NCBI GenBank assembly: GCA_016841045.1
Contig: JAENZX010000003.1
Span: forward strand, 1-64,000
Direction: 5' to 3'
Source of the DNA: Thermincola carboxydiphila
GTDB lineage: Bacteria > Bacillota > Thermincolia > Thermincolales > UBA2595
DNA length: 64,000 nt
Position 1 is the stretch's first letter; every line of letters starts with the position of its first letter. Positions 1 through 64,000 of this stretch are shown piece after piece. The notes below the pieces were generated by a model. That model had not been told where the DNA came from. It worked only from the letters and a program-made list of their open reading frames with translations, and searched no databases. The position numbers were made by a program, and so were the translations under genes.

Positions 1-633
1 ACGTGTTATGTACTTGGTTCTGTAGGTGGGCCTCACCCATATCCAATGATTGTCAGGGACTTTCAGAAGATTATCGGTGAAGAAACAAGGGAGCAGGTTC
101 TGGCATTAGAGGGTCGGCTTCCTGATTGCATTGTTGCCTGCGTTGGGGGAGGCAGCAACGCAATGGGTATTTTTTACCCCTTTTTGGAAGATAAAGGAGT
201 TAAGCTAATTGGGGTAGAAGCTGCTGGGCATGGTACTAATACACCGTTTCATGCAGCAACACTTACCATGGGTTCTAAAGGCGTACTTCACGGTGCATAT
301 AGTTATGTTCTTCAGGATGATGACGGGCAAATAAATGAAGCACACTCAGTTTCAGCTGGACTTGATTATCCCGGTGTCGGTCCTGAACATAGTTATCTTA
401 AAGATAGTGGAAGAGTAGAATATGTTAGTATAACAGATTCTGAAGCCCTTGAAGCCTTTCAGGTTCTTTGCCGGACAGAAGGCATTATTCCCGCCCTCGA
501 AAGTTCACATGCCATTGCTCATGCCCTTAAAATAGTTCCTCAAATGACATCTGACCAAATTGTAATAATTAATCTCTCAGGACGCGGTGACAAGGATGTA
601 CAGACAGTTGCCGGTTTGTTGGAGGTGAAATAA
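1..633 (+). CDS. trpB: Tryptophan synthase beta chain, 3' part
   Basis: The gene enters from the left edge, and frame 1 is open from base 1. The first residues visible read [20 protein letters not shown], the conserved TrpB segment before the phosphate-binding part of the PLP site. GGGSNAMG is the loop that holds the PLP phosphate. TrpB condenses indole with serine to make tryptophan in the cytoplasm as part of the alpha2-beta2 complex. About 210 residues are present, roughly the C-terminal half of a ~400-residue family. The TAA stop is directly followed by the trpA ATG, so the two are translationally coupled, as usual in trp operons. Confidence 0.96.
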
Positions 634-1464
634 ATGTTTTCTGGAGAATTAACAGAGACTAACAGAATAACCTCTAAATTATCCTGCTTAAAGGAAAAAG
701 GTGAAAAAGGACTTATCACTTTTATTACCGCCGGTGACCCAGATCTTGAAATGACAAAGGAAATAGTACTGGCTCTGGAAAAATCAGGGGCTGATATTAT
801 AGAATTGGGGGTGCCTTACTCTGACCCTGTAGCAGACGGACCTATAATCCAACAGGCTTCCCAGCGGGCCCTAAGGGCCGGTACAAACCTTAAGAAAATA
901 TTTCAGACAGTACGTGATTTGAGGAAAAAAACCCAAATTCCTGTTCTGCTGATGACATACTTTAATCCGTTATTAAGATATGGTTTGGAGAAGGTGGCAG
1001 CTGATGCCCATGCTTCTGGCGTAGATGGATTTATTGTTCCAGACCTGCCTTTTGAGGAAAAGGGTATTTTTTCTGATGAACTTGAGAAGTATAATCTGGT
1101 TTTAATCCCACTGGTTGCACCTACCAGTGGTTTTGATAGGATAAAACAGATAACTGCAGATACTCAAGGTTTTATTTATTGCGTATCACTAACAGGTGTA
1201 ACTGGTGTCAGAGAAGGCATCCCGCAAAATCTCAGGGAATTCATGGGAAATGTACGCGAAGTAACAAACGCTCCTCTGGCTGTAGGTTTTGGTGTTTCAA
1301 AACCAGAGCAGGTGTCAGTTATTTCACAATACTGTGATGCAGTAATAGTAGGAAGTGCACTGGTGAAAACTATTAGTGAAAAAAATGAGTCTAACGAGTT
1401 AATTGAAGCTGTTCGCGAGTTTACAAAAAAACTTAAACAACCTCTGATTAACATCAATGGATAA
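634..1464 (+). CDS. trpA: Tryptophan synthase alpha chain
   Basis: A 276-residue TIM-barrel protein, close to the usual ~265. TrpA splits indole-3-glycerol phosphate and channels indole to TrpB. The signature LGVPYSDPVADGP (about residues 58-70) carries the catalytic Asp, and the catalytic Glu lies just before it in the ITAGDPDLEMT region. GFGVSKPEQV near the C-terminus binds phosphate. The ATG follows the trpB stop with no gap, and GGAGGTG inside the end of trpB serves as the ribosome binding site. It is the last trp gene here; no clear terminator separates it from the next gene, so read-through into the aro genes is possible. Confidence 0.97.
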   Translation: MFSGELTETNRITSKLSCLKEKGEKGLITFITAGDPDLEMTKEIVLALEKSGADIIELGVPYSDPVADGPIIQQASQRALRAGTNLKKIFQTVRDLRKKTQIPVLLMTYFNPLLRYGLEKVAADAHASGVDGFIVPDLPFEEKGIFSDELEKYNLVLIPLVAPTSGFDRIKQITADTQGFIYCVSLTGVTGVREGIPQNLREFMGNVREVTNAPLAVGFGVSKPEQVSVISQYCDAVIVGSALVKTISEKNESNELIEAVREFTKKLKQPLINING

Positions 1465-1539
1465 AGAAAAGGAAAAGAAAGAAATCTCTTAAAACAGTAG
1501 TTTCATATAAATGGAATCGGGTCCGGGAGGTAAACGGTA

Positions 1540-2355
1540 ATGGGATATAAATTGGCGGGCAGGAACGATTCACGGCAAAAGACGGTCATAACTATTGGCG
1601 ATGCTGTATTTGGCGGAGACCAATTTACTATAATTGCAGGACCCTGTGCTGTGGAGGATAGAGATGGATATATAGAAACTGCTCTGGCACTGAAAAAAAT
1701 TGGTGTTAAAATGCTGAGAGGTGGTGCCTTTAAACCCCGAACCTCTCCTTATGCATTTCAGGGTTTGGCAGAAGAAGGACTAAGCATAATGGCTGAAGCA
1801 AGAGATATTACCGGACTGCCTGTGGTTACTGAGGTTATGGATACGCGAGATATAGAGATTGTTGCAAAGTATGCTGACGTACTTCAGATTGGCAGCAGAA
1901 ACATGCAAAATTTTATTCTGCTCAAAGAAGTTGGCCGTATCGATAAACCGGTACTGTTAAAACGGGGGTTGTCTGCTACCATTGAGGAGTGGCTGATGGC
2001 AGCTGAGTATATAATGGCTGAAGGAAACTCTCAGGTAATCATGTGTGAGCGAGGCATTAGGACCTTTGAAACACTTACCCGAAACACCCTTGATATAAGT
2101 GCGGTCCCGGCGATAAAAGAACTCTCACACCTTCCTGTGATAGTTGACCCTTCACATGCATCAGGTAAAAGAAATATGGTAGGCCCCCTTTCTAAAGCAG
2201 CAGTGGCTGCAGGCGCCGACGGGTTAATTGTTGAGGTTCATCATTGTCCTGATGAAGCACTATGTGACGGTGGACAGTCGTTGACACCGGAAGAATTTGC
2301 AGTCCTGACAAGACAAATTGTTCCTATTGCCAAGGCAGTGGGAAGAAATTGCTGA
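1540..2355 (+). CDS. aroF: DAHP synthase, AroF/KDO8PS-like type, catalytic domain only
   Basis: 271 residues. It condenses phosphoenolpyruvate and erythrose 4-phosphate to DAHP, the entry step of the shikimate pathway. [39 protein letters not shown] and [10 protein letters not shown] are the conserved substrate and metal binding segments of the type I-beta family. Residues 1-28 are too short for the ferredoxin-like regulatory domain seen in the next gene, so this enzyme is probably not feedback-regulated through that domain. GGGAGG sits 9 bases before the ATG. It is a paralogue of the gene at 2598. The gene symbol is used in the generic Firmicute sense. Confidence 0.93.
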
Positions 2356-2517
2356 TTAAAGAAAAGTGTGCCTTGTCAAAATCAGTAACCTATGGTACGA
2401 TTTTTATGTGGTATTATTGTAGGTTAGTTTTGGGTAGTATGGTAGGTTCTTGGTTTCAAAAAAAATTGTAGGATGGTAGGAAGGGAGGTCATCGTTGGGT
2501 TAACGAGGTTTATTCAG

Positions 2518-2544
2518 GCACTCCTTTTTTAGGGGTGCTTTTTT
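2518..2544 (+). terminator. Hairpin plus T-run between the two DAHP synthase genes
   Basis: GCACTCC (2518-2524) pairs with GGGGTGC (2532-2538), with one T-G wobble, and is followed by six T. It lies 54 bases before the next start codon, so it may act as an intrinsic terminator or attenuator ahead of the second DAHP synthase. The rest of 2356-2597 holds several copies of a TGGTAGG-like string but no T-box or other riboswitch core that I recognise. Confidence 0.55.
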
Positions 2545-2597
2545 AAGGTTGTTTTTGGTTAATACTATTGTTGAAGTAAAATATTGGAGGTAATTAC

Positions 2598-3611
2598 ATG
2601 ATAGTTGTTATGAACAGTGGAGCAAATAAAATTCAGATAGATAATGTTCTTACAAGACTAGAGAATCTTGGTTTCAAAATTCATCTATCCGAAGGTGTCG
2701 AGCGCACAATTATTGGCGCTATCGGAGATAAATCCATTCTTAACGAAGTAGCCTTAGAAGCTATGCCCGGAGTTGAAAAGGTGGTTCCAATCCTCCAGCC
2801 ATATAAGCTGGTAAGCAGGGAATTCAAAAGCAGAGATTCGGTAGTTAAAGTTGATAACCTGGAATTTGGGGGTAAAAAGATACATATTATGGCGGGGCCC
2901 TGCGCAGTTGAGAGCAGGGAACAGTTGATGGAAAGTGCCGAAGCCGTTGCCAGGGCCGGTGCAACGATTTTAAGGGGAGGAGCATTCAAACCCAGAACGT
3001 CACCATATGCCTTTCAGGGTTTAGAAGAAGAAGGTCTTCAAATGTTGGCTGAGGCCAGGGAAAAAACCGGTCTTAAAATTGTAACGGAAGTAGTAGATCC
3101 GAGAAACGTTGAACTCGTTGCTAAATATGCGGATATACTGCAGATTGGTGCCAGGAACATGCAGAACTTTTTTCTGTTAAAAGAAGTGTCTATTGCAAAT
3201 AAACCGGTACTCTTAAAGAGAGGACCTTCAGCCACTATTGAGGAATGGTTAATGGCTGCAGAATATGTTATGTCCGGGGGAAACTATAATGTAATACTCT
3301 GTGAGCGTGGAGTAAGGACTTTTGAAACATACCTTAGAAATACCCTTGACCTCAGCGCTGTGCCTGTAGCCAAACATCTTTCACATTTACCTGTAATAGT
3401 GGATCCCAGTCATGCCGTAGGCAAGTGGCAGTTTGTTAAACCTATGGCTCTGGCAGCTGTTGCTGCAGGAGCTGATGGACTTATTATAGAAGTGCATCCC
3501 AATCCTGCTCAGGCACTCTGTGATGGCCCCCAGTCATTGACACCGGAACACTTTGAGGAACTGATGAATGATATAAGGAAAATGGCTGAAACAATGGAAA
3601 GAGAATTATGA
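2598..3611 (+). CDS. aroF: DAHP synthase with N-terminal ferredoxin-like regulatory domain
   Basis: 337 residues. Residues 1-70 ([17 protein letters not shown]...) form the ferredoxin-like domain known from Thermotoga-type DAHP synthases, where it mediates feedback inhibition by tyrosine or phenylalanine. The catalytic barrel follows with [26 protein letters not shown] and [10 protein letters not shown]. It catalyses the same first shikimate step as the shorter paralogue upstream. TTGGAGG lies before the ATG. The stop overlaps the tyrA start by 4 bases (ATGA), so the two genes are translationally coupled. That fits with an aromatic amino acid-sensitive form being made together with the tyrosine branch. 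Confidence 0.95.
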
Positions 3612-4723
3612 TAACTACAGACGCAATATTTAAAAAAGTTGTAATAATTGGAGTTGGAGTCATTGGTGGTTCTCTGGGGATGGCCTTAATAAGCCGTCAA
3701 TTAGCTGAAAAGGTTATCGGAGTTGATTCCGACCAGACGAATTTACAACTGGCTGTTGAATTTAATGCCATTCATGAAGGGACAACAGATATTAACACTA
3801 CTGTTTCAGATGCTGATTTGGTAGTTGTTTCTACACCTGTTGGAGCTATGCTTAAGATAATAAAAACTGTTGGACAGTGCGCTTCAAAGGGATGTATTGT
3901 CACTGATGTTGGTAGTACAAAAGAAAAGATAGTGAAGGAAGCAGAAAAGCTCTTACCAACTGGAGTACACTTTATCGGGGGGCATCCTATGACAGGCTCC
4001 GAGTTGGCGGGAGTACGGGGGGCTGACAGATATCTTTTTGAAAACGCAGTTTATGTATTAACCCCCACAAATAATACTGATGATAAGGCAATTGAGAAGT
4101 TTAGGCTGATGATTGAAGCTGTTGGAGCAAAGGTGATAGAAAAAAATCCCGACGAACACGATCTTATGGTTGCTGCCATCAGTCATCTTCCTCATTTAGC
4201 GGCCACTTCTCTGGTAAATACTGTCGGAGAGCTGGACAAAGAGCATGAAGGCCTGCTGATGCTGGCTGCAGGGGGGTTCCGTGACACTACCAGGGTCGCA
4301 TCCGGCCATCCCTTAATGTGGAGGGATATATGTATTACCAATAAAGAGAATATCATAAAAGTGCTTGACCGGTATATGGCAGCATTATCAGATGTACGGG
4401 CATTAATAGATAAATGTGATGATTTTGGACTTCAGAAGGATTTTGAACAGGCAAAGGAACTTAGGAATAATATTCCCTCCAGGATGAGAGGCTATTTGCC
4501 GCTTATATACGAGATTGTCGCTACTGTTCCTGACAAACCGGGAGCAATCGGAAACTTAGCTGGAATTCTTGGCAATCAGAATATAAATATAAATGACATA
4601 GAAATTTTAAGGGTTAGGGAAGGAGAAGGCGGAACAATCCGGCTCGCTGTTGGCAGCCAGAACGAACAGGAAGACGCTATCCACCTTCTTCGTGCAAACG
4701 GAATTATTGCAAAAAAGAGATAA
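3608..4723 (+). CDS. tyrA: Prephenate dehydrogenase with C-terminal ACT domain
   Basis: 371 residues. It oxidises prephenate to 4-hydroxyphenylpyruvate with NAD(P)+ in tyrosine synthesis. The N-terminal Rossmann loop is VIIGVGVIGGSLGMAL (about 12-27), and VTDVGSTK and GGHPMTGSE are conserved TyrA motifs. Residues from about 300 (YEIVATVPDKPGAIGNLAGI) form an ACT domain, the usual allosteric site for tyrosine. The start overlaps the upstream DAHP synthase stop by 4 bases. The gene sits in a tight series with aroA. Confidence 0.96.
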   Translation: MITTDAIFKKVVIIGVGVIGGSLGMALISRQLAEKVIGVDSDQTNLQLAVEFNAIHEGTTDINTTVSDADLVVVSTPVGAMLKIIKTVGQCASKGCIVTDVGSTKEKIVKEAEKLLPTGVHFIGGHPMTGSELAGVRGADRYLFENAVYVLTPTNNTDDKAIEKFRLMIEAVGAKVIEKNPDEHDLMVAAISHLPHLAATSLVNTVGELDKEHEGLLMLAAGGFRDTTRVASGHPLMWRDICITNKENIIKVLDRYMAALSDVRALIDKCDDFGLQKDFEQAKELRNNIPSRMRGYLPLIYEIVATVPDKPGAIGNLAGILGNQNININDIEILRVREGEGGTIRLAVGSQNEQEDAIHLLRANGIIAKKR

Positions 4724-4747
4724 TTATGCAGCATAGGGAGTGAGTCG

Positions 4748-6037
4748 GTGGAATTACATGTTCGACAGTCAAAAAAAATACAAGGGCAGATTGAAGTACC
4801 GGGGGATAAAAGTATCTCACACCGGGCGGTAATGCTTGGTTCTCTCTCACACGGAATTACTGAAGTGAAAAATTTCCTGATGGGTGCTGACTGCTTAAGT
4901 ACAATTGAATGCTTTAAAGCTATGGGGACTGAGTTTGAGCAAACCGGTGAAACCTCTCTCTTAGTAAAGGGAATGGGGCTAAAGGGCCTTAATGAGCCCA
5001 GGGATGTGCTAAATGTAGGCAATTCCGGTACCACTATACGACTCATGATGGGTATTCTTGCCGGTCAACCATTTTTTTCCTCAGTTACAGGGGATGATTC
5101 TATACGTACAAGGCCCATGGCTAGAGTAGCAGCGCCTCTGAAGGAAATGGGAGCGGTTATTGATGGCAGGAAAGGCGGTAACCTCGCTCCAATAACAGTT
5201 AGAGGTGGAAATCTAAAACCTATTGAATTTGTTTCGACGGTGGCCAGTGCTCAGGTAAAGTCGGCTGTTATGCTGGCTGGGCTTTATACTTCAGGAGTAA
5301 CAACCATAAAAGAGCCTGAGAGGTCAAGGGACCACACGGAGAGAATGCTAACATATCTCGGAGCACAGATTAATGTATATGAAAGCACTGTTCAGGTTTC
5401 CGGAGGGGCGGAATTGATTGGTAAACCAATTGAGGTGCCAGGTGATATCTCATCAGCTGCATTTTTTATGGTAGCAGCTGCTATCTTGCCTGGTTCATCC
5501 ATAAGAATTAACAGGGTCGGATTAAACCCCACCCGAACAGGTATAATAGATGTATTACTTGATATGGGCGCTGATTTGCGGATTACAAATGAAAGAGAAG
5601 TCAACGGTGAACCGATAGGTGATATTATTGTCAAAGGTGGCAGCAAGCTTAAGGGTGTTGTTATCGAGGGGAGTCTGATTCCAAGATTAATCGATGAAAT
5701 ACCGATTATTGCTGTTGCTGCTGCAAGAGCCGAGGGTGAGACGATTATTAGAGATGCTGCAGAATTAAAGGTTAAAGAAACCAACAGAATTGCGACTGTG
5801 GCGGGAGAACTCAATAAGATGGGCGTTGAAATAACGCAAACCGAGGATGGTATGATTATAACAGGGGGTTCCGCGCTAAAAGGTACATTCTGTGAAAGTC
5901 ACGGTGACCACCGGGTTGCAATGACGGCCGCAATAGCTGGTTTGGCAGCTGCCGGTGAAACTGTAGTGAGCAACGCTGGTTGTGTGAATGTCTCATTCCC
6001 AGGGTTTTCAAACCTGCTGAGCAAATTGGTTGTATAA
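4748..6037 (+). CDS. aroA: 3-phosphoshikimate 1-carboxyvinyltransferase (EPSP synthase)
   Basis: 429 residues, the normal family length. It transfers the enolpyruvyl group of PEP to shikimate 3-phosphate. PGDKSISHRAVMLGSLS near the N-terminus, GNSGTTIRLMMGILAGQ around residue 90, RPMARV and DHRVAMTAAIAG near the C-terminus are the family signatures. The start is GTG, preceded by GGGAGTGAG. GNSGTT followed by RLM suggests the class II-like Firmicute branch, but sequence alone does not establish glyphosate sensitivity. It is followed by a terminator-like hairpin. Confidence 0.97.
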   Translation: MELHVRQSKKIQGQIEVPGDKSISHRAVMLGSLSHGITEVKNFLMGADCLSTIECFKAMGTEFEQTGETSLLVKGMGLKGLNEPRDVLNVGNSGTTIRLMMGILAGQPFFSSVTGDDSIRTRPMARVAAPLKEMGAVIDGRKGGNLAPITVRGGNLKPIEFVSTVASAQVKSAVMLAGLYTSGVTTIKEPERSRDHTERMLTYLGAQINVYESTVQVSGGAELIGKPIEVPGDISSAAFFMVAAAILPGSSIRINRVGLNPTRTGIIDVLLDMGADLRITNEREVNGEPIGDIIVKGGSKLKGVVIEGSLIPRLIDEIPIIAVAAARAEGETIIRDAAELKVKETNRIATVAGELNKMGVEITQTEDGMIITGGSALKGTFCESHGDHRVAMTAAIAGLAAAGETVVSNAGCVNVSFPGFSNLLSKLVV

Positions 6038-6044
6038 ATTAAGT

Positions 6045-6077
6045 CACGGAAACCATTTGGTTTTCCGTGCTTTTGTT
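6045..6077 (+). terminator. Terminator after aroA
   Basis: CACGGAAACC (6045-6054) pairs with GGTTTTCCGTG (6059-6069) with a single bulge, followed by CTTTTG. It separates the aromatic genes from cmk. Confidence 0.7.
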
Positions 6078-6203
6078 TATTAAGGTAACTTTTAGTAAAC
6101 TATATTAAGCGAAATATCTAACAAAAATTTGACCGATACAAGGAAAAAAATGTTTTTTGTCGAAACTTTTTATCTTAACAAATAATGTTTAACTAGGGGT
6201 GAC

Positions 6204-6893
6204 ATGATGCAAGTAACGGGAAGAAAACCAGCCGTTGCTATAGACGGTCCCGCCGGAGCAGGAAAAAGCACAGTAGCCAGGCAGGTTTCAAAAGACTTGG
6301 GATATATTTATATAGATACCGGAGCTATGTACAGGGCTATTACAGTAAAAGCCCTGCGTCTCGGATATAATCTATCTGATGAGGCGAAACTAACGGAATT
6401 AGCCGAAAATACGGAAATAAAGCTTGCATATAAAGACCATACACAGGTAATTTATATGGACGGAGAAGATGTAAGTGCAGAGATTCGTCTTCCACTGGTA
6501 TCTCAAAATGTTTCCCTTGTAGCCAAAGTTCCCGGTGTAAGAATTGAAATGGTTAAAATACAGAGGGATCTAGCTATCGAAGGCGGGGTCATCATGGATG
6601 GGAGAGATATAGGAACTTATGTCCTCCCTAATGCAGAATGCAAGATATTTCTTACAGCTTCAACTTCAGAACGGGCGAAGAGAAGAGCAAAGGACTTGGA
6701 AGCAGCCGGCATAGAGGTTGATTTAATCCAGTTAGAAAAAGAAATTATTACGCGTGATGAAATAGATAGTACACGTAAAATGGCGCCCCTGATAAAAGCA
6801 GAAGATGCAATTTTAATAGATTCCTCTAACCTTAGTTTTGATGAGGTTGTAGAAACTATTAAGGAATGTATTACCCAAAAATGCGGTGGGTAA
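6204..6893 (+). CDS. cmk: Cytidylate kinase
   Basis: 229 residues. It phosphorylates CMP and dCMP. The P-loop is IDGPAGAGKSTVAR (about 13-26), followed by YIDTGAMYRA and GRDIGTYVLPNA, the CMP-binding and LID-region signatures. There are two adjacent ATG codons; 6204 is chosen, with AGGGGTGA just upstream. In many Firmicutes plsC lies between cmk and ispH, but here ispH follows directly after a 101-base gap. Confidence 0.96.
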   Translation: MMQVTGRKPAVAIDGPAGAGKSTVARQVSKDLGYIYIDTGAMYRAITVKALRLGYNLSDEAKLTELAENTEIKLAYKDHTQVIYMDGEDVSAEIRLPLVSQNVSLVAKVPGVRIEMVKIQRDLAIEGGVIMDGRDIGTYVLPNAECKIFLTASTSERAKRRAKDLEAAGIEVDLIQLEKEIITRDEIDSTRKMAPLIKAEDAILIDSSNLSFDEVVETIKECITQKCGG

Positions 6894-6994
6894 ATTAAGT
6901 GCTTGGAGGAATTTAAATTTTTCCATAGAACTAAAAACACATTATAAACAAATTTATTCTCATAATATGGTTATCGTTGTTTTGAGGTGATAGC

Positions 6995-9025
6995 GTGAAA
7001 ATTGAACTCGCCCCCAAAGCAGGGTTCTGTTTTGGGGTTAAGAGAGCACTAGATTTGGCAGCTAAAACAGCACAAGAATCTAATAAAGACATATATACTC
7101 TGGGACCGTTGATTCACAACCCACAGGTTGTCGATGAACTCTCAAAGCAGGGTATTGTTGTTGCCGAAGTTATAGAGGATATTCCCAGTGGTGTTATCAT
7201 AATTCGTTCACATGGTGTGGGTCCCGATGTCTTTGAAAAGGCAAAGGAAAATGGGCTTCAGATTATTGATGCGACTTGCCCGTTTGTTAAAAAAGCGCAC
7301 CAACTTGCTGAACAACTAAGTAATAAAGGGTACCAGGTTGTTGTGGTTGGTGACAAGGAACATCCTGAGGTAACAGGCATAGTAGGTTGGACAGGCGGAC
7401 AGGGTGTAGTGGTGGAAAGTCCTGAAGAGGCAGAAAAGCTTCTACCACAGAAAAAAGTGGCGATAATAAGTCAAACAACCCAGCCTGAGGAAAATTTTAA
7501 TAAAATTGTGACTGTATTAAAGTCTAAAGTCCAGGATGTGATAGCACACAATACTATCTGCCATGCTACAAGGGACAGACAGTCAGCTGCTGTTGAACTG
7601 GCCCGAAATGTAGATCTTATGATTGTCGTGGGAGGTAAGAACAGTGCCAATACTCAAAAGCTAGCAAGACTTTGTGCAGAAACAGGGACAACTACTCATT
7701 ATGTCGAGACAGCCGGGGAAATTGACCTGCAGTGGCTGAAAGGAGTAAAGAAGGTAGGCATTACAGCCGGGGCATCCACCCCGGATTGGATAATAGAGGA
7801 GGTAAGAAGGTACATGGAAGATGGTACTCATGAAGAACAAGAAAATATGTTAATGGAAGACGCTATTAACCCCAAAGAAATTCGTAAAGGACAAATCATA
7901 ACGGGAGTTGTGGTTCAGGTTGGTGAAGATGAAGTACTGGTTGATGTAGGAGGAAAATCAGAGGGAATTATTCCATTAAGGGAAATTTCCTGCTGTGATA
8001 TATCACCCAAGGCAATGTTTAATGTTGGAGACTCTGTTGAGGTTGCAGTTATAAGTAATCATGATGACGAAGGTAAAATTATTCTTTCAAAAAGAAAAGC
8101 TGATGCTGAAAAAGCCTGGGATGTGTTGACTGCCGCAATGGAAAGTCAGGCTTCTGTTGAGGGCTTTGTGAACGAAGTAGTAAAAGGTGGTTTACTGGTA
8201 GACGTTGGGGTTCAGGCATTTCTTCCTGCGTCACTGGTAGAGCTGGGATACGTTGAAGAATTATCAAGATATATTGGACAGAAAATCACTGCACAAGTTA
8301 TTGAAGTCAAGAAGGAGTCAAGAAAAGTCATCTTGTCCAGAAAAGCCATCTTACAGGAAGAATACAACCAAAAACGAGCTGCTTTATGGAATGAAATAGA
8401 AGAAGGTCAGGTAAGAAAAGGTATTGTTCGCAGGTTAACCAATTTTGGTGCCTTTGTAGATATCGGGGGCGCGGACGGTCTCCTGCATGTATCTGAGATG
8501 GCATGGTACAGAGTGAGTCATCCATCGGAGATACTTAAAGAAAACGATGAGATAGAAGTTTATATACTAAGTGCAGATAAAAACAATGAAAAGATATCTC
8601 TTAGTTTGAGAAAGATCTTACCTAATCCCTGGCATAATTTCGAAGAAAAATATAAGGTTGGAAGTAATGTAACGGGAAAAGTCGCAAGAATAGCTCCATT
8701 TGGAGCCTTTGTAGAACTGGAACCCGGTATTGATGGTTTGATTCATATTTCTCAGCTTTCTGATAAAAGGATTAATAATCCTACGGAAGTAGTCAATGTT
8801 GGAGATGAAGTTACTGCTAAGATCCTCGATGTTGACTCTGAGAAGCATAAGATAAGCCTATCCTTGAAAGAGGCACGTAACGATGAGGAAAAGAAGGAAG
8901 AGGCAGAAGTTATAGCTGCACACCAGCAGATTGAAGAACCGGCTCCAACTCTCGGAGAATCTCTGAGTGATGAAGTTCAGCAGAAATTAAATAATGCTGT
9001 TAAGTCCGGCGAAGAGTCGGAATAA
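6995..9025 (+). CDS. ispH: Fusion of IspH (HMBPP reductase) with ribosomal protein S1
   Basis: 676 residues. Residues 1-280 are IspH, the [4Fe-4S] enzyme that makes IPP and DMAPP in the last MEP-pathway step. The cluster cysteines are visible in AGFCFGVKRA, DATCPFV and NTICHATRDRQ. From about residue 298 there are four S1 RNA-binding repeats, each ending in a pattern like GKIILSKRKA or KISLSLRK, and then a Glu-rich tail. This fusion is known across Clostridia. The S1 half may act as ribosomal protein S1 (rpsA). The start is GTG with GAGGTGA upstream. Confidence 0.95.
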   Translation: MKIELAPKAGFCFGVKRALDLAAKTAQESNKDIYTLGPLIHNPQVVDELSKQGIVVAEVIEDIPSGVIIIRSHGVGPDVFEKAKENGLQIIDATCPFVKKAHQLAEQLSNKGYQVVVVGDKEHPEVTGIVGWTGGQGVVVESPEEAEKLLPQKKVAIISQTTQPEENFNKIVTVLKSKVQDVIAHNTICHATRDRQSAAVELARNVDLMIVVGGKNSANTQKLARLCAETGTTTHYVETAGEIDLQWLKGVKKVGITAGASTPDWIIEEVRRYMEDGTHEEQENMLMEDAINPKEIRKGQIITGVVVQVGEDEVLVDVGGKSEGIIPLREISCCDISPKAMFNVGDSVEVAVISNHDDEGKIILSKRKADAEKAWDVLTAAMESQASVEGFVNEVVKGGLLVDVGVQAFLPASLVELGYVEELSRYIGQKITAQVIEVKKESRKVILSRKAILQEEYNQKRAALWNEIEEGQVRKGIVRRLTNFGAFVDIGGADGLLHVSEMAWYRVSHPSEILKENDEIEVYILSADKNNEKISLSLRKILPNPWHNFEEKYKVGSNVTGKVARIAPFGAFVELEPGIDGLIHISQLSDKRINNPTEVVNVGDEVTAKILDVDSEKHKISLSLKEARNDEEKKEEAEVIAAHQQIEEPAPTLGESLSDEVQQKLNNAVKSGEESE

Positions 9026-9039
9026 TAAAATGTTATTTT

Positions 9040-9070
9040 AAGGACTGTCTTTGAGACAGTCCTTATTATT
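9040..9070 (+). terminator. Strong terminator after ispH-rpsA
   Basis: AAGGACTGTCT (9040-9050) and AGACAGTCCTT (9054-9064) form a perfect 11-bp stem with a 3-base loop, followed by a T-rich tail. Confidence 0.9.
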
Positions 9071-9167
9071 TTTGCTATCAAACCTATCGGAACAGAAAAC
9101 TCGTGTTTATATTTAGTAAGCATAGACAGTTTAACTGTATATTTCAACTGTTGGGAGGGAAATATAA

Positions 9168-9224
9168 ATGACGTTACAGAGTAAAATGAAAAATTTTCTT
9201 TATGAGAAAGGAGAGTTTAAATGA
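9168..9224 (+). CDS. 18-residue leader ORF overlapping the DUF1614 gene
   Basis: ATG at 9168 is preceded by TTGGGAGGG at good spacing. The ORF encodes MTLQSKMKNFLYEKGEFK and stops at TGA 9222-9224. That stop overlaps the next start as ATGA (9221-9224). The downstream gene's own GAAAGGAG site lies inside this ORF. A leader peptide that couples translation of the sporulation-type operon is the simplest reading. No function of the peptide itself is known. Confidence 0.45.
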   Translation: MTLQSKMKNFLYEKGEFK

Positions 9225-10015
9225 GCACATTCCCAATAGGCATTATAGCGCTCATTATCATTTCAGTTTTAATCTTTTTCGGTTTGGCCCATAGGGTTCT
9301 GGACCGGATGCGTATTTCTGACAAGACTGCTTTAGCAATACTTGCAGCAATTGCCATTGGTAGTTTTATTGATATTCCTATAACTTCCGGCAGAATCAAT
9401 GCTTCGATAAATGTTGGTGGTGGTTTAATTCCGGTAGGACTTGCGTTCTATGTATTATCTAAAGCCGGGACGGGGAAGGAATTGCTTAGGACTCTGCTGG
9501 CCACTGCTGTTACCGCAGGAGTTATATACTATATTGGTACAGTATTTATGAGTGGTGACCCGGGTGCTCCCAGTTTCGTACTGGACCCAATTTGGGTATA
9601 TCCGTTGGTCGGAGGTCTTGTAGCATATCTGGCAGGTAGGTCGCGGCGTTCGGCATTTATTACTGCAACCCTCGGTGTCTTATCACTGGATATTATTAAC
9701 TGGGTTTACCTGGGTGTTACCCGTACCCCTGGAAAGATTAATATTGGAGGGGCTGGAGCCTTTGATTCAATAATATTGGCCGGATTTGTTGCAGTTTTGT
9801 TGGCAGAAATAATTGGTGAATCGAGAGAAAGACTGCAGGGTGGACCTGCTTCTAAAGGACGACCGAAAGAACTAATTAATAGCTTGGAAAACAATGAATA
9901 TGCAGTCAAGAACTTGGAAAACAATGATAATACAGTAAAAGAAAAAACAGTCAAAGAAAAAAGATTAGAAGACGATTTCTCTATAAAAAGAGAGGTTGGT
10001 GAAAAGGATGAATAG
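9221..10015 (+). CDS. DUF1614 family membrane protein
   Basis: 264 residues. The first ~215 contain about seven hydrophobic segments (for example FPIGIIALIIISVLIFFGLA at the N-terminus). They match the DUF1614 family of Firmicute membrane proteins of unknown function. FIDIPIT and GSFIDIP-type residues are typical. The last 45 residues are a charged Lys/Asn-rich tail with two imperfect copies of a LENN repeat. The stop overlaps the start of the SpoIIP-like gene (ATGAATAG), so they are one operon. Its position with SpoIIP and YIEGIA suggests a sporulation-time membrane role (inference). Confidence 0.8.
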   Translation: MSTFPIGIIALIIISVLIFFGLAHRVLDRMRISDKTALAILAAIAIGSFIDIPITSGRINASINVGGGLIPVGLAFYVLSKAGTGKELLRTLLATAVTAGVIYYIGTVFMSGDPGAPSFVLDPIWVYPLVGGLVAYLAGRSRRSAFITATLGVLSLDIINWVYLGVTRTPGKINIGGAGAFDSIILAGFVAVLLAEIIGESRERLQGGPASKGRPKELINSLENNEYAVKNLENNDNTVKEKTVKEKRLEDDFSIKREVGEKDE

Positions 10016-11240
10016 AAAGTTTAGTTTAAAATCAGGTCTTTTGTTTGTTTTGTTAGGTATAATACTTGTAAGCTGTGCCGTAGCCCAGGTCACACTACCT
10101 GCTCAGGAAGCGGCTTCGGGCAATATCCTTGACAGGTTTCGTCTGGGTGGCGGTTTTGAGCAAGAACTTAAGCCAGGGGAGTATATTACTGTTGTTGATA
10201 ATAAATCAGGTGAAGTGATTGATAAGACTTCAAGAGTTGTTTATGTTGGTGATGAAATAATCAACGAAGGTAATATTCAGTATCGGGTAGTAAAAGTTAA
10301 GGGTGATCAGGCCCTTGCCAAAAGGATTGGAAAAGTTAAAGATATTGTGTGGAAAGACGAGTGGGACGTATACATGGCCAGTGCTGGAGTAAAAGCAACT
10401 CAGGCACAGGGCAAAAAGACACAAATTGCTTTATATCACACTCACAGTGATGAATCTTATGTACCTACTGATGGAACTGAATCAAGACCGGCAAAAGGTG
10501 GTATTTTTGAAGTAGGTTCGGCTCTGGCGCAAAAATTAAGGGCTAACGGTGTAAGTGTAATTGATGACAAGACACCGCATGAACCACATGATGCCAATGC
10601 GTACCACAGGTCCAGGAGAACAGCTATGAAATTACTCCGCAACAGGCCAGCGGCGATTATAGATGTTCACAGGGACGGAGTGCCTGATCCTGAATTTTAT
10701 AATAAAAAACTGCAGGGACAGCCAATTACCAGGATAAGACTGGTAGTAGGCAGGCAAAACCCCAATATGGCTACTAACCTGGAATTTGCCAAAACAATTA
10801 AGGCTTACATGGATAAAAACAAACCTGGCCTGATAAAAGAAATATTTATAGGTAAAGGGTCTTATAACCAGGACCTTTCACCCCGGGCAATTCTTATAGA
10901 AGTTGGGACTCATACCAATACAAAATCAAGGGCTGAAAACGGGGCGGCAATTTTTGCAAGTGCTTTACCGGGCATGCTAAATATAAAAACTGATACTGGT
11001 GCTCCTGGTGATGGCGGTGCTCCTGTGGAAAATGCCGGAGGTCAGTCGAGCACTGGTTGGAAAACGTTAGGCTGGATTGTTGGGATAGTCCTCCTTGGTG
11101 GCGCGGCATTTTTGTTCATTAGTACCGGAAGCTTGAAAGGAATGGGAAGTAAACTGGGAGAATTACGTAAGACAGAATTTGCAAATTTTTTGGGTTTAAA
11201 GAAGGCAAAAAAAGCAGATAAAAAACAGAAGCAAGACTAG
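10008..11240 (+). CDS. spoIIP: SpoIIP family peptidoglycan hydrolase, membrane anchored
   Basis: 410 residues from the ATG at 10008, chosen over the upstream TTG at 9996 because it overlaps the DUF1614 stop and has GGTGAAAAGG nearby. A hydrophobic segment at residues 8-27 is a signal or anchor. The central domain has ALYHTHSDESYVP, AAIIDVHRDG and RAILIEVGTHTNT. These carry the His and Glu zinc ligands expected of the SpoIIP amidase/endopeptidase, which thins septal peptidoglycan during engulfment with SpoIID and SpoIIM. A second hydrophobic segment near residue 355 and a Lys-rich tail close the protein. Confidence 0.85.
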   Translation: MNRKFSLKSGLLFVLLGIILVSCAVAQVTLPAQEAASGNILDRFRLGGGFEQELKPGEYITVVDNKSGEVIDKTSRVVYVGDEIINEGNIQYRVVKVKGDQALAKRIGKVKDIVWKDEWDVYMASAGVKATQAQGKKTQIALYHTHSDESYVPTDGTESRPAKGGIFEVGSALAQKLRANGVSVIDDKTPHEPHDANAYHRSRRTAMKLLRNRPAAIIDVHRDGVPDPEFYNKKLQGQPITRIRLVVGRQNPNMATNLEFAKTIKAYMDKNKPGLIKEIFIGKGSYNQDLSPRAILIEVGTHTNTKSRAENGAAIFASALPGMLNIKTDTGAPGDGGAPVENAGGQSSTGWKTLGWIVGIVLLGGAAFLFISTGSLKGMGSKLGELRKTEFANFLGLKKAKKADKKQKQD

Positions 11241-11282
11241 TAAAAATAATAATTGCTAACATCATAACCAGGAGGGAGACGG

Positions 11283-12176
11283 GTGGACGAATTTGCTATA
11301 ACAATCAGCTTGGGCTCACTTATGGGTGTTATGGCTAGGGCCTATATGCTTAGGTCTGATTACCGGCAATACCCGGGCTACCCTCATGGTTACGTCACCC
11401 ACTTATCTTTGGGGTTTATTGCGTCAGCTTTGGGGTCAGTAGCTATACCAGCAATCGTAGCGAAAGAATATGCAGCAGTTACTTTTTTGGCTCTCGCTGC
11501 AGAACAGTTCAGGAACATACGGAACATGGAGCGGGAGAGTCTTTCAGCACTTGAAGAAGCAGAACTTGTACCAAGAGGACATGATTACATTGAAGGAATA
11601 GCCAGAGTATTTGAAGCTAGAAATTATCTTGTTATGGTGACTGCCCTTATAACCAGCACAGTTTATTATTTATTCCGCTGGCCCCTTGCATCAATTTTTG
11701 TTGGTTTTGTTTCGATTCTTATGACCAGTTTTTTAATGAGAGGGAAGATACTGTCTGATCTAGCTGAAGTCAGAGTTGGCAAGATTAGTTTTGAGGGTCC
11801 TCTATTAAAGGTTGGCAACATTGATATTATGAATGTGGGACTTCCACAAATGAGGGAAAAAATATTAAGTGATGCACTGGGTGTTGAAATCCATCCAAAA
11901 GACGACAATGCCAGATCAACTCTCCATAATATGGGACAAAGGCAGGCCATTGCCCACGTGGCCACTTCCATTTTAGGAACTAAAAAAGATGTGGATACTC
12001 CTGAGTTTACTCCAATGGTCAGAAAAGATATAGACACAGGTGCTATTGCTCTTTATTGTGTTCCTGCAGAAAAAGATATTGAGAGTCTGTTATTTGCAGT
12101 GAGAAAGGTTCCAATTTTAGAAAGCGCTTATAGGAAGCCTCTTAAGACTAAAGCGGGACGCATGGCCGCAGATTAG
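11283..12176 (+). CDS. YIEGIA family membrane protein
   Basis: 297 residues with the name-giving motif HDYIEGIARVFEARNY around residue 100. The N-terminal half has four to five membrane segments and the C-terminal half is soluble. The family is found in spore-formers and its biochemical function is unknown. GTG start preceded by AGGAGGGAG. The next gene encodes its named partner, starting immediately after this stop. Together with SpoIIP and DUF1614 this is a recurring sporulation-linked neighbourhood (established as gene context; the mechanism is not established). Confidence 0.88.
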   Translation: MDEFAITISLGSLMGVMARAYMLRSDYRQYPGYPHGYVTHLSLGFIASALGSVAIPAIVAKEYAAVTFLALAAEQFRNIRNMERESLSALEEAELVPRGHDYIEGIARVFEARNYLVMVTALITSTVYYLFRWPLASIFVGFVSILMTSFLMRGKILSDLAEVRVGKISFEGPLLKVGNIDIMNVGLPQMREKILSDALGVEIHPKDDNARSTLHNMGQRQAIAHVATSILGTKKDVDTPEFTPMVRKDIDTGAIALYCVPAEKDIESLLFAVRKVPILESAYRKPLKTKAGRMAAD

Positions 12177-12368
12177 GTGATAGAGATGTCAGATGAGCAG
12201 CTTATGGCTGTAGTTACCCGTAATAAAGAAGCTATTAGCGGCGATGTAGCTATTTTCCACGCTGCAGACGAACAAGAACAGGCCAAAATTGCAACCACAT
12301 TAGCTAAGGTCTTAAAGGCTATGGTCCACGACATAGGTAATGGCGTCTATATAATTGTAAAGCACTAA
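12177..12368 (+). CDS. Capping complex subunit for YIEGIA
   Basis: 63 residues, ending in MVHDIGNGVYIIVKH, the pattern of the small partner protein annotated beside YIEGIA proteins. The GTG at 12177 overlaps the upstream stop (TAGGTGA region). An ATG at 12186 is an alternative start giving 60 residues. It is soluble and mixed alpha/beta in appearance. It probably binds the cytoplasmic half of YIEGIA (family knowledge plus context). Confidence 0.8.
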   Translation: MIEMSDEQLMAVVTRNKEAISGDVAIFHAADEQEQAKIATTLAKVLKAMVHDIGNGVYIIVKH

Positions 12369-12390
12369 TATTAATCTAAGAGGAAAGATA

Positions 12391-12882
12391 ATGAATATTA
12401 TTTACCATTGCTATGGTGGGGCTCATTCTTCGGTAACCGCAGCTTCACTGCATCTTGGATGGCTGCCTACAGACAGACTGCCCACTGACCAGGAACTAAA
12501 GGCACTGCCCTATTTTGACAGGCCGATAGGCAAGGATCACGGAAACATACGATTTATGGGTAAAGATGAGTTTAATAATGAGATATACGTGTTAGGACGA
12601 AGGAATGAATCAAAGGTTTTTGAAAATATGGCAACTGGCCTGTTAGAGGTCTTCGGTGTTTCAAGTAATGATTATCAATTTATAAATGTAATGCCTTACG
12701 TGAATTGGAAAATGGTTGTTGGAGGTTTTTCCTCCAGAAAGTTATTGATAACTCCTATAGGACGCCCAATAATACTTGCCGGGGTAAAATATGCATACTG
12801 GCAGATTGTGAGTCTTGTCCAGTCAGTCAAAATTTGTATTGCTTCAAACAACTCTATCAGAGCGACAACAGTGGAGGAGTAA
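12391..12882 (+). CDS. DUF3189 family protein, first copy
   Basis: 163 residues. MNIIYHCYGGAHSSVTAASLHLGWLP at the N-terminus is the DUF3189 pattern: a short beta strand, a Cys, then a GGAHSS loop that resembles a phosphate-binding turn. LPYFDRPIGKDHG follows. The function of the family is unknown. The stop overlaps the next start by one base (TAATG) and the next gene is a paralogue, so this is a tandem duplication within the YIEGIA operon. Confidence 0.8.
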   Translation: MNIIYHCYGGAHSSVTAASLHLGWLPTDRLPTDQELKALPYFDRPIGKDHGNIRFMGKDEFNNEIYVLGRRNESKVFENMATGLLEVFGVSSNDYQFINVMPYVNWKMVVGGFSSRKLLITPIGRPIILAGVKYAYWQIVSLVQSVKICIASNNSIRATTVEE

Positions 12883-13331
12883 TGAAAATTTTTTTCTTGT
12901 GCCGAACCGGTCACCATACATCTTTACTTGCCGCGGGACTACATCTTGGACTGATAAAAGGAAGCAAAGGCTTAAGACATGTAGTCTTAGGGATAAGGGG
13001 ATGGAATGATATAAATTTAAAAGATGTAGGAACCCCATTTTATGTTGGTATGGATAAAGATAACAATGAAATATATACTATCGGAATAGCAAGTAACAGC
13101 TTCATGATGGAACGAGTAGTTAACGAAATAATTAAATTGATTGGTATTGAAGCTGAAGAACGCCGAATAATAAATGTCTCAGAGGCAGTAAGCGGATGGA
13201 CAAGGATAGGTTTGGCAATAAAAAAAATGCACCTAAACAGTTTGGCAAAGATGGCGTTTAATAGGGGTATCGAATCTGAGTTAAAAAAGGTACAACCAAT
13301 TCTAAGAAAAAGCAACATTACAACTTGTTAG
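12882..13331 (+). CDS. DUF3189 family protein, second copy
   Basis: 149 residues from ATG 12882, preceded by GTGGAGGAG. The frame is open further upstream, but that stretch overlaps the first copy and lacks a ribosome site. MKIFFLCRTGHHTSLLAAGLHLG mirrors the start of the first copy (Cys, then a GxHxS loop), and the C-terminal parts diverge. No biochemical role is known. It ends just before a strong terminator, so it is the last gene of the operon. Confidence 0.75.
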   Translation: MKIFFLCRTGHHTSLLAAGLHLGLIKGSKGLRHVVLGIRGWNDINLKDVGTPFYVGMDKDNNEIYTIGIASNSFMMERVVNEIIKLIGIEAEERRIINVSEAVSGWTRIGLAIKKMHLNSLAKMAFNRGIESELKKVQPILRKSNITTC

Positions 13332-13345
13332 ACAGGATAGGGATG

Positions 13346-13373
13346 CGCGCATTGTATCGGGATGCGCGTTTTG
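13346..13373 (+). terminator. Terminator closing the YIEGIA-DUF3189 operon
   Basis: CGCGCAT (13346-13352) pairs with ATGCGCG (13362-13368), followed by TTTTG. GGGATGCGCG also occurs twice as a direct repeat across the hairpin. Confidence 0.75.
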
Positions 13374-13454
13374 TATTCACTATGGCAAGCTTGACTTAAA
13401 CCCTCACATGAAGGATAATTATGGATAGTGAAAAGGAAGAGGGGTAATATAGAG

Positions 13455-14777
13455 GTGAGTATTAGAAAGGTTGTAATTGATGAAGTTTTAACAGGAAGTA
13501 TTGCTTCAGAGGTTGGAATTGAAGAGGGCGATATAATTGTTTCAATAAATGGACAGAAATTAAGTGACTTAATCGACTATAGATATTTATGTGCGGATGA
13601 TAATCTGGAGGTTGAAATTCAAAAGCCGGACGGAGAAGTATGGGTTTGTGACATTGAAAAGGATTTTGACGAAGAGCTGGGTTTGAGATTTAAACAAGAC
13701 ACATTTGACGGGATTAGACGCTGTGTGAATAAATGCGTCTTTTGTTTCGTTGACCAGATGCCTCCAGGAATGAGAGAGTCTTTGTATGTAAAGGATGATG
13801 ATTACAGGCTGTCTTTCCTGCACGGAAATTTTGTCACTCTCACTAATCTGAGCCAGCAGGATATGGAAAGAATAATTCATATGAGGCTGAGCCCGTTGTA
13901 TATCTCTGTTCACTGTACCGATCCCCTGGTAAGAAGCGAAATGCTTGGAAATAAAAAGGCGGCTAAGATAAGGCTTCAATTAGAGAAACTTGCAGACGCC
14001 GGAATAGAGATGCATACCCAGATTGTGTTGTGTCCTGGTGTGAATGACGGAATATATTTGGAGCAAACTATTGAATATCTGGCCACTCTGTGGCCTGCAG
14101 TTAAATCAGTTGCCATTGTTCCGGTGGGATTGACAGGATTCCGGCAAAACTTAAGGCATCTTCGGAAATTTAACTTTGAAGAAGCAGAACTGCTTGTTGA
14201 GTTGATACATAATTATCAAAAAACATTTTTAAAAGAAATAGATAATCCTTTTGTTTATCTGGCAGATGAGTTTTACATACTAGCTGAAAAGGATTTTCCT
14301 GAAACTGAATTTTATGGCGATTTTCCTCAACTGGAAAACGGAGTTGGTTTATCGAGGTTGTTTTATGATAGTTTTTATACCCACGAAGCTGAACTTCCGG
14401 ATAGCTTGCCCGATATCAAAAATGTTGCTCTGGTTACCGGGGTTTCGGGCCAGAAAGTTCTGATGCCTGTAGTTGAGAGGCTTAACAAAATAAAAAATCT
14501 AAGGGTAAGCCTGGTTCCTGTTCATAACAGGTTTTTTGGTGGAAACGTATCTGTAACGGGCTTGCTTACGGGCCGGGACATCCTTGAAACACTTAAAGAT
14601 AACGGCAAATATGATGAGGTTTTACTGCCTTCAGTGATGTGTAAACGTGATGAGCAGATATTTTTAGATGGTACTACTCCTGGGGAGTTGGAAAATGCTT
14701 TAAATACTCCGGTCAGGGTAATAGATATTTCCAATGAAGCTAAACATTTGATTGAAATAATACAAAACTATGTATAA
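13455..14777 (+). CDS. DUF512 protein: PDZ domain plus radical SAM-like domain
   Basis: 440 residues from the GTG at 13455, which has GAGGGG 10 bases upstream. A GTG at 13428 would add 9 residues. Residues 1-60 look like a PDZ domain ([20 protein letters not shown]). CVNKCVFCF (CX3CX2C) is the radical SAM [4Fe-4S] motif. [10 protein letters not shown]-like and HCTDPLVR segments follow, then the C-terminal DUF512 region. The family is common in Clostridia, next to der, but its reaction is unknown. It probably forms an operon with der, 29 bases downstream. Confidence 0.85.
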
Positions 14778-14806
14778 AAATAAATTTCTCTAAGGAGGTT
14801 ATTACC

Positions 14807-16138
14807 ATGGCTAAACCGGTTGTGGCAATAGTGGGTCGTCCTAATGTAGGTAAATCCACTTTATTTAACAGAATTGTAGGGGCAGGCAACATGGTGGCCA
14901 TTGTCGAAGATAAACCCGGGGTAACAAGAGACCGGCTCTACAGGGATGCCGAATGGCTGGGGAGAGAGTTTACTCTTGTAGATACAGGGGGAGTAGAGTT
15001 TAAAAACGTCACTGACCAGATTGCTCAGGGAATCCACCTCCAGGCTCAGCTTGCCATAGATGAGGCAGAAGTCATCCTATTTGTGGTAGATGCCAGGGAA
15101 GGACTCACTTCCATTGACACCGAGGTCGCCAAAGTCCTGCGTAAAAGTAAAACACCGGTTATTTTGGTTGCCAACAAGGTTGAGGATTTTAGCTCAAATT
15201 ACGATGTGTTTGATTTTTATAAACTTGGGTTGGATGAACCTATTATGATATCTGCCGCTCACGGCAAAAACATCGGTGATCTGTTAGACCGGGTTATAGC
15301 ACTTCTGCCTGCTGTTTCTGCAGATGATGAGTATGATGAAGATGTTATCAAAATTGCTGTAATAGGCCGACCGAATGTTGGAAAATCTTCAATTGTCAAC
15401 GCAGTTCTGGGGGAACAACGTGTTATTGTCAGTAATATTGCTGGCACTACAAGAGATGCAATAGATACATATTTTGAACAGGGTGAGGCCAAGTATCTGT
15501 TGATTGACACTGCCGGTATGAGAAAAAAAGGGAAAATCGATGAACCTACCGAAAGATATAGTGTTATAAGATCCTTAAGGGCTGTTGACAGGTGTGAAGT
15601 TGTCTTGATGATTATTGATGCTTCGGAAGGCGTAACTGAACAGGATAAGAAAATTGCCGGGTACGCCCATGAAGCTGGTAAGGGAATTGTTATTGTAGTT
15701 AATAAATGGGATCTTATTGAAAAAGATGATAAGACTATGCTTAGGTTTACTGAAGATATTAGGGATGAGTTAGGATTTATGCAGTATGCTCCTGCGATTT
15801 ACGTGTCTGCTTTGACTAAGCAGCGCATACCTAAGCTCCTTGAATTAGTTAACTTTGTAGCTCAGCAGCATGCTATGAGAATATCAACCAGTACTTTGAA
15901 CGAGCTCATACAGGAGTCGGTTAGTTTAAATCCTCCTCCCTCGGACAAGGGTAAAAGGCTTAAGATTTTGTATGCCACTCAGATTTCAGTGAAACCGCCA
16001 ACTTTTATTATATTTGTTAACGACCCGGAATTGATGCACTTTTCTTACCAGAGATACCTGGAAAACCAACTTAGGAGTAGTTTTGGTTTTGAAGGAACTC
16101 CTATCAGGATAATGATAAGAAAGCGTGACGAAGATTAA
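14807..16138 (+). CDS. der: Ribosome-associated GTPase Der (EngA)
   Basis: 443 residues with two GTPase domains: the first with [12 protein letters not shown] and VDTGGVE, the second with [12 protein letters not shown] and [13 protein letters not shown]-like domain follows. Der acts in assembly of the 50S ribosomal subunit. AAGGAGG lies before the ATG. The order der, plsY, gpsA is conserved in many Firmicutes, and the spacing here (14 and 9 bases) indicates co-transcription. Confidence 0.98.
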
Positions 16139-16152
16139 TTTGGAGGTGTCTG

Positions 16153-16743
16153 ATGAATATCCTGGCTGTTATTATAGCGTATCTGCTGGGATCCATTCCC
16201 TTTGGCTATATAGTAAGTAAGTATTGGAAGGGAATTAATATTCTTGAACATGGCAGCGGCAATATAGGGTTTACAAACGTGCTTCGTACGATTGGCTGGC
16301 CTCCTGCTGCTGTGGTACTGATTGGAGATATTGGCAAAGGAGCCATGGCTGCATGGATTGGTCTTATGATAAGCCAGCCATTTGGTATTTTCTGTGGCAT
16401 TGCCGCAATGCTTGGACACAGTTATTCTATTTTCCTGAAATTCAGGGGGGGCAAACTGGTTGCTACAAGCCTTGGAGTTTTACTGGTGCTTACACCAGAA
16501 ACAGCAGTCTTAGCCCTTATTATATGGCTTATTACTTTGGGAGTAACAAGATATGTTTCACTTGCCTCAATTTTGGCAGGAATTGGTGTGATTCCGGCAA
16601 TGTTTTATTTTAAAGAACCCGATGCTATTAAATTTTTTCTGGCCGTTGCAGTTGCGTTTGTTATATTCCGGCACAGGGATAATATAGGGAGATTAATTAA
16701 CGGTAGTGAGTATAAGATTGGCCAAAAGGCTGAGAGGAAATAG
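16153..16743 (+). CDS. plsY: Glycerol-3-phosphate acyltransferase PlsY
   Basis: 196 residues with five membrane segments. It transfers the acyl group of acyl-phosphate to glycerol 3-phosphate, the first step of phospholipid synthesis. GSIPFGYIVSK, GSGNIGFTNVLRT and GHSYSIFLKFRGGK are the three conserved PlsY motifs. TTTGGAGGTG precedes the ATG. gpsA, which makes the substrate glycerol 3-phosphate, is the next gene. Confidence 0.97.
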   Translation: MNILAVIIAYLLGSIPFGYIVSKYWKGINILEHGSGNIGFTNVLRTIGWPPAAVVLIGDIGKGAMAAWIGLMISQPFGIFCGIAAMLGHSYSIFLKFRGGKLVATSLGVLLVLTPETAVLALIIWLITLGVTRYVSLASILAGIGVIPAMFYFKEPDAIKFFLAVAVAFVIFRHRDNIGRLINGSEYKIGQKAERK

Positions 16744-16752
16744 GGGGAGACG

Positions 16753-17796
16753 ATGGAACAGGTAGCTGTTATCGGTGCAGGAAGCTGGGGAACGGCGCTG
16801 GCAGTCCTGCTCGCCAAGAAAGATTTAAAAGTCAGAATGTGGTCTATAGAACCTCATGTAGTGGTAGAGATGAATAATGAAAGAACCAACGGGTCTTATC
16901 TTCCCGGTATCCGCATACCGGAAAACATAATGGTTTTCGACTCAATTGAAGAAACCCTGCACAAGTCAACTGCTGTCGTTCTGAGTGTCCCGGCACAGGC
17001 TTTCAGAGAAAATATAAAAAAAATTATTCCACACTTGACAGGAGACCATATTGTAATTAATACTTCTAAGGGAATTGAAGAGACTTCATTAAAGACAATT
17101 TCCGGCGTCTTCAGGGAAGAAGCGGGAGAAGATTTATATCGTAATTTTGTGGTTCTTTCAGGGCCAAGCCACGCGGAGGAAGTTGGTCGTGGAATCCCGA
17201 CTGCAGTTGTTGCGGCGGGAGCCGACAGGATTATATGTGAAAGGGCACAGGACTTATTTATGTGCCCTGATTTTAGGGTGTATACCAATCCTGATATAGT
17301 GGGAGTGGAATTGGGAGGCGCACTTAAAAATGTTATAGCTATTTGTACAGGGATCTCTGATGGTCTTGGCTTTGGAGATAATACTAAGGCCGCTTTAATG
17401 ACGAGAGGTCTAGCTGAGATTTGCAGACTGGGTGTTGCCCTTGGGGCAAATCCCCTAACTTTTTCAGGACTGGCTGGTGTAGGAGATCTCATTGTTACCT
17501 GTACAAGCATGCATAGCCGTAACCGAAGATTTGGAATAGAGGTGGGGAACGGCAGATCAATTAAGGAAGCTCTTGATAAAGTAAGGATGGTTGTTGAAGG
17601 ATATTCTACCACAGGTGCGGCGTATAAACTGATGAAAAAGACCGGGATTACAATGCCCATAACTGAACAGGCTTACGAGGTTCTATTCCTTGGGCAAAGT
17701 GCCGCTGAGGCAGTGAGTAACCTTATGACCAGAGGTAAAAAACATGAGCTAGAGGATGTTGTGAAGTCGGTCTACCCTGAGTGGATCGAAAATTGA
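16753..17796 (+). CDS. gpsA: Glycerol-3-phosphate dehydrogenase [NAD(P)+]
   Basis: 347 residues. It reduces dihydroxyacetone phosphate to glycerol 3-phosphate for lipid synthesis. VIGAGSWGTALAVLLAKK (about 5-22) is the dinucleotide-binding loop, NTSKGIEE and LSGPSHAEEV are family signatures, and the catalytic Lys lies in GGALKNVIAI. It follows plsY by 9 bases with GGGGGAGA as ribosome site. Confidence 0.97.
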   Translation: MEQVAVIGAGSWGTALAVLLAKKDLKVRMWSIEPHVVVEMNNERTNGSYLPGIRIPENIMVFDSIEETLHKSTAVVLSVPAQAFRENIKKIIPHLTGDHIVINTSKGIEETSLKTISGVFREEAGEDLYRNFVVLSGPSHAEEVGRGIPTAVVAAGADRIICERAQDLFMCPDFRVYTNPDIVGVELGGALKNVIAICTGISDGLGFGDNTKAALMTRGLAEICRLGVALGANPLTFSGLAGVGDLIVTCTSMHSRNRRFGIEVGNGRSIKEALDKVRMVVEGYSTTGAAYKLMKKTGITMPITEQAYEVLFLGQSAAEAVSNLMTRGKKHELEDVVKSVYPEWIEN

Positions 17797-17911
17797 TTTG
17801 AAGGCTGAATTTTACAGAGCCATTTAATATGACGTAATAAACAAAACCATTGAGATTTATGCAGGAAATAAACGAATTCTGTAGAATAAATAGAATAAAT
17901 CAATGATAGTT

Positions 17912-17948
17912 AAGCCTATTCCATTTTGGGATAGGCTTTAGCTAAGTT
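17912..17948 (+). terminator. Hairpin after gpsA
   Basis: AAGCCTAT (17912-17919) pairs with ATAGGCTT (17931-17938), with a weak T-rich tail. It probably ends the der-plsY-gpsA transcript. The 17881-17901 stretch just before it carries a short TAGAATAAA direct repeat. Confidence 0.55.
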
Positions 17949-17992
17949 AAGTTTTAGAATTATAAGTTTCTTTGACTTGGGAAGGTGCTAAT

Positions 17993-20659
17993 ATGACGTG
18001 GCTTATGCCTGCGATAACCTTAAACATGATTGGTACAATTTTGTTAACCTCAGTTTACGCATATTTGTACTTTCAATATCGAGAAAATTTCATGGGTGTC
18101 TGGGCTGTAAGCTGGGCAGTATATGCAATTCGCTTTATCATAGAATTATTCATTAAGGTTAATGGCACAAACAATATCATTATGCTATTAGCACATCAGT
18201 TATCTATTCTTGTAAGTGGAGTCCTTTTATTTTGGGGTGCGAGTGTTTTTACAGGCAGAAACATTCCACGTTGGGCAATTTACTCCATAATACTTAATGT
18301 TTTATGGGTTGGGGTAGGAAGCTATTTCAAATTAACTTGGTCTTTACTGAATTCACCTACTTTTCTAATTACAAGTCTGATTTTTATTTGGATAGGCGTT
18401 ATTTATCTGAGAAGTCACGATATGGACAGATTTGGCCGGGGGCTAACCGGGTGGGGATTTGTTCTATGGGGTCTGCATAGAATGAATTATCCTTTTCTAT
18501 CAGTTACTCCTGTATTTGCCCCCTTTGGGTATCTTGCTGCAACAGTACTAGAAATTACTGTTGCGGTTGGAGCCTTGCTGGTATACTTCGTAAAAATACG
18601 ACAAATTCTGGGTGAAAATGAGAGGCGCTTCAGACTTCTGGCTGAAAATGCTCAGGACATAATTTATAGGTATAGAATAGATTCTCAACCTGGATTTGAG
18701 TACGTAAGTCCATCGGTTGTTTCCATTACAGGACATCGTCCAGAAGATTTTTACAATGACCCTGACCTATTTTTTCGTCTGGTACATGAGGATGATTCTT
18801 ATATTATAAAAGACACTAAGTTGTTGGTAGGGGTAACCCGGGAACCCTTTTCTCTGAGATTACTAAGAAAAAATGGCAGCTATATATGGACTGAACATCT
18901 GAATGTCCCCGTCTTGGACTCGGAAGGAAAAATTATAGGCTTTGAAGGAATAGCCAGGGATATAACAGAACGAAAAGAGGCAGAGGGTGTTGTTAATAGG
19001 TACAGGCACCTGTCGGAACATGCCCGTGATATAATAGTGTTCTTTGCCCGTGATGGCAAAATAATTGATGTAAATGAAGCTGCTGCAAGCTCTTATGGAT
19101 ATGATCGCTCTGAAATCCTTAAATTGAATTTTTCCGACCTTGGAGACGAACCTCACATTATTAAGAATGAAGAACTTTTAAAGGAAGCTGGAGACCGTTC
19201 GATTTTGTATGAAGCTGAACATAAAAGACAAGATGGAAGTATATTTCCTGTTGAGGTAAGTCTCCAGGGAACGGTACAGGAAAACCAATTTGTTTTTTTT
19301 GCTATAGTTCGCGACATCACTGAGCGTAAGCGTGCTGAAGAAACTATTAACTATCTGGCTTTTCATGACCCTTTGACTGACCTGCCCAACAGATTACTTT
19401 TTTTTGACAGATTAAATACAGCGCTGACATACGCCAAGAGGAACCACAAGATGCTTGCTGTTATGTTCCTTGATTTAGACCGGTTTAAGTTCGTAAATGA
19501 TGTAATGGGCCATGCAATGGGAGATCGGCTGCTTGTAGACGTTGCGCGTAAACTTTCTGACTGCATCAGGGCTAATGATACAGTTGCACGTATCGGAGGG
19601 GATGAGTTTACTATATTACTTCCAGAGATTAATCGTGAGGAAGATGCCTCTAAGGTAGCTGAAAAAATAATTCAAAATCTCAAAAAACCCTGGGTACTGG
19701 ACCAGCATGAGATTCATATTACCACAAGTATTGGTATTGGTCTTTACCCTAATGACGGCCAAGATGCGGAGACCCTTACCAAGAATGCGGATACAGCTAT
19801 GTATAGGGCAAAAGAACAAGGAGATAATTATCAGTTTTACACTCCAGCGATGAATGAAAAAGCACTGGAGAGGATAGAGATTGAACAGGCTCTCAGAAAA
19901 GCTCTTGAACAGGGAGAATTTGAGGTGTACTTTCAACCTCAGGTTAACATACGGGATGGGCGTATCTCGGGAATGGAAGCCCTGTTAAGATGGCATCATC
20001 CGGAAAAAGGAATTAAGCTGCCAGGAGAATTTATCTCAGTTGCAGAAGATACTGCTCTCATTATTTCAATTGGTGAATGGGTACTACGTAAAGCTTGCAG
20101 CCAAAGTATGGAATGGCAAAACAAGGGTTATAATCGACTCAGGGTTTCAGTTAACATCTCTGCCTGTCAGTTTAGGCAAAAACAGTTGGTTGATACTGTC
20201 TCCAGAGTACTACAAGAAACCGGGATGGATCCTTGCTTGTTAGAGCTTGAGATAACGGAAAGCACGGCAATGCAGGATGTTGAGTTTACAATTGAGACTC
20301 TTCGAAAATTAAGAAATATGGGTGTTCATATAGCTATAGATGATTTCGGTACAGGATATTCTTCGCTAAGCTACCTTAGGCGTTTTCCGGTAAATACGTT
20401 AAAAGTTGACCGTTCCTTTGTAAGGGACGTACTTACTGATGTTGAGGATGCAGCAATTGTAGCAACCATAGTTGTTTTAGCCCAGAATCTAAAACTGAGA
20501 ACAGTTATTGAAGGAGTTGAAAATGAGGAACAGGTGAGGTTTTTTGCACAGCAGGATTGTTATATTATGCAGGGGTATCTGTTTAGCAAACCGGCAACTG
20601 CGGAAGCGGTAGAGATGATGCTAAAACATGACCTGTATTTAGAACAAAAGCTTGGTTAG
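17993..20659 (+). CDS. Membrane PAS-PAS-GGDEF-EAL protein (c-di-GMP turnover)
   Basis: 888 residues from the ATG at 17993, with GGGAAGGTG upstream; a TTG at 17972 is less likely. Residues 1-215 hold about seven membrane segments. Two PAS domains follow (about 220-345 and 350-465), each ending in the DITERK linker. The diguanylate cyclase domain has an intact RIGGDEF around residue 535. The phosphodiesterase domain has EALLRW at 662, DDFGTGYSSL and EGVENEEQ, so the metal and catalytic residues look present. Either activity, or both under PAS control, is possible. It lies alone, with non-coding gaps on both sides. Confidence 0.93.
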   Translation: MTWLMPAITLNMIGTILLTSVYAYLYFQYRENFMGVWAVSWAVYAIRFIIELFIKVNGTNNIIMLLAHQLSILVSGVLLFWGASVFTGRNIPRWAIYSIILNVLWVGVGSYFKLTWSLLNSPTFLITSLIFIWIGVIYLRSHDMDRFGRGLTGWGFVLWGLHRMNYPFLSVTPVFAPFGYLAATVLEITVAVGALLVYFVKIRQILGENERRFRLLAENAQDIIYRYRIDSQPGFEYVSPSVVSITGHRPEDFYNDPDLFFRLVHEDDSYIIKDTKLLVGVTREPFSLRLLRKNGSYIWTEHLNVPVLDSEGKIIGFEGIARDITERKEAEGVVNRYRHLSEHARDIIVFFARDGKIIDVNEAAASSYGYDRSEILKLNFSDLGDEPHIIKNEELLKEAGDRSILYEAEHKRQDGSIFPVEVSLQGTVQENQFVFFAIVRDITERKRAEETINYLAFHDPLTDLPNRLLFFDRLNTALTYAKRNHKMLAVMFLDLDRFKFVNDVMGHAMGDRLLVDVARKLSDCIRANDTVARIGGDEFTILLPEINREEDASKVAEKIIQNLKKPWVLDQHEIHITTSIGIGLYPNDGQDAETLTKNADTAMYRAKEQGDNYQFYTPAMNEKALERIEIEQALRKALEQGEFEVYFQPQVNIRDGRISGMEALLRWHHPEKGIKLPGEFISVAEDTALIISIGEWVLRKACSQSMEWQNKGYNRLRVSVNISACQFRQKQLVDTVSRVLQETGMDPCLLELEITESTAMQDVEFTIETLRKLRNMGVHIAIDDFGTGYSSLSYLRRFPVNTLKVDRSFVRDVLTDVEDAAIVATIVVLAQNLKLRTVIEGVENEEQVRFFAQQDCYIMQGYLFSKPATAEAVEMMLKHDLYLEQKLG

Positions 20660-20796
20660 GATGGATATTTCAATAATATGGGTCAAGAATCTTAATACCA
20701 AGATATTACACCTCAAAATATGTTGAATTATATTTATTTTTAATGTTAAACTGATATACGCGGATATTAGGCTGAGTCATAAGAGGTGGGAATAAT

Positions 20797-21939
20797 ATGC
20801 ATTCATTAAAGCAGCAACTAATGTTACTTGTAATTGGCCCGCTGTTATTACTGTCTATTTGTGTTTCGGTCGTGACTGGCTTTTTTATGAGGGATAGAGC
20901 TGTGCTGGCGACAAATACAAAAGCTACTGCTGACCTGGCTACTGGTGAAGCTATTATTGAACTAATGTATCCGGGTGCCTGGGTGGTAAAAGATGGCATA
21001 CTTTATAAGGGGCCGGTTAAGATTAGCAATAATTTTGAAGCTGTTGATAAGATAGCCGCTTTAACGGGTGACACAGTAACGATATTTTTGGAGGACGAGC
21101 GGGTATCAACTACTGTTCGGGAAAAAACCGGGGAAAGAGCTATTGGTACCAAAGCTTCTGACATTGTGATAAAAAGAGTGTTGAAACATGGCCAACAGTA
21201 TCTGGGGCAGGCCAATGTTGTAGGAGAATTATATCAAACTGCTTACAAACCCATCAGAGATTCTAATGGAAAAATAGTTGGGATGTTCTATGTGGGCATC
21301 TCGAAAAAATTCTCTGAAAATTTGATTAATAATTCGATTTTGACTATTGTCATATTTACAATTGTCCTGACGGTTGGGGTGACACTCATTGCCTGGTTCT
21401 TTACCCAAAGAGCTATTATCGGACCCCTTAAACAAATAACGATGGGAACAAAACAGGTGGCGTCCGGTCATGTCTTTAATAAACTTGAGGTTAAAGCGAA
21501 TAATGAAATTGGCGAATTGGCTGCCGCCTTTAACCAGATGATTGATGGTATGCAGGGCTTTGCCATGCACATGGCTAAAGTTGCTGGCAGTAAAGATAAT
21601 TATGAAGGTTCTGTCGGACAAAATGATCTTTTATCAAAGACAACAATGGTTTCTAAGGAAAATCGTGAAGGACAACAGGAAAATATTGATGAACGAAAGG
21701 AAGAAAAAATAGAAGAATTACCTAAGGGTTTAAACGAAGTTACGCTAAGGCAGATTTTGTCTTACCTTAATAGCATAGATACACCCAAGTCTGCAGAGGA
21801 GATAGGAGAAGGTGTTAACCTCACCCGAGTAACAGCGAGAAGGTATCTTGAATACCTGGAAAAGACTGGACGAGTAACGATGGAATTAAAATACGGTACA
21901 GTGGGTCGACCCGTAAAAATGTATAAGGCTAAAGATTAA
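20797..21939 (+). CDS. Membrane one-component regulator: sCache-TM-HAMP-winged helix
   Basis: 380 residues. A membrane segment at about 7-30 is followed by an extracytoplasmic single-Cache-like sensor (MYPGAWVVKDG, GERAIGTKAS, FYVGISKKF). A second membrane segment lies at 185-207, then a HAMP domain (about 208-262) and a charged linker. The C-terminal 70 residues (EVTLRQILSYLNSID, VTARRYLEYL, YGTVGRPVKMY) resemble the winged helix of CitB/DcuR response regulators. No kinase, phosphodiesterase or chemotaxis domain is present. Extracellular ligand sensing coupled directly to DNA binding is the likely role. It is just upstream of the formate dehydrogenase operon and may control it (inference). 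Confidence 0.82.
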   Translation: MHSLKQQLMLLVIGPLLLLSICVSVVTGFFMRDRAVLATNTKATADLATGEAIIELMYPGAWVVKDGILYKGPVKISNNFEAVDKIAALTGDTVTIFLEDERVSTTVREKTGERAIGTKASDIVIKRVLKHGQQYLGQANVVGELYQTAYKPIRDSNGKIVGMFYVGISKKFSENLINNSILTIVIFTIVLTVGVTLIAWFFTQRAIIGPLKQITMGTKQVASGHVFNKLEVKANNEIGELAAAFNQMIDGMQGFAMHMAKVAGSKDNYEGSVGQNDLLSKTTMVSKENREGQQENIDERKEEKIEELPKGLNEVTLRQILSYLNSIDTPKSAEEIGEGVNLTRVTARRYLEYLEKTGRVTMELKYGTVGRPVKMYKAKD

Positions 21940-21970
21940 CTAAATGGGACTTGAACTAGTCCCATTTAGT
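21939..21970 (+). terminator. 13-bp perfect hairpin at the regulator stop codon
   Basis: Bases 21939-21951 and 21958-21970 are perfect inverted repeats around a 6-base loop, overlapping the last base of the stop codon. The following TTTGATTT is only moderately T-rich. It is the first of two hairpins in the 321-base region 21940-22260. Confidence 0.6.
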
Positions 21971-21992
21971 TTGATTTATAATGTTGATTCTT

Positions 21993-22029
21993 AACAACTC
22001 TTTCCAATGATTTGGAAAGAGTTGTTTTT
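21993..22029 (+). terminator. Strong terminator upstream of the formate dehydrogenase operon
   Basis: A 15-bp stem (21993-22007 with 22012-22026) ends in GTTGTTTTTG. It isolates the regulator gene from fdnG. From 22030 to 22243 the DNA is AT-rich and should hold the fdn promoter, but I see no clear operator. Confidence 0.88.
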
Positions 22030-22260
22030 GTTCATTTTGAACATTCTTAATTTAATTTAGGTTTATTAATATTCAAAAACCAAAAGCTAATGCCGATAGC
22101 AGCGGAATATTGATTGTTGTAACATTTGTACTTCTAATATTCTTTATTTTAAATATTTACTCAAAATTGACCCATTATCAGAAATAAAGCAGAATAAAGG
22201 AAATGTCTCCAGTCGAACAATTTTCGCAAAATTTTGAATTGGTTAGGAGGTAAGATTAGA

Positions 22261-25200
22261 TTGGAAATTTCGAGGAGAGATTTTCTAAAGGCATCAGGTG
22301 CATTTGCCTCAATTATGACTCTTGGATTTGATGCAGCATCTGTAAGCGCTCAGACACGAAAGATGAGAATCAAATCTGCAAGGGTGACTCCGACGATTTG
22401 CTGTTATTGTAGTGCAGGCTGCGGCATGTTGGTACACACTGATGCATCAACAGGCAACGTACTTTATACAGAGGGTGATCCCGACCACCCGATTAACCTT
22501 GGAGGAGCTTGTAGTAAGGGTGCTTCCTTAATGCAGCTTAACTCCGTCAAGGTTGGAGAAATCAACCCCAATAGGCTAAAGAAACCGCTGTACAGAGCCC
22601 CTGGCAGTGCTTCGTTTGAAGAAGTTGAGTGGGATTGGGCTCTTGAGAAAATTGTTAAGCGGGTTAAAGAAACTAGAGACAAGAATTTTACGGCAACTCA
22701 GGATGGTATTAAGGTAATGCGCACAGATGCCATTGCTAACTTGGGCGGTGCAGCATTGGATAATGAAGAATGCTATCTTTTGCAAAAATTAGCTCGTTCA
22801 CTGGGAATTGTTTATTTAGAACATCAGGCCCGTATTTGACACAGCCCCACAGTTGCCGGTCTGGCACCTTCGTTTGGGCGTGGAGCAATGACAAATCACT
22901 GGATTGATTTGAAGAATGCGGATGTTGCATTAATAATGGGCAGTAACGCTGCTGAAAATCATCCAATTTCCTTTAAATGGCTGACAAAGGCCGTTGAGGA
23001 AAGGGGATGTAAAATCCTTAATGTTGACCCGCGTTTCACGAGAACATCATCAAAGGCTGACGTATATGCACCAATGCGTTCTGGTACAGATATCGTTTTT
23101 ATTGGCGGTATGATTAACTATGTCTTACAAAATGGACTCTATTTTAAAGAATATGTACAAAATTACACTAATGCTGCCTTTATAGTTGACGATGGTTATG
23201 ATTTTAAAGATGGGCTTTTCTCCGGTTACGATGAAAAAGAGAGGAAATATAATCAGGACACATGGGTTTACAAAAAAGGCCAGGATGATAAGCCTTTAAA
23301 GGACATGACACTGCAGAATCCCAGATGTGTATTTCAACTTCTTAAGAAGCATTACTCAAGATATGATATCGATACAGTTGTTAAAGTTACCGGTACATCA
23401 AAAGAAAAGTACCTGCAAATCTGTGAAATATTTGCTTCCACCGGAAAACCCGATAAGGCAGGAAACATTTTGTATGCAATGGGTACAACTCAGCACACTG
23501 TGGGATCCCAGAATGTAAGAGTTTACGCAGTTCTACAGCTATTACTGGGTAACTTGGGTATTCCAGGCGGCGGAGTTTCAGCCTTAAGAGGTGAATCTAA
23601 TGTTCAGGGCTCTACAGATTACGGCCTCTTGTTCCACATCTTGCCAGGATATATTAGTACACCTAATGCTGCACCGGATCATGCAAACCTTAAAGCATTT
23701 CTTGACAAAGAGACACCAAAGGGTGGATTTAAGGTAAACACTCCTAAGTGGATGGTAAGCTTCTTGAAGGCAATGTGGGGACCTGCAGCCACTCCTGCTA
23801 ACGATTTTGCTTTCCACTATCTGCCTAAGAAAGACCCCAAAAAGAACTATTCACATATTGCTCTCTTTGAAGCCATGAATGATGGCGTTATTAAAGGACT
23901 TTTTCTGTGGGGCCAGAATCCGGCTGTAGGTGGACCTAATGCTAACAAGGAGAGGAAAGCCCTTGCCAAACTGGATTGGATGGTTGCAGTAGATTTATTC
24001 CAGACTGAGACAATGAATTTCTGGACTAAAGAAGCCGGAGTTGACCCGGCCAGTATAAACACTGAAGTATTTGTACTACCTGCTTGCGCTTCTTACGAAA
24101 AAGAGGGTACAATAGCAAATTCCGGACGCTGGATTCAGTGGCGATGGAAAGCAACCCAGCCTGTTGGTGAATCCAAAGCAGACTTGGAAATTCTTCATCT
24201 TCTTGCTACGAGGCTTAAAAAGGCGTACAAAGGGAGCGGAAGACGGGAAGATGCTCCAATCCGTGATTTGTTCTGGGATTATGGAAACGGAGAAGAGATT
24301 GATATTGATAAAGTAGCCCGTGAAATTAACGGTTATGTAGTTGCTAACAAAAAACAGGTCAAAAACTTCCTTGAATTGAAGGAAGATGGTTCAACTGCAT
24401 GTGGTAACTGGATTATGAGCGGCCATTATCCTGAGGAAGGGAACCTGTCCAAACGAAAAGTAAATATCGACAAGTCAGGCATCGGAATTTATCCTGAATG
24501 GTCATGGTCCTGGCCAGTTAACCGTCGAATTCTATACAACAGAGCTTCTGCAGATTTAAACGGTCAACCATGGTCCAAAGATAAAGCAGTTATCTGGTGG
24601 GACCCAACAGAAGTGGATAAAGCCACCGGAAAAGTTGGCAAATGGGTTGGCAAAGATGTACCTGATTTTAAAGCCACCGTCGCTCCTAATGCTGTTGATT
24701 TCCCATTTGCCGGAAGTCAGCCATTCATAATGCTGGATGATGGAATGGGCGCCTTATTTTCTCGCAAGGCAATGAAAGAAGGTCCTTTCCCAGAGCATTA
24801 CGAACCATGGGAAAGCCCTTTTGAAAATTACATTAATCCAGTACAATTGAATCCAGTAGTAAAGGTGTGGGAGCCTGACAAAAAGTCTGATCGTACTAAA
24901 TATCCATATATTGCAACCACCTACAGGGTAACTGAGCACTGGCAGACCGGTGTAATGACAAGAAACAGCCCCTGGCAAAACGAATTGGTACCGGAAATGT
25001 TTGTGGAAATGGGTAAGGAACTAGCAGACCAACTCGGAATCAGTAACGGCCAATGGGTTATAGTTGAGAATACACGGGGTGAAATCAAGGTCAAGGCCAT
25101 GGTTACAGAAAGATTTCAATCAATGGAAGTTAATGGCGAGAAGGTATACCACGTTGGACTTCCTTGGCACTTTGGGTTTAAAGGAATGGCTACGGGTGAT

Positions 25201-25293
25201 ACAGCCAACAAACTTACTCCGCATGTTGGAGACGGAAATACCATGATGCCCGAATATAAAGCATTCCTGGTTAATGTAAGGAGGGCAGAATAG
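22261..25293 (+). CDS. fdnG: Selenocysteine formate dehydrogenase, catalytic subunit (FdnG type)
   Basis: 1010 residues when the in-frame TGA at 22837-22839 is read as selenocysteine 193. Both halves share one frame. TTG 22261 is the start, with AGGAGGT 9 bases upstream, and gives a Tat signal ISRRDFLK followed by a hydrophobic run. So the enzyme is probably exported folded. CCYCSAGC and GGACSKGA (about 47-84) bind a [4Fe-4S] cluster. Around the TGA the protein reads EHQARI-U-HSPTVAGLAPS, as in known Sec formate dehydrogenases where U binds Mo or W. The C-terminal part is the molybdopterin guanine dinucleotide-binding domain. It oxidises formate to CO2 and passes electrons to FdnH. Confidence 0.95.
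22837..22872 (+). promoter_or_regulatory. UGA selenocysteine codon and bacterial SECIS hairpin
   Basis: Right after the UGA (22837-22839), TTGCC (22853-22857) pairs with GGCA (22863-22866) around a GGTCT loop. The E. coli fdhF SECIS has a closely matching apical part, a short stem topped by a GGUCU loop with a bulged U, at about the same distance from the UGA. This element recruits SelB with Sec-tRNA, so the UGA is a codon and not a stop. Confidence 0.9.
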
Positions 25294-25295
25294 TC

Positions 25296-26111
25296 ATGAC
25301 AAGACTCAGCAAATTTATTGATACATCAAAATGTACGGCCTGCCGGGGTTGTCAGACTGCCTGCAAGTCATGGAACGAGCTTCCCGCAGAAATTCTGGAG
25401 TTTAAGGGAAGCCTACAGACTCATACCGATACGTCCCCGGATACATTCACTTATGTACAAATGCTCGAGCGCTTTGAAAGTGCACAGCATGACTGGTTTT
25501 TTATGAAGCGTCAATGTATGCACTGTACCGACGCAGCATGTATAAAGGTCTGCCCGGAAAAGGCCATATCCCGTACTGAAAGCGGGGCAGTGGTAAGGGA
25601 TTATGATAAGTGTATGGGCTGCAACTATTGTGCCCAGTATTGCCCCTTTGGAATTCCCAAGATAAAAGACGATAAGAAGATGTTTAAATGTCATTTATGT
25701 TCTGACCGTGTAAGCAATAACTTAAAACCCGCCTGTGCAAAGACTTGTGCTACAGGGGCGATACAGTTTGGGCCGAGGGACGAAATGCTTAAGGCAGCTC
25801 AGGATAGACTTGCAGTAATACAAAAAAAATACACCAATGCAAATTTATACGGTTTGGATAGCCAGTTTCTTGACGGCACTAATGTATTTTACCTTCTTCT
25901 GGAGAAACCAGAATTTTACGGACTGCCTGAAAAACCTGAAATTCCAACGAGTGCGGGAGTATGGAAGGATGTTATCCAGCCATTAGGAAAGTTACTTCCC
26001 ATCGGTGTAATTGGTACAATTGCAGCCAGTGCCTTTATGAACAGAGTGAATGCTGTAAAGGGATCAGAGAATAAATCGGTTAAAGGTAAAGGAGGCGATA
26101 TCAATGGGTAA
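25296..26111 (+). CDS. fdnH: Formate dehydrogenase iron-sulfur subunit (FdnH type)
   Basis: 271 residues. Four cysteine groups (CTACRGCQTAC, CMHCTDAACIKVCP, CMGCNYCAQYCPFG, CHLCSD with CAKTC) predict four [4Fe-4S] clusters that carry electrons from FdnG to the cytochrome b subunit. A single membrane segment near residue 230 (IGVIGTIAASAF) anchors it, as in FdnH. It starts 2 bases after the fdnG stop and overlaps fdnI by 8 bases. Confidence 0.94.
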   Translation: MTRLSKFIDTSKCTACRGCQTACKSWNELPAEILEFKGSLQTHTDTSPDTFTYVQMLERFESAQHDWFFMKRQCMHCTDAACIKVCPEKAISRTESGAVVRDYDKCMGCNYCAQYCPFGIPKIKDDKKMFKCHLCSDRVSNNLKPACAKTCATGAIQFGPRDEMLKAAQDRLAVIQKKYTNANLYGLDSQFLDGTNVFYLLLEKPEFYGLPEKPEIPTSAGVWKDVIQPLGKLLPIGVIGTIAASAFMNRVNAVKGSENKSVKGKGGDING

Positions 26112-26772
26112 AACCAAAAAAAAATCAGGTGAATGGATTCAGCGTTTTGGTAAGGCAGCGATTATTGCCCATTGGGTGCATGCTGCAGCATTCTTTACAT
26201 TGGCTGCCACCGGTTTAGTTATCTTTGCCCCCTCGTTTTCCTTCCTGGCCGCAGTTTTTGGAGGGATGCAGGGAGTTCGTCTGGTGCATAGGGTTATGGC
26301 GGTATTATTTATCATTGCCCCTGTTGTATCACTCATGGCTAACCCTAAAGGTTTTAAAACATGGTGGAAAGATATTACTACTTGGGGAAGAAATGAAACT
26401 GATTTCCTTAAAGCATTTCCCAAAGAGCTTTTTGGTTATCATGTAGAAATGCCACCCCAGTCCCAATTCAATGCAGGGGAAAAAATTAATTCTCTTCTAC
26501 AGCTTTTCGGATGTACAATGCTAGCCTTAACAGGATTAGTTATTTGGTTCAAGCAGTTCTTCCCTGTTGGGCTGGTGCAGTGGGCTTTACCACTTCATGA
26601 CTTGTTCTTTATCATTAACTTCTGTGCAGCTCTTGGTCATGTATATATGGCATGTGGTCTTCCTTCAACCAGACATGCTATAAATGGAATGCTGTCCGGT
26701 TATGTAAAGGAAGACTGGGTAAAACACCATTATCCATTATGGTTAAAACAAATGAAGGAAGAGCGTAATTAA
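26104..26772 (+). CDS. fdnI: Formate dehydrogenase cytochrome b subunit (FdnI type)
   Basis: 222 residues with four membrane segments. His residues in IAHWVHAAAF, RLVHRVMAVL, LPLHDLFF and ALGHVYMA are positioned to bind the two b hemes and quinone site of the cytochrome b561/FdnI family. It passes electrons from formate into the quinone pool, which implies a respiratory role. It is coupled to fdnH by an 8-base overlap. Confidence 0.93.
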   Translation: MGKTKKKSGEWIQRFGKAAIIAHWVHAAAFFTLAATGLVIFAPSFSFLAAVFGGMQGVRLVHRVMAVLFIIAPVVSLMANPKGFKTWWKDITTWGRNETDFLKAFPKELFGYHVEMPPQSQFNAGEKINSLLQLFGCTMLALTGLVIWFKQFFPVGLVQWALPLHDLFFIINFCAALGHVYMACGLPSTRHAINGMLSGYVKEDWVKHHYPLWLKQMKEERN

Positions 26773-26784
26773 GGAGATGGTCAT

Positions 26785-27618
26785 TTGAAAATTCCAGGAA
26801 AGGTAATGATTCCTAAGGAAATCATAGATTTCTATAAGGCGCTGAACAGCACAAGCAGCCAGACAGAATCATCTATGGACATTTGTTTAACTGGGGAACA
26901 GAAAGAGCTGTATAATGACCAGAAGGTACCCCTGTTGAATTTCATTGACTTTATGCCTGACCGTGATGAGATTAACCGAATTTTCGGGGAAATTTGCCAA
27001 ATTATCCTGACACACCGACCTCAGGTTTCGGTTGAAATTGAAAAGATAAGGGCAGAACTTGATGTGGAAAACAGAGATCTTAGGCTGCTGCTGGAGCAGT
27101 TCGTTTGGCAGAATGAAACGTATATCGAGGACTATGTTATAGAACGCGAAATTAATGGTGAAATTTTATCCTTAGTTTTGTTTAATGTGGCAAAGCCACT
27201 GTTAAAAGTGTATGCAGATGCTATAAAGAGTCAGGTGCCTTATGATCAATGGGCTCAAAACACCTGCCCTGTTTGCGGATGGAAGGCTTCAATTGCTGTG
27301 ATTTCAAAGCAAGATAAACAGAGACTCCTTCACTGTTCACTGTGTGATACGGCGTGGTCTTTTAAGACAATGGCATGCACACAATGTTCCAATGAAGACC
27401 ACAGTACATTAAAGTACTTCTCTGTTGAAGATGACGAAGCATACAGAATAAATGTCTGTGAAAAATGCAGGGGTTATATAAAAACCGTGGATGAAAGCAA
27501 AGCAGCGTTGGTGAAGAGTGCTGTTGAAGAGGACGTCAGAACCATTTACCTTGACATTATAGCTCAGCAAGAAGGATACCTTAAAACAGCTATTTCCTCA
27601 GATGGTCATTCAAATTAA
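26785..27618 (+). CDS. fdhE: Formate dehydrogenase accessory protein FdhE
   Basis: 277 residues; TTG start with AAGGAGA 7 bases upstream. Two CXXC pairs (CPVCGW, CSLCDT) and later CTQC and CEKC form the rubredoxin-like iron sites known for FdhE. FdhE is needed for maturation or redox quality control of Tat-exported formate dehydrogenases. Its place directly after fdnI supports the operon's assignment. Confidence 0.9.
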   Translation: MKIPGKVMIPKEIIDFYKALNSTSSQTESSMDICLTGEQKELYNDQKVPLLNFIDFMPDRDEINRIFGEICQIILTHRPQVSVEIEKIRAELDVENRDLRLLLEQFVWQNETYIEDYVIEREINGEILSLVLFNVAKPLLKVYADAIKSQVPYDQWAQNTCPVCGWKASIAVISKQDKQRLLHCSLCDTAWSFKTMACTQCSNEDHSTLKYFSVEDDEAYRINVCEKCRGYIKTVDESKAALVKSAVEEDVRTIYLDIIAQQEGYLKTAISSDGHSN

Positions 27619-27638
27619 CAAAATATAAAGGCAATAAA

Positions 27639-27673
27639 GAAAACGGGTGTCCACTTTAGGATTAACCCGTTTT
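27639..27673. terminator. Bidirectional terminator between fdhE and the membrane glycosyltransferase gene
   Basis: GAAAACGGGT (27639-27648) and ACCCGTTTTC (27664-27673) form a 10-bp stem that carries a T-run on either strand. It lies between two converging genes. Confidence 0.8.
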
Positions 27674-27683
27674 CTCTATGCTG

Positions 27684-29528
27684 CTATTTCCAACTGGCCG
27701 CCGGTTCAAGACTGTAGAATGAAATTGATTCAAAGGAAGCAGTAACTCCCGAAAAGTTATAAAATTTAAGAACATTAATACCTGGTTTTAGAAGCCTTTT
27801 TGGGAGAGTAACTGAATAATCGTACCAATCAGATATGAAATATATAGAGCCTATTTTAGCATCATTCAAATAAATTACCAATGGCTTTTTTAATTGGGGC
27901 AGAGCTTTAACGCGAAAAATCATGTTAAAGTTGGTAACTGAAAGTACAGGTGCATATATAACAGAGAACTCTTCCATGTCACGAAAGGAAACACCTTCAG
28001 ATTCTTCAGGCCTTGACCAGCCAGCTCCGAGGAGGGGTGACGGCTCTTTCATAGATATAGTGTTTCCATAAAAAGCAGGGTCATCTATATAGCCTCCGAC
28101 AAGGGTATCATAACGGGACATTGGCTCGCCGAACTTAAGCGCAAAAACAGCATTAGCAGGAAAAGTGAAAGGATATCCGGTTAGTTTGTATTTCTCAAAA
28201 TCTACCGGCCCTCCGGGGTGTATTTGGCTATCGGCAAGATTGATTAAATGAAAATTTAAGCCCATAAAAAAGCTTAGAATAATTATAGTTAGCGGAAATG
28301 AAAAATGTAGCCTTGCTTTTTCCAGTTCAGAACAAATTGCTGCGAACCCTAGGCCAAAGAGAAGAATAACACCATCAAACCTCCTCATTCCAAAACCCCA
28401 TCCGGCCCACCAGTCCAATACAATGCTGTTCACATATAGTATTAGAAGAAAAGCTGTCAAACTACTCCAAAACATAAATTTATCGCGTTTAAAAAATAAC
28501 AGCCAGCCTGCAAAAGACAGGTAAATTATCGGGGACCATGACAAAAGACCATGCCTGCTGGAAAAAAGAACTTCCATTATAAAGGGAGTTGACCACCGTA
28601 AGAAACCATTCCCCTGGGGAATAGTGAGAAAACCACCATAAATGATTTTCCACGCCAGCATTTGAGGAAAAAATCCGACGGCAGCTAAAAGCAGGAATAA
28701 AGCATTGTTTTTCAGCATGCTGACGCATGAAGGCCAGTTTCTACGAGAAATATTTTCGTAGTAATAAACTAGTGATTCGAGGGCTGGCAGAATCATTAAG
28801 AGTCCGTTTTGCCATCTTACCAACATCATCATACCTGCAAAAAAACCTAAGACCATCCACTGGTAGGACTTTCTTTTAAAACGAGTGACGTCCCAGTAAT
28901 AAATAAATAATGATGCTGAAAAAAAAGACAATGAGTGAGACATATATGGTTGGTTTACAATATAGTACAGGATAAAGGTACTTAACATCACAGTTAAGGC
29001 GGAAATCAATGAAATGGAGCGGGAAAAATACTTGGTACAGGCTTTAAAAATAAAGACTGTACCCAAAAAACCATAAAATACGCTTGCAAAGTTGATACTG
29101 TAAACGTAGGGAGTACTAAAGCCGTCGGGGGAATATTGATACCCGAGGTGACCAGACCATAAGACAAAAAGGTGAGCGGCGGTATAAAAGGGGGCCCAAA
29201 GTATGGCAGGTCCAACGGAAAATACATTTGTATAGTGGCCCGTCTCTGTAAATTTTGGTCTGTATGTATCCCAAAACGCTTTATTAAAGTTAAAGTATTC
29301 ATTGCGAAAGTCAAGGTCAAGATCAAAAAAAATCGATCTCAGGTAAGCAAAATAATTTGGTCCATCGCTGCTGAGAATAAAACCGCTCTTTATTGTCATT
29401 GCAATTGCCAGCATTATAAAGACAGCTAAGATAATAATTGTTTCTTCATCAAAAAACCTTCTAATTATATTACAGAGATTTTTAATTTGGGAAATTGGGG
29501 TATTATTCACCTTTAGTGGCTGTGTCAC
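27684..29528 (-). CDS. Large membrane protein, GT-C glycosyltransferase-like
   Basis: 614 residues; GTG start with AGGTGA upstream. About eleven hydrophobic segments span residues 30-440, and an apparently soluble beta-rich domain follows. An Asp in SSDGPNYFAY (D55), in the first loop after the first membrane segment, is where GT-C and PMT-type glycosyltransferases carry a catalytic acid. The donor would be a polyprenol-linked sugar. The substrate cannot be inferred. It is a single gene, facing fdhE and divergent from the PBP gene. Alternative: a membrane protein of unrelated function with a similar fold. Confidence 0.6.
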   Translation of the reverse strand: MTQPLKVNNTPISQIKNLCNIIRRFFDEETIIILAVFIMLAIAMTIKSGFILSSDGPNYFAYLRSIFFDLDLDFRNEYFNFNKAFWDTYRPKFTETGHYTNVFSVGPAILWAPFYTAAHLFVLWSGHLGYQYSPDGFSTPYVYSINFASVFYGFLGTVFIFKACTKYFSRSISLISALTVMLSTFILYYIVNQPYMSHSLSFFSASLFIYYWDVTRFKRKSYQWMVLGFFAGMMMLVRWQNGLLMILPALESLVYYYENISRRNWPSCVSMLKNNALFLLLAAVGFFPQMLAWKIIYGGFLTIPQGNGFLRWSTPFIMEVLFSSRHGLLSWSPIIYLSFAGWLLFFKRDKFMFWSSLTAFLLILYVNSIVLDWWAGWGFGMRRFDGVILLFGLGFAAICSELEKARLHFSFPLTIIILSFFMGLNFHLINLADSQIHPGGPVDFEKYKLTGYPFTFPANAVFALKFGEPMSRYDTLVGGYIDDPAFYGNTISMKEPSPLLGAGWSRPEESEGVSFRDMEEFSVIYAPVLSVTNFNMIFRVKALPQLKKPLVIYLNDAKIGSIYFISDWYDYSVTLPKRLLKPGINVLKFYNFSGVTASFESISFYSLEPAASWK

Positions 29529-29698
29529 GAATTCACCTGCTTTTAGCCATAATAAGTAAATTTAAGAGACATTAGAATTAATCTATTTTATTCTACGTCT
29601 TTTATGGAAAAACCTTTATAAACTATCTTTGATCTGCTGTATAAAATTACCATTGCCAGCCAATGATAAAGATAAACCCGCAGCATGGAGGGGAAAGC

Positions 29699-31390
29699 GT
29701 GGATAGAATTTTTGGCAGAAGGATAGTTGCCCTATTTTGGGTTTTTATTTTGGTATTTGGTGGTTTGGGCATTCATTTAGCCTATATTCAAATATTTTTA
29801 GGACCTAAGTTGAGTAAACAGGCCCTCACGCAGCAAACCCAGTCTGTGTCATTAGAAATCCCACCAAGGGGGCAGATTCTGGATCGGAATTTGAAACCGT
29901 TAGTTGCTTACAGTGAAGCTTCTAGAATAGTTGTCTTTCCTGCTGCAGTTACGGAAGTAGAGAAAGCAGCGGGAATAATTTCCAATCTTCTAGATATGGA
30001 TTACCAAAGGGTGTTTACTTATTTAAGGGGCCGTCCCAAAATAATTCCCTATGATTTGAATAAAAATCAGGAGAATGAATTTAGGAAGCTAAAGCTTCCG
30101 GGAATCATTGTATCAAAGGTAAAAACCCGGTCCAGGCTGCAGGAACAAGCTTCTCACATCCTGGGCTATACCGGGGTGGGAAAAAAGGGCAGTCAATTTA
30201 GTGGACTTACTGGAATAGAGTCTTATTATGATGTTGAGTTAACCGGAGTTTACCCCGAAAGCAGAGTTAGTATTTTTCTGGATGGCAAAGGTCAATATAT
30301 TTCGGGTCTTCGGTATAACATAGAAAATAATCGCCAAGATAAGGCAAGAAAGAATGTTGTTTTGACTATTGACCGCCAAGTTCAGGAGATTGTGGAGCAG
30401 GTAGTAGACAATGCAGGGATTTCAGACGGTGCTGTTGTTGTTATGGATGTAAAGACCGGTGATATAGTTGCCATGACCAGCAGACCGAGATTTCATCTGG
30501 GTAACACAGATAAAGTGAATTCAGCAGTATATTCGAGTGTATATTCGGAAGTTAAATCAGATGGGGAGGAAAAGGCTAATTCCTTCATAAATCATGCATT
30601 GTCACGGTATCAACCAGGGTCGGTATTTAAAGTTGTCACTGCTGCAGCTGCTCTTGAAGAAAAGGTTGTTTTTCCTGAAACTGTTTTTCTTTGTGCAGGT
30701 GAAAAGGACAGTATAGTCAGATGTTATGATAAGAAGGGGCATGGAATACTTACCTTTGCTGAGGCCGTTGCCGTGTCGTGTAACCCAACTTTTGCAAGAG
30801 TTGGCCTAAAGCTGGGTGCAGCTACACTGGTTGAATATGCGAAGAGATTTGGCCTAGGTGAAACAGAAATAATAGGCTATAAGAAAATTGGTTCACAAGC
30901 TGGCCTTGAGAGAATTAACCAAGATTACAACCTGGTAAACGCTAGTATTGGTCAGTGGCCGGTTGAGACTTCAGTGCTTCAGATAACAGCTATGATGAAT
31001 ACAGTAGCTAATAATGGCGTTAATTTGAAACCACGATTAGTAAGAGAAGTTACCGATTACCAGGGAAGAGTTATCAAGATTTTTGAAGAGGATTCCGGAA
31101 AGAGGGTTATTTCCAGAAACACTGCATATATTCTAAGACAGATGCTTGAATCAGTAACCAGGACAGGCACCGGTAAACAGGCATGGGTAGCTGATGGAGG
31201 TAGTGCAGGAAAGACCGGTTCTGCCCAGACCGGGCAGGAAAAAATTGATGCATGGTTTAGCGGATATGCTCCTGTTAGCAGTCCGCGTTATACAGTGACT
31301 GTTCTTGTTAATGATGGAGAAAGCGGAGGAAGAACAGCAGCCCCGGTGTTTAGGGAGATAATGCAAAATCTTAATAGATTCTACCAATAA
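29699..31390 (+). CDS. Class B penicillin-binding protein (transpeptidase)
   Basis: 563 residues from the GTG at 29699, which has GGAGGGG upstream; the ATG at 29663 has no ribosome site. A membrane anchor at about 8-30 is followed by a PBP dimerisation domain (EIPPRGQILDRN). The transpeptidase has all three motifs: S308-V-F-K311, S360-C-N362 and K505-T-G507. It cross-links peptidoglycan. There is no PASTA domain, unlike Firmicute SpoVD and Pbp2x. It stands apart from any division cluster, so a specialised or sporulation role is possible but not shown. Confidence 0.92.
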   Translation: MDRIFGRRIVALFWVFILVFGGLGIHLAYIQIFLGPKLSKQALTQQTQSVSLEIPPRGQILDRNLKPLVAYSEASRIVVFPAAVTEVEKAAGIISNLLDMDYQRVFTYLRGRPKIIPYDLNKNQENEFRKLKLPGIIVSKVKTRSRLQEQASHILGYTGVGKKGSQFSGLTGIESYYDVELTGVYPESRVSIFLDGKGQYISGLRYNIENNRQDKARKNVVLTIDRQVQEIVEQVVDNAGISDGAVVVMDVKTGDIVAMTSRPRFHLGNTDKVNSAVYSSVYSEVKSDGEEKANSFINHALSRYQPGSVFKVVTAAAALEEKVVFPETVFLCAGEKDSIVRCYDKKGHGILTFAEAVAVSCNPTFARVGLKLGAATLVEYAKRFGLGETEIIGYKKIGSQAGLERINQDYNLVNASIGQWPVETSVLQITAMMNTVANNGVNLKPRLVREVTDYQGRVIKIFEEDSGKRVISRNTAYILRQMLESVTRTGTGKQAWVADGGSAGKTGSAQTGQEKIDAWFSGYAPVSSPRYTVTVLVNDGESGGRTAAPVFREIMQNLNRFYQ

Positions 31391-31440
31391 AATGGAAATG
31401 AGAAAATAATAAAATAAAAATGTTTAAATAAGATAAGTAA

Positions 31441-31478
31441 AAAAAGGACGTTCTGGTATTATCCAGACGTCCTTTTTT
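31441..31478. terminator. Bidirectional terminator between the PBP and htrA genes
   Basis: GGACG-T-TCTGG (31446-31456) pairs with CCAGA-CGTCC (31463-31472) with one bulge, flanked by A-runs and T-runs on both sides. It serves two converging genes. Confidence 0.85.
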
Positions 31479-31504
31479 CCTGACAGAAACTTTAGGCTTT
31501 TATG

Positions 31505-32644
31505 TTAGGGTTTTTCCACTGTTTTCAATGTTACCAACACTGAACTGCCATTGCGGTACACTGTTAATAGAAGGGTTTCACCTACTTTTGTCTTTTTTAC
31601 TATCTCAGTAACATCATCAGGGGATTTAATCTTCTTTTTGTTTATTTCTGTAATTATATCACCCTGTCTGAGACCGGCACGCTCTGCCGGACCGCCCTGA
31701 GCGACATAACTGATGATTGCACCGTCGGTTCCCGGTGCCCCGAAATAACGTGCCAAGTCTTCATTAAGAGGCTGAAGGTAAACACCAATATAAGATTTTA
31801 CTACTTTACCCTTGTTAACCAAATCGTCAAGAACTTCCTTAACTGTAGCGGTCGGGATAGCAAAACCAATTCCCTGTGCAGAGGCGTTGACTGCTGTATT
31901 AATGCCGATTACTTCTCCTGCAGTATTAAGAAGAGGCCCACCACTGTTTCCTGGGTTAATGGCAGCGTCTGTCTGCAGAAGGTTCTTATATAAGCGGTCA
32001 GATATGGTCACCGGACGGCCTTTTGCACTGATTACTCCAACAGTAACTGTATGGTCCAAACCTAAAGGATTACCTATAGCAATTACCCAGTTGCCAACCT
32101 CAGTTTTGTTTGAATCGCCCAGTTTTAACACAGGCAGGTCTTTCTTAACATTCACTTTAAGTACTGCAAGGTCAAGCTCCCGATCGGACCCGATGACCTT
32201 GGCGGGGACGGGCTCATCATAACCATTGATGATAACATTAATTTCTGATGCATTTTGAATGACATGTTCATTTGTTATAATAAGACCAGATTTGTCAAAA
32301 ATAAATCCTGAACCAATTCCCTTACTTCTCTCCTTCCGTGGGGAAAAATAATAGCCGTCACCAAAAAATTGCCTAAAAAAAGGGTCATTGGCATAAGGGT
32401 TGTTTTGAACATGGTCCGTAAATGCTTCAATATTAACGACTGCGGGACTAATCTTTTTTACGGTTTGAGTTATATCAGCAGGTCCCAGACTAATCTGGCC
32501 AGAAGATTTACTATCTTCTGCGCCCACTTGGTGTGGAAAGTAAAGCTTATAAGCTGTAACTCCACCCAGAACAAACATAACACCCATAATAAAACCAAAT
32601 ACCACAATACTCAGGATTGAAAAACGGCGTTTTAAATCTGACAT
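31505..32644 (-). CDS. htrA: HtrA/DegP-like serine protease with PDZ domain
   Basis: 379 residues. A membrane anchor at about 10-33 places the rest outside the membrane. The trypsin-like domain has the triad H127 (TNEHVI), D158 (DRELDLAVL) and S234 (NPGNSGGPL). One PDZ domain follows (about 275-375, GLRQGDIITEINKKKI). It degrades or refolds damaged exported proteins. AAAAGGAGATGA precedes the ATG. Its promoter region carries phased repeats at 32715-32754, described separately. Confidence 0.95.
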   Translation of the reverse strand: MSDLKRRFSILSIVVFGFIMGVMFVLGGVTAYKLYFPHQVGAEDSKSSGQISLGPADITQTVKKISPAVVNIEAFTDHVQNNPYANDPFFRQFFGDGYYFSPRKERSKGIGSGFIFDKSGLIITNEHVIQNASEINVIINGYDEPVPAKVIGSDRELDLAVLKVNVKKDLPVLKLGDSNKTEVGNWVIAIGNPLGLDHTVTVGVISAKGRPVTISDRLYKNLLQTDAAINPGNSGGPLLNTAGEVIGINTAVNASAQGIGFAIPTATVKEVLDDLVNKGKVVKSYIGVYLQPLNEDLARYFGAPGTDGAIISYVAQGGPAERAGLRQGDIITEINKKKIKSPDDVTEIVKKTKVGETLLLTVYRNGSSVLVTLKTVEKP

Positions 32645-32699
32645 TTGCTCATCTCCTTTTTAAATGTTCTTGGCAATTAACTATGAGTATATGTCTGAT

Positions 32700-32705
32700 A
32701 TTATA
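32700..32705 (-). promoter_or_regulatory. Putative -10 box of htrA
   Basis: Read on the minus strand, 32705-32700 is TATAAT, 56 bases before the htrA ATG. No good -35 hexamer lies at 17 bp; that place is occupied by the phased repeats. This fits with an activator-dependent promoter. Confidence 0.45.
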
Positions 32706-32714
32706 ATTAACTTT

Positions 32715-32754
32715 TGTCACCAATCTGTGTAAATTTTGTGAACAAAGTGTGAAC
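32715..32754. promoter_or_regulatory. Four direct repeats at 11-bp spacing, likely response-regulator site
   Basis: On the plus strand TGTCACC (32715), TGTGTAA (32726), TGTGAAC (32737) and TGTGAAC (32748) begin exactly 11 bp apart. On the minus strand the units read TTCACA, TTCACA, TACACA, GTGACA with 5-bp spacers. OmpR-family regulators such as PhoP/PhoB, WalR and CssR bind head-to-tail hexamers with this spacing. The array overlaps the -35 area of htrA. Confidence 0.55.
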
Positions 32755-32809
32755 GTAAAAATATTAGAAAAAAACCTGTTTTTCTGCTGGATTCCACAAA
32801 TTTTTCAAG

Positions 32810-32815
32810 TATAAT
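32810..32815 (+). promoter_or_regulatory. Putative -10 box for the gene at 32867
   Basis: TATAAT at 32810-32815, 52 bases before the ATG. The -35 region is not consensus. Confidence 0.35.
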
Positions 32816-32866
32816 ATATAAGAAATACATCATTAAATAATGTTAAGCTCGACAGGGGGATTTGTT

Positions 32867-33223
32867 ATGCAGGTGTATCATAACATTCCGTATGGGAAAG
32901 TCGTATTTTATATATTTACAATAGTGTTTCATTTATTTTTGCTTATCAGGTCGGCCGTAGAGTCACAGTATTTTCTTGCTGCCCTTCTTACTATTCCTGT
33001 CGTCGCTGTTTCACTTGTGCTAATTAAATTTCTTAATAAGACCTTAATCAGTGTGATTTTAAACGGTTCTACAGTTGAATTGGCTACCGCTTTTACAAGG
33101 TTAAATTCAGAGGTCCGTGAAATTAAAATAGAGGGCAGAGAAGTATCAACCCAAGGCAGGAAATTTGATATCAATCTCCAAAAAGCCAATAGTCTTATTA
33201 AGGCGATAAAAGAAAGTAGTTAG
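32867..33223 (+). CDS. Small membrane protein of unknown function
   Basis: 118 residues from the ATG at 32867, which has AGGGGGA upstream. An ATG at 32840 would add 9 residues but lacks a ribosome site. Two hydrophobic segments (about 9-26 and 33-52) are followed by a soluble C-terminal part rich in beta-type residues (REIKIEGREVSTQGRKFDI), which could be a small PH-like fold. I do not recognise the family. It is divergent from htrA and shares its intergenic region. Confidence 0.6.
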   Translation: MQVYHNIPYGKVVFYIFTIVFHLFLLIRSAVESQYFLAALLTIPVVAVSLVLIKFLNKTLISVILNGSTVELATAFTRLNSEVREIKIEGREVSTQGRKFDINLQKANSLIKAIKESS

Positions 33224-33238
33224 AAAGTAGTTAGAAAA

Positions 33239-33269
33239 AATAGGTCGATGAAATATTCACCGACCTAAT
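33239..33269 (-). terminator. Terminator of the 49-residue protein gene
   Basis: TAGGTCG and CGACCTA flank a 13-base loop. On the minus strand the hairpin is followed by ATTTTTTCT, a proper U-run, and the stop codon of the minus-strand gene lies in the stem-loop. On the plus strand there is no U-run directly after it. Confidence 0.65.
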
Positions 33270-33406
33270 TTACGCATAAAATAGCCCAAATAACCAACCG
33301 CTGCTATGGCTGCAATATGTGATACCCACCAGCCAAACCCCAAGAAACCCCATGTCCCAATTTGATAACGCTGGTCTGCATCTTTTTTTGTCATAAAGCG
33401 CATCAT
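33257..33406 (-). CDS. 49-residue single-span membrane protein, unrecognised
   Basis: ATG at 33406 preceded by GGAGGTGG, giving a protein that begins MMRFMTKKDADQRYQIGTWG and ends GYLGYFMRKLGR. One hydrophobic segment of about 25 residues (FLGFGWWVSHIAAIAAVGYL) sits between a charged N-terminus and a basic tail, so the C-terminus is probably cytoplasmic. A dedicated terminator follows its stop. Strong ribosome site, membrane-like composition and terminator support a real gene, though I know no family for it. Confidence 0.6.
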   Translation of the reverse strand: MMRFMTKKDADQRYQIGTWGFLGFGWWVSHIAAIAAVGYLGYFMRKLGR

Positions 33407-33562
33407 TGTCCACCTCCATAATTAGCTTGCCCTTTTGTGAATAAATAATTGATACCTTATTTTGGACTTATCTTTTAAGGCATTCATGTGTCGGCAAAAG
33501 AAAGATTTTGTAATATTTTGACTCTCTTCGAATATGTAATATTGTGAAGGGAGGGACTTAAA

Positions 33563-33892
33563 ATGAGTGAGGAGAAAACTTCTTTGGGGTTAACACCTAA
33601 TGTTACGGCGGCGCTTGCGTATGCTTTGTGGTTGGTTGGCGGAATTATTGTTTATCTTATGGAGAAGGAGAATAAGTTTGTCAGGTTTCATGCAATGCAG
33701 TCAATAATGATGTTTGGAGCATTACTGATACTATCTATTTTCCTCGGGCTTATACCCATAATTAATCTTTTAGCAGCATTTATTATGCCTGTTATTGTCT
33801 TAATATGCTGGATTTATGGTATTATTAAAGCATCTAAAGGAGAATCCTTTAAGTTTCCGTTTATAGGAGATTTAGCTGAAAAACAGATATAA
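33563..33892 (+). CDS. DUF4870 family membrane protein
   Basis: 109 residues with three hydrophobic segments (about 12-32, 47-67 and 68-90). LAYALWLVGGIIVYLMEKENKFVRFHAMQSI and KASKGESFKFPFIGDL are typical of DUF4870/Tic20-like proteins, whose role in bacteria is unknown. AGGGAGGG lies before the ATG. It stands alone and ends at a terminator shared with the converging gene. Confidence 0.88.
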   Translation: MSEEKTSLGLTPNVTAALAYALWLVGGIIVYLMEKENKFVRFHAMQSIMMFGALLILSIFLGLIPIINLLAAFIMPVIVLICWIYGIIKASKGESFKFPFIGDLAEKQI

Positions 33893-33907
33893 AAACTTAA
33901 GTATATC

Positions 33908-33935
33908 AAAAAAGGCAACCTGGTGGTTGCCTTTT
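33908..33935. terminator. Bidirectional terminator after the DUF4870 gene
   Basis: GGCAACC (33914-33920) and GGTTGCC (33925-33931) with an A-run before and a T-run after, between two converging genes. Confidence 0.8.
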
Positions 33936-34233
33936 ACCTTGGCCTGGGCTTTGGTTTGTTTTTTTTATGTAATCGACCAGTTTTTTTCTTTTGTTTTAAA
34001 GAAAAAAGAAAATCTGTAAGCATAGTTTCCATCGGTATACCGGGGAATAAAGATCCGGCAAGCTTCCATGTGATTCCCGGCAGGTACTTTTCGGCTAACT
34101 CTCTGCCCATGAGACTCCCAACACGTCGTCCAAGCCCGCTGCCAATACTTCGTCCCATTTTACTGCCTAACTTCCCAAAATCCAAGGTTTTCCTTCTTTT
34201 AGAGGAACGGGAATGTATGCGCAAACGTTTCAT
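33934..34233 (-). CDS. Small basic hypothetical protein
   Basis: 99 residues, start ATG 34233 with AAAGGGGCG upstream. Both ends are very rich in Lys and Arg. The middle (LGSKMGRSIGSGLGRRVGSL) has small residues in a glycine-zipper-like spacing, then EKYLPGITWKLAGSLFPGI. It ends at the shared terminator. Also open is the opposite strand (33923-34285), but that lacks a ribosome site and has unnatural composition. I recognise no family; membrane-surface or nucleic-acid binding are both possible. Confidence 0.5.
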   Translation of the reverse strand: MKRLRIHSRSSKRRKTLDFGKLGSKMGRSIGSGLGRRVGSLMGRELAEKYLPGITWKLAGSLFPGIPMETMLTDFLFSLKQKKKTGRLHKKNKPKPRPR

Positions 34234-34367
34234 AATGACACGCCCCTTTCAGTTCTGTCTACCATATCTTATTATAATGATATAAAAAAGGTACTTAACG
34301 GGTTTGCAGGATATAGAAGTCTCATGGAGAATAATTTCTATCAACATAACCTAAGAGGTGATAATTA

Positions 34368-35240
34368 ATGAAGTACGAAGAACCAGTGTTCCGACCACCC
34401 AGTGAAGCAAACAGTCTGCTGATTCAGGCCACTATCGGCTGTCCACATAACCGGTGTACTTTTTGCAGTATGTATAAGAAGAAAAAGTTTAATATTCGTT
34501 CTCTGGCTGAATTAATAGAAGAATTAGAAGAAGCCCGCACTCTTTATGGTAATCAGGTTCGTACCATTTTCTTTCCTGATGGAAATACTATTGTTATGAA
34601 AACTAATGACTTAGTTACCCTTTTTGAAGCAGCTCGAGATAAATTTCCACATTTGGAGAGAATTACTGTTTATGGTTCTTCAAAGTTCATCAATCGAAAA
34701 AGTTCTGAAGAATGGGAGCGCTTAGCTGCTGCCGGTTTGAATCGTGTTCACTCAGGACTTGAGAGTGGAGATGATATAGTACTGAAGCATATTAACAAAG
34801 GAGTAACTGCTGAAGAAGCTATTTCTGCAGGGAAGAAGGTTAAACAGGCAGGGGTAGAACTAAGTGAATATGTTTTGGTAGGGATCGGTGGGCTCAAACA
34901 CTGGCAGCAGCATGCTGTAAATACCGCACGGGTTCTTAATGAAATAAATCCGGACTTTATTCGGTTGAGGACTTACACCCCAATTCCGGGTACTATTTTA
35001 TACGATGAGTATAGTAAGGGAGAATTCGAGCTGCCCGGTCCCTTAGAAGCGCTTAGGGAAGTACGTATGCTGGTAGAAAATTTAACTTGTGACAGCATGC
35101 TTCTTAGTGATCACATTTCAAATTACTGGAACGTCCAAGGTCGACCGTCAGCGGACAAAGCAGCCTTGCTGGCTGAACTTGATTATGCACTGAGTCTCCC
35201 TGAAAGCAAGTTTCATAAAAATGATCCACGACGGTTATAA
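34368..35240 (+). CDS. Radical SAM protein of unknown reaction
   Basis: 290 residues. The cluster motif is CPHNRCTFC, that is CX4CX2C rather than the common CX3CX2C. GLNRVHSGLESGDDIVLKHINKG is the Elp3/HemN-type core strand and helix, and FIRLRTYTPIPGTILYD follows near residue 205. The family is widespread in anaerobes without an assigned substrate. AAGAGGTGATAATTA precedes the ATG. It stands alone between the small basic protein and sigK. Confidence 0.85.
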   Translation: MKYEEPVFRPPSEANSLLIQATIGCPHNRCTFCSMYKKKKFNIRSLAELIEELEEARTLYGNQVRTIFFPDGNTIVMKTNDLVTLFEAARDKFPHLERITVYGSSKFINRKSSEEWERLAAAGLNRVHSGLESGDDIVLKHINKGVTAEEAISAGKKVKQAGVELSEYVLVGIGGLKHWQQHAVNTARVLNEINPDFIRLRTYTPIPGTILYDEYSKGEFELPGPLEALREVRMLVENLTCDSMLLSDHISNYWNVQGRPSADKAALLAELDYALSLPESKFHKNDPRRL

Positions 35241-35393
35241 AAACAGTTGGCAGTTAGCTGGAGTAATGGGGAAAAAATCGCCTGTTGCAATTATTACCTG
35301 AAAAAACCAAAACAGGTCCAGGCACCACCTCGCACTTTTCCGCATATAATTTAAACGTGACAAAAATATATGGCGGCGGGGGTGGGGTTATAA

Positions 35394-36098
35394 ATGGTAC
35401 CTGAAATAGTGGCACTTGCCACGATTTCTCTGATTAACGGGTTATTGTTGCTGGTATCCTACATCACCAACAATACTTTTCCACAACCCTTAAGTGAGGA
35501 AGAGGAATCAAGATATCTTGATTTATTACAAGAGGGTGATGAAACCGCGCGTAACATTCTTGCTGAGCGCAATCTGAGGCTTGTAGCTCATATAGTAAAG
35601 AAGTTTGACGGCACAGGGGAAGATAATGATGACCTTATTTCTATCGGTACCATTGGACTAATCAAAGCAATAAACACGTACAATAAAGGGAAGGGGACCA
35701 GACTGGCAACTTATGCGGCACGGTGTATTGAGAATGAAATCCTAATGCACCTAAGGTCAATCAAAAAGAACCGTATAGAAGTTTCCCTGTATGACTCTAT
35801 AGGTGTTGATAAAGAGGGAAACGAAATAGCCCTGGTTGATGTATTGGGCACTGATGCCGAAATTGTAACAGAAGAGGTGGAAAACAACTTTGAACAAAGG
35901 AGACTTTTAGATAAAGTTAAAAGGCTCAGCGGAAGGGAGAAAAATGTCCTGGAGCTTAGGTTCGGGCTGTTTAACGGCATAAGGAAAACCCAGAAGGAGA
36001 TAGCATGGAAACTGGGGATATCACGGTCGTATGTGTCAAGGATAGAAAAGAGGGCTATTAATAAGCTCATGAAGGAGTTTAAGAGTGAGTGTAAGTAG
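35394..36098 (+). CDS. sigK: RNA polymerase sporulation sigma factor K, pro-form
   Basis: 234 residues. The first ~20 (MVPEIVALATISLINGLLLL) are the hydrophobic pro-sequence that holds sigma-K inactive at the membrane until SpoIVFB-type cleavage. Region 2 (NLRLVAHIVKKFDG, DLISIGTIGLIKAINTY) and region 4 (LELRFGLF, KEIAWKLGISRSYVSRIEKRA) are intact. It directs late mother-cell sporulation genes. The gene is continuous and not split by a skin-type element. ATG with GGGGGTGGGG-like purine run upstream; a strong terminator follows. Confidence 0.95.
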   Translation: MVPEIVALATISLINGLLLLVSYITNNTFPQPLSEEEESRYLDLLQEGDETARNILAERNLRLVAHIVKKFDGTGEDNDDLISIGTIGLIKAINTYNKGKGTRLATYAARCIENEILMHLRSIKKNRIEVSLYDSIGVDKEGNEIALVDVLGTDAEIVTEEVENNFEQRRLLDKVKRLSGREKNVLELRFGLFNGIRKTQKEIAWKLGISRSYVSRIEKRAINKLMKEFKSECK

Positions 36099-36102
36099 TG
36101 CA

Positions 36103-36132
36103 AATGGCTGCCATTATGGCAGCCATTTTTTA
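36103..36132 (+). terminator. Terminator after sigK
   Basis: AATGGCTGCC (36103-36112) pairs with GGCAGCCATT (36118-36127), then TTTTTA. Confidence 0.9.
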
Positions 36133-36145
36133 TGATAAAGAAATT

Positions 36146-36478
36146 TTACTGTGATTTCGCAGCTTCACTGGTATTATTCGCTTCTTCAGAGGCATCAAGA
36201 TTGTTTGGGTCTTTTTGCCAGCAGTCAATCTTGTTTTGCTGTTCCTCGATTATTTGTTTGCAGGTTTTCAATTGTTTCCTAAGTGATAACTGTTTAAAAA
36301 TTCCGAACAGGCCTGCAACTGTGAATCCAACTAAAGCTGAACCCAAAATTACAAGTACCAGTGAAATTTGGTTTATGTGCCAAAAGAAAAAATCTATATC
36401 AACTTTTGTGGCATTTTGAACAGCAAAAATAGCAATGCAAATGGAAAAAACCAGAGAAAAAAACAAATATACCTGCAA
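36146..36478 (-). CDS. LapA-like (DUF1049) membrane protein
   Basis: 110 residues, TTG start with AGGGGGT upstream. Two membrane segments (about 4-20 and 40-62) flank the QNATKVDIDFFFWHI motif of the LapA domain, and a coiled, Gln/Lys-rich tail follows. In E. coli LapA acts in lipopolysaccharide assembly; in Firmicutes the function is unknown. It converges on sigK. Confidence 0.8.
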   Translation of the reverse strand: MQVYLFFSLVFSICIAIFAVQNATKVDIDFFFWHINQISLVLVILGSALVGFTVAGLFGIFKQLSLRKQLKTCKQIIEEQQNKIDCWQKDPNNLDASEEANNTSEAAKSQ

Positions 36479-36657
36479 ACACTTTACCCCCTAGAACTTT
36501 CAAGTTAATACTTGTTTTTTCTGCAAAATCTGCCTCTTTTCCTTCTTTCTCCTAACATATATTTATAATGGTACTGATACTTCCTAATAGGAAGGTGTCA
36601 GATCCCTAATACAACAAGGCGGCCATTTTAATAATTAACCTCTTTGTGGTTCGCACG

Positions 36658-37449
36658 TTAGTCTTCTAGGGCTTCTGCTCTGAAGGCCTTCAGATAGTTT
36701 CGGGCGAAACGGTCTTTGTTTAAGAGGAGGTTAGTGGCCGTAACGGTACTAGTAAGTTTGCGGTCCGTTGGATCCATGATAGCCGCATCCATCCCGTTAA
36801 CCATACAAATAGTTAAGAAATTCCGATTGATAAGTTTTCTTTTCGGCAAGTCGTGAGATACATTACTTAGACCAGAAATAGTTTTAACTTTGTAAGACTT
36901 TTTAATTTCATCCAGGCAACGAAAAAAAATCACACCATTTTCACTGTTAACTGCTAAGGGAAGCACCAAAGGATCGATGTATACCTGCTCTAAATCCACG
37001 TTTGCCCGTTTAAGCTCATCCACCAGCTGACCGGCAATTTTTATCCGCTCTTCAGCGGTCTTAGGGATACCGCTGTCATTCATGGTTAAAGCCACCACTG
37101 CACAGCCGTATTCACTGATCAGAGGGAGCATACCGCTAAGGCGGTCAGTTTCCATACTGATGGAGTTAAGCATGGCTTTACCGCGGTGGGCTTTTAATCC
37201 AGCTTCAATTACGGCGGGTTCTGTACTGTCGATACATAAAGGAACATCAACTGCTTCTTGTAAAATCTTCACGGCCCACTCCATGTCATCTAACTCGTTA
37301 TTGCCTTGAGCTGTATTTAGGTCCAAAAAGCTTGCTCCTCCGGCAGCCTGGCGGCGGGCCAAGTCCTGTAAAAAAGCTGCATTTCTGGTTTTAATCGCTT
37401 CCTTTACTGAAGGAATAGTGCTATTAAGTTTCTCACCAACTATTAACAT
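36658..37449 (-). CDS. Methyltetrahydrofolate:corrinoid methyltransferase
   Basis: 263 residues of the pterin-binding TIM-barrel family (AcsE/MtvA type). MLIVGEKLNSTIP at the N-terminus, SFLDLNTAQG, CIDSTEPAVIEAGL, ALTMNDSGIP and KTISGLSNVSHDLPKR match the methyl-THF binding residues. It would move the methyl group from the methylated corrinoid protein to THF. It is the last gene of the minus-strand operon that also encodes the corrinoid protein and a URO-D-type methyltransferase, an arrangement like the Moorella mtvBCA O-demethylase. Confidence 0.88.
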   Translation of the reverse strand: MLIVGEKLNSTIPSVKEAIKTRNAAFLQDLARRQAAGGASFLDLNTAQGNNELDDMEWAVKILQEAVDVPLCIDSTEPAVIEAGLKAHRGKAMLNSISMETDRLSGMLPLISEYGCAVVALTMNDSGIPKTAEERIKIAGQLVDELKRANVDLEQVYIDPLVLPLAVNSENGVIFFRCLDEIKKSYKVKTISGLSNVSHDLPKRKLINRNFLTICMVNGMDAAIMDPTDRKLTSTVTATNLLLNKDRFARNYLKAFRAEALED

Positions 37450-37499
37450 TTTGGATACCTCCGATGGGTCTTGATTTATCTTGTCACCAGGTATATACC

Positions 37500-38693
37500 T
37501 TATATTGTTTTTCGGTTTAATGCAGCAAACACTGCAGAAACGGCTATACCTATCATTAAAACAATTACTATAGGAATAGCACCGACGCTCCAGTTACCAT
37601 GAGCACTGTTCACAACAGCACCAACAACTGGGGGCCCAAGCATAAACCCAACGTTAAACACCAGGTTTAAAATTGCCATGGCCAATCCGGCCAGTAAAGG
37701 CGAACCAACGGCCTCAGGAGCCAGAGTAAAGGTGGTGGTTGGGTAAAAACCCACGATAAAGCCCGTAAGGATCATCCACGGGACTACCAATTTTTCGGAA
37801 CCTAACATAAAAGCATATCCATATACGATGCAGGTCAGTACGGCACTGATTACGAGAATGGATTTTGGCTTTTTAATTCGGTCAATCACCCACCCAGCTA
37901 CTATGGTTGACACTATGCTTATCATAGGAGCTAAACTGACATAAAAATTAGCTGTGTCCGTCTTTATTCCATGAACTTCCTTAAAAAAACTGGGGGCCCA
38001 GGTAGTGAATCCGGCATTGGCAAAACCAAAGGCACCAAATCCGATGGCCAGCAACCAAATAGCCGGGCTTTTGAAACCAGCCGAGTATGTCCCTTGGTAT
38101 TTCCCGGGCGGAGGCTTGTGTACGCTTTTTGCGGCGGTCGTAGGACTGGTTACTATACTCCAATAGACAACCAAGGTTACAAGGGTGACCAAAGAACCAA
38201 ACCACCATACACCTCTCCAGCCGAAGGCTGATTTTAACGGGTTAGCTAGGTTAAAAATAAGAAAACTACCCATAGGCACCCACGAAGCCCAAATTCCCAT
38301 AGGGAGCCCCCTTTTAGCAGGCGGAAACCACATGGCGATTACGGCGGGAGCCACTACCGCGATGAGCCCCAGTCCGACCCCCTCGATGATTCTGCCTAAT
38401 AACAGCATTGTTGCGCTGCCAGACATTGCCCCCACGGCGGACCCAAAGAAAGTACAAGTCAATGCTATCGCCCCGGCAGCTCGCGGCCCCAGCTTGTCTA
38501 GTATAAGAGCTGCAGGCAGGGAAAGAATTACCCCTGCCACAGCAAAAATAGACATCAGCCATCCCCCGAATGTCAAGTTAATATCAAGTTTACTGAGCAG
38601 TGTGTCCATAACTGGGGGAATCTTAAATTGGTTAATTACAACCGCCACACTAGCCAGATAGGCCGCCCACATTACTGCCCAAGACTTGCCCAT
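37500..38693 (-). CDS. MFS transporter of the methyl-transfer operon
   Basis: 397 residues from the ATG at 38693, which has TTGGAGAG upstream; a TTG at 38747 would overlap the corrinoid gene. Twelve membrane segments are visible, and LILDKLGPRAAG between segments 2 and 3 is the MFS loop motif. Its place between the corrinoid protein and the methyl-THF methyltransferase genes suggests it imports the methylated substrate, perhaps a methoxylated aromatic acid (inference). Confidence 0.85.
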   Translation of the reverse strand: MGKSWAVMWAAYLASVAVVINQFKIPPVMDTLLSKLDINLTFGGWLMSIFAVAGVILSLPAALILDKLGPRAAGAIALTCTFFGSAVGAMSGSATMLLLGRIIEGVGLGLIAVVAPAVIAMWFPPAKRGLPMGIWASWVPMGSFLIFNLANPLKSAFGWRGVWWFGSLVTLVTLVVYWSIVTSPTTAAKSVHKPPPGKYQGTYSAGFKSPAIWLLAIGFGAFGFANAGFTTWAPSFFKEVHGIKTDTANFYVSLAPMISIVSTIVAGWVIDRIKKPKSILVISAVLTCIVYGYAFMLGSEKLVVPWMILTGFIVGFYPTTTFTLAPEAVGSPLLAGLAMAILNLVFNVGFMLGPPVVGAVVNSAHGNWSVGAIPIVIVLMIGIAVSAVFAALNRKTI

Positions 38694-38733
38694 TTTCCAC
38701 TCTCCAAGTGCTATAATATAGCTATATTTTTGC

Positions 38734-39366
38734 TTATTGAGGAGCAAATACCTGTTCGGCGAACTTGACAGCGTCGCTGGCTACGGTTCCGAAATAGTCG
38801 GCCCCAACGCTTTTCAATACACTTTCATCTACATAGTTTCCGCCGATCATCACTTTAGCTTGTAACCCTGCGCCTTTAAGGGCGTCAATGGCCTCTTTCA
38901 TAGCCTCCTGACAGCCTGTTAGAAGGACGCTCATGGCAACCAGCGGAGTCTGGGTATCTTTGACGGCTTCTACAAATTTGTCGGATGGGACATCCACGCC
39001 AAGGTCGACGACATTGTAACCCGCTCCTTTGAGCAGCATAACTACTATGTTTTTGCCCAGGTCATGGACATCACCTCTAACTGTCCCGATGACGATGGTG
39101 CCGCGGTATTCCTGATTGCTTCCGGCCAGATGCGGCTCCAAAATCTCCATAGCTTCTTTCATGAATTCGCCAGCCAGAATCAGTTCACTTAAAAAATAGT
39201 CACCTGTCTCAAAACGGCTGCCTACCTCAGTCATGCCTGCCTGCAAGTTCTTAACAATCTCTAATGGCGGGATGCCACTGTTTATTCGTTCTTTTACCAA
39301 ATCAATAACCTTGTCATCTTCCAACTCAGCAACAGCAGTTGATAAAGGTTCTGTTAATGATGACAT
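38734..39366 (-). CDS. Corrinoid (cobalamin-binding) methyl-carrier protein
   Basis: 210 residues from the ATG at 39366 with GGAGGG upstream; an earlier ATG at 39429 would overlap the small gene. Residues 1-85 form the helical cap domain. GDVHDLGKN (around 105-113) is the DXHXXG motif whose His binds cobalt, followed by the SVLLTG and GGNYVDE patterns of the B12 Rossmann domain. It accepts the methyl group from the URO-D-type enzyme and gives it to the methyl-THF methyltransferase. Confidence 0.93.
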   Translation of the reverse strand: MSSLTEPLSTAVAELEDDKVIDLVKERINSGIPPLEIVKNLQAGMTEVGSRFETGDYFLSELILAGEFMKEAMEILEPHLAGSNQEYRGTIVIGTVRGDVHDLGKNIVVMLLKGAGYNVVDLGVDVPSDKFVEAVKDTQTPLVAMSVLLTGCQEAMKEAIDALKGAGLQAKVMIGGNYVDESVLKSVGADYFGTVASDAVKFAEQVFAPQ

Positions 39367-39407
39367 CGTTTGTCCCTCCAATTCAGAAATTATATTTGGA
39401 TTATGCT

Positions 39408-39584
39408 CTAGCGGTGCACCCAAAACCAAAGATAGGCGTAAGCCATCGCATCAAGCTGTTCCCATTCTTTTTTTACTATTTCAGGATTTCCTAAAATCTC
39501 GCCAAACTCCTTAATCTTTTCTTCCCATGGTACACATACCCCGGGGCGCATACCTTTTGACTCAACCTTATTGGACTCGGTCAT
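39408..39584 (-). CDS. 58-residue protein in the corrinoid operon, unrecognised
   Basis: ATG at 39584 is preceded by GAGGAGGTAATCTCG, one of the best ribosome sites in the window. The protein begins MTESNKVESKGMRPGVCVPW and ends AMAYAYLWFWVHR. It is soluble, acidic and helical in the middle (EEKIKEFGEILGNPEIVKKE), with an aromatic C-terminus and one Cys. It fits exactly between the methyltransferase and the corrinoid protein genes, 16 and 41 bases from them. A small partner or specificity subunit of the methyltransferase complex is plausible, but no family is known to me. Confidence 0.65.
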   Translation of the reverse strand: MTESNKVESKGMRPGVCVPWEEKIKEFGEILGNPEIVKKEWEQLDAMAYAYLWFWVHR

Positions 39585-39600
39585 CGAGATTACCTCCTCT

Positions 39601-40776
39601 CTAGTACACTCCGTACTTCCTTGTAGTTTCTACCAAGGCGGCAAGATTTTCGGCCTTAACATCCATCTGCATGACGCCGCCTGTATCCATGATAAAACCT
39701 CCGTCCCGGGCATATTTATCGATAAGCCGTTTACAATATTCACTTACTTCCTCAGGTTTTCCATGAGACATCATTGTGTTAGGAACATTACCGCTCAGGC
39801 AGAATCTGCCCCCCAGGATTTCATAAGCCTTTTCCATATCTGTTGTATCCACATGAAAAACAATGCTTTTGTCAGGTAATTCAGCAATTTTCTCTAAGTA
39901 TGGCGTCCAGTTTCCTTCGGCATAAAAGAGTACTCTTTTGCCATGCTTCCATAGATCCTCGATTACTGCTTTGAGGCTGGGCCAGTAAAAATTATCCCAT
40001 TGTTGAGGATTTAGAAATGGGTAACTCCCACGGTGGAGAGGGAAGAACGCGGGAAACACGGTGTCTCCTGCTGCTGTAGCCATGGCAAAATAAGCATTAT
40101 GGGGGATAAGCACTTCTATTGCTGTTTTCACCTTGTCCGGTTGTTTGCGCATATCTTTCATGACTCCGGTCAAGCCGCGCAGGGTATCACCCAAGGTATC
40201 GAAGGGGGCTTTTCCTATTCCGGTTATCCCTGTTACAAGACCATATTTTTCAGCCCATGAAACTCCAGCTTGATGCATTGCACCGTTTTGCATCATAAAA
40301 CCTATCGCGCCTTTGATTAAAGCCACATTTGCCCGGTAAGAACCGGGTTCGGCAAACTCTTCGTGAATCCGCGGCAAGAAGTGGTTAAGAACCCACTTGG
40401 TCGGGTCAACTATAAATTCGTCATAATCATCGGCTTTCATGTATTCGCCTTCAACGTATTGAAATTGTCGGTTTTCTTCCAACTGTCGGCCTGAAAAGCG
40501 ATAATAAACTGCCCCAACGGCATCGTGCATAGTGGCCCACCACAGGCTGGGGGGGGCTAAGAGAGCGTCAATGTCATAGTCGTCCAGGAACTTGTCCACT
40601 GATCCCATATTTTTATGCTGCTCATAATAGATTTCTTGATGAGTTAGACCGGCATACTTAGCTACAAATTCACTTGGGTTAAGACGAATTGGGACTTTGT
40701 CAGGTTTACCCACGTCCATTGCTATGGTATATCGTTTTAGTTTTTCCTCGTAAAGACCATTCTTTGCATCTGGCAT
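39601..40776 (-). CDS. URO-D family methyltransferase (methyltransferase I candidate)
   Basis: 391 residues from the ATG at 40776, which has AGGAGGTAAAGTG upstream; an ATG at 40803 is less likely. It belongs to the uroporphyrinogen decarboxylase/MtaA-like barrel family, seen in VPIRLNPSEFVAKYAG, FYAEGNWTPYL, FHVDTTDMEKAYEILGG and GNVPNTMM. In such operons this enzyme takes a methyl group from the growth substrate and passes it to the corrinoid protein. A catalytic zinc site cannot be assigned with confidence. Substrate unknown; vanillate-type ethers are one option by analogy with MtvB. Confidence 0.82.
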   Translation of the reverse strand: MPDAKNGLYEEKLKRYTIAMDVGKPDKVPIRLNPSEFVAKYAGLTHQEIYYEQHKNMGSVDKFLDDYDIDALLAPPSLWWATMHDAVGAVYYRFSGRQLEENRQFQYVEGEYMKADDYDEFIVDPTKWVLNHFLPRIHEEFAEPGSYRANVALIKGAIGFMMQNGAMHQAGVSWAEKYGLVTGITGIGKAPFDTLGDTLRGLTGVMKDMRKQPDKVKTAIEVLIPHNAYFAMATAAGDTVFPAFFPLHRGSYPFLNPQQWDNFYWPSLKAVIEDLWKHGKRVLFYAEGNWTPYLEKIAELPDKSIVFHVDTTDMEKAYEILGGRFCLSGNVPNTMMSHGKPEEVSEYCKRLIDKYARDGGFIMDTGGVMQMDVKAENLAALVETTRKYGVY

Positions 40777-41002
40777 CACTTTACCTCCTGTCTTAAACTC
40801 CATTAAGGCTTACGCCATGGTTAGAGATATTATTTCCCTATTGCTGTTTTGCATGCGTTCATTCACTTATGAGTTAATAAAGGAATTATCTGCCAATACA
40901 TTGGCTGCTGTTTTTACTTTCCTGATCCAGGAGAAAAGTAAGTTTTAAGAATACCTGACAAAATCCACGAGAATAATAATAAAAAAAGTAGGTGGTGTTT
41001 AC

Positions 41003-42373
41003 ATGGCAGGTATAATTGAAAAATTATTTGGCAGTGAAAAGATTCAAAGAAAACCCGAAGCCCCTGAAAGGAAAATGCATTGTCATCAGTGTGAATATAC
41101 TCCTTCGGGAGGGTGTACCCAGGCTGGTGTTTGTGGGAAAAGTCCTGATATTGCAAGTTTACAGGATACCATTATATTCGGACTGAAGGGTATAGCGGCA
41201 TATGCTGTACATGCCAGAGAACTTGGGTATGAAGATTCTGAAGTGAACGCAATAACTCACGAAGCATTATTCTTGACATTAACTAACTCAAATTTCAATT
41301 TACAGGAACATATAAATATGTGTTTAAAAGTGGGTTCCGGAACTATTAAAGTTTTAGACTTGCTCGATAAGGCCCATACTACAGAACTTGGGATTCCCAG
41401 CCCGGTTAAGGTTACCAATAATAAAGTGGAAGGACACTGTATTCTGGTTTCCGGGCATGATTTACTTGCCTTAAAAGAATTGCTTAAACAAACTGAAGGA
41501 AAGGGTATTAATATATATACCCACTCAGAAATGCTGCCCGCCCATGGTTATCCCGAACTTAAAAAGCACAAGCATCTTAAGGGCAATGTTGGCAAAGCAT
41601 GGTATGATCAAAGAGAAGTCTTTGAAAATTTCCCAGGTGCAATTTTGGCTACAACAAACTGCGTTATGCCAATAAAGAACAAAACCTATGGAGATAGAAT
41701 GTTCACTTATCTCGTTGCTGGTGTAGAAGGAGCTCATAAAATTGAGGACAGAGATTTCTCGCCTGTAATCGAAAAAGCCTTGTCATTGCCAACTGCTAAT
41801 ATTGATTCAAATGAAACGTTAATTACGGGATATCATCATCAGAGTGTTCTGCCGATGGCACCGCTAATTATAGATGCAGTAAAAGCAAGAAAAATCAGAC
41901 GATTTTTTGTTGTAGCCGGGTGTGATGCACCTACCAAGGGTAGAGACTACTTTAGGGAGTTTGCTACATCTATACCAAAGGATTGTATCCTAATAACTAC
42001 TTCATGCGGTAAATTCAGATTTAATGATGTGGATTATGGGAACATCGAAGGTACTGATATTCCAAGGTATATTGATTTAGGTCAGTGTAATAATTCCGGT
42101 TCAGCAACCAAAATCGCTTTAGCTTTGGCAGAAGCCTTTAACTGTAGTGTTAATGACCTGCCTTTAAGCATAGTGCTGTCATGGTTTGAGCAGAAAGCAG
42201 TAGCTATTTTACTGGGCCTTTTCAGCCTAAATGTACAAAATATAACTATAGGTCCCAAAGCTCCTGAATTTTTGTCTCCAGGGGTGGTTGAAGTTTTACA
42301 GAAGACATTTGGGTTGAAACTGATTAGTGGGGATGCAAAAGCTGATTTGGCCAGAATGCTTGGAGAAAAGTAA
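41003..42373 (+). CDS. hcp: Hybrid-cluster protein (hydroxylamine reductase), short form
   Basis: 456 residues, about 90 fewer than common Hcp (~550), so it resembles the truncated class III lacking part of the N-terminal helical domain. The N-terminal cluster motif CHQCEYTPSGGCTQAGVC is CX2CX7CX5C. Hybrid-cluster ligands appear in YTHSEMLPAHGYP, ATTNCVMP, AGCDAPTKGRDYF and TTSCGKFRFN. Hcp reduces NO or hydroxylamine and guards against nitrosative stress. AGGTGGTG lies before the ATG. It leads a three-gene cluster with a cupin and a thioredoxin reductase fusion. Confidence 0.94.
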   Translation: MAGIIEKLFGSEKIQRKPEAPERKMHCHQCEYTPSGGCTQAGVCGKSPDIASLQDTIIFGLKGIAAYAVHARELGYEDSEVNAITHEALFLTLTNSNFNLQEHINMCLKVGSGTIKVLDLLDKAHTTELGIPSPVKVTNNKVEGHCILVSGHDLLALKELLKQTEGKGINIYTHSEMLPAHGYPELKKHKHLKGNVGKAWYDQREVFENFPGAILATTNCVMPIKNKTYGDRMFTYLVAGVEGAHKIEDRDFSPVIEKALSLPTANIDSNETLITGYHHQSVLPMAPLIIDAVKARKIRRFFVVAGCDAPTKGRDYFREFATSIPKDCILITTSCGKFRFNDVDYGNIEGTDIPRYIDLGQCNNSGSATKIALALAEAFNCSVNDLPLSIVLSWFEQKAVAILLGLFSLNVQNITIGPKAPEFLSPGVVEVLQKTFGLKLISGDAKADLARMLGEK

Positions 42374-42394
42374 GCTTAATGGAGGATAACAATT

Positions 42395-42715
42395 ATGGAG
42401 TCACTTTTATCAAAAGCCATGAATCTTGGTAATATGGTAGAATACCAGGACGGGTCAATAATAAGCAGGGAAATATTGAGGAAGGAAACTGGCACTATAA
42501 CTCTTTTTGCCTTTGATGCCGGACAAGGTCTGAGTGAGCATACTGCACCCTTTGATGCAGTGGTGCAAATTTTGGATGGTGAGGCTGAGATTTATATTTC
42601 TGGTGAACCGATAACGGCTCTTTCAGGGCAAATGGTCATTATGCCGGCCAATAAACCACACTCCCTGAAAGCTAATAAAAAATTTAAAATGCTTCTTACT
42701 ATGATTAAGTCATAA
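42395..42715 (+). CDS. Single-domain cupin protein
   Basis: 106 residues. GQGLSEHTAPFDAVVQILDGEAEIYISGE and GQMVIMPANKPHSL are the two cupin motifs. H in SEHTAP and H in KPHSL could bind a metal, but the set is incomplete compared with classical cupins. It lies 21 bases after hcp with GGAGGATAA upstream. The Hcp-cupin pairing recurs in anaerobes. A sensor or redox-stress role is inferred only from context. Confidence 0.85.
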   Translation: MESLLSKAMNLGNMVEYQDGSIISREILRKETGTITLFAFDAGQGLSEHTAPFDAVVQILDGEAEIYISGEPITALSGQMVIMPANKPHSLKANKKFKMLLTMIKS

Positions 42716-42745
42716 TGCAAATATACATTTAGGAAAGGACGTAGT

Positions 42746-44026
42746 ATGAGTCGGATTTTAAATATTAATGCTGATGAGTTTCAGAGTGAGGTATTGAATA
42801 GTGAAAGACCGGTGATGGTAGATTTTTATTCGGATGAATGCCCTCCTTGTGAGGTGCTGGCACCTATTTTCGAAAGTATGGCAGAAAAATACGGGGAACG
42901 TGTTAAGTTTATCAGGATAATGAGACAAGCAAACAGGGATTTAGCTGAACAATTAGGAATTGGCAGCAGCCCTACGGTGATATTCTTTAAAAACGGTAAA
43001 GAGATAGGGACAAGATTAACAGGTTTTTTAAGTAAGCCTCAGGTCAGAAAAGCAATTGATGAAATACTTGGTGATGTTATCCCGCAGATAGAAACAGCAC
43101 GAGAAGAATATGATGTTATTATCTTAGGCGCCGGGGCAGCCGGTCTTTCGGCGTCTATTTACACTGCCAGGGCAAGATTAAACACGATTGTGATTGATGA
43201 AAATGTACCTGGTGGACAAGCGGCATCCACTTACCATGTCGCAAATTATCCAGGGACCCCTGGAGTAGTCAGGGGTCAAGAGATAATCGATAATATGAAA
43301 AAACAGGCTGATAGTTTTGGAGCGAAGATAGAATATATGAAAGAAATATTTGAAGTTGATTTATCCAATAAGATAAAAAAGGTTCAAACTGAGGATAAAG
43401 ATTACAATGCCAGAACACTTATAATTGCAACCGGAGCAAAACCTAGGGCGCTGCCCGCAGAAGGTGCGGATGAATTTAAAGGAAGAGGAGTACACTACTG
43501 TGCTACCTGTGATGGTGCAATGTATCAGGATAGGAAGGTAGTAGTAGTTGGTGGTGGTAATTCTGCCGTAGAAGAAGCTATTTTTTTAACTAAATTTGCT
43601 TCAGAAGTGACCATTATACACCAATTTGACCATTTTCAAGCGTCGCAAATAGCTCAGGAAGAGGCACTTAAGAACAGCAAAATAAAGGTTATCTGGGATT
43701 CTGAAGTTAGGAAAGTTAACGGGGAAGGTCATTCACTCAGAAGTATTATGATAGAAAATTTGAAGACTAAGGAAACTTCAGAAATTAAAACAGACGGGGT
43801 ATTTGTGTATATAGGTACGGAACCGGCTTCCCGTTTGTTTAAAGGACAGGTTAATCTAGATGAGTCAGGTTATATCATCTCCGGGGAAAGTACCAAAACT
43901 AATATTGAAGGAGTTTTTGTCGCAGGTGATATCAGGACAAAACCTATCAGACAAGTTGTAACAGCAGCGGCTGATGGTGCTATTGCGGGGATTATGGCAG
44001 AGCGATATTTGGTAGAGTCATGGTAG
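42746..44026 (+). CDS. Thioredoxin-thioredoxin reductase fusion
   Basis: 426 residues. Residues 1-110 are a thioredoxin domain with active site DECPPCE (CPPC instead of CGPC). From about 125 a thioredoxin reductase follows: FAD loop VIILGAGAAGLSASIYTARA, redox site HYCATCDGA, NADPH loop VVVGGGNSAVEEA and C-terminal GVFVAGDIRTKPIRQVVTAA. The order is thioredoxin first, the reverse of the mycobacterial TrxB-TrxA fusion. It would pass NADPH electrons to its own thioredoxin, perhaps to reduce Hcp or damaged thiols (inference). Confidence 0.92.
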   Translation: MSRILNINADEFQSEVLNSERPVMVDFYSDECPPCEVLAPIFESMAEKYGERVKFIRIMRQANRDLAEQLGIGSSPTVIFFKNGKEIGTRLTGFLSKPQVRKAIDEILGDVIPQIETAREEYDVIILGAGAAGLSASIYTARARLNTIVIDENVPGGQAASTYHVANYPGTPGVVRGQEIIDNMKKQADSFGAKIEYMKEIFEVDLSNKIKKVQTEDKDYNARTLIIATGAKPRALPAEGADEFKGRGVHYCATCDGAMYQDRKVVVVGGGNSAVEEAIFLTKFASEVTIIHQFDHFQASQIAQEEALKNSKIKVIWDSEVRKVNGEGHSLRSIMIENLKTKETSEIKTDGVFVYIGTEPASRLFKGQVNLDESGYIISGESTKTNIEGVFVAGDIRTKPIRQVVTAAADGAIAGIMAERYLVESW

Positions 44027-44209
44027 ATTATGTAGAATTTTAAGAATTACTTAATAAATTTTGAGTATCTAAAGTGGTAAAATTATATATATATAAACAT
44101 AAATTGGAAGAGAGTGGTAACAACTGGGGCTAAAAAACAACCAATCAGGGGCCTTTTGTTTCCATTTAAGTTATTTGTTTGGAATTAACGCGGCTAATAA
44201 CATATAATA

Positions 44210-44266
44210 AAACTCATAAAAAAACTCATATAAACAAATAAAAGTAAATAAAAACAAATAAAAAGG
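44210..44266 (+). repeat. A-rich short repeats before the HD-GYP leader
   Basis: AAAACTCATA occurs twice and AAACAAATAAAA-like units three times. The stretch is almost free of C and G. It may be an UP-element-like promoter region or spacer. Bases 44027-44209 hold no gene that I can support. Confidence 0.4.
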
Positions 44267-44278
44267 TAGAAGTCCTGT

Positions 44279-44380
44279 GGCAAGCATTGGGGAATGAAAG
44301 CCTTAATGAGGCCTGCTAATTCACTGTAACCAATCTTCAGATAAGGAAAAGTTACAGTAAAAGATTGGCGTGCCTTTTTT
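44279..44380 (+). promoter_or_regulatory. Structured 5' leader of the HD-GYP gene with two exclusive helices
   Basis: GGCAAGC (44279-44285) can pair with GCGTGCC (44368-44374), directly before six T. Inside, ACTGTAAC (44323-44330) pairs with GTTACAGT (44351-44358), and CAATCTT (44331-44337) pairs with AAGATTG (44361-44367). The last two overlap in order A-B-A'-B'. They cannot both form as simple hairpins, which is how attenuators and riboswitches behave. GGAATGAAAGCCT (44291-44303) recurs as GGAATCAAAGCCT in the leader at 47161. No known riboswitch class matches by eye. Confidence 0.5.
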
Positions 44381-44410
44381 AGTTGTTTTCATTAATGGGG
44401 GGCTGAAATC

Positions 44411-46072
44411 TTGGGAGATAATTTAGATTTTGAAGTATTACGTGACTTCATTAAATTCCTCTATAGAAATCAGGACAGAGAAATTATACTATTAGAACTT
44501 TTGAACATATTTGACAAAAAATTTGGTTGTTCCGCCGCGGGCGCCTATTTGTATGAAAATGGCTCATTTTTATTAAAAGCGAAAATTCGCGGGCATAATC
44601 CTTCTGATATTAAAATATTTCTTAATGATGTTTTGGATTCTCATATTGCTATGAAATATAAGGATGAGTATTGTAGACCGATTTTGATGGAAAATAACTC
44701 CTACTTTATCTCTTTAGGATGTAGTGAAAAAGTTTATGGAGTTATAATTTATAATAGTGTTGATAATTTATCACATACTGCAGACCTGATTAGTCTTCTT
44801 GCAATTCAGACTGTGATTGCATTAAAGGAAAACGAGCATTATAAACAAACAAAGGTAATTGAACAATTGGTGGAAGATTTTGCTTCAAGCCTGGACGTGA
44901 TTATTTACTTTCCCCGGTTCATACAACATCTAAAACAGATTATTAATTTTGAGGGATTAAATATAACTATTCCAGACCCTTTATGCCGAGACAAACTGCT
45001 GGTTTATGGAAACAATGTTAATGACCCGCTAGAAACTACTTCAAGTTCTTATCAAGGAAATGCTCCGGCTTGGGTTATAAGTACTGGGAAACCTATGTTA
45101 GAAGAAGATGTAAAAACTACTAAGATGTTTCTGGGAAATGTGTTTTCACCTGAATCTGGAATACGTTGTATCCTTTGTGTTCCTCTAATAAGTAAAGGTA
45201 AAGTTATTGGTTCGTTAAACATTGGCAGCAGGATTCCTGATTATTATAAGGAAAGGCATATCAATCTGCTAACAGAAGTAGCTGCAAAGATAGGGCCCAA
45301 TGTGGAAAACGCTTTAATTTATCAGAGTATGAATAACAACTTGGAACAGGCTTTATATCAACTGGATCAAAATTTCTATGCAACATTAAATGCTTTTACA
45401 TATTTGCTGGACCGTCGTGATAATGTAACGAAAGGCCATTCTCTCAGGGTAATAAAGTATTCGGTTACTATTGCCGAGCGGATGGGAATAGAAGGAGCCG
45501 AACTTGAACAACTGCGTTTGGGTGCTCTTCTTCATGATATCGGAAAGATTGGGATTCCAGACTCGATACTTTTTAAGACTAATAAATTAACTGATGAAGA
45601 ATGGAAGGTAATGAAGACACACCCTGCGTTAGGGGCAGAGATGCTTTCCAAAATAAAGTTTTTATCCTCGGCTGTTCCAGTAGTATTGCATCATCATGAA
45701 CGGTTTGATGGCACCGGATATCCTCATCAACTAACCGGTGAAGAAATACCGCTTGCAGCAAGGATTTTCTCTATTGCCGATGCATTTGATGCTATTACCA
45801 GTAAGCGTCCATACAAAGATATCCAGTCATTAGACAACGCACTTTCTGAACTAAAGAAATGTACAGGAACTCAATTCTGTCCCACATGTATAGATGCATT
45901 TTTAAGTATCACTAAAAGTGACTTGGTTAAGCTTTATAAAGAATGTAAAAATAAGCTTACCTTTAAAAATCCCTTTCTCATCGGCCAGGAATTTGAAAAA
46001 CAGAAGAATTTAGATACCAAGCTACTTGGTGTTCCAACTGCAAATTCTTTACCGGTTTTGTTAAGCAGCTAG
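44411..46072 (+). CDS. GAF-HD-GYP protein (c-di-GMP phosphodiesterase candidate)
   Basis: 553 residues; TTG start with GGGGGG 8 bases upstream. The N-terminal part holds one or two GAF-like domains (about 20-150 and 155-300, GIRCILCVPLISKGKVIGSLNI). The HD-GYP domain has H343, HDIGK near 375, HHHERFDGTGYP near 427 and IADAFDAITSKRPYK. The HD and GYP residues are all present, so c-di-GMP hydrolysis is likely. The structured leader at 44279-44380 lies just upstream. Confidence 0.92.
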   Translation: MGDNLDFEVLRDFIKFLYRNQDREIILLELLNIFDKKFGCSAAGAYLYENGSFLLKAKIRGHNPSDIKIFLNDVLDSHIAMKYKDEYCRPILMENNSYFISLGCSEKVYGVIIYNSVDNLSHTADLISLLAIQTVIALKENEHYKQTKVIEQLVEDFASSLDVIIYFPRFIQHLKQIINFEGLNITIPDPLCRDKLLVYGNNVNDPLETTSSSYQGNAPAWVISTGKPMLEEDVKTTKMFLGNVFSPESGIRCILCVPLISKGKVIGSLNIGSRIPDYYKERHINLLTEVAAKIGPNVENALIYQSMNNNLEQALYQLDQNFYATLNAFTYLLDRRDNVTKGHSLRVIKYSVTIAERMGIEGAELEQLRLGALLHDIGKIGIPDSILFKTNKLTDEEWKVMKTHPALGAEMLSKIKFLSSAVPVVLHHHERFDGTGYPHQLTGEEIPLAARIFSIADAFDAITSKRPYKDIQSLDNALSELKKCTGTQFCPTCIDAFLSITKSDLVKLYKECKNKLTFKNPFLIGQEFEKQKNLDTKLLGVPTANSLPVLLSS

Positions 46073-46129
46073 TTCTTAAACTAGTTTGTTGATTCAGTAT
46101 ACAATCAAAGTTGCAATTCCAACTGAACG

Positions 46130-46645
46130 GTGGATGGTAATGTGAATAGTCTTAATAAAAATCAGCTTCTAAGTCACAAATTGAAAATATATGAGGCGTA
46201 TACATTGACCCGGTTTTTAAACAAAATGTTCGAAGACCAAGTCGGAGCATTCGCTAAAAGTATTGATTTAACTATTCCACAGGCCCATTTAATGACAATG
46301 ATATATTTTCATGAAGGGCTATTGGTATCAGAAATAGCTAGAATCGGAGCTTGGCATATTTCAACAGTTATGAGCATCTTGAGCCGTTTAGCCAAAAAAG
46401 GACTAATAAAGTATGAGCCTGTGGAAAAAGGAAAAGGTTCCTATGTTTTTTTGACAAACACAGGAAAACGAATCATTGAAGATAGGTGGGATATAGAAAG
46501 GAAGTTTATGAATATTTTACCTCCCCAAAAACTTGTTAACAATCTGAAGCAGATCTATGCTGTTTTAGAGAGATATTATGACCGATCACTAATGGACCAA
46601 ATAAAAGAGCATATCTTTTGTGCTAATAGGTTCATAAAGTATTAA
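46130..46645 (+). CDS. MarR-family regulator, ScoC/Hpr-like
   Basis: 171 residues. IYEAYTLTRFLNKMFEDQ is followed by a winged helix (LLVSEIARIGAWHISTVMSILSRLAKKGLI), whose HISTV motif resembles Bacillus ScoC (Hpr), a repressor of protease and sporulation genes. YVFLTNTGKRI forms the wing. GTG 46130 or GTG 46142 may be the start; the GGTGGATGG run serves either. It is preceded by the HD-GYP gene at 57 bases. Confidence 0.82.
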   Translation: MDGNVNSLNKNQLLSHKLKIYEAYTLTRFLNKMFEDQVGAFAKSIDLTIPQAHLMTMIYFHEGLLVSEIARIGAWHISTVMSILSRLAKKGLIKYEPVEKGKGSYVFLTNTGKRIIEDRWDIERKFMNILPPQKLVNNLKQIYAVLERYYDRSLMDQIKEHIFCANRFIKY

Positions 46646-46725
46646 ATAATATTTAGCCTTTGACTATTAACAAGAACTTTCTAATGTTTGCAGCAATTAC
46701 ATAATTCAGGAGGTAGAGATAAAAG

Positions 46726-47094
46726 ATGTCAATTAAGTTATGTAAAGACTTTAGTTTACCTGAATTAAACAAAGGAGTTATTTTGGAAACTCTTCCTGGA
46801 GTTATTGCCGGCTTTATGAAAAAGAAATACGGCAGAGGTCCGGAAAACCAAAAAATATATTTCAATGATAATGATGTAATTGTGTATATCTATGGGTTTT
46901 TAAATAAGCAGGTATTTTGGGATGATACAGATGTTTCAGAAACTGTACGGAAATATTACTATAGACTTATGAAAAAAGATATTGATGGCATAAGACAGCT
47001 TTTCATTAAAACATATAATATTCATATCCAAAGGGTGTTTTGTGATTTTGACATAGCAGCTAATGAAGGGGTTTTTATCTTTAAATCCTCGTAA
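46726..47094 (+). CDS. DUF2294 family protein
   Basis: 122 residues. KKYGRGPENQKIYFNDNDVIVYIYGFLN and the C-terminal VFCDFDIAANEGVFIF fit the DUF2294 pattern, a small cytoplasmic alpha/beta family without known function. CAGGAGGTAG precedes the ATG. It lies between the ScoC-like regulator and the chemoreceptor. Confidence 0.7.
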   Translation: MSIKLCKDFSLPELNKGVILETLPGVIAGFMKKKYGRGPENQKIYFNDNDVIVYIYGFLNKQVFWDDTDVSETVRKYYYRLMKKDIDGIRQLFIKTYNIHIQRVFCDFDIAANEGVFIFKSS

Positions 47095-47152
47095 ACTTAC
47101 CTTAAAACATTTACCTCCATACAAAAATTGTTCAACCTTTAACTTCTAAAAT

Positions 47153-47264
47153 TTAATAGTAGGTGCTATTAAGGAATCAAAGCCTAAGATAGACTTACTT
47201 ATCAGGTAGTGCTTGGGTCACCAGAATGTGATTAGGCATGGCTGTGTTAAGTATGTCTTTTTTT
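47153..47264 (+). promoter_or_regulatory. Structured 5' leader of the chemoreceptor gene, related to 44279
   Basis: GCCTAA (47182-47187) pairs with TTAGGC (47232-47237), while AGACTTACTT (47191-47200) pairs with AAGTATGTCT (47249-47258) with one mismatch, followed by a T-run. The order is again A-B-A'-B', the same logic as at 44279-44380. The shared motif GGAATCAAAGCCT is at 47173-47185. AGGTAGTGCTTGGGTCACC at 47204-47222 faintly recalls the 3' part of c-di-GMP-I riboswitches. A clear GNRA-loop partner stem is missing. Confidence 0.45.
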
Positions 47265-47325
47265 ATTATATTTGGGAGGTGGTATACCAAGAAATAATAA
47301 AACATTAAATAGGGGAGAGGATTAG

Positions 47326-49515
47326 ATGATGAAGAAATTAAGACTAAACTTATTTGCCAAGATATTTTTGAGTTTTTTCGTGCTGACCATTGTAGTTATA
47401 ACTGGGGTTTCGGGAACTTCCTACTTTCAATCGTCTTCTATTGTCACAACGGAAGCAGAACAAAAACTTAATATGGTAGTTAACGAAAAAGTCAACACGA
47501 TGGATGTCATTGTAAACAATAGTAAGGCAACGGGGTATATGATTGCCAGTCTGCCACAAATTCGTCAGGAGATTCAAGTGGCAAATGCAGGCCAGAATAC
47601 AGGTATTAATTGGGAAATTTCCAGTTTTCTAAAAGATGAATTTGAACGGAAAAAAGGCTTATATGAAAATGTTTTTATCGCCGGTAGAGGCGGCAAAATA
47701 CTTCAGGATAGTCTTGGAGGAGGTTCCATTGGCACTGATTTACGTGAAATGGAGTGGTATCAAGATTCAATAAAAGGTCAACAGGTCTTTGGTAAAGTAA
47801 TGACTTCGCCTATCACCGGTAGACCGGTAGTGGTTGTAAGTACTCCAATCAAAAATGGTCAAGAAACCATGGGAGTCGCTGCTATTGCTTTGGAATTCAA
47901 TGTATTGACCAAGCCTATTACTGACTCACTCATAGGCAAAACAGGGTTCACCTTTGTTACCAATCAGGATGGTCTGGTGCTTGCCCATCCCGATAAGAGT
48001 AAAGTCATGACATTAGACCTATCCAAAGAGAAGGGTACGTCAGGAATAATTAACAGGATACATGATGAAAAATCGGGACTAGTTGATTACACCTTAAACG
48101 GTGAAGAAAAGATGATGTCTTTTTATCAGGTGCCTGACAGTGAATTGGTAGTTTGTTCTGTTATAGACAGAAAAGAAGTTCTAAGTGAGGTCAAGAAAGT
48201 TGTCATTCAACAGATAGCAGTCGGAGTCTTAGCATTGATAGTAACATTTGTCGGAGCTCTACTTTTCGCTAGAAGTCTGACTAACCCAATTCTAAAGATA
48301 GTTGCTGCCATGGGATTGGCTGCAGAAGGAGATCTCACCGGTAGACTGGAGATAAATCGCGCAGATGAACTGGGAATTTTGGCCAATGCTTATCAAAAGA
48401 TGATGGAAAATCTACGTCACATGATTCACCAAATAACCGCAGCAAGTCAATCTGTTGCATCAACCAGTGAAGAGCTGTCCTCCAACACTGAAGAGGCCAC
48501 TCATGCAATTCAGCAAGTAGCCCAAACTATTGAGCAGGTTGCTATGGGTTCAACCCATCAGGCTCAAAGCGTGACAGACATTCTTCACGTAATGGATCAA
48601 GTGAGTCAGTCAATACAGCAGGTTGCTGTGGGAGCAAGTGAACAGAGTCAAAATGTTGTTACAACAACAAATATGGTAAATAACATGGTACAAATGATAG
48701 AAAACATGTCTGAAGGTATGAAGAATATAAAACAGGTGTCTGAGCAAAACGGTGTTGTTGCTGGAAATGGCGGTAAATCTGTAGAAAAAACAGTTGACGG
48801 TATGATAAAAGTTAAAGAAGCTGTTTTTGATACAGCTAACAAAATTCATGAATTAGGTGATCAGTCACAGAAAATCGGGGAAATTATTCAGGTTATCGAT
48901 GAAATAGCTGAGCAAACTAACTTACTGGCTTTGAATGCCGCAATTGAGGCAGCAAGGGCCGGTGAACATGGCAAAGGTTTTGCTGTAGTGGCTGACGAGG
49001 TTAGAAAGCTTGCCGAGAGATCAGGTAAGGCCACGAAGGAAATTGCCCAGCTTATTACCGATATTCAAAGAGGTACTAAAATTGCTGTGGAGTCCATGCA
49101 AATCGGTACTACCGAAGTAGAGCAGGGTGTTATTTTGGCTCAGGAAGCAGGCCAATCTCTTAAGGAGATAGTAGATGGGGTCAAGGATGCAGGTGATAAT
49201 GTACATCAAATTATGTTGATAATCAATGATGTGTTGTCTGGAAGCCAGGAAGTAGCTAAAGCCATAAATAATGTTGCGGCTATTACCGAAGAAAACACTG
49301 CTGCAACACAACAAATGTCAGCTGCAACCCAGCAAATTAACTCTTCAATGCAAAACGTAGCTTCTGTATCTGAAGAGAATGCATCATCGGCTGAAGAAGC
49401 ATCTGCTTCCACAGAAGAAATAACTGCTTCGGTCGAGGGCATTACAGAATCCTCAAGTCAATTGGCGAAAATGGCGCATGACCTGCAGAACATGGTGTCA
49501 GGATTCCGGGTATAG
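47326..49515 (+). CDS. Methyl-accepting chemotaxis protein with dCache sensor
   Basis: 729 residues. Membrane segments at about 10-32 and 285-310 enclose a large double-Cache sensor ([25 protein letters not shown]). A HAMP domain follows, then a long coiled signalling region with the hairpin tip [28 protein letters not shown]. It senses an external ligand and controls CheA through CheW. AGGGGAGAGG precedes two consecutive ATGs. cheW follows directly, indicating a dedicated receptor-coupling pair. Confidence 0.96.
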
Positions 49516-49526
49516 GGGGGTTGATG

Positions 49527-49982
49527 ATGTCTGATGTTATTAACGATAATCAGTATGTAATATTTGAATTGGGAGAAGAAACCTTTGGCGTTGAAATAAA
49601 CAAAATAAAGGAAATTATCGTTTATCAACAAACTACACAAATCCCAGGAACCGGAGATCTGATTGATGGAATAATAAATTTAAGGGGTCATGTAATTCCT
49701 ATCTATAACATTAGGCGTAAATTCGGGTTTTCTGATATTGATGCTACAAGAAGCAGCCGAATTGTTGTAGTAGAGGCTAATGATAATACTGTGGGGATTG
49801 TAGTTGACGGTGTGACTCAAGTTCAGATGATTGCCGGGGATATTATTGAAAAGCCTTCCTCAATGATTACCTCAGGGGGACATTCAGAATATATTTCGGG
49901 TGTTGCCAAGATTGAAGAAAAACTGGTAATTATTTTAGATTTGGAAAAGGTTATTAAAACTCGCATGGAAGAAGCGGTTTAG
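49527..49982 (+). CDS. cheW: Chemotaxis coupling protein CheW
   Basis: 151 residues from the ATG at 49527, six bases after a GGGGGG run; the TTG at 49521 is too close to it. YVIFELGEETFGVEINKIKEII is the start of a CheW domain and IINLRGHVIPIYNIRRKFG its core. CheW links receptors to the CheA kinase. No cheA is present in the window, so the rest of the pathway is elsewhere. Confidence 0.95.
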   Translation: MSDVINDNQYVIFELGEETFGVEINKIKEIIVYQQTTQIPGTGDLIDGIINLRGHVIPIYNIRRKFGFSDIDATRSSRIVVVEANDNTVGIVVDGVTQVQMIAGDIIEKPSSMITSGGHSEYISGVAKIEEKLVIILDLEKVIKTRMEEAV

Positions 49983-50051
49983 GAAGAATCGTTTAAGAAC
50001 TGTATGATCAGTAAGTGGAATTATTTTTCTAATTTTATAGTATAAAAATAA

Positions 50052-50108
50052 AAGTTCTGTCAATTCCTCCCTTCATCTAAGTGGATTAATTGACAGAACT
50101 TGTTTTTT
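50052..50108. terminator. Bidirectional terminator between cheW and the second chemoreceptor gene
   Basis: A 14-bp perfect stem (50052-50065 with 50088-50101) with a 22-base loop, followed by GTTTTTTG. It lies between converging genes. Confidence 0.85.
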
Positions 50109-50125
50109 GTCCAGGGTTTCTTCTA

Positions 50126-51949
50126 CTATGAGGTAAACTTACCTATTGCCAGTTTCAAGCCTTGGGATAATTTCTCAAGGTTGGCAGATGATTCAACCAA
50201 TTCTGTCGAGGTCTGTACCATCCTGGTCTTTGATTGTGAGACTTTTTCAGAAAGTTCAGCAGTCTGCTCAACACTGGCTGCGATCCTGGTTACTAACTGG
50301 TTGGCTTGTTCACTGCCCGCAGCCATCTGCTGAGTTGATGCGCTGTTTTCTTCCGCAATTGCAGCCAGGCCTGTGATAGAATTAACAACTTCATCACTGT
50401 TCGAAGCGATATGCCGTGAAGAATCAGAGATTTCTCCAATTAATCTGTTGACGTCATCAATCTGACTTATGATATTTCTTAAGGCTGAACTTGCCTCATT
50501 ACTTAGTTTGGTTCCGTCGTCAACTTCACGTACTCCTTCATCCATTGCGGTCTTAGAGCGTTCAACATCGGTTTGTACAAGTTTTACCAGGTTAGCGATT
50601 TCTTTGGCTGCTCTGCTGGAGCGTTCTGCCAGTTTTCTTACTTCATCTGCTACAACGGCAAAGCCTTTTCCAAAATCGCCCGCCCTGGCTGCTTCGATAG
50701 CTGCATTCAGTGCCAGAAGGTTTGTTTGTTCAGCGATTTCATCAATTACCATAGTAATTTCGCCGATTTTTTGAGAGCTTGAAGATAGTTCATTTAGTTT
50801 GTTCTCTGTCTCTGCCACTTTGACTTTAATGTTTTTCATAGAAATTACAGTACTCTCAACTTTTAGCATACCTTCCTGGGCTCCGTCAAAGGTTTTGGAG
50901 GCAATTGTATTGATATTATCAGAGTTAGAGGCAAGCTCCTGAATCGAGTCAGCAACACTGTTAATTAAATTAACTGAAGTATTGATAAGTCTTGACTGTT
51001 CATTAGCACTGGTGGCTATTTGTCCAATGGCAAGGTTAAGCTGTTCTATTGCCTGTGCTGCTTCCAGAACATCTTTGGCCTGTTCTGAATTTTTGTCTGC
51101 AACCTGTCCAATGGTATGTGCTACCTCGGTAGTAAAATCAGTAGTTTGAGCTGCGTTAATCGAGAGATTATGACTGGAAGAAGTAACCTGATCTCCGGCA
51201 AGCTTTACCTCTATAATCAAGGTTTTAAAGTTTTTAAGCATTTTATTAATTGAATCAGCTAGATGCTGAGTTTCATCTGTGGATTTTAAATTAATTTCGC
51301 CTGTCAGATCACCGCTGGCTATTTGCTCCATTTTACGAACAAGGATTTTTATAGAAGTTGTCAAAGTTTTCCCGAGAAGTAAGGCAGCGATAAATCCCAG
51401 TATAACTACGATAGCTGCCAGACCAACGATAAAGTTGCGAGATTCTTTAATTTGATACTGAGCAAGAGCGTTGGAAAGACCAAGTCTTATTATACCCCAA
51501 TGTTCAAGGTCAACAGTTACAGGAATCGCTATATCATATATCTTTTCGCCCGTGGGTTTAGTAATAACCCTGTAAACGGGTTTTGATGACTTATTCATGC
51601 GTTGCGTAATATCATCAGTTAATACAGTACCTTTTTTGGAACTGTCACTGTGAACAATAATTTTTCCATTTTTGTCAAGCAGCATAAGGAAGCTGACATC
51701 TTTATTAAATTTGGTCACAGTCATAAAACCTTCTTCAACAGTGTAGAATTTGCCGTTTTGTACATTGTTGACGGCTATTCCGTAAAAAGCTGAACCAATA
51801 CTCATACCTTTGTTTATGATTTCTCTGGAAATCATTTTTGTCTCTTTTTCAAGAACAAAATAAGTAAATACGACGCTGGTTATAATTACTACAAGGGCAA
51901 CAAACATTGAAATCTTAAGCTGTAATCCGAAACGTACCTTATTCATCAT
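50126..51949 (-). CDS. Methyl-accepting chemotaxis protein with single-Cache sensor
   Basis: 607 residues. Membrane segments at about 12-32 and 172-195 bound a ~135-residue Cache-type sensor ([31 protein letters not shown]). HAMP and a methyl-accepting domain follow, with [28 protein letters not shown]. It starts at ATG 51949 with GGAAAGGAAG upstream. It faces the other receptor-cheW pair and shares a terminator with it. The tandem rhodanese gene lies 51 bases upstream on the same strand, so the two may be co-transcribed. Confidence 0.95.
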
Positions 51950-52000
51950 TGGCAGCTTCCTTTCCTCGTTTTAATACATAAGTTTAGATATCAAATTACG

Positions 52001-53050
52001 CTAGTTTGCTGTGACTTCATAGTCGGCCGGTTTAGTGAAGAACTTAACAGTTCCCATTGGGGCAGTGTTGCTGCTCCAGCCCATCTGGCCAAATTTTAGA
52101 GCATAAGCATCGTACCCAAGCTGATTTAAAAACATTGTTGAATAGCTGGCAGTGTGGCCTGTATAGCATATTAATACGATTTTCTTATCTAAGGGAAGCT
52201 TTCGAAGTTGATTTTCTTTAACCAATTGTGAATATGGTATATTTATTGCTCCTTTTACATGCCCCTTTGCATAATCCTCCGGTTTTTGAAGGCTGACAAG
52301 AAAGTAGTTATTATCTCCGGTTGTAATAGCCTTATAAATATCTTCTGCGCTGATTGTTGGGGATTTACCTGAAGTTAGATACCTTTCGGTGGCTGTGAGT
52401 ATGATGTCTTCTTTGGATGATTTGCCACTGTTAATATTAGGCAGATTGTTGCTTGGCTGGACATCAACGGGGGTGACATCAACAGGGTAATCGGCTGGTT
52501 TGGTAAAAAACTTAACGGTTCCCATTGGACCAGGATTACTTGTCCATCCAATCATTCCAAATTTCATTGAATAAGCTTCATAACCGAGCTGGTTTAAGAG
52601 CATTGCTGCCTGACTTGCTGTGTGACCTGTATAGCAGATTGTTACGATTTTTTTATTTTTGGGTATTTTGTTTAGGGTTTCTTTTTTATAAAACTGGCCA
52701 TAGGGAATATTAATGGCTCCTTTGACATGCCCTTTGGCGTAGTCTTCGGGTTTTTGAAGACTGATCAAAAAATAGTCGCTGCTGTGACCGTTAACCACGT
52801 TGTCGAAAACATCCTGAGGACTGATTGTTGGGGATTTGCCGGAATCAATATACCTTGCTGTTGCCTCTATGATTGTTTTTGAATCTGTAACTGACTGATT
52901 CTGATCCTGGTCGGCCACAGGAGAACCGGTTTCAGTTATTTCATGAAGGACTGTTTCGTCCTCGACATCCTCGCAGCCGACTACGGCGAAGGTGCAGGCT
53001 AAAAGAACGATTAAGAATAATTGCTTCAGTAAGTTTTGCTTTTTAATCAT
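52001..53050 (-). CDS. Lipoprotein with two rhodanese domains
   Basis: 349 residues. A signal sequence ends in a lipobox FAVVGC at residues 21-26. Two rhodanese domains (about 75-185 and 235-345) share long identical stretches such as QKPEDYAKGHVKGAINIPY and GTVKFFTKPADY, which shows recent internal duplication. Each has an active-site loop CYTGHTAS with the persulfide-forming Cys. It would act in sulfur transfer at the outer face of the membrane. It lies directly upstream of a chemoreceptor gene. Confidence 0.9.
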   Translation of the reverse strand: MIKKQNLLKQLFLIVLLACTFAVVGCEDVEDETVLHEITETGSPVADQDQNQSVTDSKTIIEATARYIDSGKSPTISPQDVFDNVVNGHSSDYFLISLQKPEDYAKGHVKGAINIPYGQFYKKETLNKIPKNKKIVTICYTGHTASQAAMLLNQLGYEAYSMKFGMIGWTSNPGPMGTVKFFTKPADYPVDVTPVDVQPSNNLPNINSGKSSKEDIILTATERYLTSGKSPTISAEDIYKAITTGDNNYFLVSLQKPEDYAKGHVKGAINIPYSQLVKENQLRKLPLDKKIVLICYTGHTASYSTMFLNQLGYDAYALKFGQMGWSSNTAPMGTVKFFTKPADYEVTAN

Positions 53051-53289
53051 TAGACATCCCCCCGATTAATTAGTAAAAGTACTTTTTTTTAAGTTTTTCG
53101 ACTCAATAGAATTAATTTCCTGCTATTCTAATATGTAACAACTATGTTTTTTTGCTTTTAATATCCCAAAAAGTCAATAGAAAGGCAGCAAAACGTCGAA
53201 TCAAGGGGGATTATTATATTTAAATCATTGATTAAATTCCAGTGATACTATGATATAATAATGATGGAAACAGAACAGGAGGGACTATT

Positions 53290-53823
53290 TTGCTGAGAAA
53301 ATTTTATCCTAAAGCGTATATACTGTCACTTTCTCAGATTGGTCCTGAATTTTTTCTTCATAAAGGGATAAAAGGAATTATTCTGGATCTGGATAACACG
53401 ATAATCCCGTGGCGGTCAGGTGTAATGGAGTCTGAAATGGCAGAACTGCTGAAAACATATATTCGGGCCGACCTTAAACTTTGTATAGTTTCAAATGCCT
53501 TAAGTAATAGGGTTGAACGTCTGTTAAAACCGCTGGGAATACCGGGTATTGCCAGAGCAGTAAAACCGCGCCGCAAAGCATTTATGGAGGCTATGCAGAT
53601 TTTGGGTACGACCGAGAGAGAAACGGCCGTGGTAGGAGATCAAATATTTACAGACATCTATGGAGGAAATCGTCTTGGGCTTTATACTGTTCTGGTAGTC
53701 CCCATGACTAAAAAGGAGTTTGTGGGAACCAAACTGGTGCGTATAATTGAAAAGAGCTTGATTAACAGGATGTCAAAGAACGGGCTAATAGAAATACCCA
53801 GTTACAACAAAAAAAATTTTTGA
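53290..53823 (+). CDS. yqeG: YqeG family HAD-type phosphatase
   Basis: 177 residues; TTG start with AGGAGGGA upstream. ILDLDNTIIPWRSG is the HAD nucleophile motif (DXDXT), ISNA-type SNALSNRVER follows, and VGDQIFTDIYGGNRLG is the acidic motif. In Bacillus, yqeG lies upstream of yqeH and aroE; here yqeH is absent and aroE follows after a 322-base gap. Its natural substrate is not established; a phosphatidylglycerophosphate phosphatase role is possible by similarity. Confidence 0.9.
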   Translation: MLRKFYPKAYILSLSQIGPEFFLHKGIKGIILDLDNTIIPWRSGVMESEMAELLKTYIRADLKLCIVSNALSNRVERLLKPLGIPGIARAVKPRRKAFMEAMQILGTTERETAVVGDQIFTDIYGGNRLGLYTVLVVPMTKKEFVGTKLVRIIEKSLINRMSKNGLIEIPSYNKKNF

Positions 53824-53862
53824 TGATTACAGGTTTCGAGTAGATACGACAAAGAAATATAG

Positions 53863-53966
53863 TATAATAAAAGCATAGAGTTGGTTGAAAACAATTAACT
53901 CTGTCCAGCAAACCCACTAAATAGTAGTTTTTCTCTCCTCCGTGATCCTTTTGGATCACTTTTTTC
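53863..53966 (+). ncRNA. Possible small RNA upstream of aroE
   Basis: A TATAAT box (53863-53868) is followed by a GAGTT...AACTC hairpin (53878-53901), an unpaired stretch containing CTCTCCTCC (resembling an anti-Shine-Dalgarno string), and a terminator. Total transcript would be about 90 bases. No -35 consensus is evident. It covers most of 53824-53970 and contains no ORF with a ribosome site. Confidence 0.35.
53942..53966 (+). terminator. Strong terminator in the yqeG-aroE gap
   Basis: GTGATCC (53942-53948) pairs with GGATCAC (53953-53959) around TTTT, followed by seven T. It lies 118 bases after the yqeG stop and 180 before aroE. Confidence 0.85.
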
Positions 53967-54075
53967 TTTTTAAAAAACTTTCTTCAAGGAAATTTTTAAA
54001 AAGGAAAAGAAGACTTATAAACGAATTACTGTAATCTAAGAACTATTGGTATACGCGTCAATCATTGTAATCCGC

Positions 54076-54111
54076 GGCTAATTATAAAAGTAATTAGCCT
54101 AAAAATGTTTT
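54076..54111 (+). other. Hairpin 35 bases before aroE
   Basis: GGCTAATTA (54076-54084) and TAATTAGCC (54091-54099) form a perfect 9-bp stem followed by TAAAAATGTTTTT. It could be a weak terminator or an attenuator of the aroE transcript. No known leader motif is visible. Confidence 0.4.
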
Positions 54112-54145
54112 TGCCCATAGGAATTGAAATAGGAGGTTAATTAAA

Positions 54146-55015
54146 ATGTCTTTATCAGTAAATGGACGAACGAAAGTGTTTGGGATATTCGGCTGGCCGG
54201 TGGAACATACATTTTCTCCCATGATGCACAACAGTGCGTTTAACAGTCTGGGGTTGGATTGTATATACGTACCTTTTCCGGTCAGTCCTGATCTTTTGGG
54301 GAAAGCGGTGGAAGGAATTCGCAGTTTAGGCCTTTCGGGAGTGAATGTTACTATACCTCATAAAAGTAATGTTATTAACTACCTTGATGAAGTTTCTCCT
54401 GAAGCAAGACTAATAGGTGCAGTTAATACAGTTACAAATAAAGACGGAATTTTAACCGGATACAATACTGATGCCATGGGGTTTGTTAAATCCCTCAAAC
54501 TGGATGGTGGAACCGACCCCGCTGGAAAAAGGGTAATGATTCTTGGAGCTGGCGGCGCTGCAAGGGCTGTATCAATACAACTTGCGCTCTCTGGCATTAA
54601 GACTATTACCATTGCTTCACCTGTGGCTGAAGAAATCAATTCATTATCGGAGACCATTACAGGTTCTCTAAACATTTCTGTGAACGGAATAAACTGGGTT
54701 AAAGAAAATATATCAAGCTGCCTTGAAGGAACAGACATTCTAATTAATGCAACTCCTGTTGGAATGCATCCCAATACAAATGTTATGCCTCCTGTAGAAG
54801 TTGGTCTATTGCCTGAACACGCCATGGTATGTGACCTTATTTATAATCCCGGGGAAACCCTTTTGTTAAGCAAAGCAGCAGAGCTAGGTTTAAAGACCTT
54901 AAACGGCATAGGTATGCTTCTCTATCAGGGAGCTATTGCTTTTGAACTGTGGACAGGCATTGAGCCTCCTATCGAGATAATGCGCGATGCCCTTAAAAGG
55001 GCATTGACAAGATAA
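54146..55015 (+). CDS. aroE: Shikimate dehydrogenase
   Basis: 289 residues. It reduces 3-dehydroshikimate to shikimate with NADPH. GWPVEHTFSPMMHNSAF and NVTIPHKSNV (with the catalytic Lys) bind substrate. ILGAGGAARAVSIQLAL is the NADPH loop and INATPVGMHPN a family signature. AGGAGG lies 10 bases before the ATG. It leads the second shikimate cluster. Confidence 0.97.
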   Translation: MSLSVNGRTKVFGIFGWPVEHTFSPMMHNSAFNSLGLDCIYVPFPVSPDLLGKAVEGIRSLGLSGVNVTIPHKSNVINYLDEVSPEARLIGAVNTVTNKDGILTGYNTDAMGFVKSLKLDGGTDPAGKRVMILGAGGAARAVSIQLALSGIKTITIASPVAEEINSLSETITGSLNISVNGINWVKENISSCLEGTDILINATPVGMHPNTNVMPPVEVGLLPEHAMVCDLIYNPGETLLLSKAAELGLKTLNGIGMLLYQGAIAFELWTGIEPPIEIMRDALKRALTR

Positions 55016-55131
55016 ATTGAATTACACCGAAATTTATCGGAAAATGTTGGAAAAAAACCCGCCAAACTCGAAGGATATTAGACTTCCTGTAGTGAATATA
55101 TTTCTTAAATGACATCGCAGGAGGTCGTCCT

Positions 55132-55611
55132 ATGGAACCTACTTTAACACTTCAACAAGTCAGCGATATTCTTCAGGTTGAACAGAGCACCATCAGATAT
55201 TGGGAAAAGGAATTTGCTGAGTTTTTAAACATTAAGGCCAGGAAGGGCCAACATAAGCGATTTACCCAAAAGCACATGGAAACTCTAAGTATGATTAAAG
55301 AACTTCTCTATGTTGAGTTATATACGATAAAAGGTGCTAAAAGAAAACTTGAAATGGACAGAACCTTAACAAGCGTACTTGGAATAGAGGGCAATTTTAA
55401 AACAACAGTACTGTTAATGTTTTCTTCAATCATGCAGGAACTTCACAATTACAAAACTGAAAGCAGGCAGCTTGCTCAGCAAGTTAGAGAGCTGAGGATT
55501 CAAAAAAATGTAGTTGAGGAGCAGCTAACGGAGGAGAGGAATAAAGGTCTGCTGGATTTTCTGAAAGATAAGATGCAAATAAAGAAGAGTGTAAGTACTG
55601 ATGAAGGTTAA
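55132..55611 (+). CDS. MerR-family regulator
   Basis: 159 residues. The N-terminal helix-turn-helix (TLQQVSDILQVEQSTIRYWEKEFAEF) is MerR-like, then a long charged coiled-coil region (about 95-140) probably for dimerisation. No metal-binding cysteines are present. CAGGAGGTCG lies upstream of ATG 55132. Its 3' end overlaps the prepilin peptidase-like gene by 11 bases, so they are coupled, an unusual pairing. Confidence 0.85.
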   Translation: MEPTLTLQQVSDILQVEQSTIRYWEKEFAEFLNIKARKGQHKRFTQKHMETLSMIKELLYVELYTIKGAKRKLEMDRTLTSVLGIEGNFKTTVLLMFSSIMQELHNYKTESRQLAQQVRELRIQKNVVEEQLTEERNKGLLDFLKDKMQIKKSVSTDEG

Positions 55612-56164
55612 CAAACCATCTATTATCTATCTATCTGCATATTGTTTTCTTTGTGGCCTCTTTATTCTGGCCTATTTACAATATGGTTTTACTGTACAGT
55701 TTCTTGCTGTGGTAATTTTTGGGTCCTTTTTGGTAATAATTGCTTTCATTGATTTGCTCCATAAAATAATTCCTGACAAATTGGTATTATTGGGTCTTGC
55801 TGTAGGAATCCTAATGGGTTTCTTTCGCTCTGACATTGGACTCATGTTCATTCTTAAAGGTTTCGCTGCAGGGTTTATTCCAATGCTTCTGATTGCTGTG
55901 ATATCACGTGGACAGCTGGGGTTTGGTGATGTTAAACTGACTGGAGTAATGGGAGTATTTCTAGGCTGGAAGGGTGTATTATCTGCCATTCTACTGGCTT
56001 TTTTTGTCGGAGCAGTTTATGGATTGTTTTTGATGATATTTTTGGGAAAAAACAGGAAAACAGCAGTTCCCTTTGCACCTTTTCTTGTCGGTTCCGGCGT
56101 TTTTTCTTATCTGGGGATGGATGGCATTATTTCGTGGTATTTAAGTGAAATGCTCTGGCATTGA
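55601..56164 (+). CDS. Type IV prepilin peptidase (A24), short form
   Basis: 187 residues with about six membrane segments. The two catalytic aspartates are visible in FIDLLHKIIPD and GFGDVKLTG (the GXGD motif). The N-terminal N-methylase domain with its CXXC motifs is absent, so it would cleave prepilins without methylating them. It overlaps the MerR gene. No pilin gene is in the window. Confidence 0.85.
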   Translation: MKVNKPSIIYLSAYCFLCGLFILAYLQYGFTVQFLAVVIFGSFLVIIAFIDLLHKIIPDKLVLLGLAVGILMGFFRSDIGLMFILKGFAAGFIPMLLIAVISRGQLGFGDVKLTGVMGVFLGWKGVLSAILLAFFVGAVYGLFLMIFLGKNRKTAVPFAPFLVGSGVFSYLGMDGIISWYLSEMLWH

Positions 56165-56192
56165 CATACCTTGGAAATAACATCATAATAGT

Positions 56193-56235
56193 AAATAACA
56201 CTGGCAATGGCTGGTTGTTATTTGCTATTTTTTTA
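56193..56235 (+). terminator. Terminator-like hairpin before aroC
   Basis: AAATAACA (56193-56200) pairs with TGTTATTT (56216-56223), followed by a T-run at 56228. Confidence 0.5.
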
Positions 56236-56277
56236 TGAAATTATAATTTCAATATAGAATTGACTGGAGTGGTAATT

Positions 56278-57438
56278 ATGTTGAGATTTTTAGCGGCTGG
56301 AGAGTCCCACGGACCTGAGCTTACAGCAATTGTTGAAGGGATGCCGTCAGGCGTCCCCCTTACTGAAGATTATATAAATATTCAGCTTGCAAAACGGCAG
56401 GAAGGCTATGGGCGTGGCGGCCGGATGAAGATAGAAAAAGATAAGGTTCGGATAACTGCTGGAGTGCGGGGGGGGATAACAACAGGTGCTCCTATATGCT
56501 TGGTGGTAGTAAATAAGGATTGGGAAAACTGGCATGAGATAATGTCACCAGGCCTCGATGCGAAAATAGAACAACGGGTTGTAACCAAACCTCGGCCTGG
56601 TCATGCTGATTTATCAGGGGCTGTTAAATACCATCATAAGGATATAAGGAATATACTGGAGCGAGCCAGCGCCAGGGAGACTGCTGTGAGAGTTGCGGCA
56701 GGAAGCGTCGGAAGGGCTCTGGTAGAGCAGTTTGGAATCGATGTTATGGCACATGTAACTCGGATTGAAAGTGAAGTTGCTGCGATTTCTGGTTTGGCTT
56801 TGGATGAAATCAGAAAGAATCTGGTTGGTTCTGAATTAATGTGTGCTGACCATCAAGCTGAAATTAAGATGAAGGCCTTAATAGACCGAGCCAAAGAGGA
56901 AGGGGACTCCCTGGGCGGGCTTTTTGAAGTCATTGTGACCGGTGTTCCTGTTGGTTTGGGAAGCCATGTCCAATATGACCGCAGACTGGATGGCAGGTTG
57001 GCCTCTGCACTGATGAGTATTCAAGCCATAAAAGGTGTTGAGATTGGCCTTGGTTTAAGAGCAGCGGAACTTCCCGGATCCCAGGTACATGATGAGATTT
57101 TTTATGACCCATCCAGAGGATTTTATCGTGAAACCAACCGGGCAGGTGGAATCGAAGGTGGGATAACAAATGGTGAGCCAATAATTGTCAGGGCTGCCAT
57201 GAAACCTATTCCAACACTGTACAAACCCCTGCGAAGCGTTGATTTAATCACCAAAGAGCCCTATGAGGCCTCTGTTGAAAGATCTGATGTTTGTGCAGTT
57301 CCCGCTGCCGCAGTTGTTGGCGAGGCTGTGATTGCTTTTGAAATGGCCAGGGTTCTAAGAGAAAAATTTGGTGGGGATAGTCTCGAGGAAATGAAGTGTA
57401 ACTTTAAATCTTACGTCGAATACGTAAAGCAGGTGTAA
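56278..57438 (+). CDS. aroC: Chorismate synthase
   Basis: 386 residues from the ATG at 56278, which follows TGGAGTGG; upstream in-frame TTG at 56260 is unlikely. It converts EPSP to chorismate with reduced [17 protein letters not shown] is the N-terminal signature, [15 protein letters not shown] and [17 protein letters not shown] are the FMN and phosphate-binding segments, and [13 protein letters not shown] and [10 protein letters not shown] are conserved. aroK follows 3 bases after the stop. Confidence 0.97.
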
Positions 57439-57441
57439 AAA

Positions 57442-57954
57442 ATGAATTTAGTTTTAACAGGTTTTATGGGAAGCGGTAAAACAACTGTTGGCCGCAGGCT
57501 GGCAGGAAGACTTGGTATGGACTTTGTAGACACAGATCAAGAAATTGAGAAGGTTACCGGTCTTACGATTAATGAGATATTCAGTAAGTATGGAGAGATA
57601 AGGTTCCGCTCAGAGGAAATGGCTGCTATAAGAAGAGTTTGCAGGAATGATAATCAGGTTATAGCAACAGGTGGAGGAGTAGTTTTAAAACAGGAAAATA
57701 TGGATGTTTTGAAACAGAATGGTATTATAATATGCCTGACGGCAACACCTGAAGCGACATACCAAAGGTTAAAGGGAAAGAAGAACCGTCCACTGCTGCA
57801 AACCGAGAATCCATTAGAAAAAATAAAAGAACTGTTGGACCAAAGAAAGTTTTTTTATGCAAAAGCTGATGTCGTTGTTGATACTACTGGTAGAGCAATT
57901 GAGGATATAGTTAATGAAATTGTGAAGCTTTATAGTGAATTTAGGCGAAAGTAA
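57442..57954 (+). CDS. aroK: Shikimate kinase
   Basis: 170 residues. LTGFMGSGKTTVGRRLA is the P-loop, VDTDQEIEK binds shikimate and Mg, IRFRSEEMAAI and TGGGVVL are family signatures, and RPLLQTENP is the LID. It phosphorylates shikimate at O3. It starts 3 bases after aroC and is followed closely by aroB. Confidence 0.97.
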   Translation: MNLVLTGFMGSGKTTVGRRLAGRLGMDFVDTDQEIEKVTGLTINEIFSKYGEIRFRSEEMAAIRRVCRNDNQVIATGGGVVLKQENMDVLKQNGIIICLTATPEATYQRLKGKKNRPLLQTENPLEKIKELLDQRKFFYAKADVVVDTTGRAIEDIVNEIVKLYSEFRRK

Positions 57955-57994
57955 AATCGTATACATGATTATCTTTAAAAAGGAGCGCTATTTT

Positions 57995-59110
57995 ATGACA
58001 AGATCCCCTGTATCAGAAAAAACAGTAACTGTGGATTTGGGTGAAAAGAGCTATCCTATATATATAGGGAAGAATATTTTACCCGAGTTTGGAGTATACG
58101 TAAAAAGAAAAGTTACCGGGCCAAAGGTACTGGTAGTTACAAACCCTACAGTGAATAACCTTTATGGTAAGGTTGTAGCTGATAGTTTGCAGCGTTCCGG
58201 CTACGAGGTATCGATTGGAGAAGTACCAGATGGTGAAAGCTACAAGTCACTAGATTCGGCAAGACTTTTATACGATATAGCTTTTGAAAATAATTTGGAC
58301 AGGAGTTGTGCCATCATTGCTTTAGGCGGTGGAGTAATCGGGGATCTAGCCGGTTTTGTAGCTGCAACCTATATGAGAGGAATTCCTTTTATTCAAGTGC
58401 CTACTACTCTCCTCGCTCAGGTTGACAGCAGTGTTGGCGGGAAAGTAGCAGTAAATCATCCCAAGGGGAAGAATATTATCGGGGCATTTTACCAACCTAA
58501 AATGGTCTTTGCAGATACGGGAACCCTGTCTACTCTGGCCCAACGCGAGGTCAGGGGCGGAATGGCGGAAGTTATTAAGTACGGGATAATATGGGACCCG
58601 GCCTTTTTTAATTACCTGGAGGAAAGCCATACACTTATTAAAGAAATGGATACCGGAGCATTGATTCATATTGTAGAGACTTCATGCAGCATAAAAGCCA
58701 GGGTTGTTGAACAGGATGAAACTGAACAAGGTATTAGGGCAATATTAAATTATGGACATACCTTTGGTCATGCCTTAGAAGCCCTGACCGGTTACAAGAG
58801 ATATATTCATGGCGAAGCTGTAGCGATTGGGATGGTAACAGCGGCCGATGCTGCTGTAAAGCTTGAAATGTTGGATTCAGCAGTAAGGGAACGCATTGAA
58901 AAGGTTATAAATCTTTATGAATTACCGGTTAAATCAAAGAAGCTAAGCGTTGATGATGTAATTGAATCTATGGGACATGATAAAAAAGTAAAGGCCGGCA
59001 GGGTACGATATGTGCTGCCTGAAGAGATTGGCCAGGTAAACATTGTCACTGATATTTCATATGATATACTTACCGAGATTCTTACAGAACGTTTAACAGG
59101 CAACGATTAA
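57995..59110 (+). CDS. aroB: 3-dehydroquinate synthase
   Basis: 371 residues from the ATG at 57995, which has AAGGAGCG upstream; the frame is open back to 57935 inside aroK. It closes DAHP to 3-dehydroquinate with NAD+ and a metal. ALGGGVIGDLAGFVAATYMRG, VPTTLLAQVDSSVGGK, EVIKYG and LNYGHTFGHALE supply the NAD and metal-binding residues. aroC-aroK-aroB form a close operon. Confidence 0.97.
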   Translation: MTRSPVSEKTVTVDLGEKSYPIYIGKNILPEFGVYVKRKVTGPKVLVVTNPTVNNLYGKVVADSLQRSGYEVSIGEVPDGESYKSLDSARLLYDIAFENNLDRSCAIIALGGGVIGDLAGFVAATYMRGIPFIQVPTTLLAQVDSSVGGKVAVNHPKGKNIIGAFYQPKMVFADTGTLSTLAQREVRGGMAEVIKYGIIWDPAFFNYLEESHTLIKEMDTGALIHIVETSCSIKARVVEQDETEQGIRAILNYGHTFGHALEALTGYKRYIHGEAVAIGMVTAADAAVKLEMLDSAVRERIEKVINLYELPVKSKKLSVDDVIESMGHDKKVKAGRVRYVLPEEIGQVNIVTDISYDILTEILTERLTGND

Positions 59111-59213
59111 TATTACTATTACCGGCCGAAGCCTAACTATATAAGCAAATAAAAGAGTATAGTCCGGTAAATTAGGGAAAAAATAAATCGGAGAAACTGT
59201 TGGAGGTGTTCCC

Positions 59214-60641
59214 GTGTTATCAAAAGGGGATTTGCAGGAAGTTCTTCAATTAGCTTTGGCTAAAGGTGGGGATTTTGCTGATATTTTTATTGAGGAGAAG
59301 AGAACTTCTGGTGTAGGATGCGAGGCCGATAAAATAGAGAGAATCAACTCGGGTATTGACGCGGGAGCCGGAATTAGGGTTGTCTCAGGTGACACAACAG
59401 CTTACGCGTATACAAATGATTTGACTAAAGAAGGAGTTTCCGAGGTCGCCAGAGTTGTTAGCAGTGCCTCTGAGGGAGGTAGTAAAGGTATTAATATTAA
59501 TTTAAATAAGATTAGTTCACCGGTAGAGTTTGAAGTTACCTCTATGCCTGATAAAGTTAATATTGATGATAAGGTTAATATGGTTAACAGGGCTAATAAG
59601 ACTGCCAGGGAATTTGACAGCCGCATCAAGCAGGTTAGTGTTGGAGTAGCAGATGTCATTCAAAATGTAGTAATTGCCAACTCTCTCGGGGATTATGTTG
59701 AGGATCAGCGAGTGAGAACAAGATTTATGATAAATACAGTGGCAGCCGATGAGGGGGTTATTCAGACAGGTTATAATGCTGTTGGTGGGTTTGTAGGGTT
59801 TGAACTGTTTGATGAAGCATCTCCTGAAGTGGTCGCCAGTGAAGCAGCAGGCAGGGCAGTAAAGATGCTGGAAGCTAAACCAGCTCCTGCCGGTAAGATG
59901 CAGGTCGTAATGGCTGCCGAAGCAGGGGGAACAATGGTTCATGAAGCTTGTGGACACGGGCTTGAAGCAGACTTGGTTCAGAAGCGGCTTTCGGTCTATG
60001 GCAATAAAAAAGGTGAAAAAGTAGCTTCTGATGTAATAACTGTAATTGATGATGCAACAATAAAAACAAAATACGGATTCTTTCGATTCGACGATGAAGG
60101 AACTCCCGGTCAGAAAACAATCCTGATAAAAGATGGCATACTTGAGGATTATATGTATGACCGCCTAACTTCCATGAAAGAGAACCGGCCTTCTTCAGGT
60201 AACGGAAGGCGGGAGTCATACCAGGATAAGCCAATACCACGAATGACAAATACCTATATTGCCCCGGGCAAGGATGACCCTGATAAAATAATCGGGCACG
60301 TGAAGAATGGCTTGCTGGTTAAAAAAATGGGCGGGGGTCAGGTTAATACAACTAACGGTGATTTTGTATTTGATGTCGCTGAGGGTTATCTAATAAAAGA
60401 CGGAGATATTGCAGGGCCGGTAAGGGGAGCTACACTGACGGGAAATGGGCCTGAGGTATTACAAAAGGTAGATATGGTTGGAAATGATTTGGGCTACACC
60501 ATAGGGACCTGTGGTAAAGACGGGCAGGGTGTCCCGGTTTCAGACGCACAGCCCACCATGCATATTCCTGAAATTATCGTCGGCGGAACTGCCCATGGTG
60601 ATGATGGGAGTCCACAGATAAAGAGGATACGGCGGATGTAA
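59214..60641 (+). CDS. tldD: TldD-type metalloprotease
   Basis: 475 residues; GTG start with TTGGAGGTG upstream. The zinc motif HEACGH (243-248) with downstream residues is intact, which makes this the catalytic TldD. With TldE it degrades unfolded peptides and is used in E. coli to process microcin B17 precursors and the antitoxin CcdA. The partner gene is at 62206, separated by two small genes. No peptide precursor gene is evident nearby. Confidence 0.92.
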   Translation: MLSKGDLQEVLQLALAKGGDFADIFIEEKRTSGVGCEADKIERINSGIDAGAGIRVVSGDTTAYAYTNDLTKEGVSEVARVVSSASEGGSKGININLNKISSPVEFEVTSMPDKVNIDDKVNMVNRANKTAREFDSRIKQVSVGVADVIQNVVIANSLGDYVEDQRVRTRFMINTVAADEGVIQTGYNAVGGFVGFELFDEASPEVVASEAAGRAVKMLEAKPAPAGKMQVVMAAEAGGTMVHEACGHGLEADLVQKRLSVYGNKKGEKVASDVITVIDDATIKTKYGFFRFDDEGTPGQKTILIKDGILEDYMYDRLTSMKENRPSSGNGRRESYQDKPIPRMTNTYIAPGKDDPDKIIGHVKNGLLVKKMGGGQVNTTNGDFVFDVAEGYLIKDGDIAGPVRGATLTGNGPEVLQKVDMVGNDLGYTIGTCGKDGQGVPVSDAQPTMHIPEIIVGGTAHGDDGSPQIKRIRRM

Positions 60642-60727
60642 ACGTCAGAGTAAAAATTTTCATTGATGAACCTTAATATGTGGTGATATAATTAATTGCT
60701 ACACTACATATGAAAGGTGTTACTGCA

Positions 60728-61186
60728 ATGATATTTCGGAAAGCCAGGATAAGTGATGTGGAAACTATACATGGCCTGATAACACATTATGCAAACGAAG
60801 GTCTGATGCTGGCCCGTTCCAGGACAATGCTTTATGAGTTTATCAGGGATTTTACGGTTGCTGAGGAAAATGGTAAGATACTTGCCGCGGGAGGACTTCA
60901 CATTTTGTGGGAAGACCTTGCTGAAATAAGAGCTCTGACTGTCGCGCCAGGCTATGCAAAAAAGGGTATTGGGAGAGGTATGGTTACTCACTTTGTCAAA
61001 GAGGCATGGGAACTCGGCATTCCCAAGGTATTTGCACTTACTTACCAACTTGGTTTCTTTGAGAAGTGTGGTTTCACTCTTGTATCAAAAGATGTTCTTC
61101 CACATAAGGTATGGCAGGAGTGTATAAACTGCCCGAAATTTCCGAACTGTGATGAAAATGCAGTATTATTACAGATACGAAGATAA
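60728..61186 (+). CDS. GNAT N-acetyltransferase, ArgA-like
   Basis: 152 residues from the ATG at 60728, with AAAGGTG 8 bases before it; ATG 60710 is less likely. VAPGYAKKGIGRGMVTHFVKEA is the acetyl-CoA loop (Q/RxxGxG/A). LTYQLGFFEKCGF and HKVWQECINCPKFPNCDE are typical of the short ArgA-like N-acetylglutamate synthases of Clostridia. So arginine synthesis is possible, but other substrates cannot be excluded. Confidence 0.82.
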   Translation: MIFRKARISDVETIHGLITHYANEGLMLARSRTMLYEFIRDFTVAEENGKILAAGGLHILWEDLAEIRALTVAPGYAKKGIGRGMVTHFVKEAWELGIPKVFALTYQLGFFEKCGFTLVSKDVLPHKVWQECINCPKFPNCDENAVLLQIRR

Positions 61187-61214
61187 AAAGAATCGCCAAA
61201 TCTGCCAATTAGGT

Positions 61215-61246
61215 AACTCAGGTGCTAAGATAGGCCTGAGTTTTTT
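61215..61246 (+). terminator. Terminator after the acetyltransferase gene
   Basis: AACTCAGG (61215-61222) pairs with CCTGAGTT (61235-61242), followed by TTTTG. Confidence 0.8.
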
Positions 61247-61311
61247 GTATTCTAATTAAAAGAAAGCGGCATAATCTATATCTATGAAAGTTTTTTTTGA
61301 TAGGAGGTAAC

Positions 61312-62097
61312 ATGAAAATAAACCGTTGGGTAATGTATGCTCTGGCTTTAGCTTTAGTTTTAACGCTATGGATTTGGAGTCCATGGCAGAATGGTAAACA
61401 GTCCCTGGAATTTGATAATGCAGTTGATGTGATTGCAGCATCCCAGGAAAAAATGGATGATGTTAAAAACTACAAATATAAAACAGAAATTACGGTGGGA
61501 AACCAAATAAAAGTTGACATTGATAACAAGGTAGTCAGAGATGAACCTAACCGACAGTTGATGGATTTTTCCTGGAGTGCGCCAAACATGACAGGAACAG
61601 CGGCTATGTATGCCCAGGGAGAAACTATAATATTGTATAATCCACTTAAAGATAGTTGGCAAGTGCCTTCAGAGGAACCTACACTAAAACCATTTCTGGG
61701 TTTTTTCTGGAGACAGGTGAATTTGGTCGATCCTGTTGAAAATCTATTAAAAGCAAATGTAAAGGCTAAGGATATTTCGGTAGTTAAGAATGAAACAGAA
61801 CAAACTGCGGATACGGTGACAGTTCAGATAATACCCAATGAAAACGCGGTTTCCGAACTTACCAAGGCTTTGCCGCCACAGCTTATAGGAGCTGAACTCA
61901 AGGATTTAAAGCAGCTCTTTTGGATTTCAAAAAATAATTTTCTGGTCAGTCGTTATGAAGTGCGTGCGACAGTATCATTTTTTGGAATTAAGACAATGGA
62001 TTTTAAGAGTGTCTCAGTCCCGTTAGACTACAATAAAACTGAGATTGTTATGCCTAAACAACTAACTGATAGACTAAAACAAATGAAAACCCCGTGA
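61312..62097 (+). CDS. LolA-like exported protein
   Basis: 261 residues from ATG 61312 with AGGAGGT upstream; an ATG at 61297 lacks one. A signal anchor spans about 5-25. DVIAASQEKMDDVKNYKYKTEI and IILYNPLKDSWQVP resemble the LolA/LppX-like fold (a half-barrel that holds lipid). The organism has no obvious outer membrane genes here, so the ligand is unknown; a spore or cell-surface lipid role is possible. The stop overlaps a terminator hairpin. Confidence 0.6.
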   Translation: MKINRWVMYALALALVLTLWIWSPWQNGKQSLEFDNAVDVIAASQEKMDDVKNYKYKTEITVGNQIKVDIDNKVVRDEPNRQLMDFSWSAPNMTGTAAMYAQGETIILYNPLKDSWQVPSEEPTLKPFLGFFWRQVNLVDPVENLLKANVKAKDISVVKNETEQTADTVTVQIIPNENAVSELTKALPPQLIGAELKDLKQLFWISKNNFLVSRYEVRATVSFFGIKTMDFKSVSVPLDYNKTEIVMPKQLTDRLKQMKTP

Positions 62098-62115
62098 TAT
62101 TCACGGGGTTTCATA
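62087..62115 (+). terminator. Terminator overlapping the LolA-like stop codon
   Basis: AAACCCCGTGA (62087-62097) and TCACGGGGTTT (62101-62111) form a perfect 11-bp stem; the TGA stop lies in the left arm. The T tail is short. Confidence 0.75.
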
Positions 62116-62205
62116 TTCTTCTGATATCCTCTCTTTATTCCCTGAAGGAATATTCTTACTTCCATTGAATTATACTACTTTAGAGATAGAAAGGATGGTG
62201 CGACG

Positions 62206-63549
62206 ATGGCTATCAATTTAAAAGATTTAGCTATAAATGTTGTTCAGAAAGCACGGCAGTTGGGAGCAGACCAATCTGAAGCATTTCTGATAAAATCCAA
62301 AGATTTAAGTATAGATGTAAGTGGCGGTAAAGTGGAAACTCTTAAGCTGGCTGAAGACATGGGTCTTGGGGTCAGAATATTTAGGAGTGGGCGAATTGGT
62401 TTCGCTTATACCTCAGACCTGGGTCAGACTGCTGTTGATGAAATTATCAGGCAGGCGCTAGCTAATTCTGATAAAACCAGTTCTGATGAGTTTAATTCTA
62501 TGCCCAAGCCGGGTGGTTCATATGCTTCCATTGATCTTTTTGACCCGGAAATTTCGAAAATACCTGTGGAGGAAAAAATAGACATAGCCAAATCAATTGA
62601 ACAGGCTGCTAGGCAGTCAGATGCCAGAATCACTATAACTGAACGTTCCTCTTATTTTGACGCAGAGTATGAGGTAATCCTGGCTAATTCACTTGGGATT
62701 TCGGCCGATTACCGGGGAGCCTACTGCGGATGTTACGCTGACCTCGTAGCAGAAGAAAAAGGTGACAACCAAACCGGCTTTGCTCTAAAGCTTACCCTTA
62801 ACTTCAGCGAATTAGATCCCCTAAGAGTTGGCCGGGAAGCAGCAGAAAAAGCTGTGCGTAAGCTTGGGGCAACTACGGTGGACACTCAGAAGGCAGTAAT
62901 TGTTTTTGATCCATATGTGGCAACTAATTTTCTCGGAGTTATTGCACCGGCTCTTTCTGCGGAGGCAGTACAAAAGGGCAAGTCTCTTTTCGGTGGGAAG
63001 GTTGGTCAAAATGTTGCATCAGAAAAGATTACAATTGTAGACCATGGTGCACTGCCTGGTGGCATTTCTTCGGCACCCTTTGACGGGGAAGGTGTACCTA
63101 CTTCAAAAACCGTATTGATTCAAAATGGTCAACTGAAGAGTTTCCTTCATAATACATATACCGCTGCCAAAGATGGCGTTAATTCTACAGGAAATGGTAT
63201 ACGGGGGTCTTTTAAAGGAACTCCGGAAGTTGGAACTACAAATTTTTATGTTGAACCGGGGCCTTACAGCTCTGATGAGATTCTTAAAGATATTTCTTCA
63301 GGCCTTTATATAACAGATGTTATGGGGATGCATACGGCAAATCCAATCTCAGGGGATTTTTCCGTTGGTGCTGCAGGAATATGGATTGAAAACGGAAAGC
63401 TAACCAGACCTGTTCGTGGTGTGGCAATTGCCGGGAATATTCTCGAACTACTTAAGGAAGTCGAAGGGGTTGGATCTGATTTGACGTTTTTTGGAAGTAA
63501 AGGTTCACCTACAGTCCGTATTGCAAAGATGACGGTTAGTGGTTCCTAG
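62206..63549 (+). CDS. tldE: TldE (PmbA)-type partner of TldD
   Basis: 447 residues. It shares the two-domain TldD/PmbA fold with the gene at 59214 (for example GLGVRIFRSGRIGFAYTSDL, GEGVPTSKTVLIQNG, GNILELLKEVEGVGSD) but lacks the HEXXXH motif, having FDPYVATNFLGVIAPALSA at that place. It is thus the non-catalytic TldE/PmbA subunit. AAAGGATGG precedes the ATG. It precedes aroQ by 86 bases. Confidence 0.9.
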   Translation: MAINLKDLAINVVQKARQLGADQSEAFLIKSKDLSIDVSGGKVETLKLAEDMGLGVRIFRSGRIGFAYTSDLGQTAVDEIIRQALANSDKTSSDEFNSMPKPGGSYASIDLFDPEISKIPVEEKIDIAKSIEQAARQSDARITITERSSYFDAEYEVILANSLGISADYRGAYCGCYADLVAEEKGDNQTGFALKLTLNFSELDPLRVGREAAEKAVRKLGATTVDTQKAVIVFDPYVATNFLGVIAPALSAEAVQKGKSLFGGKVGQNVASEKITIVDHGALPGGISSAPFDGEGVPTSKTVLIQNGQLKSFLHNTYTAAKDGVNSTGNGIRGSFKGTPEVGTTNFYVEPGPYSSDEILKDISSGLYITDVMGMHTANPISGDFSVGAAGIWIENGKLTRPVRGVAIAGNILELLKEVEGVGSDLTFFGSKGSPTVRIAKMTVSGS

Positions 63550-63635
63550 AGCCGGTTTTGTAGAATAAATACTATTCAAACCTCGAAATTTATGATAAAA
63601 TTGCAGGTGGAATATTTTAGATTAGGGTGATAATT

Positions 63636-64000
63636 TTGGCTAAAGTGCTGGTCTTAAACGGTCCAAACTTAAACCTGCTGGGAACAAGGGAGCCTGATGT
63701 ATATGGCAGTGTTACTCTGGACCAGATTAATGGCAGCCTAACTGATTTAGCCAAAGAGCTTGGTGTAACTTTGGACTTTTTCCAGTCTAATCAAGAGGGT
63801 CAGCTGATTGATCGGATTCATCAAGCCATGAATGAAGTTGACGGGATTTTATTTAATCCCGGCGCTTTTACTCATTATAGTATTGCACTGCGTGATGCTT
63901 TGTCAGCAGTGAAAATTCCCTGTGTGGAAGTGCATCTTTCCAATATCCACAGCAGGGAGGAATTCCGAAAGGTATCTGTTCTCGCTCCGGTCTGTGTAGG
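63636..64000 (+). CDS. aroQ: 3-dehydroquinate dehydratase type II, 5' part
   Basis: Open to the right edge; 121 residues present of about 145. TTG start with AGGGTGATAA upstream. [19 protein letters not shown] is the N-terminal signature with the catalytic Tyr. [32 protein letters not shown] and [14 protein letters not shown] are the other conserved blocks. It dehydrates 3-dehydroquinate and completes the shikimate gene set in this window. Confidence 0.96.

Follow-up and report, generated by a model that had tools for sequence, protein, structure and literature searches.

The leader of a gene encoding a protein with GAF and HD-GYP domains raises the question of whether its RNA is a regulatory switch or an element of a more ordinary kind. 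The locus lies in a 64,000-nucleotide stretch of DNA, which is referred to as the window. The downstream protein matches the Pfam families HD_5 (1.1e-38) and GAF_2 (8e-11), and the motifs HDxGK and HHExxDGxGYP can be read in its translation. These matches and motifs bear out the preliminary description, which took the controlled gene to encode a likely c-di-GMP phosphodiesterase, and the product is probably a cyclic-di-GMP-degrading enzyme. The ribosome-binding site of the gene is GGGGGG (44397-44402), 8 nt upstream of the TTG at 44411. The gene upstream of the leader encodes a thioredoxin/thioredoxin-reductase fusion and ends at 44026, and the + strand carries every gene from 41003 to 49982. 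The features of the leader and of the HD-GYP gene are the following:

44179-44208, + strand: candidate sigma-70-type promoter, TTGGAA-18-TATAAT (10 of 12), the sole candidate near the leader
44279-44319, + strand: 5' part of the leader, with weak hairpins and possible partial pairing with the terminator 5' arm
44294-44329, + strand: short ORF (MKALMRPANSL), with ATG at 44294 and the stop codon TAA at 44327-44329 inside helix A
44308-44380, + strand: intrinsic-terminator-like hairpin running into T6 (stem 44308-44376, ~20 pairs with small interruptions; T6 44375-44380)
44323-44330, + strand: 5' strand of helix A, ACTGTAAC, which forms the upper terminator stem (from sequence; pair probability >0.999)
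44330-44337, + strand: strand B, CCAATCTT, largely inside the loop of helix A and complementary to 44361-44368
44351-44358, + strand: 3' strand of helix A (A'), GTTACAGT, the perfect partner of 44323-44330 (from sequence and folding)
44361-44368, + strand: strand B', AAGATTGG, which overlaps the lower 3' arm of the terminator (from sequence and folding)
44411-46072, + strand: ORF of the GAF and HD-GYP protein (553 aa), with a TTG start

The hairpin and its T-run are established by sequence and folding. The hairpin piece alone has a minimum free energy of -24.7 kcal/mol, compared with a mean of -12.5 for shuffled sequences (z -4.0), and none of 200 shuffles was equally stable. The larger region from 44270 to 44382 has a minimum energy of -32.8 kcal/mol (z -2.6), and its preferred fold is the same long hairpin, not the fold given in the preliminary description. 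The stem is composed of a base (GAGGC/GCCTT), a middle (TGCTAATT/GATTGGCG) and a top (A/A'). The pairing of AGGC with GCCT and of TGCTAATT with GATTGGCG beneath helix A, which is dominant and yields one continuous hairpin, had been overlooked. Both marks of an intrinsic terminator are present, namely a hairpin that is stabler than its shuffles and a U-tract directly 3' of it. Among the other intergenic elements of the window that combine a hairpin with a T-run, it ranks with the most stable, strong yet not exceptional. It resembles known intrinsic (Rho-independent) terminators and leader attenuators in having a stable hairpin and an immediate T6 between an upstream gene and a start codon, whereas it differs from them in its long, interrupted stem of ~20 pairs, which is less G+C-rich than in textbook cases, and in the perfect alternative 8-bp helix that overlaps the stem. 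In E. coli, mapped RNA 3' ends are abundant in 5' UTRs (PMC7815308).

Two other elements of the window were recorded. A further strong hairpin with a T-run (47190-47262, -24.8 kcal/mol) lies between an MpsC-like gene and a chemoreceptor gene at 47326, and a terminator-like bidirectional hairpin with T-runs on both strands (50048-50103) lies between convergent genes.

The inverted repeats A/A' and B/B' are the feature on which the idea of a switch had been founded. The 8-bp helix A reported earlier (44323-44330 with 44351-44358) pairs perfectly, and the A-B-A'-B' order of the overlapping helices is correct by coordinates; helix B, reported as 7 bp, also pairs perfectly but extends to 8 bp once 44330 is included. 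Such an overlap was defined as a helix of at least 8 bp and another of at least 7 bp that overlap within 50 nt. Of 3000 dinucleotide shuffles made from the 191-nt region 44230-44420, 3 contained one. The same arrangement was found at two + strand places in the window, at 16062 and in this leader. The pattern is rare locally, but a 64-kb window can hold one or two, and it is uncommon rather than unique.

Helices A and B are mutually exclusive, as had been suggested, but they do not constitute a balanced two-state switch. Forcing helix B/B' carries a penalty of about 12 kcal/mol, which corresponds to an equilibrium probability of about 2e-8, and when successively longer prefixes are folded, A/A' is finished at 44360, ahead of the synthesis of B'. 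The enclosing helix that had been described as ending at six T (GGCA/TGCC, 44279-44282 with 44371-44374) can form, but at a cost of 4.5 kcal/mol and with a probability of 0.0009; the position of the T6 (44375-44380) was confirmed. Helix A was also considered as a repeated DNA operator, and the one other occurrence in the genome, which has a longer spacer, was taken as chance.

The 5' part of the leader was searched for a sensor. Its structure was not unusual compared with shuffles (z -0.44 for 44270-44320, -0.57 for 44215-44308 and +0.59 for 44270-44345). Its antiterminator potential was also at shuffle level, pairing with the terminator 5' arm amounting to 0.55 compared with a mean of 0.52 for shuffled upstream sequence. 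No structured upstream domain that competes with the terminator, as expected of a new riboswitch, was found in this part. The significance of the folding therefore sits in the terminator hairpin, and an aptamer is unmarked. None of these results supports the switch-like RNA first proposed, and the hairpin has the form of an ordinary terminator.

No RNA family in Rfam matched the window at the gathering score, and at loose thresholds (E up to 10) only unrelated matches at chance level were obtained, in agreement with the earlier statement that no known riboswitch family could be assigned. Genes for tRNA or tmRNA were likewise absent from the window. In the host genome, 18 c-di-GMP-I-GGC riboswitches score above the cut-off and a few further matches are weaker; the family (RF03167) matches at 22 places in this genome, and the leader is not among them. 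A host-specific c-di-GMP-I model was prepared from the 18 host copies and a copy from the sister genus and was used with the search filters off. This model is mostly a sequence model because its RNAalifold structure holds only 8 base pairs. As a c-di-GMP-I (GEMM) element, the leader reached 5.0 bits at best; the opposite strand and coding sequence nearby scored about as well, and the ACGCAAAGC core, which is kept in nearly all aligned copies, is missing from the leader. At these scores, the leader is therefore no recognisable c-di-GMP-I riboswitch.

Relatives of the leader were sought with the leader as a DNA query (BLAST against its own genome, the family, the class and plasmids), which returned only the leader itself and, within its genome, short matches attributed to chance. 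A single-sequence covariance model, which has limited reach, also found only the leader itself in 10 class genomes and 398 genomes drawn from the phylum. Protein searches of the class and phylum identified only three full-length HD-GYP orthologues, and their upstream regions were too few and too different for an alignment of leaders. The orthologue in the sister-genus genome G008 (51% identity, E 2.8e-178) is preceded by a c-di-GMP-I-GGC riboswitch scoring 60.3 bits (L022 3224-3317, - strand). For the other two orthologues (L023 and L024), no riboswitch of this family reached the gathering score, and terminator-like hairpins were seen by eye soon after the upstream stop codon, ahead of the HD-GYP gene. 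The present leader is linked to RF03167 by the riboswitch before the orthologous gene and by the 18 host copies, whereas it matches neither the family nor the host model and lacks the conserved core. In L022, a further hairpin-like stretch and a T-run also precede the gene.

The element is best explained, with moderate confidence, as an intrinsic terminator in the 5' leader of the GAF/HD-GYP gene, acting either constitutively or as a conditional attenuator, and the hairpin probably dampens this gene. The z score of -4.0 with an immediate T6, the strength of the hairpin within the window and its position ~30 nt ahead of a start codon that has a good ribosome-binding site support this explanation, and the presence of a cis-regulatory RNA in the leader of the sister-genus orthologue was also counted in its favour. 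No promoter-like site was found between the hairpin and the HD-GYP gene, so transcripts of the gene probably must pass the hairpin. The candidate promoter at 44179-44208 stands against the explanation in that the number of sites of its grade is within chance, as does the result that searches of the 10 class and 398 phylum genomes revealed no conserved counterpart of the hairpin. In the proposed mechanism, RNA polymerase from an upstream promoter (perhaps 44179-44208) would read the leader, the hairpin (44308-44376) would fold once its 3' arm emerges, and at the T6, ~30 nt short of the start codon, a fraction of the transcripts would be released. Termination in the cell, and any regulation of its rate, are inferred. 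Pairing of B with B' would break the terminator, and a bound factor could in principle exploit it for antitermination; no independent sign of such use of B/B' was found.

The main rival to a leader terminator, possible but rather unlikely, is that the hairpin is the late 3' terminator of the thioredoxin/thioredoxin-reductase unit, which would have a long 3' UTR, with the HD-GYP gene being read via leakage or from an unrecognised promoter. No strong hairpin with a T-run was found from 44027 to 44300; the upstream gene is without an evident strong terminator of its own, and the hairpin could serve it. The neighbouring genes are all on the same strand, and in L023 and L024 the sequence reads as terminator-like hairpins between the upstream and HD-GYP genes. 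However, the hairpins of these two orthologues sit shortly past the upstream stop codon, unlike the present one, which lies 282 nt past the stop codon; its T-run ends ~30 nt ahead of the following start codon, and a promoter would not fit into that gap.

The remaining explanations are less likely. A new ligand-binding riboswitch, with an aptamer at about 44262-44320, the terminator as expression platform and B/B' contributing to the alternative state, is improbable: perfect overlapping 8-bp helices in 3 of 3000 shuffles, a gene that encodes a signalling enzyme and the riboswitch before an orthologue speak for it, but the 5' part folds (z -0.44) and pairs with the terminator arm as shuffles do, B/B' costs about 12 kcal/mol, and neither an Rfam match nor a homologue in the class genomes and 398 phylum genomes was found. 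It is also quite improbable that a lineage-specific, undescribed RNA switch stands where the sister genus has c-di-GMP-I, with B/B' as the antiterminator for some ligand or protein. Ribosome-mediated attenuation, in which a ribosome on the short upstream ORF would hold the terminator 5' arm open, is very unlikely. This ORF covers most of the 5' arm and, as in leader-peptide attenuators, accompanies mutually exclusive helices, whereas it differs from them in lacking a proper ribosome-binding site, the GGGG only 1 nt ahead of the ATG being too close, and a series of codons for a single sensed amino acid, MKALMRPANSL not being rich in any; short ORFs of this size are also frequent by chance. Descent from the c-di-GMP-I (GEMM) riboswitch before the sister-genus orthologue, followed by decay, is the most doubtful explanation. 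The motif GGCAAGC...AAAGCC in the leader faintly resembles GGCAAACC...AAAGCC, and 18 copies of this riboswitch pass the cut-off in the host, besides the one before the orthologue; yet the host-derived model gives no more than 5.0 bits, similar to the opposite strand, the core GGCAAA...ACGCAAAGC is not present, and the upstream gene differs.

As a plain terminator or attenuator, the element has little import beyond annotation, and the comparison of leaders is mildly useful. Orthologous HD-GYP genes of one bacterial family differ in their leaders, which contain either a c-di-GMP-I riboswitch or a bare terminator hairpin, so changes at the RNA level may add or remove feedback by c-di-GMP on the phosphodiesterase that degrades it. 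Elsewhere in the host genome, on contig C48 (123282-124707; L033, L036 and L043), two c-di-GMP-I-GGC riboswitches stand in tandem ~70 bp apart, with a third ~1.1 kb further on.
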